In this document: one piece after another, positions 1 to 45,528 of the stretch
Numbering within the stretch: position 1 is the stretch's first letter
Layout of the letters: the number at the start of each line of letters is the position of its first letter
Position numbers and translations under genes: made by a program
Notes under the pieces: generated by a model
What the model was told of the DNA's origin: nothing
Seen by the model: the letters and a program-made list of their open reading frames with translations, nothing else
The model's database searches: none
From: Candidatus Obscuribacterales bacterium
GTDB taxonomy: Bacteria > Cyanobacteriota > Vampirovibrionia > Obscuribacterales > Obscuribacteraceae
DNA length: 45,528 nt
Direction of reading: 5' to 3'
NCBI GenBank assembly: GCA_020050685.1
Contig: JAGVKG010000009.1
Location: 1 to 45,528, forward strand

Positions 1-2
1 AG

Positions 3-305
3 TTTAGCGGAGAAGAAATAGCAAAAATAGCCAATACCTATCATGCCTGGCGTGGAGAGAAGAATGCTGGCGAGTACATAGATATAGCCGGCTTTTGCAA
101 AAGTGCCACGGCGAATGAAATAGCTTCTGTTCACAGCTTCGTCCTGACACCAGGCAGATATGTAGGTGCGGAAGACATGGCGGGAGATAACGTACCATTC
201 GACGAAGAGGTGTCAAGGCTGATGTCCCAACTTCAAGAGCACTTTCGTGAGTCAAAACAATTGGAAGAGGCAATTATGCAGCAGTTGCAGGGGATGTTCT
301 CATAG
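3..305 (+). CDS. hsdM: Type I restriction-modification DNA methyltransferase subunit, C-terminal fragment
   Basis: This is an open frame without a start in the window, so the gene begins upstream and only about the last 100 residues are visible. They include a VLTPGRYVGAED segment, which is typical of the C-terminus of HsdM, followed by a helical tail rich in Gln and Glu. HsdM is the adenine-N6 methyltransferase subunit that binds HsdS to form the modification enzyme and adds HsdR for restriction. The stop at 303-305 lies one base before the hsdS start, which supports an hsdM-hsdS-hsdR operon. The catalytic NPPF motif is outside the window. The identification rests on the conserved tail plus the neighbours. 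Confidence 0.85.
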   Translation, partial: FSGEEIAKIANTYHAWRGEKNAGEYIDIAGFCKSATANEIASVHSFVLTPGRYVGAEDMAGDNVPFDEEVSRLMSQLQEHFRESKQLEEAIMQQLQGMFS

Positions 306-306
306 T

Positions 307-1641
307 ATGGTTCTTTCAGAGACTATAAAGTTCCCAGTTCATTGGCGTGTTGCCCGAATAAGCGATTTCGCCAAAGTCAAAGGGGGCAAGAGACTGCCGC
401 TCGGCACAGCGCTTACGTCAGAACCTACAGACCATCCTTATATCAGAGTATCGGACTTCAAGGATGGGTTTGTGGAAAAGTCCGGTCTTCAATTTGTTCC
501 GGATGAAGTATTTCCAAAAATTGCTCGCTATACAATTTCTTCGTCTGACATTTACATTTCTATTGTCGGAACGATTGGATTAATTGGACGAGTAGGTGCG
601 GAGTTGGAAGGAGCCAATTTGACGGAAAATGCAGCGAAGATATGTGAAATAGAGCCGTGGGTAGACACGGATTATTTGAAGTATTTTCTACGGTCGCAAC
701 GGGGACAAGAGCAAATTCGCGCATTAACGGTCGGTTCCACGCAGCCAAAACTTGCGTTATTTCGAATTGGAGATATTCAGATACCGATACCGCCGAAAGG
801 AGAACAGCTCTGGATATCACAAGTGCTTCGCAATCTTGACAACAAAATTCGGCTAATCCGGCAAATGAACGAGACCTTGGAAGGCATTGCCATGGCGATT
901 TTCAAATCATGGTTTATAGACTTTGATCCAGTCCGGGCAAAAAGTGAAGGCAGGCAGCCCGCAGGAATGTCAAAGGAGATTGCCGACTTATTCCCAAATA
1001 ATTTGTCGGATTGTGACGTTGGACAAAAGCCCGAGGGGTGGTGTAAATGCACACTGGAAGATTTTGCAGAGCTAAATCCAGAAAGCTGGTCAAAGAGTAC
1101 TGCACCCGAAAAGATTGCTTACGTTGACCTGTCGAATACAAAGTGGGGAGTAATAGAATCTACCACTAATTACTTTTGGCAAGATGCTCCAAGTCGGGCT
1201 CAGCGGGTGCTTAGATTGGGTGACTCGATCGTTGGAACGGTTCGGCCAGGAAACGGCTCTTATGCAATTATCTCAGAGGCTGGACTTACGGGAAGTACTG
1301 GCTTTGCTGTCCTCCGCCCCAAAACGCAAGAATTTACCGAGTTCGTCTATCTTGCGGCTACTGCTCCAGAGAATATCGAAAGGCTGGCACATTTAGCGGA
1401 TGGCGGTGCATATCCAGCAGTGCGTCCTGAAGTTGTGGCTGCCACAAGCGTAACCATCCCTGCTAATCGGGTAATAATTGAAGAGTTCAGTAAAATTACT
1501 AGAACCTTGCTCAATAAAATCGCCGAAAATGGCCGAGAATCACGAACGCTCGCAGGGTTACGTGACGCGCTCCTTCCCAAACTTTTATCAGGCGAGATCA
1601 AGATAAAAGAAACAGAAAAACAACTGGAGCAAGTTCTATGA
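307..1641 (+). CDS. hsdS: Type I restriction-modification specificity subunit
   Basis: A 444-residue protein that recognises the target DNA sequence for the HsdMSR complex. It has the usual two-lobed layout: a first target recognition domain (about residues 8-150), a helical conserved spacer (about 165-215, with [19 protein letters not shown]), a second recognition domain (about 245-390, starting with PEGW), and a second conserved helix ending in [14 protein letters not shown]. The ATG at 307 is chosen because it follows the hsdM stop by one base and is preceded by a GGGG purine stretch. A longer frame opening at 247 would overlap hsdM. The two recognition domains look unrelated, so a bipartite asymmetric target is expected; the actual target cannot be read from the sequence. 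Confidence 0.93.
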
Positions 1642-4600
1642 AGGTTGCGGAATCATCTGTTGAACAAGTAGCCTTGGAGTGGTATCAAGAGCTTGGGTAT
1701 AGTATCTTGTACGGTCCAACTGTTGAGCCTGGAAAAGAACTGGCAGAAAGAGATGGCCTTGGAGAAACCATTCTTACCAGAAGGCTAAACGAAGCGCTTC
1801 AAAAACTAAATCCTGATTTGTCGATTGAAGCACAGGAAGATGCTTTACGGAAAGTACTTGGTCACAGTTCACCGTCTTTGGTGGTAAACAACCGGAACTT
1901 CCATCAGATGCTTGTTAATGGTATCAGTGTAGAATTCCGGAGGGACGATGGTTCAATAGGCGGTACGCAGATAAAGCTAATTGATTTTGACAATCCCGAA
2001 AACAATGACTGGTTAGCCGTAAATCAATTTACCCTGATAGAGGGTAAGCATAACCGCAGGCCAGATGTTGTTGTTTTCGTAAATGGTCTGCCTTTAGCTG
2101 TAATCGAACTTAAAAATCCAACCGATGAAGAGGCAGATGTTGAAGCGGCCTTCCGGCAATTGCAGACATACAAAGAACAAATCCCGTCACTCTTTGCCTT
2201 TAACGAACTTTCGATCATTTCCGACGGACTTCAAGCACGGGTAGGTTCACTAACCGCGGACTTTGAGCGGTTTATGCCGTGGCGAACAGTTGATGGTGAT
2301 GACATAGCACCTCCCGGCGGTCTTGAACTGGAGGTTCTTCTTAAAGGTGTGTTCGAGAAAGAACGTTTCCTTGACCTGATCAGATTTTGTATTGTGTTTC
2401 AAGAGGAGCAGGACGGCGTTATAGTCAAAAAAGTTGCTGGTTATCACCAGTTTCATGCGGTGCGTAAAGCGGTAGACGCAACGATCCAAGCCTGTGCACC
2501 ATCGGGTGATAAACGTTGCGGTGTGGTATGGCATACGCAAGGTTCCGGTAAGAGCCTAACGATGGCATTTTATTCCGGGAAGATAGTTATTCATCCGGCA
2601 ATGGAAAATCCGACGCTGCTAATAATCACAGATCGCAACGATCTGGACAACCAGCTATTTGGGACTTTTGCGAGCTGCCATGAGTTGTTGCGGCAAACAC
2701 CAGTGCAGGCAGACAGCCGAATCAAACTGAGAGAGCTTCTAAAGGTGGCTTCCGGTGGCGTTGTATTTACAACTATTCAAAAGTTTTTTCCAGAAGAAAA
2801 GGGAGACAGTTACCCGCTTTTGTCTGATAGGCGCAACATCATTGTTATCGCTGATGAGGCCCACCGAAGCCAGTATGATTTTATTGATGGTTTTGCCAGG
2901 CACATGCGCGACGCGCTTCCGAACGCCTCATTTATTGGCTTCACGGGAACGCCTATTGAGCTGACGGATAAAAACACTAGGGCTGTGTTTGGTGATTACA
3001 TAAGCATTTATGATATTCAACGGGCTGTTGAAGACAAGGCCACGGTTCCCATTTTCTATGAAAGCCGTCTGGCAAAACTTGAATTAAAGGAAGAGGAAAA
3101 ACCTTATATCGATCCGGGCTTTGAAGAAGTTACCGAGGGCGAAGAAACGCAGCGCAAAGAAAAACTCAAGACAAAATGGGCAGCGCTTGAAGCTCTGGTT
3201 GGCTCTGAAAAGCGAATAGGTTTGGTGGCAAAGGATTTGGTGGCACATTTTGAAAAACGCCTTGAGACCCTAGAAGGCAAGGCGATGATTGTTTGCATGA
3301 GCAGGCGTATTTGCGTGGAACTATATGAAGCAATTCGCAAGATAAGACCAGATTGGCATGACAATGATGACGCCAAAGGACAAATGAAAATTGTCATGAC
3401 CGGCTCAGCAAGTGATCCTTTAGATTGGCAGGGACATATTCACAATAAGAAAACGCGAGAAGATTTAGCAAATCGCTTCAAAAACCCGAAGGATGAATTC
3501 AAGCTTGTAATTGTGCGTGACATGTGGCTGACCGGCTTCGATGCTCCCTGCCTGCACACAATGTACTTGGACAAACCAATGCGCGGACATGGCTTAATGC
3601 AGGCTATTGCCCGCGTGAACAGAGTATTCAAAGACAAGCCGGGTGGTCTTGTTGTCGATTATCTTGGAATAGCCACTGAGTTGAAACAAGCGCTATCAAC
3701 TTATACGGAAAGTGGTGGCAGTGGTAAAGCCGCCATCGATCAAGAAGAAGCCGTAGCTGTCATGCTGGAAAAGTACGAGGTCTGCGGCAATCTATTCCAT
3801 GGCTTTGATTGGTCTGCCTGGAAAGCCGGTTCAGCATCGACACAGCTAAAATTAATTCCTGCGGGTCAGGAGCACATTTTGAAGCAAGAGAAAGGCAAAG
3901 AAAGACTTCTTAAGTCTGTCACCGAGCTCACGCAAGCATTTGCTTTAGCCGTGCCTCACAGCAAGGCAATCGTGATTAGGGACGATGTTTCTTTCTTTCA
4001 AGCAATAAAGGCTGCCTTAGTAAAAACGATAAGAACGTCACAGCAAACAGCCGAACAGCTTGAACATGCGTTGAAACAACTGGTATCACGGGCAGTATCT
4101 TCCACAGAGGTGATGGACGTGTTTGCTCTTGCCGGGTTGAAGAAGCCCGATATTTCAATTCTTTCTGATGAATTCCTTGCTGAAGTTAGAGACTTGCCGC
4201 ATCGGAATTTAGCGGTGGAACTTTTGCAAAAGCTTCTGAAAGATGAGGTTAGGAGCAAGTTACGGAAGAACTTGGTGCAAAACAGATCATTCCTGGAACT
4301 ACTTGAACGAGCCTTAAAAAAATATCAGAGTCGAGCGATTGAAACTGCGCAAGTGATAGAAGAACTTATTGCCTTAGCTAAGGACTTACGCGAGGCTAGC
4401 AGTCGGGGTGCCGAGCTTGGTTTAACCGAAGATGAAGTGGCATTTTATGACGCTTTAGAAGTCAATGATAGCGCCGTAAAAGTTTTGGGAGATGCCACCC
4501 TTAAACAGATTGCCAGAGATCTTGTGGTGGCAGTTAGAAACAACATAGGCATAGACTGGAGCATCAAGGAAAGCGTCCGGGCAAACTTGCGCAGGCATGT

Positions 4601-4703
4601 TAAGCGGGTGCTTTTGAAATATGGCTATCCACCGGACAAGCAAGAAAAGGCTGTGGAGTTGGTTTTGCAACAGACAGAGATGTTATCGGAGGAATGGGCT
4701 TAG
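1638..4703 (+). CDS. hsdR: Type I restriction endonuclease subunit R
   Basis: A 1021-residue motor and nuclease subunit of the type I system. In order it shows a PD-(D/E)xK nuclease domain (RPDVVVF near residue 141, then AVIELKN near 153-159, then a QxxxY-like [10 protein letters not shown]), Walker A TQGSGKS near 299-305, the DEAH box IADEAHRSQ near 402-410, motif III FTGTPI, and the late helicase motif [10 protein letters not shown]. The C-terminal third is helical, as expected for the part that contacts the methylase core. Length is normal for the family. It starts inside the hsdS stop (ATGA overlap, 1638-1641), so translation is coupled. No frameshift or missing motif is visible, so the restriction system appears intact apart from the unseen part of hsdM. 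Confidence 0.95.
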
Positions 4704-4760
4704 TAAGCGTTACGAAGGGTGGACTGCATAATGTTTATTACATGTGAGGAGCAGAACTAA

Positions 4761-6929
4761 ATGAACAAAGTAAGCGTGGAGTTGGAGAACTGCTATGGGA
4801 TCAAAGAGCTTAAAGCAGAATTTGATTTCAGTAATGGCAATGCTTACGCAATTTATGCCGCCAACGGCGCCATGAAGTCATCTCTGGCCCAAACATTCAA
4901 AGATGTAGTTGACGGAGTACCTTCAAAAGATCGGATTTTCCCGAATAGATCGTCGAATCGGAAAATCACAAATGGAAGCAACACAGAGCTACCCAAGGAA
5001 ACCGTTTTGGTTATTCAACCATATGACGAAGTTTTTGGCCATACAGAGAAGACGTCTACACTTTTAGTTGACAGTGTATTGAGAAAGGAATACGAAAAAC
5101 TTCATGAGGATATAGAACGATCAAAAGAACTCTTTCTCAAAGCGCTGAAAGAGCAGACCGGTTCCAAGCAGGATCTGGAAAGAGAAGTTTCTTTGGCGTT
5201 TACAAAGAGCGATGATGAGTTTTACACGGCCCTTATCAGGATTAAAGACGAAGTGTTGGGCCAAAAGGATTCGCCATTCGCCTCCGTAAGCTACGACAGG
5301 ATCTTTGATGAAAAGATTGTGGCCTTCTTAAACACAAAAGATTTCAAAACAGCAATTCAGGAGTACATCCAAAAGTACAATGAATTGCTTGCGGCATCTA
5401 CGTATTTCAAAAAGGGGATCTTTAACTACTACAATGCTGCAACCATAGCTAAAAGCCTGGCTGACAACGGATTCTTTGATGCAAAGCACACTGTAAACCT
5501 CAATGCGGATACTAAAACTGAAATAACCAATGTAGATGAACTTGAGGCACTGATTGAAAAAGAGAAAGACAATATAGTCAACGATGACAATTTAAAGAAG
5601 AAATTCGCAGAGATCGAAAAACAGATCAATAAAAATAAAGACCTTCGAGAGTTTCACGCTTACCTGCTGGAGAATGAGGAACTGCTGGCCGAGTTGGCAA
5701 ACTTAGGAAAGTTCAAGGAGAAGTTGTGGAAGTCCTATTTCAAAGTCAAGATAGACCTGTACAAGGATCTGGTTGACAAATATCAAGCAGCCGAAACGAG
5801 AAAGAAAGAAATTGAGAAGACAGCTGGACAGCAACGAACACAATGGGAGTCAGTAATTGAGATTTTCAATAACCGGTTTTTTGTGCCATTTAAATTGACC
5901 GCAAAGAATAGAACTGCTGTTATCCTCGGACAGGAACCCCTTTTACAGCTAGGATTCACATTTGAAGATGGCAGCGAAATTGCTTCCCTAGAAAAAGGGG
6001 AGCTATTGCAAGCCTTGAGTACAGGAGAGAAAAAAGCCCTATACGTTCTAAATATAATCTTTGAAGTAGAGGCACGTAAAAAATCGTGCCAGGAAACGAT
6101 ATTCATAATCGATGACATTGCTGACTCTTTTGACTACAAGAACAAGTACGCGATAATTGAGTATCTAAAGGAAATATCGGAAGAGCCGTTTTTCCACCAA
6201 ATTATTCTTACCCATAATTTTGATTTTTTCCGTACCGTGGAAAGCAGGCGGATTGTCCCTTATAACAATTGCTTGATGGCCTTTAGAACCAGTAAGGGAC
6301 TCACTTTGCAAAAAGCCACCGGAATTAAAAACGTATTTGTGAATGACTGGAAGCCAAAATTCTTTGATGACCCTAAAAAGATGATTGCTTCAATACCGTT
6401 CATGAGGAACATCATTGAGTACACAAAAGGTGACACAGACCCGAACTACATAAGATTGACATCCCTTGTGCACTGGAAAGATGATTCAGACAGCATTACG
6501 CAAGGAGACCTTGCCGGCATTTACAACGAGTTGTTTGGAGGATCAAAAACTCCGGCGGACAAAACTAAAACAGTCATGAAGGTAATACAGGAAATGGCAC
6601 AGGAATGCCTCAAAGCCCCCGACGGGGTTAATTTTGAAAATAAAATCACACTAGCAATAGCCATAAGGCTTGCCGCTGAGCAGTACATGATAAGAAAAAT
6701 AAATAACCAGAGCCTTGTGTCTAAATTTGATAGGAACCAAACCATTCAGCTCCTAAAGGAGTATAAAGCCATGTACAGCTCAGAGTTAGTTGCCATAGAT
6801 ACCCTGCAAAGAGTTGCTCTTATGACACCAGAAAGTATTCATCTAAACTCGTTCATGTATGAGCCAATACTAGATATGTCGGATGAACATTTACGGCGCC
6901 TATTGACTGATGTTCAAGCTCTGGCCTAG
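4761..6929 (+). CDS. AAA_13/ABC-type ATPase next to type I R-M; possible PrrC/RloC-like anticodon nuclease
   Basis: A 722-residue ABC-fold ATPase with a coiled-coil middle. The P-loop reads YAANGAMKSS (about residues 31-40), with Met where most ABC ATPases have Gly. A long charged helical region covers about 105-370. The ABC signature is LSTGEKKA (about 419-426), Walker B is IFIIDDIAD (about 447-455), and the H-loop is LTHNFDFF (about 482-489). After the ATPase come R549-x3-E553 and H571, a pattern resembling the Arg-Glu-His triad described for PrrC and RloC tRNA anticodon nucleases, although the Glu-to-His spacing is shorter than I recall for PrrC. No CxxC zinc hook is present, unlike RloC. 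It lies 57 bp after hsdR with a GAGGAG ribosome binding site, so it is probably in the same transcript. ATPase assignment is firm; the nuclease function is inference. Confidence 0.72.
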   Translation: MNKVSVELENCYGIKELKAEFDFSNGNAYAIYAANGAMKSSLAQTFKDVVDGVPSKDRIFPNRSSNRKITNGSNTELPKETVLVIQPYDEVFGHTEKTSTLLVDSVLRKEYEKLHEDIERSKELFLKALKEQTGSKQDLEREVSLAFTKSDDEFYTALIRIKDEVLGQKDSPFASVSYDRIFDEKIVAFLNTKDFKTAIQEYIQKYNELLAASTYFKKGIFNYYNAATIAKSLADNGFFDAKHTVNLNADTKTEITNVDELEALIEKEKDNIVNDDNLKKKFAEIEKQINKNKDLREFHAYLLENEELLAELANLGKFKEKLWKSYFKVKIDLYKDLVDKYQAAETRKKEIEKTAGQQRTQWESVIEIFNNRFFVPFKLTAKNRTAVILGQEPLLQLGFTFEDGSEIASLEKGELLQALSTGEKKALYVLNIIFEVEARKKSCQETIFIIDDIADSFDYKNKYAIIEYLKEISEEPFFHQIILTHNFDFFRTVESRRIVPYNNCLMAFRTSKGLTLQKATGIKNVFVNDWKPKFFDDPKKMIASIPFMRNIIEYTKGDTDPNYIRLTSLVHWKDDSDSITQGDLAGIYNELFGGSKTPADKTKTVMKVIQEMAQECLKAPDGVNFENKITLAIAIRLAAEQYMIRKINNQSLVSKFDRNQTIQLLKEYKAMYSSELVAIDTLQRVALMTPESIHLNSFMYEPILDMSDEHLRRLLTDVQALA

Positions 6930-6938
6930 GTGAAAGCT

Positions 6939-6968
6939 GTACCAATTAACCTAAAGTCCAATTGGTAC
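6939..6968 (+). terminator. Candidate terminator hairpin after the ATPase gene
   Basis: GTACCAATT (6939-6947) pairs perfectly with AATTGGTAC (6960-6968) across a 12-nt loop, ten bases after the stop of the ATPase gene. There is no run of T after it, so it is a weak or unusual terminator, or a protein site. Confidence 0.35.
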
Positions 6969-7240
6969 CATTGTAATTACACGCCCATTCCGCGTTTGAG
7001 CCAAGTCTGCAGGCCTGGGTTTAACTGGTACACAGACGAATCAGGAAAACTCCTGACAAGCAATAGTATCTCAAGTTATCAAGGCTAGAACTTGTGATAA
7101 CGTGCGAAATTGTTGGTCGGTCGTGGGAGTTCCGGCTTGTAATAATCGGGGCTTTAAGATTAACGATCAGTGAAATCGCCCTGTCGCAAAGGTTCTCGAA
7201 CGCAGAATCAAGATCAGATGATTCCATGCATTGAGATCTC

Positions 7241-7269
7241 AATTTGTGCAGCAATCTGCTGCACAAATT
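7241..7269 (-). terminator. Perfect 13-bp hairpin after the helical-repeat gene
   Basis: AATTTGTGCAGCA (7241-7253) and its exact reverse complement (7257-7269) are separated by only ATC. The hairpin lies about 17 nt beyond the stop of the minus-strand gene ending at 7286. It is too perfect to be chance, but no U-tract follows on the minus strand. It directly abuts the palindrome TTGAGATCTCAA at 7231-7242. Terminator, mRNA-stabilising 3' end or a protein-binding site are all possible. Confidence 0.5.
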
Positions 7270-7285
7270 CCCTTGGGTCAAGGTA

Positions 7286-8506
7286 TTACAAACCAAGCTC
7301 TCGTCCGAGAATCTGTCCAATGAAATTGTTGTCGTTTGATTTCGCTCGGATACCATCTCTAAGCACCGAGCGGACATTTTCCGCTTCGCCCACTTTTTCG
7401 GCGGCAGCGATTGTGTTTGAATATGCTTCCCAGACATCCGCGCCGGTTATTTCGTAGCCGTAACCATTGATAAGCCATTGCAGCGCAGAGAGACCAGCGC
7501 ACATGGCAAATGCCGCGTCAATTTCTAAATAATCACGCGCTGCACGCGTGAGTGTGCGCGGATCGCAAGGGCTCGTTCTTGCCAATTGCAATGCTAATTC
7601 AAATAGTCCAAGTTCCTTTGCAGTGGCAAACCATTTGCCCTCTTCACCGGGAGTGGTATCAATCAAGTCGTTCAATATTTCTTGCGGCTGCTTGTGCGGA
7701 TACTTGCGGGCAATCGCACGATATGTTGCCAGATTTGATGTACCACGATTGGCTTCCAGTGCGTAACGCTTGTATGCTTCATCGGACATGCCTGATGAGA
7801 GCAAAATTTCCTCACACAAGCTCGCCACTGAAGCACCGGGCGTCCATTGCCCGCGGCAACTTTCCGCGTGCTTGAGCGCCTCCGCCTTTTTTCCCATTGC
7901 CGCCAATGCTTTTACTGCGTACTGTTGATAGTGCCAAAATTTGCTTTGGTCCAGTTTGAGAAGGTCGAACAATTCCGCGTATCGCTCGGCTTTATAAAGT
8001 GCGCTCAAGCAGGCGGGCGTGCCGTGAAAAAATGTATGGCGTGATGCATCGAGAGTCCAGCAAGTTTTCACCGTGTCAATCAGATCATCGGCCCAGGCTG
8101 ATGCCAATTCTTTGCCGGCACAAAGATCGCCCCAGTAATCGGCAAGACGTTCAATATAAGGAATTTGATCTTCCGCGTGCGCTTGCCACAATCGCTCAAG
8201 CCACTTTTGCCGCGTCTTATCGTCTGCTGACGCCTCGGCGATGATGCGCGCCAATTCTTCAATGGCGCGATAAACCGCCGAGCCGATTGCACCGGATGAG
8301 CCATCGACATTTTCGATAGCCGGTGAAACTCGCTCCAGAAATATCACCGCGCCTTCTGCGGCAAGCTGCGGATCTTTGCGTGCCACTTTTTTGATTTCGC
8401 TTACCGCTTCTTTGATGCGCGTGATTGCCGGCTGCGATTTCCAACCGAACGCCTGGCGCCGGAAGCGCGCTTTGAATTGCCATTTGTGTGTTTCTACAGT
8501 AACCAT
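7286..8506 (-). CDS. Helical-repeat (TPR/HEAT-like) protein of unknown function
   Basis: A 406-residue soluble protein made of alternating amphipathic helices. The N-terminal part is basic (THKWQFKARFRRQAFGWKS), followed by a helical block (about 30-130) and then repeats such as YAELFDLLKL, YAVKALAAMGKKAEALKHA and AYKRYALEANRGTSNLATYRAIARKYP that look like TPR-type hairpins. No catalytic motif, signal peptide or membrane segment is seen. The region resembles an uncharacterised bacterial DUF often annotated together with SWIM zinc-finger proteins, but I cannot name it with confidence. The ATG at 8506 is used; a TTG at 8509 directly before it is an alternative. No strong ribosome binding site is visible for either. 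It sits alone on the minus strand between two plus-strand defence-like units. Confidence 0.7.
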   Translation of the reverse strand: MVTVETHKWQFKARFRRQAFGWKSQPAITRIKEAVSEIKKVARKDPQLAAEGAVIFLERVSPAIENVDGSSGAIGSAVYRAIEELARIIAEASADDKTRQKWLERLWQAHAEDQIPYIERLADYWGDLCAGKELASAWADDLIDTVKTCWTLDASRHTFFHGTPACLSALYKAERYAELFDLLKLDQSKFWHYQQYAVKALAAMGKKAEALKHAESCRGQWTPGASVASLCEEILLSSGMSDEAYKRYALEANRGTSNLATYRAIARKYPHKQPQEILNDLIDTTPGEEGKWFATAKELGLFELALQLARTSPCDPRTLTRAARDYLEIDAAFAMCAGLSALQWLINGYGYEITGADVWEAYSNTIAAAEKVGEAENVRSVLRDGIRAKSNDNNFIGQILGRELGL

Positions 8507-8784
8507 CAATCAACTTGATAACGCAATTGTTGTGACACTTCGCCTCAAACAAAGACGGTGTCAGTCAAATAGTCTATCAAACACAATTTTGCAGCAAGCA
8601 AGCCACCCACCCCATTACATCCAATATCGCGAATTTAATCCAAAAATTTTGAACTTTTTTGGGGGTTCGAGCGTCTTAGTAATTAGACGTGCCTTTCTCA
8701 ATCTTGACTTCCCGGGGTTGAGGCAAATATGCAAATGGAAATGGGGCGTCCATTGATATTGGGAATAACACTGAATGAGGGGAA
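8507..8784. other. Divergent intergenic region containing repeat copy A
   Basis: A 278-bp region between the minus-strand helical-repeat gene and tcmP. It contains repeat copy A (8613-8670) and otherwise AT-rich sequence with no recognisable gene. A GAGGGG ribosome binding site for tcmP lies at about 8777-8782. Confidence 0.5.
8613..8670 (-). repeat. Dispersed repeat, copy A
   Basis: Positions 8613-8654 match 13321-13362 at 38 of 42 bases by eye, including the unbroken block AATTTAATCCAAAAATTTTG. The second half of the element, seen in copies B and C (a block ending TTGACCGTCTTTA), is absent here and replaced by TTTTTTGGGGGTTCGAGCG. It lies in a divergent intergenic region, so it is not coding here. 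Confidence 0.75.
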
Positions 8785-9927
8785 ATGGTGCCAGCTATGA
8801 CAGATGATTTCTTTCACGAAAGCACTGAGCAATCTCAGCTCAAATCCGCGATTGTTCATGAATATTTCGTTCAATGGTCACGAGTGATCACTGGTGTTCA
8901 GCGACTGTCTTCATCGCCGCTGAAATTGGCCTATATCGATTTATATGCCGGACCAGGCTCATACAACGATGGGCGCCCATCCACACCACTTATGATTCTC
9001 GATTCAGCAATCAAGGATCCTACTTTGTCTCAGTCGCTAATTTCAGTGTTCAATGATAGCAATCCAGATAGTGTCACTTCGCTTCGTCAGGCAATCTCCG
9101 AACTCCCGGATATTTCCAAGATGAAAGTACCTCCTGTTGTGCACAACAAAGAAGTTGGTCAGGAGATTGTTGATATGCTGAAAGCCAAAAAGTTGATTCC
9201 AACCCTTTTGTTTTTAGATCCATGGGGATATAAGGGACTCACGCTCGAGCTTTTGAATGCGGTGCTCAAAGATTGGGGTTGCGATTGTATTTTCTTTTTC
9301 AATTTCAACCGTATCAACATGGGGCTTGCAAATGATCTAGTTATAGAACATATGGATGGGCTCTTTGGCAAAGAGAGAGCAGAGCGGTTGCGCGTCGAGC
9401 TTCAGTTACTCAAACCACTGGAAAAGGAAAGGAGGGTATTGGGTGCAATCGAGGACGCTCTTCGAGAAGCATATGGAAAATTCTTTTTGAGCTTTAAGTT
9501 CAGGTTTGATATTGGTCCGCGGACGAGTCATTACTTAATCTTCGTCACCAAGAATTACAAGGGTTATGACATCATGAAGCAGATAATGGCAAAACACAGC
9601 TCGACAAATGTCCACGAGGTGCCTTCTTTCGAGTACAATCCTCCTGTGGTACGACACCAATTGTTACTCAACCTGAGAGATCCAATTGCAGAATTATCTC
9701 AAAAGCTTCTTTCAAAATATGCAGAAAAAACAATCGCATTCAAACAATTGTATGAAAGCGATAACGTCGGTACGCCATACATTCCGAAGAACTATAAGCG
9801 CGCTCTCCTTGAATTAGAAGAGCGGGGGGCTATAAGAATGAATCCGGAAAAGAGACAAGTCCGAAACGGGGTCAAAACTATAGGTGACAATGTGATGATT
9901 TCATTTCCACAGATGAGGAACCTTTAG
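8785..9927 (+). CDS. tcmP: Three-Cys-motif partner protein TcmP, putative SAM-dependent methyltransferase
   Basis: A 380-residue protein with a Rossmann-like methyltransferase core: YIDLYAGPGSY (about residues 50-60) fits the SAM-binding motif I and LLFLDPWGYKG (about 141-151) fits a DPxG/DPPY-like motif IV. The C-terminal 100 residues look like a winged-helix domain (YKRALLELEERGAI). The family TcmP is known as a frequent neighbour of DUF5131 proteins that carry a three-cysteine motif, and exactly such a gene starts one base after this stop. Substrate and biological role are unknown. GAGGGG ends two to three bases before the ATG at 8785, which is close; the ATG at 8797 (MTDDFF) has a longer spacing and is an equally credible start. 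Confidence 0.88.
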   Translation: MVPAMTDDFFHESTEQSQLKSAIVHEYFVQWSRVITGVQRLSSSPLKLAYIDLYAGPGSYNDGRPSTPLMILDSAIKDPTLSQSLISVFNDSNPDSVTSLRQAISELPDISKMKVPPVVHNKEVGQEIVDMLKAKKLIPTLLFLDPWGYKGLTLELLNAVLKDWGCDCIFFFNFNRINMGLANDLVIEHMDGLFGKERAERLRVELQLLKPLEKERRVLGAIEDALREAYGKFFLSFKFRFDIGPRTSHYLIFVTKNYKGYDIMKQIMAKHSSTNVHEVPSFEYNPPVVRHQLLLNLRDPIAELSQKLLSKYAEKTIAFKQLYESDNVGTPYIPKNYKRALLELEERGAIRMNPEKRQVRNGVKTIGDNVMISFPQMRNL

Positions 9928-9928
9928 T

Positions 9929-10669
9929 ATGTCAATCACTTCCGATATTGAATGGACAGACGCTACTTGGAACCCGGTAACTGGGTGCACCAAGGTTAGC
10001 CCCGGCTGCAAAAATTGTTACGCCGAAACTTTTGCTGAGAGATTTCGGGGCGTGCCGGATCACCCATATGAACAAGGCTTCGATCTGCGACTATGGCCAA
10101 ACAGATTAGATTTACCGCTGTCATGGAAGAAACCCAAACGAATATTTGTAAATTCAATGAGTGACTTGTTCCACCAAGATGTGCCAACTGAATACATCCT
10201 CAGCGTGTTTGAAACTATGCGAAAGGCAAAATGGCACCAATTTCAAGTTCTCACTAAACGCCACGAACGTTTACTGAAGTTGGACAAGCATCTCGTCTGG
10301 GCTCCCAATATCTGGATGGGTGTAAGCGTAGAGAGCCAGTCTTATGTACACAGAATTGACTATCTCCGCAAAACCCGCGCTAATATCAAATTCTTATCTC
10401 TCGAACCTTTGCTTGGGCCAATTGAGCACATGGATCTTGTTGGCATAGATTGGGTAATTGTTGGTGGCGAATCCGGCTGTAGGCCACGGCCAATTGAAGA
10501 GAGCTGGGTTCGTTCGATTCGCAACCAATGCAAAAAGGCACGAACGGCATTTTTCTTTAAGCAATGGGGCGGGCGCAATAAAAAACAGGCGGGCCGTCTT
10601 TTCGAAGGCCGTACTTGGGATGAGATGCCCGAGCAACAGCTTGCCAAAATTACAAGATCACTTGGGTAA
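9929..10669 (+). CDS. DUF5131 (phage Gp37/Gp68) family three-Cys-motif protein
   Basis: A 246-residue protein of the DUF5131 family. The opening IEWTDATWNPVTGC is characteristic. C20, C27 and C30 (GC-x6-C-x2-C, followed by YAE) form the three-cysteine motif, which could hold an Fe-S cluster as in radical-SAM proteins. Later conserved stretches are FVNSMSDLFH, QVLTKR, WMGVSVES, FLSLEPLLGPI, WVIVGGESG and FFFKQWGG, compatible with a TIM-barrel-like fold. It begins one base after the tcmP stop, so the two genes must be co-translated. The family name refers to phage genes, but no other phage gene is present here. A joint RNA or nucleotide modification or defence function is inference only. Confidence 0.9.
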   Translation: MSITSDIEWTDATWNPVTGCTKVSPGCKNCYAETFAERFRGVPDHPYEQGFDLRLWPNRLDLPLSWKKPKRIFVNSMSDLFHQDVPTEYILSVFETMRKAKWHQFQVLTKRHERLLKLDKHLVWAPNIWMGVSVESQSYVHRIDYLRKTRANIKFLSLEPLLGPIEHMDLVGIDWVIVGGESGCRPRPIEESWVRSIRNQCKKARTAFFFKQWGGRNKKQAGRLFEGRTWDEMPEQQLAKITRSLG

Positions 10670-10698
10670 CCCACAATTCATTTCTCTGACCAAAAGGC

Positions 10699-11631
10699 TT
10701 ACTTTTTCCGTCGATTGCGCCTCGCGCATGTCGGGCAACCATAACCCCTCCTGGTACGAGTCTGCACAGAAGCTCTCCAGGAATGTCCACACGCGTTGCA
10801 GTGCCACCACACTTTTAGCTTAGTCCCGAGTGTCAATTTGGACGGGTCGATTCCCTTATTCCTTTTTACATCGTATTCCTTCATTAACGCGCGAGCCAAA
10901 GTGAGGTTATTGGTGGAGGAAGCTAGGCGCCCGCGGCAAAAAGGACAATGTTCATTTGCTCTCTCCTTCCAGAATCCAGAAAACCAAACATGATCCTTGC
11001 CTTTCGGACAGCGCCACCACACCTTCGAATTAACCGGCAGTTTAAAAGGATCGATTCCCTTGTTTTTCTTTCTGTCAAAGTATTTTAATTGGCCGGGATA
11101 ATGCTTCAATCCCTCCGTGCGATCCGCGCGACAATGCGGGCAACCCGTTCGATCCGGCCCGGTTCGATCGGCAACCATTGCCTGCCATACATGTGTCTTC
11201 TTTATCGAACACTGCCAAAATGCAGCCTTCGTCGATCGAATAGTAACTTCATCCGGTTCGCAATCGTTCAAAGTGCGGTGCCACTGTTTAGCAACAGCCG
11301 GTGCAAGGCAGGCAAGTGAATTAGTCACGGACACTTTGTTGCTTGCGCAAAATGGGCAGCCGGTATCGCATGCAGTTCGAATGTTGATTTTCTGTCGCCA
11401 AACATGATCTTTGCCCTTCTTGCAATGCCACCAGGCATTGACCATTGAGCCGAAGCTAAAATCATCCGGACTGAAGCCGCAATTTTTCGCATAGTACCAC
11501 TGAGCCGCAATCGCGGGCGCCTTCTTCGCCAGTGTCGTGCGCCCTTGCAGTGGATAAGGCTGAACAACTGTTTCTATGGGGATGCCATAAAGCACCTGCC
11601 CGTCGAACACTTGTTTTTGCAGTCGTGGCAT
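10699..11631 (-). CDS. Protein with four treble-clef zinc-ribbon repeats (DUF4379-like)
   Basis: A 310-residue basic protein built from four copies of a roughly 65-residue unit. Each unit has an N-terminal helix (for example LAPAVAKQW, LARALMKEY), then WW-x-C...HVW, then CPxC. Cysteines are C70/C92/C95, C141/C164/C167, C208/C229/C232 and C278/C281/C299/C302. Only the last unit has the full CxxC...CxxC set; the first three keep one cysteine plus a GKDH/KKTH histidine, which could be the fourth ligand. This matches the probable zinc-ribbon family often fused to Vsr- or HNH-like nucleases, but no nuclease domain is present here. The role may be nucleic-acid binding. It converges on the DUF5131 gene with 29 bp between stops. 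The ATG at 11631 lacks a strong ribosome binding site. Confidence 0.82.
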   Translation of the reverse strand: MPRLQKQVFDGQVLYGIPIETVVQPYPLQGRTTLAKKAPAIAAQWYYAKNCGFSPDDFSFGSMVNAWWHCKKGKDHVWRQKINIRTACDTGCPFCASNKVSVTNSLACLAPAVAKQWHRTLNDCEPDEVTIRSTKAAFWQCSIKKTHVWQAMVADRTGPDRTGCPHCRADRTEGLKHYPGQLKYFDRKKNKGIDPFKLPVNSKVWWRCPKGKDHVWFSGFWKERANEHCPFCRGRLASSTNNLTLARALMKEYDVKRNKGIDPSKLTLGTKLKVWWHCNACGHSWRASVQTRTRRGYGCPTCARRNRRKK

Positions 11632-11721
11632 TATTCAATCTTGCCTCATCTTCCAATTCCCGATTCCCCATGGAAACTTCCTGCTCTCAGTCCGTGCATC
11701 TGAGTATTTAGGGCTGCGGCA

Positions 11722-12132
11722 CTAACTGTCGATCAATTGCCCGGTAAAGCGATCTCGATTTGCCCAAAATGGACACTGTGGACAATGCTCGCCTGAAGGA
11801 TAATCAATGTCCTCCTCGTGCGGGCAACCAAATATACGATCTAGCATACTGATTCTGTACACACCATGCACATTCAGAAAGTCGATAATTTCTTGGATGA
11901 TGGCGGCATCTTCACGCACATCGTCTTCATTTGCAAACCACTTTCGCAAAAGCGGTTCCTCGTTAGTGCTGTTGGCATATACTCCAACAACCACCTTGCT
12001 TGCAGTCTGGTCGTCATTTCCATAAAAGGCAATTGTTGCCAAAGGAAAACCGGTTTTTCTACTGGCTCTCTTCTTCAACCAATATTGCTCGTTTGTTTGG
12101 ATAATTTTTCCCACAGGATTGATCTCCACCAC
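11722..12132 (-). CDS. Small Cys-containing protein coupled to the ST7-like gene
   Basis: A 136-residue protein of unknown function. The N-terminal two thirds look like an alpha/beta domain (PLATIAFYGNDDQTASKVVVGVYA), then a helix, then a C-terminal segment with C102-PHEEDIDYPSGEHC-PQC that may bind a metal (C102, C116, C119 and nearby His residues). It starts with GTG at 12132, immediately after the stop of the ST7-like gene (TAG GTG GTG), so translation is coupled and the two products probably act together. The GTG at 12129 is an alternative start. No homologous family is recognised. Confidence 0.72.
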   Translation of the reverse strand: MVEINPVGKIIQTNEQYWLKKRASRKTGFPLATIAFYGNDDQTASKVVVGVYANSTNEEPLLRKWFANEDDVREDAAIIQEIIDFLNVHGVYRISMLDRIFGCPHEEDIDYPSGEHCPQCPFWANRDRFTGQLIDS

Positions 12133-13365
12133 CTATTTTTTGCGAAGTAGATTTAAGTCTAGTACGTTATTTAGTACAACACCTTTTTGGTTTGCGTCGG
12201 GAAACACATCATCAAATGTCTTTTTCGCCGCCTTTCGTTCAAACCAATTAACAAACCAATTTATGGCTTCGTCGCTCCATAAATGTCCAAATTCCTGCAC
12301 GTAGTTAATCGCTTCCTCTTCACTGCCCATAGCAAACTGGGTGATTATTTCATCAGGCAACTCTAAAGCACCAATGAAATACGGCAGTACGAATGGGTTT
12401 AAGTCATTAGCTGCCTTAAGAGCCGTTTGTGCCGCAACAGTGTTGCCTTCTGTTGCATAAGTCACAAACGCGCGCGTATAAACAGTGCATACCGTTATGT
12501 CACCGACAAATTTCGCCAATAAAGTTTTGGTATCGGCGTATCGCTCATCAGTGAGGTAGGCGAGCGCAAGACGCCAGCGAATTCCTTGGTTGTCATTGGG
12601 ATTGAGCCGTATTAGCTCTTCCCAGCAGGCAGTTGCTTCATCGTCTTCACCAATTTCCCAGAGGCAGTGAGCCAGTCCTTCCAGCGATCGCATGTAGGGT
12701 CTAGTTTCAAGCCGTGCCCAAAAATGATCCCCATTAGCTAATTGCTCAGGTCCAAGCGCCTTTTTGCCTGCCTCCACTCCTTTGCGGTAAAGAACAATTG
12801 CCTCCCCATAAGTGTTTGCTTCTTCTTCTGCAAGCAAAACATACGCGTCTGCACAATCGGTGCAGATGCTCAATGCCTCTTTTGCCAAACTAATGCGTCC
12901 CTTGCGAGTATCGGCAGCAAAAGCGTCGTACATTTTATATTGCGCTTGCTGAATGGGTGTATCGCCACTTAACACCAGATCATCAAATGAACTGCCAACA
13001 ATGTGCTCACTAGCTAATGCATTCACTTCTTCTGGGGAACTCAGGTTTTTCTCTTTGATTAGCTGCCCCATGTAAGCCGACACTTTCTCATTGGCGCGGG
13101 GATCGTGTCGTACCTGTTTGCTGTATTTTTTATTCTTCGGATCCACGGGTTCACCTCGCAGTATGCAGTCACCAAGTACTATTTTGGGCGTCAATAACGG
13201 ACACACAGCCAAATTCTCAGCAGAAGCCGGCTCATTGATTTTCGATGCAATCTTTCCTGCACGCAAGCCAGAGATTATTAATCGCTTGCCATCCAACAAT
13301 AGGAGTCCAATCATCAACCTCATTAGATCCGGTATCGCAAATTTAATCCAAAAATTTTGAACCAT
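12133..13365 (-). CDS. ST7-like tetratricopeptide repeat protein
   Basis: A 410-residue protein. From about residue 140 on (IQQAQYKMYDAF, ISLAKEALSICTDCADAYVLLAEE, HFWARLETRPYMRSLEGLAHCLW, IRLNPNDNQGIRWRLALAYL) it matches the TPR-containing ST7-homologue type widespread in bacteria, which is probably a scaffold for protein interactions. The first 130 residues are not recognised. The ATG at 13365 is chosen because AAGAGGTGAAAA stands directly before it; the longer frame beginning with TTG at 13497 is rejected. The start lies inside repeat copy B, so the ribosome binding site and roughly the first 14 codons come from repeat sequence. A later ATG at about 13323 (MRLMIG) is also possible. It is followed without a gap by the small Cys-containing gene. 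Confidence 0.78.
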   Translation of the reverse strand: MVQNFWIKFAIPDLMRLMIGLLLLDGKRLIISGLRAGKIASKINEPASAENLAVCPLLTPKIVLGDCILRGEPVDPKNKKYSKQVRHDPRANEKVSAYMGQLIKEKNLSSPEEVNALASEHIVGSSFDDLVLSGDTPIQQAQYKMYDAFAADTRKGRISLAKEALSICTDCADAYVLLAEEEANTYGEAIVLYRKGVEAGKKALGPEQLANGDHFWARLETRPYMRSLEGLAHCLWEIGEDDEATACWEELIRLNPNDNQGIRWRLALAYLTDERYADTKTLLAKFVGDITVCTVYTRAFVTYATEGNTVAAQTALKAANDLNPFVLPYFIGALELPDEIITQFAMGSEEEAINYVQEFGHLWSDEAINWFVNWFERKAAKKTFDDVFPDANQKGVVLNNVLDLNLLRKK

Positions 13366-13403
13366 TTTCACCTCTTGACCGTCTTTATAAATAATGAGGG
13401 GGA
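13321..13403 (-). repeat. Dispersed repeat, copy B (covers the start of the ST7-like gene)
   Basis: 13321-13362 matches copy A (38 of 42 bases). 13338-13387 matches copy C in three blocks: CAAATTTAATC, TTTGAAC and the 23-nt block 13365-13387 (22 of 23 against 27061-27083). It ends in GAGGGGG. Read on the minus strand it carries GAGGTGAAAATG, the ribosome binding site and start codon of the ST7-like gene. It is the most complete copy in the window. Confidence 0.8.
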
Positions 13404-13426
13404 AGAACAAAAAGTCGAGTGTTACA

Positions 13427-13447
13427 AATCTCGCAAAGGGCGAGATT
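13427..13447 (+). promoter_or_regulatory. Inverted repeat, candidate operator of the HicAB-like pair
   Basis: AATCTCGC (13427-13434) and GCGAGATT (13440-13447) are exact inverted repeats with a 5-nt spacer, 49 bp before the toxin start. Toxin-antitoxin operons are usually repressed by their own antitoxin through such palindromes. A second, shorter pair AATAAT/ATTATT lies at 13466-13471/13480-13485, closer to the start codon. Confidence 0.5.
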
Positions 13448-13496
13448 AATCTGGACAAACAAAAGAATAATCTGTTAGTATTATTGGAGAAGGTCA

Positions 13497-13745
13497 ATGC
13501 CAGAGGATTTTCGTAAGTTCAAGAAGGAAATAGAGGCGCAGGGCTACTTCCTTGAGCAAACCAAGAAGGGTCATTTCTGGGTCCTAACTCCCTCGGGCGG
13601 AAAGCTCATTTTGTTTGCGGTCGGACACGGCGCCAATACAAAATCAGGTGAAGTGGACGATAACTATCTGAGGAAAGTACGCAAGTACATCAACATGCAC
13701 AAAGGGGATGACAGCACAGAGCGAGTGGAGGAGCAATCGATATGA
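13497..13745 (+). CDS. HicA-like toxin (putative mRNA interferase)
   Basis: An 82-residue protein with the compact layout of HicA toxins: an N-terminal helix (DFRKFKKEIEAQGYFLEQ), a Lys-Gly-His-Phe turn (residues 23-26) corresponding to the catalytic His region, a beta hairpin (HFWVLTPSGG, KLILFAVGHG) and a C-terminal helix (DDNYLRKVRKYI). HicA toxins have a double-stranded-RNA-binding fold and cleave mRNA. GGAGAAGG lies just before the ATG. The stop overlaps the next gene as ATGA (13742-13745). The usual GSHH sequence is replaced by KKGHFW, so this is a divergent member; family membership is likely but not certain. Confidence 0.7.
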   Translation: MPEDFRKFKKEIEAQGYFLEQTKKGHFWVLTPSGGKLILFAVGHGANTKSGEVDDNYLRKVRKYINMHKGDDSTERVEEQSI

Positions 13746-14167
13746 ATAAGAAGGCGATAGCCGCAACAGCTCTATGCCGGTTTGATAAAAAGGGTAAAAA
13801 TTACGTGGTGGAATCGCCGCTGTTTGATCGTGTTGTTGGGGTGGGTCGCACGGAAGAGGAGGCGTACGAACTATTCCATGAGCTGCTGAGTGAAACATAC
13901 CTGGCGTATTTGGAAGGAGCGCTGGTGGGCTACGAAAGAAGAGGACGTCCAGCCAAGGGGAATGTAGAGTTTCACGCCCAAATCAAACCCGACGTAAAAG
14001 ACAACATAGTGGCAAAGGCACAGGCATTAGGGATCAGCCAAGGCGAGGTAATTGCCTACTTCAATGCTCTTGAGAGTGCGCAAAAAGATTTATTGCGCCG
14101 GTACCGTCGGCTGAAGAATAAGCTGGATGCTCTCAATCGCGGCAAACGCAAAAAATTGTCTGCATAA
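13742..14167 (+). CDS. HicB-like antitoxin with C-terminal DNA-binding region
   Basis: A 141-residue protein. Residues 5-55 resemble the HicB partial RNase-H fold (ALCRFDKKGKNYVVESPLF, then VGRTEEEAYELFHELLSETY). A linker (RRGRPAKGN) leads to a region near 80-110 (AQIKPDVKDNIVAKAQALG, ISQGEVIAYF) that looks like a ribbon-helix-helix or HTH DNA-binding unit. The tail is strongly basic. HicB proteins neutralise HicA and repress the operon. Its start overlaps the toxin stop by 4 bp, which fits a toxin-first HicAB order. It converges on metH with 15 bp between stops and no obvious terminator. Confidence 0.7.
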   Translation: MNKKAIAATALCRFDKKGKNYVVESPLFDRVVGVGRTEEEAYELFHELLSETYLAYLEGALVGYERRGRPAKGNVEFHAQIKPDVKDNIVAKAQALGISQGEVIAYFNALESAQKDLLRRYRRLKNKLDALNRGKRKKLSA

Positions 14168-14182
14168 CGTGCAAATTGATCG

Positions 14183-17100
14183 TCAACTATTGGCGCGGTC
14201 GATTATGTTGAAGTATTTGGCTTCGGGGTGGGGGACTACGATGGCGGAGGTGCTTTGTTCGGGGACTAGTTGATATTCTTCGGAGAGGAACATGCCGATG
14301 CGTTGGGGTTTTAGTATTTCGAAGAGTTGGAGGTGGTCTTCCAAGTTCGGGCAGGCGGGGTATCCGAAACTGTATCTAGTCCCGCGGTAGCCTTGATTGA
14401 GAAGGCGCTTCATTTCTTTTTCGTCTTCTGCGACGAAGCCCAATTCTTTGCGAATGTGTTTGTGTACGACTTCGGCGACGGCGTCGGCGGATTCGACGGA
14501 GAGACCGTGGAAGTATAAATAGTCTTGGTATTTGTTGGCTTTGAAAAGTTCTTGGCTGTATTCACTTGCTCGTGGGCCGACGGTGGCAATTTGTACGGGG
14601 AGCACGTCGATTATTCCTTCGTCTACGGAGGCGAAGAAATCTGAAATACAGAGATGACGGCCATGTGTCTGGCGCGGGAAGGAGAAGCGCACCCATTCGG
14701 ATTTGCGATCTTCTGGATCGTAGACGATTAAATCGTTGCCGGATGATTGGCAGGGGAAGTAGCCGTAGATTGCTTGTGGCACCAATAACTGTTCTTTGAT
14801 GCAGCGTTGTTTTAATTCTTCGAGGGCGGGGCGGACATTCTGATCTACGAAGGATTTGTATTCGGCGTCTGATTTTTCGCCTTGGCGCACTTGCCATTGT
14901 CCGCGGATCAGGACTTCTTCGTTTACGAATGGGAAGACGTCGGCAAGCGGAATATCTTCGATGATGCGAGAGCCCCAGAATGGGGGTTTTAGGACAGGGA
15001 GATTTCTTTTTACATCGGAGCGAGTTTGCACGGCGACGGCTTTGACTGAAGACTTGGATTCTGCTTCGGCTTTGGTGGCATCTGATTGGGATGCGGGCGC
15101 GGCAGGCCTCGCCCCTACGGCGCGGGGTTTGGCTAAGGCGGCGATCACGGATTGATCGCGGGTGGCGAGTGTTTCCATGTAGCGGAGATCGTCGAAGGCG
15201 TCTTGACCGTAAAGGACTATTCCTTTATAAACGTTGCGGCAGTCTTCTTCAACGTATCTTCTTGTTAGTGCGGCACCGCCTAGTATCACAGGCGTGTTGA
15301 CACCACGTTGATTTAAGACCTCGAGATTTTCTTTCATGATTACAGTCGACTTAACGAGCAGGCCGCTCATGCCGATACAGTCTGCTTTGTTCTCAATTGC
15401 AGAGGAGATGATGTTTTCGATTGGTTGTTTGATGCCGAGATTGATTACTTTGTAACCATTGTTAGTTAAGATGATATCGACGAGATTTTTGCCAATGTCG
15501 TGCACGTCGCCTTTGACTGTGGCAAGAACCATGGTGCCACGTTGTTGTCCTTCAATCTTTTCCATGTATGGCTCAAGATAGGAAACTGCTGCTTTCATTG
15601 TTTCAGCGGATTGCAAAACAAATGGCAATTGCATTTTGCCTGAACCGAATAATTCGCCAACCACCTTCATACCGTCCAACAACAATTCGTTGATGATTGT
15701 TAGCGGTGGATATTTAGCCAGAGCACGATCTAAATCTTTTTCCAACCCAACTCGATTACCGTCTATAATTCGCTGTTTAAGCGCTTCTTCAACATCCTTC
15801 GGTGCGGCAACAACTTGCTTCTTTCCGCCATCGCCTTTTTTCTTTTCATAGAAATCCAGAAGCGCAAATAGTGGATCGTAATCCTTTGTCCGATCGTCGA
15901 AAATCAGCTTGCGGTGGTACTCGACCTCTGCTTCGTCTATTTTATAGAGCGGCAAAATCTTAGCGGCATTAACGATTGCCATGTCCAATCCGTATTCAAT
16001 TGCGTAATGCAAAAATACGGAATTGAGAATTTGACGAATGTGTGGATCAAATCCAAAGGAAATATTGCTAACGCCCAAGCTCGTCTTGACGCCCGGCAAC
16101 GACTCTTTGATTAGCTTGATGCCTTCCAGGGTCTCCAAACCAAGTCTGCGATCATCATCATTACCGGTCGAAAGCGTGAATGTCAGATCATCAAAAATCA
16201 GATCTTCAGCAGACATCCCCGCACCGACTGCTAAATCATGAATGCGTTTGGCGATTTCCAACTTCTTCGCAGCAGACTTTGCCATGCCTGCTTCATCAAT
16301 CGTCAAGGCAATCGCGGCGGCACCATATCTGGTAATCAATTGAACTTTGCGAAGCATCTTCTCTTCGCCATCTTCAAGATTTATGGAATTGACGACTGGC
16401 TTGCCACCAACCAAAGGAAGTGTCGCCTCTAGAACAGGATACTCAGTGGTGTCGATCACCAGGGGAATTTGCAATTCTGTATTCAGGCGCTTGATCAATA
16501 TCGTCATATCGCGCACTTCATCGCGCCCAACATAAGCCGAACAAACATCTAGAAGATGAGCACCTTCACGTTCTTGTTCACGTGCCATGGCAATCATGCC
16601 ATCCCAGTCTTCTTTCTCCAGAAGCTGTTTGAATTTGCGCGAGCCATTTGTGTTAGTTCGTTCACCAATAATGATTGGTGGCGGATCTAAATGCATCGGT
16701 GCAGCAGTGTAAAGACTGGCAACAGAAGGAGTCAGTTCAATCTTTCTCTTCTTGGGTGCAAGCGCATTAACTGCCTCGCAGACTTTCTTCATATGCTCTG
16801 GCGTCGTACCGCAACAACCACCAACAATATTTACACCAAACTCGCTAACAAAATACTTGAGCCAATGAGCAAGCTCGTCGGGAGTCAATTTATAGACCGT
16901 TTGTCCGCCAACATTTTCTGGCAGTCCCGCATTCGGCAAACAGGAAACTAACAAGTCTGAATTCGCACAAAGATAATGAACGTGATCAATCATCTCTGTC
17001 GGACCAGTAGAACAATTTATCCCAATCACATCAATCGGATAGGCGGACAACGTCGTCAGCGCAGCCGAAATGTCAGAACCAACCAACATTGTTGAAAGTG

Positions 17101-17680
17101 GTGGCGCCTCAATTGTCACTTGCGCAATTATGGGGATCTTACGACCAATTTTTTTAAAATAATCGAGCGCAGCAATGATGGCTGCTTTTGCCTGCAATGG
17201 GTCTTGGCCAGTCTCAAACTGCAATAAATCTACGCCACCATCAATCAGTCCGGAAATTTGTTGATAGTATGCCTGATTGATTTGCGCAAAAGAAATATGT
17301 CCCAACGACGGCAACTTTGTTGTCGGTCCAATCGAACCAGAAACATAACGCTTTTGCCCACTCTGCGAAAAATCATCCGCCACAGATCTTGCAAGCTCGG
17401 CAGCTTTCTTATTTAGTTCGTAAGCACGCTTCTCCAGACCAAACTCAGCCAGCACAACTGGCGAGCCGCCAAATGTATCTGTCTCAATCGCATCGCAACC
17501 AGCAGCTAAATAAGAGGAATGAATTTCTTTGATGACATCTGGTCGGCTTTCCACCAAAATTTCCGGACAATTCTCATAGCCGTGATAATCATCCAACGAA
17601 AGGTCATAATTATGAATTGACGAGCCCATCGCACCGTCAAATATAAGTATCTTTTCGCGGAGAGCATCTAGAAATTTCAT
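14183..17680 (-). CDS. metH: Cobalamin-dependent methionine synthase
   Basis: A 1165-residue enzyme that moves a methyl group from 5-methyltetrahydrofolate to homocysteine through cobalamin. Domains in order: the homocysteine/zinc barrel (about 1-310; FDGAMGSS at the start, zinc cysteines in GINCSTGP near 222 and GGCCGTT near 287), the pterin-binding barrel (about 330-600; IIGERTNTNGS, VIDTTEYPV), the cobalamin cap and binding domain (about 640-860; GDVHDIGKNLV near 722-732 supplies the axial His), a low-complexity Ala/Lys/Ser linker (about 875-915), and the AdoMet activation domain (about 925-1165; GYPACPNLEDH). The ATG at 17680 is used rather than the TTG at 17710. Codon usage appears to change in the activation domain, and a palindromic GC-rich sequence lies in the linker. 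It is the last gene of the cbs-cgl-metH unit. Confidence 0.95.
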   Translation of the reverse strand: MKFLDALREKILIFDGAMGSSIHNYDLSLDDYHGYENCPEILVESRPDVIKEIHSSYLAAGCDAIETDTFGGSPVVLAEFGLEKRAYELNKKAAELARSVADDFSQSGQKRYVSGSIGPTTKLPSLGHISFAQINQAYYQQISGLIDGGVDLLQFETGQDPLQAKAAIIAALDYFKKIGRKIPIIAQVTIEAPPLSTMLVGSDISAALTTLSAYPIDVIGINCSTGPTEMIDHVHYLCANSDLLVSCLPNAGLPENVGGQTVYKLTPDELAHWLKYFVSEFGVNIVGGCCGTTPEHMKKVCEAVNALAPKKRKIELTPSVASLYTAAPMHLDPPPIIIGERTNTNGSRKFKQLLEKEDWDGMIAMAREQEREGAHLLDVCSAYVGRDEVRDMTILIKRLNTELQIPLVIDTTEYPVLEATLPLVGGKPVVNSINLEDGEEKMLRKVQLITRYGAAAIALTIDEAGMAKSAAKKLEIAKRIHDLAVGAGMSAEDLIFDDLTFTLSTGNDDDRRLGLETLEGIKLIKESLPGVKTSLGVSNISFGFDPHIRQILNSVFLHYAIEYGLDMAIVNAAKILPLYKIDEAEVEYHRKLIFDDRTKDYDPLFALLDFYEKKKGDGGKKQVVAAPKDVEEALKQRIIDGNRVGLEKDLDRALAKYPPLTIINELLLDGMKVVGELFGSGKMQLPFVLQSAETMKAAVSYLEPYMEKIEGQQRGTMVLATVKGDVHDIGKNLVDIILTNNGYKVINLGIKQPIENIISSAIENKADCIGMSGLLVKSTVIMKENLEVLNQRGVNTPVILGGAALTRRYVEEDCRNVYKGIVLYGQDAFDDLRYMETLATRDQSVIAALAKPRAVGARPAAPASQSDATKAEAESKSSVKAVAVQTRSDVKRNLPVLKPPFWGSRIIEDIPLADVFPFVNEEVLIRGQWQVRQGEKSDAEYKSFVDQNVRPALEELKQRCIKEQLLVPQAIYGYFPCQSSGNDLIVYDPEDRKSEWVRFSFPRQTHGRHLCISDFFASVDEGIIDVLPVQIATVGPRASEYSQELFKANKYQDYLYFHGLSVESADAVAEVVHKHIRKELGFVAEDEKEMKRLLNQGYRGTRYSFGYPACPNLEDHLQLFEILKPQRIGMFLSEEYQLVPEQSTSAIVVPHPEAKYFNIIDRANS
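15092..15120 (-). repeat. GC-rich palindromic (REP-like) sequence inside the metH linker
   Basis: On the coding strand the sequence GTAGGGGCGAGGCCTGCC is followed by GCGCCC, so GGGCGAGGC pairs with GCCGCGCCC with one mismatch around a CT turn. It encodes VGARPAAPA in the low-complexity linker between the cobalamin and activation domains. Sequences of the type GTAGGGGCGAGGC occur as dispersed intergenic palindromes in many bacteria, so this looks like such an element tolerated in a linker. Only one copy is seen in the window. Confidence 0.45.
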
Positions 17681-17762
17681 CAACCGATATCTATCTTTCC
17701 TCGAGTTCAAATATGCTTCGCAATCGGGATTCTAATCTGGTCTCCGAAAATATCGCGCGCGA

Positions 17763-18899
17763 TTAGGACAATGCGCGCTCCAGATCGGAAATTAGATCCT
17801 TGCTGTCTTCAATTCCCACGGACAAGCGCACAAGCCCATCGACTATACCGCGCTTAAGGCGGTCTTCCTTTGGAATTGAAGCATGTGTCATGCTTGCCGG
17901 ATGCGAAATCAGAGATTCGACGCCGCCCAAACTTTCTGCCAAAGCAAACAGTTTGGTTCGCTCCAAAAGCTTTTTCACATTAGGCAATCCGCCTTTAACG
18001 ACGCAAGACACCATGCCACCATATCCATGCATTTGCTTTTTGGCCAGATCGTGTTGCGGGTGGCTCGACAAGCCTGGATAGATAACCTCTTCAATTGCAG
18101 ATTGCGTCCCCAAAAACTTAGCCACTGCCGTCGCATTCTTTTCATGCTCACGCATGCGCAGCGCCAACGTTTTGATCCCGCGCAAAACCAACCACGAGTC
18201 AAAGGCACCGGGCACTCCTCCAATAGCATTTTGGTGGAACTTCATTGTCTGATACAAATCATTTCTCGATGTGAGAATTGCACCACCGACAACGTCGCTG
18301 TGTCCGCCTAAGTATTTTGTCGTGCTATGCACCACAACATCAACACCCAGTTCAAGCGGGCGTTGGAAGTACGGGCTGGCAAACGTATTATCGACAACGG
18401 AAATCAAATCTTGGCGATGCGCCAAAAGTGAAAGCGCCGAGATATCCGCTAATCTCAAAAGTGGATTGGTCGGTGTTTCCAACCAGAGCATTTTCGTGTT
18501 TTTCTTGATCGCGCCGGCAACTTGTTCAAAATCGCGCGCATCAACAAAGCTAAAAGTTATGCCATAGCGCGTCAGCACATTATTGAACAAACGATAAGTG
18601 CCACCATAGACATCTTCTCCCACAACCACGTGGTCGCCGGATTGCAAAAGATTCATCACGCAAGAAATCGCCGCCATACCGGAGGCAAACGCCAAACCAT
18701 ACTTAGCTGTTTCCAAAGAAGCAAGACAAGTCTCCAATGCCGTGCGCGTCGGATTATGCGTCCGCGAATACTCATAGCCCTTATGTTTACCCAGCTCTTC
18801 CTGCAAATAAGTAGACGTTTGATAAATGGGCGTGATTACAGCGCCGGTTGTCGGATCTGCTGCTTGCCCAACATGAATTGCCTTTGTCGAAAAGTTCAA
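17763..18899 (-). CDS. Cystathionine gamma-lyase / gamma-synthase family PLP enzyme
   Basis: A 378-residue member of the Cys/Met metabolism PLP family. The opening NFSTKAIHVGQ, YEYSRTHNPTR, the PLP-phosphate stretch ASGMAAISC, VVDNTFASPYFQRP and HSTTKYLGGHSDV (Schiff-base Lys195) are all present, and length is normal. Residues do not let me decide firmly between gamma-lyase and gamma-synthase; coupling to cystathionine beta-synthase favours gamma-lyase, giving cysteine, 2-oxobutyrate and ammonia. The start is TTG at 18899, because it overlaps the upstream stop as TTGA, has GGTGGGGGC before it, and gives the family N-terminus. The longer frame to 18956 would run into cbs. It is followed by metH after 82 bp. 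Confidence 0.92.
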   Translation of the reverse strand: MNFSTKAIHVGQAADPTTGAVITPIYQTSTYLQEELGKHKGYEYSRTHNPTRTALETCLASLETAKYGLAFASGMAAISCVMNLLQSGDHVVVGEDVYGGTYRLFNNVLTRYGITFSFVDARDFEQVAGAIKKNTKMLWLETPTNPLLRLADISALSLLAHRQDLISVVDNTFASPYFQRPLELGVDVVVHSTTKYLGGHSDVVGGAILTSRNDLYQTMKFHQNAIGGVPGAFDSWLVLRGIKTLALRMREHEKNATAVAKFLGTQSAIEEVIYPGLSSHPQHDLAKKQMHGYGGMVSCVVKGGLPNVKKLLERTKLFALAESLGGVESLISHPASMTHASIPKEDRLKRGIVDGLVRLSVGIEDSKDLISDLERALS

Positions 18900-20302
18900 C
18901 TCTTTGCCCCCACCTTTTTCTGAGACCCGCCACCACTTGCCAATTTTTCGCGCCAATACGTCAGGATGTCGAACTTGGTTAGAACACCAATTGCCTTGTT
19001 GTTCTTGGTGATCACCACCATGGCTGAACCAAGTTTGAATGCTTTGTACGGCTGATCGATTTCCACACCCACATCAAACTGCGGATATGGCCTACCCATC
19101 ACCGAGCTGACTTGAATCTCGGCAAGGTTCTTGCGATCGTAAACCACTTGCATACAAATGATGTCGGAAATTGAGCCAACCGGCTGACCGTCTGCCGCAA
19201 CCACCGGCAACTGATCGATTTGATATTCTTCCATCATATCGATAGCGCGCTGAACAGAATCATCAGGACGCACGACAATCATTTCCGGAACCCGGCTGGC
19301 TGATTGTTTGCGATCTAACAAATCGCTGACAAAATAAGTTTGTCCGGCAACCGGTACAAAACCATTGTCTGCCATCCAATCATCCGAGAACATTTTGCTC
19401 AGATAACCTCTGCCACCATCCGGCATGATCACGACAATCACGTCGTCTTTGCTCATGCTTTCCGCCACACGCATAGCCGCGCACATAGCCGTGCCCGATG
19501 AGCCGCCCACTAAAAGTCCTTCTTCGCGCGCCAAACGCCTGCCCATCATGAACGAGTCCTTGTCGGAAATGCGAATGATCTCATCAATCAATTTGAGATT
19601 CACGTTGCGCGGAATGAAATCCTCGCCAATCCCTTCTACTTTATAAGGCTGCGCCATATCGCCCGAATAAATCGAACCTTCCGGATCAACACCAATAACT
19701 TTGATGTTCGGATTCTTTTCCTTCAAATAACGACCGATACCAGATATGGTGCCACCAGTTCCCATGCCTGCCACCAAGCACGTGACTTTGCCTTCCGTCG
19801 CATCCCAAATTTCCGGACCGGTTGTAAGCGTGTGCGAAATCGGATTATTAGGATTAGCAAATTGATTCGGCTGGAACGCGCCAGGAATTTCCATGGTCAA
19901 CTTATTGGCAACCGAATAATAACTCTCAGGCGAGCTTGCCGAAACGGACGTCGGCACAATCACCACTTCCGCCCCATAAGCTTTAAGCAAATTGATTTTT
20001 TCCGGCGCCACTTTGTCCGGGCAGACCAAAATGCAACGATAACCTTTGACGGCAGCAATTTGCGCGAGGCCTGTGCCGGTATTTCCCGACGTCGGCTCGA
20101 CAATTGTGCCGCCCGGCTTCAAAAGCCCCTGCTTCTCCGCCTCCTCAATCATCAGCAAAGCTGGCCGATCCTTAATCGAACCACCAGGGTTGAACGCCTC
20201 TATCTTGGCTAAAATAAGCGGTTTAAGGTGAGCAGTAACCTTGTTCAATTTGACAAGTGGCGTTGAGCCAACTGCTTCCAGGATGGTGTTGTAATACCGC
20301 AT
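18896..20302 (-). CDS. cbs: Cystathionine beta-synthase with C-terminal CBS domain pair
   Basis: A 468-residue fold-type II PLP enzyme that condenses serine and homocysteine to cystathionine. NPGGSIKDRPA holds the PLP lysine K44; PTSGNTGTGLA and GTGGTISGIGRYLK bind the substrate and PLP phosphate. GGSSGTAMCAA and VVIMPDGGRGYLSKMFSDDW are typical of CBS/O-acetylserine sulfhydrylase relatives. Residues about 335-455 form two CBS modules (RPDDSVQRAIDMMEEYQIDQLPVV; KLGSAMVVITKNNKAIGVLTK), as in the regulated eukaryote-like CBS, suggesting ligand control. No heme-binding N-terminus is present. The ATG at 20302 has GGAGG nine bases before it. It is the first gene of the reverse transsulfuration unit. 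Confidence 0.92.
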   Translation of the reverse strand: MRYYNTILEAVGSTPLVKLNKVTAHLKPLILAKIEAFNPGGSIKDRPALLMIEEAEKQGLLKPGGTIVEPTSGNTGTGLAQIAAVKGYRCILVCPDKVAPEKINLLKAYGAEVVIVPTSVSASSPESYYSVANKLTMEIPGAFQPNQFANPNNPISHTLTTGPEIWDATEGKVTCLVAGMGTGGTISGIGRYLKEKNPNIKVIGVDPEGSIYSGDMAQPYKVEGIGEDFIPRNVNLKLIDEIIRISDKDSFMMGRRLAREEGLLVGGSSGTAMCAAMRVAESMSKDDVIVVIMPDGGRGYLSKMFSDDWMADNGFVPVAGQTYFVSDLLDRKQSASRVPEMIVVRPDDSVQRAIDMMEEYQIDQLPVVAADGQPVGSISDIICMQVVYDRKNLAEIQVSSVMGRPYPQFDVGVEIDQPYKAFKLGSAMVVITKNNKAIGVLTKFDILTYWREKLASGGGSQKKVGAKS

Positions 20303-20339
20303 CCTCTGAAAGCCTCCCGTACAATGTATAAGTGTTTCA

Positions 20340-20345
20340 ATTATA
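20340..20345 (-). promoter_or_regulatory. Candidate -10 box of the cbs-cgl-metH operon
   Basis: On the minus strand an exact TATAAT lies here, preceded by a poor -35 (GAATTG or TTGCCC, depending on spacing). Transcription from it would give a leader of roughly 30 nt before the cbs start, too short for a SAM or cobalamin riboswitch. The region 20303-20471 is the divergent promoter region shared with the mutase gene. Confidence 0.4.
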
Positions 20346-20471
20346 CGGCTACTTGATGGGGCAATTCGCCTGAGACGCGCTTAACACCAACTTAATTAGG
20401 AATCACGAAAATTCGCCCAAGCCGATTAGGCAATCTGACCAAACCATCAAGTGGATGTGAAAATTAACCAA

Positions 20472-22142
20472 ATGGCGCACAAAAATGATAATGCACCCGA
20501 CAAAGCCACGCAGAAAATAAAAAATGCGGCGGCTGGGAAATCAACACCCGATTTGTCCCCCGATTTATCAAAGGATACGGGCACAACGGGCGCGCGCCAT
20601 TTTTGGACAGCCGAAGACCTTGGCAGCTTCGATGCATCGCGAGAACTTGGCAAGCCCGGTGTGTTTCCTTTCACTCGCGGGATTTATGCCGACATGTATC
20701 GCTCGCGTCTTTGGACGATGCGGCAGTACGCCGGCTTCGGCACGGCAGACGAAACTAATAAGCGCTTTCGCTACCTCTTGACTCGCGGACAGACCGGACT
20801 TTCCGTCGCCTTCGATTTGCCGACGCAAATGGGTTTGGATTCAGACGATCCAATGGCCGCGGGCGAGGTCGGCCGCACCGGTGTTGCCATCGACAGTCTT
20901 GCCGACATGGAACGTCTATTCGATCAAATTGATTTGTCGAAAGTTTCCACATCGATGACCATCAATGCCACTGCGGCAATTTTGCTCTCTATGTATCGCG
21001 CCGTTGGTGCCAAACAAGGCGTGGCGGAAAATATGCTTGCCGGCACTATTCAGAATGACATTCTCAAAGAATACGAAGCGCGCAACACTTACATTTTTCC
21101 GCCGCATGCTTCCATGCGCATCATCACAAATATTTTTGAATACTGTGCTACTCACATGCCGCGCTTCAACACGATTTCCATTTCCGGTTATCACATAAGA
21201 GAAGCCGGCGCCACTGCTACGCAAGAATTGGCATTCACATTTGCCAATGCAATTGAGTATGTTAAGGCAGCATTGGAGCATGGCTTGGATATTGATCAGT
21301 TTGCACCACAGATTTCCTTTTTCTTCGTGGCTCAAATGAACTTTTTTGAGGAAGTCTCAAAGTTCAGAGCCGCGCGCAGGCTTTGGGCAAAGATCATGAA
21401 AGAGCGTTTTGGGGCAAAAAACCCCAAGTCGATGATGTTGCGTTTCCATGTGCAGACTGCCGGCTCTTCGCTGACACAACAACAGCCGGACAACAACATC
21501 ATTCGCACAACGCTGGAAGCATTGGCGGCGGCGCTTGGTGGCACGCAGTCCTTGCATACGAATTCAAAAGACGAAGCCTTGTCCTTGCCCTCGGAAGCAT
21601 CAGCACTGACTGCCTTGCGCACCCAACAAATCATTGCTTTTGAAACTGGTATCAATAATGTTGTCGATCCCTTAGCAGGATCCTGGTTTGTTGAGGATCT
21701 GACAAACAAAATTGAAAGCCAGACAGAGGCATATCTGAAGAAAATAGACGAGCTGGGCGGTGCCATTGCCGCAGTTGAGTCCGGCTACATTCAAAAAGAA
21801 ATTCAGGATGCTGCCTACGAATATCATCAGGCAGTTGAAGCGAAAGAACGTGTCGTGGTTGGCGTGAATAAATTTATTGACGTGCAAAGCGATCCGATTC
21901 CGATTCTCAAAATCAATCCTAAAATTGAAGCTGAGCAGAAAGAACGCGTCGCACAATTGCGCAAGAAACGCGACAACGCGAAAGTGGATGAAACGCTGAG
22001 GCTTTTGAAACAGGCGGCAGGCTCGGAAGAAAATCTCATGCCGATTATCAATCAGGCTGTGGACCAATATGCCACGGTTGGCGAAATTTCCAACGCTTTG
22101 CGCGAATCATTTGGCAAGTACAAACCACCGGCAACACTGTAG
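20472..22142 (+). CDS. Methylmalonyl-CoA mutase, large (catalytic) subunit
   Basis: A 556-residue catalytic subunit that interconverts methylmalonyl-CoA and succinyl-CoA with adenosylcobalamin. [18 protein letters not shown] (Tyr86), [97 protein letters not shown] and VDPLAGSW follow the family closely. The separate B12-binding domain is not fused at the C-terminus and its gene is not in the window, so this is the split-subunit form. The Tyr and the SMRI Arg favour methylmalonyl- over isobutyryl-CoA mutase. The ATG at 20472 is used; GTG at 20451 is possible. Neither has a clear ribosome binding site. The first 40 residues are a low-complexity charged extension. A glycosyltransferase starts 10 bp downstream. 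Confidence 0.92.
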
Positions 22143-22152
22143 AGGCAATTGA

Positions 22153-23106
22153 ATGTCCGAGCCAAAAGTATCAATAGTGATTGTGAACTGGAAAACGCCA
22201 AAATTGTTGGCGGCTTGTTTAGATTCACTCATAAAAGATCCAGACCACAATCAATTTGAATTGTGGGTAGTCGACAATGCCTCCGGCGACGAATCGCTTG
22301 AGATGCTTTCCTCGCAATATCCATCTGTAAATGTAATTGCCAATTCGGAAAACGTTGGTTTTTCCAAAGCTTGCAATCAAGCTGTGCCGCAAACCCAAGG
22401 CGAATACGTTTTACTGCTCAATCCTGACACGATTATTTATGATAATGCCGTCAGCAAGTTAGCTGCATTTATGGATGCGCATCCCGATTGTGGTGCTGCC
22501 GGACCGAGAGTCCTCAATCCGGATGGCACATTGCAATTAGCTTGCCGCCGTTCTTTCCCCAACCCGGCTGCCGCCTTTTTCCGCCTTACTTATTTGAGCA
22601 GACTTTTCCCCAATCACGAATTATTCGCCAAATACAATTTGACTTACACAGATCCGAACTCGGTCACCGAAGTTGATGCACTTTCCGGCTCCTGCATGAT
22701 GGTGCGAAATTCTGTGATCAAGAAGATTGGCTTGTTGGACGAAGACATCTTTATGTTTGGCGAAGACATCGACTGGTGCTGGCGCGTGAAGCAAGCTGGT
22801 TGGAAAGTTTTTTACGTGCCGGAGGCCATTGTCTACCATTACCATGGTGCGTCCAGCCGTTTGCGTCCTGTCGGCGCCACCATTAATTTGCATCGCGGCA
22901 TGCATGTGTTTTACCAAAAACATCTGGCACCAAAATATTGGGCACCGTTTAATTGGCTTGTCTATTCCGGAATTTGGCTGAGAGCTTGTCTATTTATCGT
23001 GCTCGGTTCAGTCAAAAAACTTGTGTCAACAAATCACGTACCGCAGCAAGTGATGACAGAAACGCCGCTGCCTGAAGTGTCGTCGAATAGAGGTTCCGCA
23101 AAATAG
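22153..23106 (+). CDS. Family 2 glycosyltransferase (rhamnosyltransferase-like)
   Basis: A 317-residue GT2 protein with a GT-A fold. VSIVIVNWKTPKLLAACLDSL opens the nucleotide-binding half, VVDNASGD and NVGFSKACNQA follow, LLLNPDT carries the DxD-like metal site, and DEDIFMFGEDIDWCWR (about residues 195-210) holds the acidic catalytic base region. This layout resembles WbbL-type rhamnosyltransferases acting in O-antigen or exopolysaccharide synthesis. A hydrophobic segment near 262-280 (FNWLVYSGIWLRACLFIVLGS) suggests membrane attachment. AGAGG stands eight bases before the ATG. It follows the mutase gene by 10 bp and precedes an epimerase, forming a plus-strand glycan cluster. Confidence 0.9.
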   Translation: MSEPKVSIVIVNWKTPKLLAACLDSLIKDPDHNQFELWVVDNASGDESLEMLSSQYPSVNVIANSENVGFSKACNQAVPQTQGEYVLLLNPDTIIYDNAVSKLAAFMDAHPDCGAAGPRVLNPDGTLQLACRRSFPNPAAAFFRLTYLSRLFPNHELFAKYNLTYTDPNSVTEVDALSGSCMMVRNSVIKKIGLLDEDIFMFGEDIDWCWRVKQAGWKVFYVPEAIVYHYHGASSRLRPVGATINLHRGMHVFYQKHLAPKYWAPFNWLVYSGIWLRACLFIVLGSVKKLVSTNHVPQQVMTETPLPEVSSNRGSAK

Positions 23107-23167
23107 CCAAGCAAATTACAGATAGCAGGGTAAACGGTTAGGAAGACTTGAGAATACTTGAGAACAA

Positions 23168-24181
23168 ATGAATAGCAGCGCAAGCACAAACGACAAAATT
23201 TTGATCACGGGGGCAACCGGGCTAATTGGACGGGCGCTTGTCGAGCGTTTTATGAAGCAAGGCAAGAAGCTCAAGCTGCAAGTTCGCGATCGCCAAGCTT
23301 TGCGCTCTGCATTTGGTACCGCGCTTAATCCGGCAATGGTGGAAATATGCCAGGTTGATTTCACCCAGGCATCAACCAACGATTTCAACATGCTTACCTC
23401 TGGTGTTGGACAAATCATTCACGCAGCCGGACTGGTGCATCAACCCAGTGCTCAATATTCAGCCTATGACTTGCTCAATGTGCGCACAACAGAACAATTG
23501 ATCGACTATGCATCACGTGCCGGCACAGAAACATTTTTGTTTCTCAGCTCAAGTTCAGTCTATGGCGATGGGCCATTTGAAAATGTTATCGAGGACACAC
23601 CGCTCAAGCCCATTACTCCTTATGGTGTTTCAAAAGTCCAATGCGAAAAGCAACTGAAGTCATCACAAAAGTTGCCAAAGATAGTGGTGCTTCGTCCATC
23701 TATGGTTTACGGCGAAGGCGACCGAGGCAATCTGCTGAGCTTAATTCGTCAAATTAAGAAAGGCCGATATTTCCACATCGGATCACACAAGGCGTATAAG
23801 AGTTTGATTTACGCCAAGGATCTCGCACTGGCAATTGAACTTTGCTTGAACAAGGCGCAAGCCGGCTATCACGTTTACAACGTGGCCAATCCGAACGTGC
23901 TTTCAGTCAGAGAGTTGGCAGAAAAAATTTCCCGCGCCTTAGGACAAAATTCCAAACTAGCGACTTTCCCAGAAAAATTGGTGCGTTTGGGCGCAAAGAC
24001 AGCACAAACATTTCTGCACGACAAGGCGCCGGTTAAATTGTCGCAAATTGAAAAGCTCACGACTACCACCACTTGCTCTGTACAAAAGCTCGTTGCCGAT
24101 ACAGGCTTTAGTCCTGCATTCTCGGTAGACGACTCTTTGGCGCGAGAAATTAAATGGGCAGAGGCATCCCGGTTAATTTAG
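23168..24181 (+). CDS. NAD-dependent epimerase/dehydratase (extended SDR)
   Basis: A 337-residue extended short-chain dehydrogenase. ILITGATGLIGRALV (GATGLIG at about 15-21) is the NAD(P) site; FLSSSSVYGDG supplies the catalytic Ser/Thr; YGVSKVQCEK gives Tyr152 and Lys156. RPSMVYGEGDRGN and YHVYNVANPNVLSVRELAEKI fit sugar-nucleotide epimerases or dehydratases acting on UDP- or dTDP-sugars. The substrate cannot be told. Sixty-one bp separate it from the glycosyltransferase upstream and 51 bp from the large membrane protein downstream, so the three probably share a transcript. The ribosome binding site before the ATG at 23168 is weak. Confidence 0.88.
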   Translation: MNSSASTNDKILITGATGLIGRALVERFMKQGKKLKLQVRDRQALRSAFGTALNPAMVEICQVDFTQASTNDFNMLTSGVGQIIHAAGLVHQPSAQYSAYDLLNVRTTEQLIDYASRAGTETFLFLSSSSVYGDGPFENVIEDTPLKPITPYGVSKVQCEKQLKSSQKLPKIVVLRPSMVYGEGDRGNLLSLIRQIKKGRYFHIGSHKAYKSLIYAKDLALAIELCLNKAQAGYHVYNVANPNVLSVRELAEKISRALGQNSKLATFPEKLVRLGAKTAQTFLHDKAPVKLSQIEKLTTTTTCSVQKLVADTGFSPAFSVDDSLAREIKWAEASRLI

Positions 24182-24232
24182 AGATACAATTTTATATCGC
24201 AAGATTAGATATGTTAGGTACGCGAGGTCGCA

Positions 24233-27025
24233 ATGACGAAGACACAAGACAAAAACGAAAGCCAAGTGCAGGAGAAGAGCGGGTTGCCAAAACTCGATCC
24301 GAAACTTAGCACTTGGATAATGTCCGGTGTTTGTTTTGTGATCGCCTTCGTTGCCAGTCTTGCCCAGAACTTATCGCGTGGCAGCCGGGAATTGGTTTTC
24401 GTATTTGACTCCGGGCATTATCTCGGTTCCTGCACAAAGATATGCACCTTTTGGCAAGCATTGCTTCATCAAGGATTCTCCGCCAGCGTCAAAGATCAGC
24501 TAACCGGAATGACCGACAGTCTTTTATTAGATGGACCAGTGCTGCCCATGCTTTGTTCTTCTTTCTTTTTAATAGCCAATCGCATTCCTAGTTATTTAGA
24601 TTCGCAGATTGTTGTAATTGAGCAAGGACTGATTCAAGCCCTTTCTGCCTTCCTTATGTTCTTTCTTGCGCGTCGTTTTACAAACTCTAATCGCTGGGCA
24701 ATTGTTGCCAGTCTGCTTTGGGCTCTTTATCCGGCGGCGCTTATTGGTGCCGGACGTCTGCTTCCAGAAACAACCACTGCACTGCTTTTGGTATCGCTTG
24801 TTTTGACGCTAGCCATAGTTGTTGCCGACTCAGTCACTAGCAAATTAAGATCAAATCTTTTGACCGTACTGGGCGGATGGCTGAGTGCGTTACTTCTATT
24901 AGCCAAACCGGCATTGGGGCCAGCAACATTTATTGTTGATATCATCTTTTTGCTTTCACATAGACCAATCAAGCAAATCATAGTCAGAGCATTGTTGCTC
25001 TTCGTTGGTGGCATCATCGCCATGTCGCCCTGGATGTTATACACCTACGCAGCCACTGGACAGATTATGGTTACCGCTCAACGCGTACCTGTATTCAATA
25101 TAGTCAATGGGCTTGATCAAGAAAGCAATGGTTGGGCAAGTATTCCACCAAGCCGCTTTGTCAATTTATTTACGGAAGGATTGGGCATCGGCAATGTGAC
25201 ACTCAGCATTTTCAAAGCAGAGCCAGAAAAGACAATCACATTGGTCTTGCGCAAAATTCCACGTTTATGGCAAGTGCCCTGGAACGACTTCCGCTCTAAA
25301 GTCGCAGGTATCAGCTGTGGGCCACAAATCTGGTGGCATCAATTATTATGTTTGCTAGGCGTGTTTGGTGCATTAGCATTTTTTGCTAACACCAAATTGT
25401 TTAACTTAAGTGTTGCAAACACGACAGAAGAAAAATCAATTCGCTTTATTGGTTACGCCAGTGCAGTTCTCTTGCTTGGGCATGTGATTTACGCAGGCTT
25501 CCTCGCCTCTGCCAGATATGGCTTTACCGCCTTGCCGTTATTTACACTTTTCGCAGCCTATGCGCTAATGCGTCTTGCCCTGGTTAAATGGCGGGCAAAG
25601 CTAATTACATTGGCAGCATCAGCTGTTATTTTCCTGCTCATTTCACAAGCAGACCTTGTTCCTTACCTTGCACAAGTCTTTGGAGCCAACGCAGATCTGA
25701 AATGGTTTGCTCTGGTTATTCAATTATTGGTTGCCGCTGACTTGCTGCGCGTTTTATATAGCAATTTGAATGTCAGTAATGCCGGCGAAAAATTTCCGAT
25801 TAGTGGCAAGCTAGCATTTGCTCTATTGTTTTTCTCCTACGCAATAGTCCGACTTGCATTTGCCATGGATCAAACTGCAGCTAATGAATGGTCCTCCACA
25901 CTCAAGCCAGGAGAACAAGCAGTTCGACAAATTGCAGCTTCACAGGCCACAGGAAAAAATCCGGAATGGGCACTGGTTGTTTTTGACGGTGATGCAGAAA
26001 GTCGAAATGCAAAGGTCAAGGTAAATGGCCAATACCTCTCCGAGGCACCCAATACTCTCTATGTATTTAACGCTGCTGATGCCGGTCTTTCTCAATTCCA
26101 AGTATTTTCCGCATTGCTCAGAATGTCGGCAGAGAAACTTCGCCAATGGCGCGCCGTGCCAGTGCCAATATCGTTATTGAAGGCAAGCGGCGACAACGAA
26201 ATATCCATTGAAGCCGGTGGCACTGAGCCAATAACCATTTATGGTGGCTACCCATCGGACACAAAGGGTAAATGGTCAATTCCATCCTTCAATTTATTCA
26301 GTCCAACCAAATTGGTGAATTCCACGGATACCCTCGAATGCCGACCAATTTCCATTCAGCCTGTACAAACCACAGGCACGCAAAGCTTTCTGCAGGATAG
26401 CAAGGGAAAACATGCGGATGATTTATCACCTGCGCTCGGAAAACAATTTGGACAGTATCGCATTTTGCTTTTCCTCGGTTATGCGCAAGAGAAGCCAAAT
26501 ACTACCGCCACGACCACGAACGCAAAAGATCCAGTTGCTCCGATAGAAATAAACTTGACGCCAAACCCAGTTGTCCTCGGCACAACACCGCAATTGTTCC
26601 ATTTTGCCGTTCCCACTTCATTGAGCAAACAAGGTCACGTGAAGGTATCACTCAGTGGAACTCTCTCTGCGAAGGAGAAAAACAAAGTCACAATTCAGGG
26701 CACTGTGTCGGAAGGAATGACTACGGTCTTCTTCTTCCCCGGCACACCGCACATGTTTGATCTGGATAGAACATCCAAGACCGGAAGTTCAATTGCCCGC
26801 GAGTCATATCCAGGTTCGTCAGATCCGAAAACATCTGCAGAGCCGGAGCAAGCAGATTTCAATTTGCAGGCTCAGATAGCTTGCGACAAAGCAAATATTT
26901 TCTCCGAGATTCTCGAGTTCTCTTTCGTGTCCCTCAGACCAGGCACCACAATCAAAAACTTGAAGGCGCGCATCACGCCAAGCGATCTCGCCAACTTCAA
27001 CGATCACGATATCACCGTGCATTAA
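24233..27025 (+). CDS. Polytopic membrane glycosyltransferase (GT-C/GT39-like) with long exported C-terminus
   Basis: A 930-residue protein. A cytoplasmic lead of about 27 residues is followed by roughly 12 hydrophobic segments up to about residue 545. The first extracytoplasmic loop contains FVFDSGHYL with Asp59, the position of the catalytic acid in GT-C enzymes such as ArnT and PMT, and EQGLIQALSAFLMFFLARRF and LYPAALIGAGRLLPETTTALL match the dolichyl/undecaprenyl-phosphate sugar transferase pattern. The last 385 residues are hydrophilic, rich in beta strands and Thr/Ser/Pro, and probably lie in the periplasm as one or two sandwich domains; this is longer than in most GT39 proteins. GAGG precedes the ATG. 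It ends the glycan cluster, and repeat copy C starts three bases after the stop. Confidence 0.75.
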   Translation: MTKTQDKNESQVQEKSGLPKLDPKLSTWIMSGVCFVIAFVASLAQNLSRGSRELVFVFDSGHYLGSCTKICTFWQALLHQGFSASVKDQLTGMTDSLLLDGPVLPMLCSSFFLIANRIPSYLDSQIVVIEQGLIQALSAFLMFFLARRFTNSNRWAIVASLLWALYPAALIGAGRLLPETTTALLLVSLVLTLAIVVADSVTSKLRSNLLTVLGGWLSALLLLAKPALGPATFIVDIIFLLSHRPIKQIIVRALLLFVGGIIAMSPWMLYTYAATGQIMVTAQRVPVFNIVNGLDQESNGWASIPPSRFVNLFTEGLGIGNVTLSIFKAEPEKTITLVLRKIPRLWQVPWNDFRSKVAGISCGPQIWWHQLLCLLGVFGALAFFANTKLFNLSVANTTEEKSIRFIGYASAVLLLGHVIYAGFLASARYGFTALPLFTLFAAYALMRLALVKWRAKLITLAASAVIFLLISQADLVPYLAQVFGANADLKWFALVIQLLVAADLLRVLYSNLNVSNAGEKFPISGKLAFALLFFSYAIVRLAFAMDQTAANEWSSTLKPGEQAVRQIAASQATGKNPEWALVVFDGDAESRNAKVKVNGQYLSEAPNTLYVFNAADAGLSQFQVFSALLRMSAEKLRQWRAVPVPISLLKASGDNEISIEAGGTEPITIYGGYPSDTKGKWSIPSFNLFSPTKLVNSTDTLECRPISIQPVQTTGTQSFLQDSKGKHADDLSPALGKQFGQYRILLFLGYAQEKPNTTATTTNAKDPVAPIEINLTPNPVVLGTTPQLFHFAVPTSLSKQGHVKVSLSGTLSAKEKNKVTIQGTVSEGMTTVFFFPGTPHMFDLDRTSKTGSSIARESYPGSSDPKTSAEPEQADFNLQAQIACDKANIFSEILEFSFVSLRPGTTIKNLKARITPSDLANFNDHDITVH

Positions 27026-27027
27026 GC

Positions 27028-27095
27028 GACCGCCAAATTTAATCTGTTTCGTTTGAACTTTTTTCACCCCTTGACCGTCTTTAAGAGTAGGGGGC
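27028..27095 (-). repeat. Dispersed repeat, copy C
   Basis: Starts three bases after the stop of the GT-C-like gene. It shares with copy B CAAATTTAATC (27034-27044), TTTGAAC, the 23-nt block 27061-27083 (22 of 23 bases) and a terminal GGGGG. The middle differs (TGTTTCG in place of CAAAAA). On the minus strand it reads GGGGTGAAAAAAG, where copy B has GAGGTGAAAATGG, so it keeps a ribosome-binding-site-like sequence but no ATG. Confidence 0.75.
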
Positions 27096-27118
27096 AATTG
27101 GCATAACCTCAATTTGGT

Positions 27119-27152
27119 TGTCATACCTTTTTGTGATACACTTATGTCATAC
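27119..27152 (+). promoter_or_regulatory. Direct repeats upstream of brnT, candidate operator
   Basis: TGTCATAC occurs twice, at 27119-27126 and 27145-27152, 26 bp apart, just before the brnT start at 27164. BrnA antitoxins repress their own operon, and repeats in this position are suitable sites. No clear consensus promoter is seen. Confidence 0.4.
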
Positions 27153-27163
27153 AGAGATAAGTC

Positions 27164-27469
27164 ATGCTATTTGAATGGGATGATGAAAAAGCTGCAAACA
27201 ACAAACGAAAACACAAAATTAGTTTTGATCTTGCAACATTTGCATTTGACGATCCTGCTCAGTTCAATGACTTTGACAGAACAGTACGTGACGAAGATCG
27301 ATATTTCACATTGGGAACTGTCAATCAACTAGTTCTATTTGTATCGCACTGCTACAGGAAAAACGAAAATGGCGAAACGGTTATCAGAATCATCTCGGCA
27401 AGGAAAGCTACTCGCAAGGAGAAAGCCGCCTATGACAGCGGAACTCTTGAAAGAAATATCCGCAGCTAA
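27164..27469 (+). CDS. brnT: BrnT family ribonuclease toxin
   Basis: A 101-residue BrnT toxin. The opening FEWDDEKAANNKRKHKISF (W5, D6, K9, N13, K16, H17) is diagnostic, followed by FDLATFAFDDP, a strand-rich centre (RYFTLGTVNQLVLFVSHCYR) and IRIISARKATRKEKAAY. BrnT has a RelE-like ribonuclease fold and blocks translation until bound by BrnA. It is the first gene of a toxin-antitoxin pair; brnA overlaps its 3' end. The site before the ATG (AGAGATAAGTC) is weak. It has the expected length. Confidence 0.93.
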   Translation: MLFEWDDEKAANNKRKHKISFDLATFAFDDPAQFNDFDRTVRDEDRYFTLGTVNQLVLFVSHCYRKNENGETVIRIISARKATRKEKAAYDSGTLERNIRS

Positions 27470-27722
27470 AGCAATGTCCGATGATGAGATTGATACATCA
27501 GATCTTCCTGAGCGATTAGACTGGAGCAACGCTCAAGTCGGCAAATTTTACAAACCAATCAAAACTCAGGTGAGCTTGAGAGTCGATGCCGACATTCTGA
27601 ATTGGTTCAAAGAAAAAGGTGATCAATACTCATCTTTGATGAATCAGGCACTAAGGGCATATGTAATAGCTTCTGAAAATACGTCAAAACATAAGCGCAA
27701 AACCAAGAAGCTGGCGCGCTAA
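27432..27722 (+). CDS. brnA: BrnA family antitoxin
   Basis: A 96-residue antitoxin. The N-terminal part (SDDEIDTSDLPERLDW) is the acidic toxin-binding segment, then FYKPIKTQVSLRVDADILNWFKEKG and YSSLMNQALRAYV form the ribbon-helix-helix-like DNA-binding part; the end is basic. AGGAG lies nine bases before the ATG at 27432, which overlaps brnT by 38 bp. An ATG at 27369 in the same frame would give 117 residues and is an alternative. BrnA neutralises BrnT and represses the pair. Confidence 0.9.
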   Translation: MTAELLKEISAAKAMSDDEIDTSDLPERLDWSNAQVGKFYKPIKTQVSLRVDADILNWFKEKGDQYSSLMNQALRAYVIASENTSKHKRKTKKLAR

Positions 27723-27788
27723 TTCTATCTACTTCTCTGGAGAGATCCAAAAGATCTGGAACATCGCCGACACCTGTAAGGATGAAGA

Positions 27789-28460
27789 ATGCAAATTGAA
27801 GGAGAGCAAGGACCTGTTGGCGAAGCCTCACCGCTGGCCGAACAGTTGCAGCATGTCTATTGGATCGGCGGAGGGAGCGGTGCAGGAAAATCAACCATTG
27901 CTCGTGACCTAGCGACTAAGTATGGTCTGCATCTATATTCCACTGACGAGATGATGCTGGATCACGGGAAGCGGAGCACGCCGGAAAACTGCCCATTCAC
28001 ACATGAATTCAAATCTCTGAGCATGGACGAGCGCTGGGTAAACCGGTCCCCAGAAACAATGCTTGAGACATTTCACTGGTTCAAAGGAGAGGGCTTCAGT
28101 CTGATTATAGAAGACTTGCTCAACCTCCCTAATGAACCTGGTGTGATCGTGGAGGGCTTTCGACTTTTGCCACAGCTCGTGAAACCTTTTCTTTCCGTGG
28201 TTAATCACGCCGTGTGGCTCCTGCCAACACCAGACTTCCGACAGTCTGTGTTCAACAATCGAGGAGGATCAGCTTGGGGCTTCCTCGGGCAAACCAGCAA
28301 TCCAGAAAAAGCGTTGCGCAATCTGCTCGCACGCGATCAGATGTTTACGGACCGTCTGCACGCGGAAACAAAACGTTTAAATCTACCTACGGTTGTGGTT
28401 GATACCACAATGACCGAGAATGATTTAGCCGAGCGAGTGAAGAACACATTTGGACTTTAG
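27789..28460 (+). CDS. P-loop kinase-like NTPase
   Basis: A 223-residue protein with Walker A GGGSGAGKST (residues 27-36), then STDEMM near 52-57 as in small-molecule and nucleoside kinases, and a Walker B-like strand PGVIVEGFRLLP (about 117-128) followed by a lid region with basic residues. It resembles uncharacterised bacterial proteins related to shikimate/adenylate kinases; the substrate is unknown. AAGGATGAAGA precedes the ATG. It stands alone after brnA with 66 bp between and converges on the serine hydrolase gene with 44 bp between stops. Nothing in the context reveals the substrate. Confidence 0.72.
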   Translation: MQIEGEQGPVGEASPLAEQLQHVYWIGGGSGAGKSTIARDLATKYGLHLYSTDEMMLDHGKRSTPENCPFTHEFKSLSMDERWVNRSPETMLETFHWFKGEGFSLIIEDLLNLPNEPGVIVEGFRLLPQLVKPFLSVVNHAVWLLPTPDFRQSVFNNRGGSAWGFLGQTSNPEKALRNLLARDQMFTDRLHAETKRLNLPTVVVDTTMTENDLAERVKNTFGL

Positions 28461-28504
28461 CGCCAAGTGCTTCATTGTTTTAAGAAAAGACTCAACAGAA
28501 ACCT

Positions 28505-29722
28505 TTATCGCGCAATCAGAGATCTGGATAGTTCTAGCAAATCTGGGAGGTCATCAGCGTCACCTTTGTGGCTTTGTTCTGAGATCAAGCGGACGACAAC
28601 AAGTTTGTCCGCAGGAAAAACGATCAAACGTTGTCCCATTTCGCCTCTAGCGGAAACACCGATAATCGGTCCCATTTGAGTGACGGCATAGTCCGTCAAA
28701 CCTTCTCCGCAAGCATTTTGCCATTGTGCATATCCGGCGCGACCGAGGTATTGCTTAAGCAATGGTGACGATACTTCCTGGTGTCTGATGGCCTGATTAA
28801 GCGCGACAAGTTTCGGTACCAAAGTAGGATCGAGACCGTAATACTTAACTTCCGCTGCTGTTGGTAAATGAACAACGGTTCTCTGAGTAGAAGGAATCAG
28901 CCACCACAACAATCCGCAAGTTGGCATGAATGATTGGCCTGACTTGAAAGATTCTTGCAACCAGCTCTTGCTGATCACTTGCCGCCCATCCCAAACACCA
29001 TCATCGGCAATCAGTTGACCGACTTTTGCCAAATCAGTGGCGCGCATACTCAAATCGGCCATAGCAATTGGATTGCCGGCTTTGTCCTTTTCCCAGGTGT
29101 ATTCGGATATTCCTAATGGTGCAAAAATATCTTGTGCCACCACTTGGTCAAGTGAATTGCCGGAGGCAGCTTGCGAAATACCAGAGAGCAAATTTATAGC
29201 TTTGTTGTTGTAAAAGAAGTGCTTACCAGGATTGGTAGAAAGTTCGGCAGCCAAGGCAAACTTGACAAAATCTGGGCTGGCGTAAATTTCTTCTGCAGAT
29301 CGATACGACTGAATACCAGATGTGTGATTCAAAAGTTGCCGAACAGTAATGAATCTCTTTCGTCCTTGATTCCACTCAGGATAAAACTCAAAAACCGGTT
29401 GATCCAAGGATTTGATCTTGCCGATGTCGATCAGTCTGCCTGTACCCAAGCTGCTTATAGACTTTGTCATGGACATGATGGGAATCGGATGATCGATTTT
29501 GCCAAAGTACCACTCACCGAGAAGCTTGCCATTTTTGAGAATCACCAACGCATCAGTATGAGTTTCATCCGCCCGATGCAGAAGTTTATTCAGGGCAACT
29601 TCGTTTACGCCTTCGGCATATGGAGTACTCGATGCAAAGGCGAAAGGAGCTTGGCACGCTGCCGGCGCAAGCATTAGTCCCACTGCAACTACTGCCTTCA
29701 CTATTTTATTTAACGACCACAT
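28505..29722 (-). CDS. Exported serine hydrolase, class C beta-lactamase/esterase fold
   Basis: A 405-residue protein with a signal peptide (hydrophobic core to about residue 30, AFA-SS cleavage). The class C beta-lactamase signature is present: SMTK (Ser84, Lys87), YNN (Tyr171, Asn173), plus RQLLNHTSGI near 129-137. The third box is probably GEMGQR rather than KTG, so an esterase or peptidase role fits better than antibiotic resistance. It is the last gene of a minus-strand run after the MBOAT and SGNH genes (26 bp from the latter; GGAAGGGG before the ATG). Action on an acylated surface glycan or on peptidoglycan is inference from that context. Confidence 0.88.
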   Translation of the reverse strand: MWSLNKIVKAVVAVGLMLAPAACQAPFAFASSTPYAEGVNEVALNKLLHRADETHTDALVILKNGKLLGEWYFGKIDHPIPIMSMTKSISSLGTGRLIDIGKIKSLDQPVFEFYPEWNQGRKRFITVRQLLNHTSGIQSYRSAEEIYASPDFVKFALAAELSTNPGKHFFYNNKAINLLSGISQAASGNSLDQVVAQDIFAPLGISEYTWEKDKAGNPIAMADLSMRATDLAKVGQLIADDGVWDGRQVISKSWLQESFKSGQSFMPTCGLLWWLIPSTQRTVVHLPTAAEVKYYGLDPTLVPKLVALNQAIRHQEVSSPLLKQYLGRAGYAQWQNACGEGLTDYAVTQMGPIIGVSARGEMGQRLIVFPADKLVVVRLISEQSHKGDADDLPDLLELSRSLIAR

Positions 29723-29748
29723 AAATTACCCCTTCCATCCAATTCAGC

Positions 29749-30945
29749 TTATCTAACCAACCCAGCCTTACTCAAAGCAACCTGTTGATTTGTAGCAAGC
29801 TTATCCGTAAGTATGTTCAAGAATCTCACAGCACCCAGTCCATTTAAGTGGACTGAGTCCTCGAAGCAGGTTTTGGGAAATTCGCGAGCATCATTCATGT
29901 CGATGAACTGCGCATTGTTTTTCTTCGCCAGATCCGCAATAGACGTCATGAACGTCTTGTTGTAAAAGTCGGTGCCCAAAAGCTTGATGTTGTCATCTGT
30001 AATCGGCATATTCACGAGCACAATTTCAATGCCCTCTTCTTTGCCCCAAGCAAGAAGCTTTTCCAAAAAAGACATTTGCTTGTTATAGGCCTTTGGCTTG
30101 AAGGGCAAATAACGATAAGTGTATTGGGCAATATTGTCTGAGTACTTTGCCTCTTTGGCAGAATAAGGATTGACGCAGACTTCGGCAGGACCTGTATCTT
30201 CCGGCAACTGCAACATGGCCATGCCACGCAAGGCAAATGGTGCGCGCACTGTTTCCATGTCTGACATACCAAAAATATTTGCCAACAAGCTCTTGGTGAA
30301 AATGCCGTGCAAATAGACAAAGTCCAAACGCTTGTTGTAAATCGTGCTCAACTTACCAGCCAGATATTCCACTCGTTCCCATGGGGAATTGCGACTCTCC
30401 CAATCCAAGTCGGAAACATTGGCAATGCGGCTAACATAACGATAGGTCTCGGTTGCTGCCGGACTAGCAAGCGTATTATCCATGAAGTCGCGCGGTGCAA
30501 TACCATAAATGATCATCTTGGGACGGCTATCGCCTGACAGTGTGCGTGTCGCCAACACGTAAGCATCAGACACCATCTGTCCACCAATGACAAAAGCAAA
30601 TGTGCGAGCCTCAACACCTGATTTTTGCTTGAGCAGTTCTTCCAAATAATTGGAACGGTGATGGAAGGCAGCATTTTGTGCTTCGTTATAGCGTGTAGCA
30701 TCTCCACCATGCACCACAGCCATCATCAAAGATGAGCCGAGCAAAACAATGTCTGGACTTTTGCTCTTGTGGAAATCTTTGATCGCATACCAAACCCAAC
30801 TCCGATTGGGAGAATTGAAATGATCAATTGGCCAGTATTTAAACGTCCCTGCCACAACCAAGTCAATTGCCACCAAGCCAATGATTGCCCAAGCAATGTA
30901 GCTTGTCTTTATATATTTTCCGAAATTTGAAAACAGGTTGTTCAT
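29749..30945 (-). CDS. Membrane-anchored SGNH/DltD-like acyltransferase partner of MBOAT (copy 1)
   Basis: A 398-residue protein with an N-terminal membrane anchor (about 14-35) and a periplasmic SGNH-hydrolase-like domain. LLGSSLMM (Ser near 71) is the nucleophile block, APRDFMDNT is a conserved block shared with the second copy at 35116, and DSVHLNG near the C-terminus gives the Asp-x-x-His pair. In alginate, cellulose and D-alanyl-LTA pathways such proteins receive an acyl group from an MBOAT protein and pass it to the glycan. It starts 9 bp after the MBOAT stop, which supports that pairing. The acyl group and the acceptor are unknown. Confidence 0.82.
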   Translation of the reverse strand: MNNLFSNFGKYIKTSYIAWAIIGLVAIDLVVAGTFKYWPIDHFNSPNRSWVWYAIKDFHKSKSPDIVLLGSSLMMAVVHGGDATRYNEAQNAAFHHRSNYLEELLKQKSGVEARTFAFVIGGQMVSDAYVLATRTLSGDSRPKMIIYGIAPRDFMDNTLASPAATETYRYVSRIANVSDLDWESRNSPWERVEYLAGKLSTIYNKRLDFVYLHGIFTKSLLANIFGMSDMETVRAPFALRGMAMLQLPEDTGPAEVCVNPYSAKEAKYSDNIAQYTYRYLPFKPKAYNKQMSFLEKLLAWGKEEGIEIVLVNMPITDDNIKLLGTDFYNKTFMTSIADLAKKNNAQFIDMNDAREFPKTCFEDSVHLNGLGAVRFLNILTDKLATNQQVALSKAGLVR

Positions 30946-30954
30946 GATTTTGAC

Positions 30955-32406
30955 CTAGAACTGGAAGTAAATAAATCGCGGTGATTTATCCGGGGAAAAT
31001 ACCATCACCAAGAAAAACAGGACCATGCAAAATGCCGCTTTGGCAAACTTAGGTGTTCTTGCTACCACGTGAGCCTTGTTAATCGCGTCCATTGCCACGT
31101 GGGCGCAAGCCAATACCGGCAAGATCAAAAATACGGATGGATAAATTAGCGGGTAGTTGATTGAAGCAAGCGTCAATTGAAATACTTTAGCGCCATCTTG
31201 AACGGCAGAGAGGAAAAGCATTTTATTCATAATTTGGAAACAGGAGCTGACACTTTCGGCTCTAAACAACGCCCAACCAATACAGACAAACTGGAAGGTG
31301 ACAAACATTGAAAATGCTTGACCGGGAACACTTGCCAGAAATGCACTAAGTGCTTTAACCTTGCCAAATACACGTTGATACTCACGATGCAAGACGAGCA
31401 AGGCCCCGTGAAATGCTCCCCAAAGCAGAAAATGCATTTCTGCTCCATGCCACAGGCCACCCAAGGCCATGGTCAAAAACAAATTGCGATAGGTGAGCAC
31501 TGTCCCGCCGCGTGAGCCGCCCAGTGAAATATACAAGTAGTCTCTCAGCCAAGTTGAAAGCGAAATGTGCCAGCGGTGCCAGAACTCGGCAATATTTTTT
31601 GCCAAGTAAGGCAAATTGAAATTGATTGGCACCTTGTAACCGAACAAAGCCGCTGAGCCACGAGCGATGTCGGTGTAACCAGAAAAATCGAAATAGATTT
31701 GAAAGGCAAATGCCCAAGTGAAGATCCAAAGATCAACGCCGGTAAACAATTCCGGATGGGCAAAGCCGCCTTGAACAAAAAACGTCAAATTGTCGGCTAT
31801 CAAAACTTTCTTACACAAGCCAATCAAGATCAAAGCAATTCCATCATCAAAATGTTCGCGATCAAATTTTGCTTTGTTCAAAAATTGCGGCACGAAATCC
31901 TGATATCGCTTAATTGGTCCAGCAATTTGAGTGGGGAAAAACGAGGCAAAGAGTGCAAAGCCAAGAAATGACTTAACCGGTTGACTGCCGCGATATATAT
32001 CGACAAGGTAATGGATAAATTCAAAAATGAAAAAGGAAATGCCGAGTGGCAAAATAATATCGAAAGGGATTTTGGGAAATGTGACACCAAATGGCTTTAC
32101 CCATGATGCCACCATATCGTCGAGGAAATAGGCGTATTTAAAAAAGGCAAGCGTGACTAAGTTCGCTGTCACACCAATGCCCAACCAAAGTTTCTTGCGC
32201 TCGGGATCTTTAACCAGCGCTTGAGCAAGCAAATAATTGCCCACCGTCAAACCAATGATCAAAAGAATGTATGCCGGCCGCCAGCTCATATAAAAGAGGT
32301 AGCTTGCCGCTAAAAGTATTGGTACACGAAAACGGTCGGGACTAAGCCAAAAAGTCAAAACGACTAGAGGCAGAAAAATAGCGTACTGGAGAGAATTGAA
32401 TAGCAT
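30955..32406 (-). CDS. MBOAT family membrane-bound O-acyltransferase (copy 1)
   Basis: A 483-residue protein with about ten to twelve membrane segments, of the AlgI/DltB type. Typical blocks are FFPTQIAGPIKRYQDF, FQIYFDFSGYTDIARGSA, FWHRWHISLSTWLRDYLYI and LGGLWHGAEMHFLLWGAFHG, where the His residues of WHG and FHG are present. It ends in the conserved RFIYFQF. AlgI-like proteins move an acetyl group from the cytoplasm to an extracytoplasmic SGNH partner, here encoded 9 bp downstream. It is the first gene of a minus-strand run MBOAT-SGNH-serine hydrolase. The ATG at 32406 matches the N-terminus of the second copy (MLFNS). Confidence 0.93.
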   Translation of the reverse strand: MLFNSLQYAIFLPLVVLTFWLSPDRFRVPILLAASYLFYMSWRPAYILLIIGLTVGNYLLAQALVKDPERKKLWLGIGVTANLVTLAFFKYAYFLDDMVASWVKPFGVTFPKIPFDIILPLGISFFIFEFIHYLVDIYRGSQPVKSFLGFALFASFFPTQIAGPIKRYQDFVPQFLNKAKFDREHFDDGIALILIGLCKKVLIADNLTFFVQGGFAHPELFTGVDLWIFTWAFAFQIYFDFSGYTDIARGSAALFGYKVPINFNLPYLAKNIAEFWHRWHISLSTWLRDYLYISLGGSRGGTVLTYRNLFLTMALGGLWHGAEMHFLLWGAFHGALLVLHREYQRVFGKVKALSAFLASVPGQAFSMFVTFQFVCIGWALFRAESVSSCFQIMNKMLFLSAVQDGAKVFQLTLASINYPLIYPSVFLILPVLACAHVAMDAINKAHVVARTPKFAKAAFCMVLFFLVMVFSPDKSPRFIYFQF

Positions 32407-32476
32407 CTAAAGTAATCGCTTGGGTTATCAACAGGACTTGTAAATAATAGCGAGGCACACCCGTAAAAGTCTATAC

Positions 32477-32492
32477 AGCTTGCATACAAGCT
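32477..32492 (-). promoter_or_regulatory. Short inverted repeat upstream of MBOAT copy 1
   Basis: AGCTTG (32477-32482) and CAAGCT (32487-32492) are exact inverted repeats around a 4-nt loop, about 70 bp before the MBOAT start. It may be an operator for the minus-strand acylation genes. The surrounding 132-bp region 32407-32538 holds no gene. Confidence 0.3.
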
Positions 32493-32519
32493 AGTTAATG
32501 CAATTGTCTAGGCGCCCAA

Positions 32520-32535
32520 ACAGATCTCAATCTGT
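32520..32535 (-). terminator. Candidate terminator after the small membrane protein gene
   Basis: ACAGAT (32520-32525) and ATCTGT (32530-32535) form a 6-bp stem with loop CTCA, three bases beyond the stop of the minus-strand gene at 32539. Only TTTG follows, so termination would be weak. Confidence 0.35.
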
Positions 32536-32538
32536 TGA

Positions 32539-32964
32539 TTATCTAATGTTGATATGTGTGGGAAGTTCTTCGGTCGATTGCCCGCTGGGTTTGGACTCTC
32601 CGCCCAGGTCACCGTCCTTGATTGTGCTTTTCTTAGCGGCTGCACTTTTCAAAGTCGTAGGCGGCTGACCTTCGCGCCAGCGGCGTTTGCGGATTGTTTG
32701 GATTTCCTCTCTCGATAATCCGTCCTGCGGCATAATCAAATACATTTCTTCCAACTGGCCCAGGACATATGGGTGTTGGGCAATCAAATCCTCACGCGTC
32801 ATATCCAGATATTTACCCAGGTTGACAAGCGTGTCCTGATAGGAAAACTCACCCTTCCAAACAACCATAAAGGGATGGCCGGCACCGTGGTAAATGCGCA
32901 CGAATCCCAAAAGCACAAACAGAATTAGGATTAAGACTAGCTCGGATATTCGCTCTGACGACAT
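32539..32964 (-). CDS. Small protein with one N-terminal membrane segment, unknown function
   Basis: A 141-residue protein. Residues 8-24 (ELVLILILFVLLGFVRI) form a single membrane helix with no clear signal-peptidase site. The middle part (FSYQDTLVNLGKYLDMTREDLIAQHP, EEMYLIMPQDGLSREEIQTIRKRRW) is helical and charged, and the last 40 residues are low-complexity Lys/Ser/Gly. AGGAGAG lies five bases before the ATG. A terminator-like hairpin follows its stop and a strong terminator precedes it at 33023, so it is probably its own transcription unit. No family is recognised. Confidence 0.7.
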   Translation of the reverse strand: MSSERISELVLILILFVLLGFVRIYHGAGHPFMVVWKGEFSYQDTLVNLGKYLDMTREDLIAQHPYVLGQLEEMYLIMPQDGLSREEIQTIRKRRWREGQPPTTLKSAAAKKSTIKDGDLGGESKPSGQSTEELPTHINIR

Positions 32965-33022
32965 ACATCTCTCCTAACCGAGTCATCTTATCGCAAATAA
33001 ATTGCGGATGCGCAAGCTCCCT

Positions 33023-33053
33023 AAAAAAAGGATGCCTCGCGGCATCCCTTTTT
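33023..33053 (-). terminator. Rho-independent terminator
   Basis: GGATGCC (33030-33036), loop TCGC, GGCATCC (33041-33047), flanked by AAAAAAA on one side and CTTTTT on the other. The A/T tracts on both sides would let it work in both directions; it lies 43 bp beyond the stop of the minus-strand thioredoxin-fold gene. Confidence 0.9.
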
Positions 33054-33095
33054 CCTTGTGCAAAGCTATGTAGTGGTTTTGCCAGTGGCAATGTT

Positions 33096-33383
33096 TCAGG
33101 CTATTTGAGTTAGCTCCTGCCATTTGCGCGACAAAAGCTCACGCAGATTATCGATACAGGCAATTGCCGAGAGTTCGGCGGAAGCATGTTCATGTTTGCA
33201 AGAGGTGTTTTGTCCCTGTTCTTGTCCATTGATGCGCAGTGCGACGACTGATGGTTTTAGATGACCAGATTCGACAAGTTCTACAGGGATTGGCAGTCTC
33301 TCTTCGGCAATAACTGTTTCCAGCAATTCCAGAGTTCTTTTATATGAATTGCATCCGGGAGTATAAATAAGTTCAACTCTCAT
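33096..33383 (-). CDS. Small thioredoxin/glutaredoxin-fold protein
   Basis: A 95-residue protein starting MRVELIYTPGCNSYKRTLELL, the strand-Cys-helix opening of thioredoxin-like proteins that in relatives reads TPGCPxC. Here the second cysteine of the CxxC pair is replaced (C-N-S-Y), leaving a single Cys11, so it would act as a monothiol thiol-transfer or metal-binding protein rather than a disulfide reductase. Two further Cys (TSCKHEH and IACIDN) lie in the C-terminal half. GGAGGTGA stands seven bases before the ATG. A rho-independent terminator follows. The physiological substrate is unknown. Confidence 0.72.
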   Translation of the reverse strand: MRVELIYTPGCNSYKRTLELLETVIAEERLPIPVELVESGHLKPSVVALRINGQEQGQNTSCKHEHASAELSAIACIDNLRELLSRKWQELTQIA

Positions 33384-33445
33384 GCCCGGTCACCTCCAGG
33401 TAATGTGGAAAATCAGGGACACCAATGAGGCTATATGTCTAACAG

Positions 33446-33472
33446 CGCTCCGTCAGCTTTCGCCTCCTCCGC
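33446..33472 (-). repeat. 27-nt leader motif, minus-strand copy
   Basis: Read on the minus strand: GCGGAGGAGGCGAAAGC followed by TGACGGAGCG. It matches the plus-strand copy at 33699-33725 in 22 of 27 positions. The centre GGC-GAAA-GCT can form a stem with a GNRA tetraloop. It lies about 63 nt before the start of the thioredoxin-fold gene. Confidence 0.6.
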
Positions 33473-33654
33473 TGCCGACGAATTCAAGTCATAAATGACT
33501 GGCTCGAATTCCGGACCCCAAATATAAAGGGATCATTAAGATAAGCCCCGAACAGAAGTATAAGCGCGAATTCTCATTTTGCAATTACAATTCTTTACCG
33601 CCCGCTTAATGTTTGCTAATCTCTGAGACGATAGGAAGCTAAGCAATCAGCGCA

Positions 33655-33683
33655 ACGCAGAACTGCGAGGAGCAGTTCTGCGT
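33655..33683 (+). promoter_or_regulatory. Perfect 12-bp hairpin in the ornithine cyclodeaminase leader
   Basis: ACGCAGAACTGC (33655-33666) pairs exactly with 33672-33683 around the loop GAGGA. GCGC on both sides could extend it beyond a small internal loop. It has no U-tract, so it is more likely an RNA structure of the leader or a protein site than a terminator. It lies about 80 nt before the start codon. Confidence 0.55.
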
Positions 33684-33698
33684 GAAGCGCGTCATCAC

Positions 33699-33725
33699 GC
33701 GGAGGAGCCGATAGGCGACGGAGCG
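33699..33725 (+). repeat. 27-nt leader motif, plus-strand copy
   Basis: GCGGAGGAGCCGATAGGC followed by GACGGAGCG. The centre GCC-GATA-GGC can form a short stem; compared with the minus-strand copy the paired bases differ but pairing is kept. It lies 35 nt before the start of the ornithine cyclodeaminase gene. Confidence 0.6.
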
Positions 33726-33760
33726 TTTATTATTGATACTTTCAGCGACGGAGCTCTTAA

Positions 33761-35005
33761 ATGGCATTCGTATCAGAGATAGTGCAAGCGGAAGGTCACC
33801 TGGTTGACTCGCAAATCCTCACCGATATTTTCGACACAATAATTGCTTGCCAGGCAACTTATGAGGTGCTCGAATTCAACATCGGCCGCACCAACGACGA
33901 GATGTCCAAACTCAAATTGAAAGTACTGGCTGAAAATAAAGATCTCTTGGATCAAACACTCGGCGACTTGATGTTGCTTGGCTGTTATCCAATCGAAGAA
34001 GCAAATGTAATTCTCAAAGCAGCGGACATGGATGGTTGCTTGCCTGAGGATTTTTACTCGACGACCAATCACAAAACAATTGTTCGCCATCAAGGAAAAT
34101 GGCTGGAAGTAGACAACCAAAGAATGGACGCTGCGGTTTGCATTCAAGACAACATGCCCACTTGTCGCAAATTACGTGATATCACCCGTGGTGACATGGT
34201 TGTTTGCGGTAAAGAAGGCATTCGAGTGCTGCCGGAATTTAAAGCGCGCGATCGTCTCGGATTTGCTTTTATGTCCAACGAGGTTTCCTCAGAAAGACGC
34301 GTTGAAACAGCCGTGAAAAAAATTGCCGACATCATGCGCGAAATCAAACACAAGAAAGGCAAAATTGTTGTCGTCGCAGGTCCCGTGGTTGTTCACACAG
34401 GCGGCGGCGAATTTTTATGCCGATTGATTCGTGAAGGATTTGTATCCGTGCTTCTTGGTGGCAATGCAATTGCCGTACACGATATTGAAAATTCACTTTA
34501 CGGTACATCCTTAGGAGTAGATTTGGAGCGCGGCCTGCCAATCTACGAGGGACATAAAAATCACATGCGAGCCATCAATACGATTAGACGCTCAGGTGGA
34601 ATTGAAAAGGCCGTCAAAGACGGTGTTCTAAAATCGGGCGTTATGTTTGAATGCGTCCAGCACAAAATTCCTTTTGTCCTAGCCGGCTCGATTCGCGATG
34701 ATGGTCCTCTGCCAGAAACAAAAATGGATTTGATTGAAGCGCAAGATCAATATTCACATCATTTAAAGGGTGCAGATTTAGTAGTTTGTTTGTCTTCAAT
34801 GCTGCATTCAATTGGTGTGGGCAATATGTTGCCTGCCCATGTCAAAACAATATGTGTGGACATTAATCCTGCCGTGGTTACCAAACTTTCCGACCGGGGA
34901 TCATCACAAGCACTGGGCGTGGTTACAGACGTTGGACTTTTCCTCAATCTCCTCTCGCATTACCTCACAGGTACGGCTGGTCACGTCCCTGCTCAAGAGC
35001 AATAA
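33761..35005 (+). CDS. LOR/SDH-type ornithine cyclodeaminase (TIGR00300 family)
   Basis: A 414-residue protein of the family first described as a lysine-oxoglutarate reductase/saccharopine dehydrogenase-like domain. In Cyanobacteria the same module forms the C-terminal part of the arginine catabolic enzyme AgrE/ArgZ, and in methanogens the stand-alone form converts L-ornithine to L-proline and ammonia with NAD. The N-terminal domain (about 1-110) and the nucleotide-binding domain (KKGKIVVVAGPVVVHTGGGE, then VLLGGNAIAVHDIE and GTSLGVDLERGLP, LAGSIRDDGPLPE) are complete. No arginine-dihydrolase domain is fused. GGAG lies eight bases before the ATG. It has a structured leader and no close operon partner; the SGNH gene starts about 110 bp later. 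Substrate assignment is by family. Confidence 0.87.
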   Translation: MAFVSEIVQAEGHLVDSQILTDIFDTIIACQATYEVLEFNIGRTNDEMSKLKLKVLAENKDLLDQTLGDLMLLGCYPIEEANVILKAADMDGCLPEDFYSTTNHKTIVRHQGKWLEVDNQRMDAAVCIQDNMPTCRKLRDITRGDMVVCGKEGIRVLPEFKARDRLGFAFMSNEVSSERRVETAVKKIADIMREIKHKKGKIVVVAGPVVVHTGGGEFLCRLIREGFVSVLLGGNAIAVHDIENSLYGTSLGVDLERGLPIYEGHKNHMRAINTIRRSGGIEKAVKDGVLKSGVMFECVQHKIPFVLAGSIRDDGPLPETKMDLIEAQDQYSHHLKGADLVVCLSSMLHSIGVGNMLPAHVKTICVDINPAVVTKLSDRGSSQALGVVTDVGLFLNLLSHYLTGTAGHVPAQEQ

Positions 35006-35115
35006 AAGTAATTTATATAAGGCGAAAAGACAAACATTCGCCTAGCCGGTCTTGTATCATGCAAATTCTCGGCTTGATAACTGAGAATTTGGCTTCAGGC
35101 AGTGACCATTTCGGC

Positions 35116-36351
35116 ATGAATCAGTCTTTCTTCCAACAAGCAATGCGCGCCTTCAAGGAAATTCCCTTCCTTGGCGCTATCGTCTTGGTCCTGATTGTCA
35201 ATTTGGCGCTGGCAAGTTCAAATCCTTTTAAGGCAGTTGACCCGGAAAAACTACCGAGCATTCACGGCTGGGCCTATTGGGCAACTAAAGACTTGCTTAC
35301 CAGGCAGGACAAACCAAATGTCGTTGTCTTTGGTTCATCTGCAGTCATGCAACCGCTATGGTGGCAAGAAGCTGCTTATCGCGGCTCCGATGTTGATCTG
35401 GTCTCCGATCATCAAAGTCGTTACTTGGGACACGTAATTCAAAAATACAGTCCTGCCACATCACCAAACTGTTTTAACTTTGCCCTGCCTGGCGCCATGC
35501 CATCAGACGAGTACATGATCATTCAAACCATGATCAAGTCTAATCGCCAGCCGAAAATTATCGTCATGGGATTGCACCCACGCGATCTAATGGACAATTC
35601 GTTTAATTGCGCTGCTTCTTCCAAACACTATCAATACCTTTCTCGCTACAATCCGGATTTGGCCACAAGCTTGCTCAATCTTTCCATGCCACAATTGTGG
35701 CGGCGCCTTGCTTATCAAGTTGAATCGCTCTTATTTCTCAGACAAAAAAAGAGTGAAGTGCAATTGGTGGTATCAGAAGAAATTGAATCGGCCGAACATC
35801 CCTGGCTTTCGTGTTTGCCGGAAAGTCCGCTTTCCGCAACAGACTTGAAGGACAAGAAGCTGGCAATCTATGTTGATGAGATTGAAAAAGGTGTTTGGAT
35901 TGCTCATCCAACATCACCTTATCAATATGTCGATGCCACTTTTGATTGCGTGCGAAGATTCAAAAAAACGAACAACGAATTGTTTGTCAATCAAAAGGCT
36001 TGGTTGGAAATGTCGCTGGCAGCCTGCAGGAAAGCTGGTATCGGAGTTGTTTTAGTTAACATGCCACGCACGGAAATCTTGTCACGCGTCATGCCACCAG
36101 GAACCTATGAGCGACATGTGCAATTGATCAAATCATTAGCCGAGTCGTATGGAGACGCTTATCTCGACATTGATGTGTCCGGTCGTTACAGACTCGATGA
36201 CTACACCGACTGGATTCATATGAATGCCGGTGGTGGCAGGAAAGTTCTTGATGCAATCGGTGAGTTCATCGGCAAAGACAATGCGCTTGCAGCATTGATC
36301 TCTCCGGACAATACCGCCTTAGCAACAAAGGAGCGTGCCCATGCTCTTTAA
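35116..36351 (+). CDS. Membrane-anchored SGNH/DltD-like acyltransferase partner of MBOAT (copy 2)
   Basis: A 411-residue paralogue of the protein at 29749-30945. It has an N-terminal membrane anchor (about 15-35; FLGAIVLVLIVNLALAS), the block VFGSSAVM (Ser near 73-74), HPRDLMDNS matching APRDFMDNT in copy 1, a shared VLVNMP block, and DWIHMNAGGG with the Asp-x-x-His pair. The ATG at 35116 (MNQSFF) aligns with copy 1 (MNNLFS); an ATG at 35059 would add 19 residues. It overlaps the next MBOAT gene by 11 bp. Role: transfer of an acyl group, delivered by the MBOAT protein, to an unknown extracytoplasmic glycan. Confidence 0.82.
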   Translation: MNQSFFQQAMRAFKEIPFLGAIVLVLIVNLALASSNPFKAVDPEKLPSIHGWAYWATKDLLTRQDKPNVVVFGSSAVMQPLWWQEAAYRGSDVDLVSDHQSRYLGHVIQKYSPATSPNCFNFALPGAMPSDEYMIIQTMIKSNRQPKIIVMGLHPRDLMDNSFNCAASSKHYQYLSRYNPDLATSLLNLSMPQLWRRLAYQVESLLFLRQKKSEVQLVVSEEIESAEHPWLSCLPESPLSATDLKDKKLAIYVDEIEKGVWIAHPTSPYQYVDATFDCVRRFKKTNNELFVNQKAWLEMSLAACRKAGIGVVLVNMPRTEILSRVMPPGTYERHVQLIKSLAESYGDAYLDIDVSGRYRLDDYTDWIHMNAGGGRKVLDAIGEFIGKDNALAALISPDNTALATKERAHAL

Positions 36352-37822
36352 CAGCTTTGCTTACCTTGTATTTTTGCCAGTTGTCGTTGCTCTATATTGG
36401 CTCTGCCCATTTAAATATCGCGTGCCGTTGCTACTCGTAGCAAGCTATGTCTTTTACATGTTTTGGAAGCCAATCTACGGCGTGCTCATGATTGCGTTGA
36501 CTGTTGTGAATTACGGCTTTGGACTATGGCTGGGCAAACTGCAATCGGACAAGCAACTTAATGCCAGAAAAGCTTGTTTAGCTTCTGGCGTGATTGTCAA
36601 CGTTTTAGTACTCAGCTTTTTCAAATATGCCTATTTCTTGCGTGACCTGGCGAATTATTTGATGCAAGTAATTTCTCTTAAGCCACTGCCACCATTCAGC
36701 TTTGAAATTATTTTGCCGCTGGGAATTTCGTTTTTTGTCTTCGAGTTTATTCACTATCTCGTAGATGTTTATCGCGGTGGTCCTGTAGTTAGATCGCTAA
36801 TGGATTTTGCTTTGTTCCCTTCTTTTTTTCCCACACAAATTGCCGGCCCAATCAAACGCTACCAAGATTTCATTCCGCAACTAAAATCAGCACGCACGTT
36901 AAACATGCAAGAGTTCAACGAAGCAATTGAGCTAATCATTTTTGGCTTATTCAAAAAGGTTGCTCTGGCAGACAACTTGGCTGTTGTCGTCAATCGTTGT
37001 TACGCTCACCACGATTTGCTCAATTGCGCCGATCTCTGGCTGGCAGCATATGCGTTTGTCTTTCAGATTTATTTCGACTTTTCCGGATACACCGATATTG
37101 CACGCGGTTCTGCTCTTTTGATGGGCTTTAAAGTACCACTCAACTTCAAGCTGCCGTTGCTTTCACCATCCATGACTGAGTTTTGGCACCGCTGGCACAT
37201 TTCACTTTCCACATGGCTGAGAGACTATGTGTACATTCCCTTGGGCGGAAGCAAAGGCGGCAAACTCTTCACTTATCGCAATTTGTTCATCACCATGGTT
37301 GTCGGCGGACTCTGGCATGGCGCCAGTATGCATTTTGTCGCCTGGGGTGCACTGATGGGAGCAGCTCTACTCTTCAACCGCTTGTGGCGCGCCTTATGCG
37401 AACAAGTGTCCTTCTTGAATGAATTAACAGCCACCAAGGCATTTCATTACTTCGCAATCTTTCTCACCTTCCAAGTCTGGACAGTAACCTTGATTTTCTT
37501 CCGGGCTGAAACCTACGAAATCGCTTGCCGCGTTTTACAAAAGACTCTCTTTCTTTCCCTCCCGGTTCAAGCTACCGCTTCCGAGTTTATTCCCACAATT
37601 TTAGGCACAACCGGTTGTGTCACCTTCTCGCTCTTGCCAGCAATCTTACTGGTTATGGCAATCTGCCAGCTTCTTGTTTCGCGATTCAAAGGCACGCCAG
37701 GCATTATGCCAATTCCGGAAAATCGCATTCTATTCCGCTCGGCCTATTTGGCCGCGCTTATTTTGATCCTGCTTGTGGTAGCACCAGATAGCACACCACA
37801 GTTTGTCTATTTCCAGTTTTAG
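36341..37822 (+). CDS. MBOAT family membrane-bound O-acyltransferase (copy 2)
   Basis: A 493-residue paralogue of the protein at 30955-32406, with the same blocks: FFPTQIAGPIKRYQDF, FQIYFDFSGYTDIARGSA, FWHRWHISLSTWLRDYVYIP and the ending QFVYFQF. The His block reads GGLWHGASMHFVAWGALMG: the His of the usual HG pair is Met here, while copy 1 keeps it (AFHG). The ATG at 36341 has AAGGAG seven bases before it and overlaps the SGNH stop. The gene order is SGNH then MBOAT, the reverse of the minus-strand pair. Its last four bases overlap the convergent lipase gene (37819-37822). Confidence 0.92.
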   Translation: MLFNSFAYLVFLPVVVALYWLCPFKYRVPLLLVASYVFYMFWKPIYGVLMIALTVVNYGFGLWLGKLQSDKQLNARKACLASGVIVNVLVLSFFKYAYFLRDLANYLMQVISLKPLPPFSFEIILPLGISFFVFEFIHYLVDVYRGGPVVRSLMDFALFPSFFPTQIAGPIKRYQDFIPQLKSARTLNMQEFNEAIELIIFGLFKKVALADNLAVVVNRCYAHHDLLNCADLWLAAYAFVFQIYFDFSGYTDIARGSALLMGFKVPLNFKLPLLSPSMTEFWHRWHISLSTWLRDYVYIPLGGSKGGKLFTYRNLFITMVVGGLWHGASMHFVAWGALMGAALLFNRLWRALCEQVSFLNELTATKAFHYFAIFLTFQVWTVTLIFFRAETYEIACRVLQKTLFLSLPVQATASEFIPTILGTTGCVTFSLLPAILLVMAICQLLVSRFKGTPGIMPIPENRILFRSAYLAALILILLVVAPDSTPQFVYFQF

Positions 37823-39207
37823 ATATTACTACTACCAGGGACTTGGCTTTCTTGATCTTTGGCTTGCTCAGGCTTTGAGCCTTTGGCCACTTCGCTTGAA
37901 CCAGGCTCGGTCAACAAATCAGACAAAATCCATTCGAAGATTGTTCGCTTGCCCGCCTCAGGATTCAATTCATCTCTTAGCGATGTAGATGTGAAAAGCG
38001 GATGCAAGCCATCCACAAACGTCAGGTGATCAATATTACGAAAGACACGCGCAAGCCCAACATCCGTGGCGCCACGCAATTCTTTGACGGACGACTCATC
38101 GCCAAGAATATGCGTCTTCAAGGCGTTCTCTGGCAAATACAAAGCGCTGGTCAGAGGAGAAATGCCGTCGTTCAAATCATAAGCACGCACTGTTGGCGCC
38201 TTGGGATCTTGCTTACAAATCACCCGGCTCATTTCTGTATTTAACATCTTCAAGACCGAATGTTCAAAAGCCAAATGTGCTGGAACTGTACGCGTGGCGA
38301 AGAAGTAAGGCATCAGCATATGACTTTCAATGCGTGTTGTTGCCCTGCGCTTGTTAAATGAATTGATTAGATATCCGGCATAAGTAATGAACTTGCTCTT
38401 GTCCGGCAATGGCTTACTGTTCATCTTATACAAAGCAAAGTTGGCATCGGCAGCCACAGACAAATCACCTCGCGGGCCTAAGGGAATGCGCGAGCGGAAA
38501 CTACCGGCGTCCGGCATCATGCCATCGGCATTGTCCCACTTTAAATCGCGTGTCAGGTTGATATTGCGATCGAAATAAAGGCGATGAGCAACTGAGTGAT
38601 CGAGGCGCGACCAAAGGTGTGAGGGGTTTTTGTAAATACTGTATTGGAACCAGTTGAGTGTAAATAATGGCGAGCCATGAAATGGCGTACCAAAAGTCAT
38701 GACGCGACTGACAGTCTTGTCGACATCTTCGGCCATCATTGCTTGCTGAACAAGATTGCCACCAAGACTGAGAGCGACAATTGTCACCGGCTTGCCGCCA
38801 GTGATTTTGTGTAAGTCGAGCAAGGCCTTTTGGCATAGCGGACCAGTGACTGCAAGTGGTGCTTGCGTGTTATAACGAACCAAGTAAATCTTGTAGGTGT
38901 TCTGGAAGTCCTTATTGGCTTGCATCGTATCAATGAGTTTCTTCCAGTGGAAAGTGGCCACGCCTTCGCCGTGCAATCCGTGCACAAACAAAAGTGGCTT
39001 ACGACCTACCAAACTGGCGTCATCCCAGCGATAGAGCTCAACGTCCATGGGCTTATGCTTAATTTTGGTTCTAGGCAGGATTGAAGGCTCGGCGCCAAAA
39101 GCATCGCCAGCCTTGGCATCTAGCCAAAAACCGGTTGACAAGATAATAATAAAGGATAGGGCAAAGGCTAATAAGGCAGTTCTATTATGAGCTTCCGAAT
39201 GGTACAT
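37819..39207 (-). CDS. Exported lipase-like alpha/beta hydrolase
   Basis: A 462-residue protein with an N-terminal signal or anchor (ALLAFALSFIIILSTGFWL, about 11-29). LLFVHGLHGEG (about 72-82) forms the oxyanion region, and VALSLGGN contains the nucleophile Ser147 in an A-x-S-x-G elbow as in some bacterial lipases. FGTPFHGSPL follows the elbow, and HLTFVDGLHP provides candidate catalytic His residues near the C-terminus. The last 30 residues are low-complexity Glu/Ser/Lys. GGAGGGGG precedes the ATG at 39207; the frame extends to 39372 without support. Stop codons of this gene and MBOAT copy 2 overlap. It is divergent from the glycolipid glycosyltransferase with 53 bp between. Confidence 0.85.
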   Translation of the reverse strand: MYHSEAHNRTALLAFALSFIIILSTGFWLDAKAGDAFGAEPSILPRTKIKHKPMDVELYRWDDASLVGRKPLLFVHGLHGEGVATFHWKKLIDTMQANKDFQNTYKIYLVRYNTQAPLAVTGPLCQKALLDLHKITGGKPVTIVALSLGGNLVQQAMMAEDVDKTVSRVMTFGTPFHGSPLFTLNWFQYSIYKNPSHLWSRLDHSVAHRLYFDRNINLTRDLKWDNADGMMPDAGSFRSRIPLGPRGDLSVAADANFALYKMNSKPLPDKSKFITYAGYLINSFNKRRATTRIESHMLMPYFFATRTVPAHLAFEHSVLKMLNTEMSRVICKQDPKAPTVRAYDLNDGISPLTSALYLPENALKTHILGDESSVKELRGATDVGLARVFRNIDHLTFVDGLHPLFTSTSLRDELNPEAGKRTIFEWILSDLLTEPGSSEVAKGSKPEQAKDQESQVPGSSNI

Positions 39208-39260
39208 TTGAGTAGTTCCCCCTCCTGTAAGTATAACTTTTAGAATATAAATTTGAAAAT

Positions 39261-40454
39261 ATGAATAAGAACAACCTTTGCATCTTTTTTTCCGATACCG
39301 GTGGGGGACACCGCAGCGCCGCAGAAGCTGTCGCTGGTGGGATTGCCGAGCTGACCACGAGCCATCAGGCACAGAATGTGCCGGAAGTGCACCTGGAGAA
39401 TATTGCCGAACAAAGCCACCCGATTAACCGTGGTTTTGTGGAAATTTACAATTACCTTTTGCGCCATCACCAGCCGTTAATGAAGTACTACAACTGGTTC
39501 GTGGAGCAGGCCAAACCGAACGACTCGGACATGGCCTATCAACTTTGCCGACCGTACTTATATAAACTCCTGGGTCATTATGAGCCCAGCGTGGTTGTCT
39601 CGGTTCACCCAATGATTAACCACTATGTAGCCCGAACCATTCGGGAAATGGAATTGCAAACCAAACTGGTAGTTGTGGTTACCGATCCTAATAAAGTCCT
39701 CTGGAAAGGTTGGGCTTGTCATGACGCAGATCTGACAATTGCCCCTAATGATTTGGCATTCGAGACTTTGCTTAAGCAAGGCATGGACCCCAAGAAAGTT
39801 GCCACAATCGGCATGCCCATTCATCCGGACTTTCTCAGACCACCAAGTGTTAGCCGTGAGGACTTCCTCACCTCGCTCGGTCTTAAGCCAAACCTGCTAA
39901 CCGTAGCCATAAATTCCGGTTGGGCTGGTTCGAAAAAGTTGATGCGCGTTTACACATCACTTTCTCAGGCTGGACAACCTGTGCAATGTATTTTCTTAGC
40001 CGGACACAATCAAGAATTGTTCGAGCGCGTCAAGCAACAAGTTAAGACTTCACCCGTACCGACAGCCGTGCTGCCCTTCCACGACAACATGGCAGAGTTG
40101 ATGTCGTCATGCGATTTAATGGTCACTAAGGCCGGCGGTTTAACTACCTATGAGGCTTTGGCAAGAAGATTGCCGATGGCTCTCGATTTGTTGACCGAAC
40201 CCATGCCACAAGAGCGCGGCACAGCCGATCTGATGATTGAAGAAAAACTGGCAGCTCCACTTTATTCTCCCGAAGACATCATTCCGGTGGTGCGCAAAAT
40301 GCAACCCGGTCGAGATGAGCAACGCCTTGTTCTGCCGCCGGAACACGAACTCAATCGTGTTGATGCGGTTTACGATATCGCCAGACAAATATTGCAGCTC
40401 TGCGATGGAGTATCATTAAAGTCATCGGCTTATTCATCAGAAAATCAGCTCTAA
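39261..40454 (+). CDS. MGDG-synthase/UgtP-like glycosyltransferase (GT28)
   Basis: A 397-residue GT-B glycosyltransferase. FFSDTGGGHRSAAEAV (about 9-24) is the acceptor-side glycine-rich motif of monogalactosyldiacylglycerol synthase and processive diacylglycerol glucosyltransferases; VVSVHPMINHY and VVVTDPN follow; the sugar-nucleotide site is in CDLMVTKAGGLTTYEALARR with the following PMPQERGTADL. It probably transfers a sugar from a UDP-sugar to diacylglycerol at the inner membrane. Cyanobacteria proper use a different first enzyme for galactolipids, so the product may be a glucolipid. No ribosome binding site is clear. An alpha/beta hydrolase follows after about 38 bp. Confidence 0.88.
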   Translation: MNKNNLCIFFSDTGGGHRSAAEAVAGGIAELTTSHQAQNVPEVHLENIAEQSHPINRGFVEIYNYLLRHHQPLMKYYNWFVEQAKPNDSDMAYQLCRPYLYKLLGHYEPSVVVSVHPMINHYVARTIREMELQTKLVVVVTDPNKVLWKGWACHDADLTIAPNDLAFETLLKQGMDPKKVATIGMPIHPDFLRPPSVSREDFLTSLGLKPNLLTVAINSGWAGSKKLMRVYTSLSQAGQPVQCIFLAGHNQELFERVKQQVKTSPVPTAVLPFHDNMAELMSSCDLMVTKAGGLTTYEALARRLPMALDLLTEPMPQERGTADLMIEEKLAAPLYSPEDIIPVVRKMQPGRDEQRLVLPPEHELNRVDAVYDIARQILQLCDGVSLKSSAYSSENQL

Positions 40455-40492
40455 GACAGTAGCGTTGCAGCTCTGAAAATCCGACAACGGCT

Positions 40493-41257
40493 TTGGCATA
40501 TGCGGTATTTCTCGTGCTTCTGAAAGTCAACCAATTTCTCAACGAAAAGCCCTTCGCGTCCAGCGAACGGCCTGATGTGGTTTTGATTCATGGCACCGGC
40601 GGTGATGGCACGCTCTGGACACCGCAAGTAGAAATGCTTACGCCACTAGGATATCGCTGCATTGTGCCTGAGTTAAGAGGACACGGACAGACACCGGAGC
40701 CTGGCGATCCTTGTGATTTGAACACTCACATCGAAGATCTAATCGAAACACTTCAGACCTGTCAAATTCGCTTTCCGGCCATTTTTGTCGGGCATTCTTT
40801 AGGGGCAATGATTGCCTGCATGCTGGCAGAAAGACATCCGGAAATGTTCTCCCAAATTCTTTCCATTTCTATGCCTGGTCGCGTGCCCAAACACTCAGCC
40901 AGGATTTTTGACTGGTTTCTCGGATGGCCTTATGGACGCTTGAAGGGCACATTCATTCATCGCCAGTTGCCCATAAGGCATCGCATTTTGCTCAGCACTG
41001 ATTTGCACAGCCTGCAACAAATTGTCTCCAATTTTGCCGATGTCAATTTTGTCGAGCATGATTTTGCTATTGCTTGCCCGGTGCATTTTTCCGTCGGTAA
41101 TTTCGACGTTGTCGCACCAGCCAAGCACGTGCGTGCCATGCATAAACGCTTGCCGGGTTCAACCTTGCAAGTGTTCAAATGGGCAGGACATTCTTGCATG
41201 GACGATCAACCAGATGCCTTCAACAAATGGTTCATGGACAAGATTGTTTCAATTTAG
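40493..41257 (+). CDS. Alpha/beta hydrolase
   Basis: A 254-residue soluble alpha/beta hydrolase. VVLIHGTGGDGTLW (about 29-42) is the oxyanion strand-loop, FVGHSLGAM places the nucleophile at Ser102 in a canonical GHSLG elbow, FSVGNFDVVAPAKH gives the Asp region and KWAGHSCMDDQPDAF the catalytic His. The start is uncertain: the frame opens with TTG at 40493, and a GTG at 40514 is possible; no ATG or ribosome binding site is near. It follows the glycolipid glycosyltransferase and may act on lipids or esters, but the substrate is unknown. Its stop slightly overlaps the convergent TPR gene (41254-41257). Confidence 0.85.
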   Translation: MAYAVFLVLLKVNQFLNEKPFASSERPDVVLIHGTGGDGTLWTPQVEMLTPLGYRCIVPELRGHGQTPEPGDPCDLNTHIEDLIETLQTCQIRFPAIFVGHSLGAMIACMLAERHPEMFSQILSISMPGRVPKHSARIFDWFLGWPYGRLKGTFIHRQLPIRHRILLSTDLHSLQQIVSNFADVNFVEHDFAIACPVHFSVGNFDVVAPAKHVRAMHKRLPGSTLQVFKWAGHSCMDDQPDAFNKWFMDKIVSI

Positions 41258-43269
41258 AAATTTAAAGTTTGGCGAAACCAACCCCAGGCGTTGTCTGATT
41301 TTTTAGACAAGTCGTTGAGAGTAATACCGGGCTCTTGGCTCGGCTTTCCTGCTTGTTTTTCTGTGCGGGGCAAAAGCTTGCCGAGTAAAGACAAATTGTA
41401 TTGCAAGCCTTTAGGATCAGACATATCCGGTCTGCGCGCTTTCGCTACTTCGTCCGGATCGCGTGGTGGCAAGACGTGGCGATTAATAATTTGTCCATTG
41501 GAGAGGAACAAAGTAGCATCACCTGTTTCTTCTGAAAACATGAAGGCCTCGCCGCCTTTAAGGCTGTCTGTTCCGTGTAAAGCCAAATCACGCAATTTCA
41601 GAGTCCAAGCATCTTCGGCCTGACCGCTAGCTTCGCTTTTGGCCTGCGCAATCGCCTGCGACTTTTGAATACCGGTTTCAAATTCTCTGACTTTCGGCTT
41701 TGCTTTATTTTCTTGACTCTTTGTCGCAGCATCTAAGTAGCTCAAAGGTGCTGCCACCACTTTTGGCGCAGCAAATTCCGCTTGCGGGGGAGCTTGCCTG
41801 GTGACAATTCCAGCCTGTGATCTAACTTGAGAAACAACTTGACCGGCCTGCGCATTTGCCGGACCAGAGCCAATGATCAATTGATTGGTTTGCCGAACTT
41901 GGGAACGACTATCCTGGGCAGAAATATTTGATCGGACTTGTGGTGCAGACGATGGTATTACCTTTGGTGTCGGCATAAGCATGGCACTGTAGTACGGATC
42001 ATTGTCCTTTTTAATTGGCACTTCCGTTACTTTAGCGTCCGGCGGCAACGACACTTGCCCTATGGCAGAAGCGCTATTGTCCGAACCGCCAAAAAACTTG
42101 CCGAACCAGCGGCGCTTATTTGAACCTTTCGAAGATCCATCAGCACCACGCGCCTGATCCGCTGCTGTGCGGTAAGCCGCCTTTGGCATTACTTGTGGCT
42201 TTACTTTTACTTTCTTTTGACGTGCTAGACGAATTTTTACCGGCTTGGGCATCTGCTTCATAGCGCTTGCCTCACCGGAATCTTCTTCCGAGGCAAAAGG
42301 ATTGAAGAAGAACAAGCGAAATCCTTTTGAGCGCTTGGCCTGTGGCGCATCTTTTGCTTCCGCGGTTGGGGCTTGCGCTTGAGATGAAGGTCTTGGCGAT
42401 GACCCAACCAAGCTGGCCACCAAATCGGATGCCGCCGCATCTTGGGACTTATGAGCAGCACTTTGCTCCGCACCACCACTTGGTACTGCTGGATCAATTC
42501 CCGGAATTCCTTTAAGCAAATCATTTAAAAACGAATTGCTTGAGCTGGCCGGTGCTGGCGCCATTTCTTTGGTTATATCAGAATGTACAGGTTCGGCATT
42601 TACCGATTGATTTGAGGCAAGGCTTGCCTCGCTATCCACTGCCTGAGTGGCCGGTTGTCCAGGATTGACCTGTGCCTGCGCTGCACCATTATTATTCGTG
42701 CCGCTGCTATTTGATCCGGTTGCAGCCTGACCAGATTTATTTGCGACCATGCCGGAAATCGGCAAGAATTTTGGCGGCGCAATATTGAGAATTTTGCTCA
42801 GACCGGAAGCAGCTTGCATAAATTCTCCTTGCTGCAATCGGATCATAGCCAAAAGAATTTGAGCCTTCTGATAGTCCGGCTCTGCAGTAAGCGCTTGTTG
42901 GAGCGACGATTCGGCAAGCTTCAAGTAATTGCGCTCACGGAAAATCACTGCTTGCTCGTAAAAGCCTCGAGCTAACCTGGGATTTTCTTGCGTGGACTTG
43001 AGAAATTCCACCAGAGCACCATCAACCTCGCCATGCTCTTTCAAATACATGCCAATTTCGAAATGCGTGCCGCGTTTTTCCCCGGGGAAACCTGCCATAG
43101 TCGTTGATGCAATCGCCCGTGCTGCTCTCGCGCCTGGCACCGAAGGTGGCGTCATGGGCATAATTCGCCCCTTAGTTTGACTAAGTGCGGCGGAGGCCGA
43201 CAAACAACTAATTGCTAAAAGACTAACCGTAGCGGATAGAGCTATGAGGGAGAGACTTTTGCCTTGCAA
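41254..43269 (-). CDS. Exported TPR protein with long low-complexity region
   Basis: A 671-residue protein with a signal peptide (LIALSATVSLLAISCLSASA, cleavage near 27). Residues about 65-165 hold TPR-like helices (THFEIGMYLKEHGEVDGALVE, ARGFYEQAVIFRERNYLKLAE, YQKAQILLAMIRLQQGEFMQA). Then come about 380 residues rich in Ala, Ser, Gln, Pro and Lys, with no recognisable fold, and a more ordered end (AWTLKLRDLALHGTD, FMFSEETGDATLFLSNG). The start is TTG at 43269, because it gives the complete signal peptide and AGAAAGAAG stands before it; no ATG upstream is available. Surface or periplasmic scaffolding is a guess. It has no operon partner. Confidence 0.75.
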   Translation of the reverse strand: MQGKSLSLIALSATVSLLAISCLSASAALSQTKGRIMPMTPPSVPGARAARAIASTTMAGFPGEKRGTHFEIGMYLKEHGEVDGALVEFLKSTQENPRLARGFYEQAVIFRERNYLKLAESSLQQALTAEPDYQKAQILLAMIRLQQGEFMQAASGLSKILNIAPPKFLPISGMVANKSGQAATGSNSSGTNNNGAAQAQVNPGQPATQAVDSEASLASNQSVNAEPVHSDITKEMAPAPASSSNSFLNDLLKGIPGIDPAVPSGGAEQSAAHKSQDAAASDLVASLVGSSPRPSSQAQAPTAEAKDAPQAKRSKGFRLFFFNPFASEEDSGEASAMKQMPKPVKIRLARQKKVKVKPQVMPKAAYRTAADQARGADGSSKGSNKRRWFGKFFGGSDNSASAIGQVSLPPDAKVTEVPIKKDNDPYYSAMLMPTPKVIPSSAPQVRSNISAQDSRSQVRQTNQLIIGSGPANAQAGQVVSQVRSQAGIVTRQAPPQAEFAAPKVVAAPLSYLDAATKSQENKAKPKVREFETGIQKSQAIAQAKSEASGQAEDAWTLKLRDLALHGTDSLKGGEAFMFSEETGDATLFLSNGQIINRHVLPPRDPDEVAKARRPDMSDPKGLQYNLSLLGKLLPRTEKQAGKPSQEPGITLNDLSKKSDNAWGWFRQTLNF

Positions 43270-43335
43270 TGGCGTAACTTCTTTCTAGGTTAATTACACT
43301 AAAGGCAGTACTAAAAACACAGACCGACTCACGGT

Positions 43336-43821
43336 TTAAGATTTTATCAGAATTCGCTCCAAATTCCTAAAGAAAGTTATCCAGCTTGGTTCATTCATTG
43401 TCTTTAGCGGTCGGACCAAAATAGTTTTCATGCCGGCTCTTTGACCGCCCCAAACATCGGTGAGCGGCCTGTCGCCAATTACAGCTACTTCGGCGGCTTC
43501 CAGCCCAAGAATTTCCAATGCCTTGAAAAATCCCTTACGGCTTGGCTTTGCAGCCTGACCAATTGCTGGCATGTCCAATATCTTTTGTACTTGATCGATA
43601 TATATTGCGCGGCGATTATTGCTGACAATTGCTACTTTGAATCTTTCCTTCACGAGAATCAGCCAATGGGCTACTTCCTCCGTCAAAATTCCAGAGTGCG
43701 GCGCGAGCAAAGTTGAATCCAAATCAAAAATCAGCCCGCGAATGCCCGCAGCGGCCAGCGCGTCCAGGTTGATATCAGTGACATCGCCATTAATGTTATA
43801 GGTAGGCTTAAGCAAAACCAT
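43336..43821 (-). CDS. YqeG-type HAD phosphatase
   Basis: A 161-residue HAD IIIA phosphatase. IFDLDSTLLAPHSG gives the catalytic Asp33 and Asp35, VAIVSNN is motif II, PSRKGFFKAL contains the motif III Lys, and VIGDRPLTDVWGGQRAG is motif IV. Length and pattern match the YqeG/GEP4-like family, which in eukaryotes acts on phosphatidylglycerophosphate; the bacterial substrate is unsettled. The ATG at 43821 is preferred over a TTG at 43929, since residues before it do not match the family and overlap the uppS upstream region. It is divergent from uppS. Confidence 0.9.
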   Translation of the reverse strand: MVLLKPTYNINGDVTDINLDALAAAGIRGLIFDLDSTLLAPHSGILTEEVAHWLILVKERFKVAIVSNNRRAIYIDQVQKILDMPAIGQAAKPSRKGFFKALEILGLEAAEVAVIGDRPLTDVWGGQRAGMKTILVRPLKTMNEPSWITFFRNLERILIKS

Positions 43822-44011
43822 AATTCCCGAATTTATCCTAGTAGATTCCGCCAAGACATTGCGCAAGCTTAAATATAACGTCAGAAATGTATCTTTGGGA
43901 AGCAGCAAACGCTTAAGTATAAGCGGCAACCCGAAAGAACTGAGTTACAATGACAGACCTCAAACTAGTCAACAGAGCACAATTTACTTTTGCTCTGGCA
44001 CTATCGAAATA

Positions 44012-44788
44012 ATGGCACCACAAAAGTCAGCAAAAATCTCAGAAGAATTGCAAGTAGCGCAAACCCAAAAAGATTTGCCAGTCACCCATGTTGCCATCAT
44101 CATGGATGGCAATCGCCGCTGGGCAGACGAAAGAGGCTTGCCACGCTTGCTTGGTCACAAAGAGGGCGTTAAGACTCTCAAGCAATTGGTCAAGCATGTT
44201 GGCGCTCCCAGCCAGACGAATGCCAGCCCTCTCAAATACCTGACCGTCTATGCATTTTCCAGTGAGAACTGGAACCGCAGCCAGGAAGAAGTGGACTATT
44301 TATTCGAGCTTTTCGCTCGGGCGATCACCGAAGAGCTCGAAGAATTGGCAGCCAATCAAGTCAGACTGCGATTCATTGGTGACATAGAAGCCATGCCGGC
44401 TTCACTGCAAAAATCATTTCGTAGTGCTGAACAAAAAACCCAAACCAATCCTGGTCTCAACTTGCAAGTGGCAATTAATTATGGCTCGCGTTTAGAAATT
44501 ACCCACGCTCTCAAAAGTCTTGCCACCGACATACAAACAGGCAAACTAAAGCCAGAGCAAATTGATGAGGCTCTTGTCTCAAGCCGCCTTTACACCGCCG
44601 ATATGCCCGACCCGGATTTGATCATTCGTACAGGTGGTGAAATGCGCTTGTCCAATTATCTTCTTTGGCAAGCCGCTTATGCCGAGCTCTATGTCACGCC
44701 CACTCTTTGGCCTGATTTCACCCCCAATGCTTTTGATGCGGCTTTGGCCGATTTTGCCACGCGCAGACGCCGCTACGGCGGGGATTAG
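44012..44788 (+). CDS. uppS: Isoprenyl transferase / undecaprenyl diphosphate synthase
   Basis: A 258-residue cis-prenyltransferase that builds the C55 lipid carrier from farnesyl diphosphate and isopentenyl diphosphate. VAIIMDGNRRWA contains the catalytic Asp32, followed by LGHKEGVKTLK, LTVYAFSSENWNRS, and the conserved end DPDLIIRTGGEMRLSNYLLWQAAYAELY (Gly where many members have Ser in RTSGE). The ATG at 44012 gives the normal length; the frame opens 51 codons earlier in the divergent region without family similarity. No strong ribosome binding site is present. The lipid carrier serves the many surface-glycan genes in the window. Confidence 0.95.
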   Translation: MAPQKSAKISEELQVAQTQKDLPVTHVAIIMDGNRRWADERGLPRLLGHKEGVKTLKQLVKHVGAPSQTNASPLKYLTVYAFSSENWNRSQEEVDYLFELFARAITEELEELAANQVRLRFIGDIEAMPASLQKSFRSAEQKTQTNPGLNLQVAINYGSRLEITHALKSLATDIQTGKLKPEQIDEALVSSRLYTADMPDPDLIIRTGGEMRLSNYLLWQAAYAELYVTPTLWPDFTPNAFDAALADFATRRRRYGGD

Positions 44789-44848
44789 GCGCCAAAAGCC
44801 GAGTGCCTGAAAGCGCCAAGAATTAACCTTTTCGGGCATTTCATCCTA

Positions 44849-44877
44849 TTGACAAGCTGCCTGCAAAGAAGTATTAT
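44849..44877 (+). promoter_or_regulatory. Near-consensus sigma-70 promoter
   Basis: TTGACA at 44849-44854, a 17-nt spacer, and TATTAT at 44872-44877. Transcription would begin near 44884 and give a leader of about 130 nt before the Gly-rich secreted protein gene. It is the best promoter match in the window. Confidence 0.85.
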
Positions 44878-44883
44878 TTCGCC

Positions 44884-45014
44884 AACCATACCGGTTGCAG
44901 TCCCGCTTTTACGGGTATAACAGAATTGGCGGGAAGGCTTATCTGAAAGGCAACAGGGTTGGGCTTTTGAACCACTTACCACTTAGTCAAAACACAAAAC
45001 GGGCGCAAACCCTT
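44884..45014 (+). other. 130-nt leader of the Gly-rich secreted protein gene
   Basis: Between the promoter and the ATG at 45015 there is no reading frame of note. It contains CCCG-CTTTTA-CGGG and further GC-rich segments (GGCGGGAAGGC, GGCAACAGGG, GGGTTGGGC) that could fold. No known riboswitch consensus was recognised, and no Shine-Dalgarno sequence is obvious near the ATG. Confidence 0.4.
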
Positions 45015-45528
45015 ATGAAAAAAAACATTCAAATTGGCTTGGCATTGGGAATCTTGGCGCTGCTAACACCTGCGGTCAGTTTTGCTCAAGGCAACTCTGC
45101 TGGTCCAACCATGTATCAGGCGCAACAAGGTGAATCAGCCGGCGGCGCTCAAGCCGGACAAGGTCAGACTTATCAAACAATGACGCAAGGTGCTAACGGT
45201 AATTCCGGACTGAATCTACCGAGAGTACAAACTGGTGTGCTTGCTCCTGAAAGTGTTAACCAAGCTCCGATTCCATCCGGCCAATATACTTTTGGTTTTC
45301 CTGGTGGACAGAGCGAACAATATCGTGGTCCCTACAAAGGTGGTGGCGGATCATCTGGTGGCGGCTTTTCAGTCGGCACCAATTTGCCACCAACTTCCAC
45401 AAGTTCTTGCTTGCCTATCACTATTCTTGATGATGAAAAAGGCGTTCCAGCCGGCGGCCCCGTTTACGGCAACTCCATGGGTGGTGGCGGCGGTGGTGGT
45501 GGCGGCGGTGGTGGTGGCGGCGGTGGCG
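45015..45528 (+). CDS. Secreted Gln/Gly-rich protein with poly-glycine tract (truncated by window end)
   Basis: The first 171 codons of a gene that runs out of the window. MKKNIQIGLALGILALL begins a classical signal peptide with cleavage after VSFA (about residue 25). The mature part is rich in Gly, Gln, Ser and Asn (QGESAGGAQAGQGQTYQT), with a GGGGSSGGG block, one Cys in TSSCLPITILDDE, and then an uninterrupted run of Gly codons (GGT/GGC mixed) to the window end. It has a near-consensus promoter, implying high expression. It may be a surface or matrix protein; nothing more specific can be said from the visible part. Confidence 0.75.
   Translation, partial: MKKNIQIGLALGILALLTPAVSFAQGNSAGPTMYQAQQGESAGGAQAGQGQTYQTMTQGANGNSGLNLPRVQTGVLAPESVNQAPIPSGQYTFGFPGGQSEQYRGPYKGGGGSSGGGFSVGTNLPPTSTSSCLPITILDDEKGVPAGGPVYGNSMGGGGGGGGGGGGGGGG

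Follow-up and report, generated by a model that had tools for sequence, protein, structure and literature searches.

The gene at positions 4761-6929 (+) of the window, by which we mean the whole 45,528-nucleotide stretch of DNA that was analysed, encodes a 722-residue ABC ATPase of the PDC-S46 family with a C-terminal domain that may be HEPN-like. The explanation we prefer, with about even confidence, is a stand-alone ABC-ATPase/HEPN-type RNase with its active site at R636/E640/H694, for which tRNA is a plausible substrate. The protein had originally been predicted to be a PrrC/RloC-like RNase fused to an ABC ATPase, free of a zinc hook and outside the named families; this general idea fits, but the residues proposed at the time are probably wrong and the link to type I restriction is not general. 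The gain is a corrected residue set, R636, E640 and H694 versus R549, E553 and H571, and a separation from type I restriction.

Gene and family

The reading frame, taken from the open reading frame list of the window, starts with ATG and lies behind the remains of a type I restriction operon in the order hsdM(end)-hsdS-hsdR, as had been proposed. The contig begins inside hsdM, of which the last 100 residues are present (3-305, +), assigned by a frame open to the stop at 303-305, a GRYVG motif and the position before hsdS rather than by a profile. The specificity subunit gene hsdS follows (247-1641, +; PF01420, E 1.3e-23), with a listed start that overlaps hsdM and a real start that is probably further in, and then the restriction subunit gene hsdR (1638-4703, +; PF04313, PF18766 and PF11867). 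All of these share the strand of the PDC-S46 gene, which is separated from the end of hsdR by 57 bp, and a scan for promoter-like and terminator-like signals gave none above the expectation from shuffled sequence.

The match to PDC-S46 (PADLOC PDLC05023) runs from end to end, with residues 1-721 on model positions 1-718 of 719 (E 8.4e-279), and is accompanied by one to phrog_38705, a model of 723 positions (E 5.4e-186). ‘PDC’ denotes a phage defence candidate (PMC11514479), and a literature search for PDC-S46 found no paper, with no function reported in the sources searched. The family is consequently not new in the strict sense, as it is already catalogued as an uncharacterised defence candidate. 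On the other side, family models place the protein as neither PrrC nor RloC: PF13166 (AAA_13), the Pfam family to which the RloC-like comparators belong, does not match it at E <= 1, nor does the PADLOC PrrC model PDLC02360 at the same threshold, on which genuine PrrCs score E 1e-134 or better.

A one-genome-per-species collection yielded at least 374 matching stretches, from bacteria that include Proteobacteria, Actinobacteria, Cyanobacteria and Bacteroidota, and the family was also found in 25 plasmid records, conjugative plasmids among them, and in 6 viral contigs. We fetched 80 of the 374 stretches and aligned first 74 and then 80 members, at a median pairwise identity of 46%. Presence is patchy among the relatives of the window's own organism, with a full-length copy in 2 of 98 besides the window's genome, and close relatives occur in unrelated bacteria (73% in Gallionella, 71% in Nitrosomonas), which together suggest a pattern of horizontal spread. 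Tails of this type were not recovered beyond the family, as a tail profile run against 386 genomes returned family members only. A sequence search of the PDB gave no match for the query and one chance match for the family profile, Pfam on 74 tails returned scattered chance matches only, and scans of viral contigs with PrrC and two AAA_13 proteins as queries gave no relatives.

ATPase head and middle region

All four elements of an ABC/SMC-type ATPase, i.e. Walker A, the LSxGE signature, Walker B and the H-loop, are present and conserved, with an atypical Walker A. The latter reads NGAMKSS (residues 35-41, 4863-4883, +; GAMKSS being 36-41), and the alignment of 80 gives the family form NGxMK[ST]S, with Met in 78 members and Leu in two at the position of Met38. 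In ABC ATPases, Gly normally precedes the catalytic Lys of Walker A, and sequence comparison indicates that this Gly is retained in PrrC, AAA_13 and RloC. The signature LSTGE (419-423, 6015-6029, +) has its L, S, G and E invariant in the 80 relatives, while Walker B, IIDD (449-452, 6105-6116, +), is followed by the family-specific D455-x-F457-D458-Y459-K460-N461-K462 and the H-loop is LTHN (483-486, 6207-6218, +), both read as motifs and recovered in the same alignment. The original prediction had placed these motifs correctly.

The middle that it described as a coiled coil is helical in the AlphaFold model, over approximately residues 105-357; the whole-protein AlphaFold2 model, built with 74 sequences, has a pLDDT of 86. 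Full-length Foldseek matches are restricted to generic SMC, Rad50, retron and Septu ATPase heads, and the full-length PDC-S46 model matches the head of the RloC-like protein L098 (E 1.3e-13). The protein has no CxxC, as had been noted, and neither have 78 of the 80 family members; in the other two the motif lies at or near the C-terminal end, not as a zinc hook in the insert.

Genomic surroundings

No fixed partner gene is apparent, since, the family itself aside, each protein cluster is present at 12 or fewer of the 87 loci. Among the families listed, restriction-modification genes (types I, II and III, and Vsr) account for roughly 11-13 of the 60 genes directly upstream and about 4 of the 52 directly downstream, and a single one was seen among 113 distal genes (at least 5 kb away). 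Enrichment beside restriction genes is thus shown. The neighbours are nevertheless a mixture of type I, II and III, most relatives lack adjacent hsd genes, and a type I linkage like that of PrrC is rejected as a family trait by the relatives' neighbourhoods; the linkage in the window is incidental. Plasmid copies adjoin dcm, a type I hsdM-like gene, a DEAD-box helicase or conjugation genes. The surroundings fit a defence gene that travels as mobile cargo and is frequently inserted into defence islands, nearer to the habit of RloC than to that of PrrC.

Several further genes were observed alongside. A two-gene candidate defence pair lies about 1.9 kb downstream in the window (8785-10669, +), with TcmP (TIGR04474, 380 residues, weak PDC-M30A matches) ahead of a DUF5131 protein (PF07505, strong PDC-M30B/M41B matches). 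Between it and the PDC-S46 gene is a 407-residue frame (7286-8509, -) with a sub-threshold DUF6880 match only, and the same island holds a 310-residue protein (10699-11631, -) with four DUF4379 treble-clef zinc finger repeats. At 24233-27025 (+), a 930-residue frame with no Pfam match at E <= 1e-5 adjoins glycosyltransferase and epimerase genes. Elsewhere in the genome a CxxC-bearing RloC-like AAA_13 protein is found (L103; G000:C20, about 24727-25035), so that the genome holds two ABC-type candidate RNases. In two Gallionella-type genomes an sbcD-like gene is directly downstream of PDC-S46 (L006:12271-13509 and L057:12309-13595); the sbcD-like cluster has a member in 7 loci and may merely mark a common insertion site.

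The C-terminal domain

The alignment of 80 members contains 53 invariant positions, and the C-terminal domain can be divided, from alignments and AlphaFold, into two modules that each carry an R-x3-E...H set. The N-module (residues 520-604, 6318-6572, +) holds the residues of the original prediction at the positions given there, R549-N550-I-I-E553 (6405-6419, +) and H571 (6471-6473, +). These are indeed conserved among homologues, with R549 and H571 invariant and E553 present in 79 of 80, Asn replacing it in one member. A second invariant set, R636-x3-E640...H694, did not figure in that prediction. It lies in the C-module (605-722, 6573-6926, +), the proposed HEPN-like RNase core, where R636-x3-E640 sits on a long helix (625-647; motif at 6666-6680, +) in the AlphaFold model and is followed, as E-x53-H, by H694-L-N-S-F-M-Y-E-P702 (6840-6866, +). 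Arg, Glu and His of this set are each found in 80/80 members, K628, T689, N696, F698, M699, E701, P702 and D705 are also invariant nearby, and H-x-N-x2-M-[YF]-E-P is retained in all 80 relatives. When the 24 near-invariant positions of the domain were shuffled 20,000 times, 1.0% of the trials produced one R-x3-E...H set (within 15-60 residues) and no trial produced two.

Modelled alone by AlphaFold2, the C-terminal 203 residues form an all-helical domain (pLDDT 91, pTM 0.89). The only Foldseek matches in the PDB above a probability of 0.5 were 2q00 (0.97, 0.89) and chains of the HepT toxin (0.5-0.6), at E 0.4-2; a search of the viral models in BFVD returned nothing. PMC3710099 counts 2q00 among the HEPN proteins and both PrrC and RloC among the ABC-HEPN RNases. 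The model accordingly suggests a helical fold that may be of the HEPN class, an assignment of low statistical support. The canonical HEPN motif Rx4-6H is not seen: in the aligned family neither H571 nor H694 is preceded, at a distance of 5-7 residues, by a conserved Arg. CxxC-bearing RloC relatives likewise lack the motif. Alignment by hhalign of the tail and of each half against PrrC, zinc-hook RloC, AAA_13 and a merged set was not significant (E 0.02-0.8), an outcome that is uninformative at this depth, since the test fails on accepted PrrC-RloC pairs as well (E 0.2).

Probable assignment of the catalytic set

The triads that have been mutated are R320-E324-H356 in PrrC and R692-E696-H737 in RloC, the Glu-His spacing of the latter being X36-52 (PMC2610378). 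As comparators we used PrrCs from hsdS-prrC-hsdM operons and RloC-like proteins (AAA_13/PDC-S06 relatives) that carry CxxC at about residue 390. Among these RloC-like proteins, 17 of 18 have E-x48-53-H and the other x40, with the His 29-55 residues from the C-terminal end. H694, separated from E640 by 53 residues and lying 28 from the end, is one residue outside the published RloC spacing, with x53 also in two relatives. H571 by comparison, with E-x17-H and 151 residues to the end, fits no PrrC (x31-35) or RloC (x40-53) seen.

A second likeness concerns what follows the His. PrrCs carry S-H-x5-[YF]-E-P at the catalytic His, with H-x5-[YF]EP in 10 of 10 examined, and the same signature begins at H694 in 80/80 family members, despite E-x53-H versus the x31-35 of PrrC; in detail, the family motif matches the H-G-[NK]-Y-S-[LI]-[YF]-E-P of PrrC. 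H-x5-[YF]EP is absent from 370,753 residues (9,785 His) of neighbouring proteins. This resemblance was noticed after the fact and is no more than suggestive. Because of the RloC-like spacing and end distance together with the PrrC signature, we prefer R636/E640/H694 as the candidate catalytic set. R549/E553/H571, although conserved, are probably not the cutting residues, and the ‘shorter Glu-His spacing’ that had appeared to set the protein apart is probably an artefact, created by the choice of H571 as the His.

Alternative explanations

An ABC-RNase could instead cut with R549/E553/H571 across a shortened Glu-His insert, leaving the C-module for substrate binding or dimerisation. Apart from the conservation of these residues, the N-module directly follows the ATPase head, as in PrrC and RloC, the best local AAA_13 profile match of the domain, a weak one, falls at the R549-x3-E553 helix (hhalign, E 0.018-0.039), and by eye IPNAIRNILEY...ESHSDD of the AAA_13 protein L097 resembles IPFMRNIIEY...LVHWKDDS. 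The spacing and the long distance of H571 from the end argue against it, as does the Asn in place of E553 in one member, and we regard this arrangement as quite improbable. Both modules might also contribute to a composite or duplicated active site, R549/E553 or H571 acting with R636/E640/H694, congruent with the conservation of both sets and with the shuffles, in which two sets never arose. Two sets are not known from any PrrC or RloC, however, and we find such a site harder still to credit.

It is also conceivable, if unlikely, that the protein is no nuclease, but an SMC/RecF/SbcC-like ATPase for the sensing or processing of DNA, with a helical tail that binds a partner. The head matches RecF, SMC, Rad50 and retron/Septu ATPases in sequence and fold, and the HEPN evidence is weak. 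Against this, the invariant polar clusters (R, E, H, N, D) of the tail look catalytic, the tail geometry matches RloC, and the loci offer no constant partner. A separate class of ABC-gated RNase, marked by two R-x3-E...H sets per tail, a GxMK pocket and an unusual nucleotide or DNA trigger, and without a zinc hook or fixed restriction partner, we hold to be doubtful.

Proposed mechanism

If the preferred explanation applies, the SMC/RecF-like head would probably sense a state of DNA or nucleotides that is linked to infection or damage, and a nucleotide-driven change would release the C-terminal helical domain. The latter would then cut RNA, plausibly in the anticodon loop of tRNA, with R636, E640 and H694 forming a metal-independent active site, and the cutting would stop translation and phage growth. 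RNase activity, the tRNA target, triggering by phage and sensing of DNA are what we infer for the protein, and so is the originally predicted role as a ‘backup suicide nuclease for phage escape’.

Comparison with known systems

The ATPases of PtuA, retron Eco7 and Septu have a related ABC/SMC-like head but differ in the tail and work together with a separate HNH nuclease; no such partner gene is recognised here. PDC-S46 and phrog_38705 describe the protein itself, which is a member of the same length, and nothing material differs. Though neither by family model, it is likely a variant of the PrrC/RloC kind. With PrrC it shares the ABC head, R-x3-E...H and H-x5-[YF]EP near the C-terminal end, and, in the window, a type I neighbour. 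PrrC, however, measures about 370-400 residues and is encoded in the order hsdS-prrC-hsdM by genes that overlap or nearly abut, in contrast to a 722-residue protein encoded 57 bp after hsdR, with E-x53-H instead of x31-35 and no match to the PrrC model. RloC has in common the ABC head interrupted by a helical middle, a C-terminal R-x3-E-x~50-H and a gene that mostly stands alone. The window protein differs from it in lacking the CxxC zinc hook and a PF13166 match, in its shorter middle, and in having a GxMK Walker A, the extra conserved N-module and YEP after the His. Should the family indeed prove to be an ABC-HEPN RNase, it would form a third branch beside PrrC and RloC, zinc-hook-free and independent of restriction.
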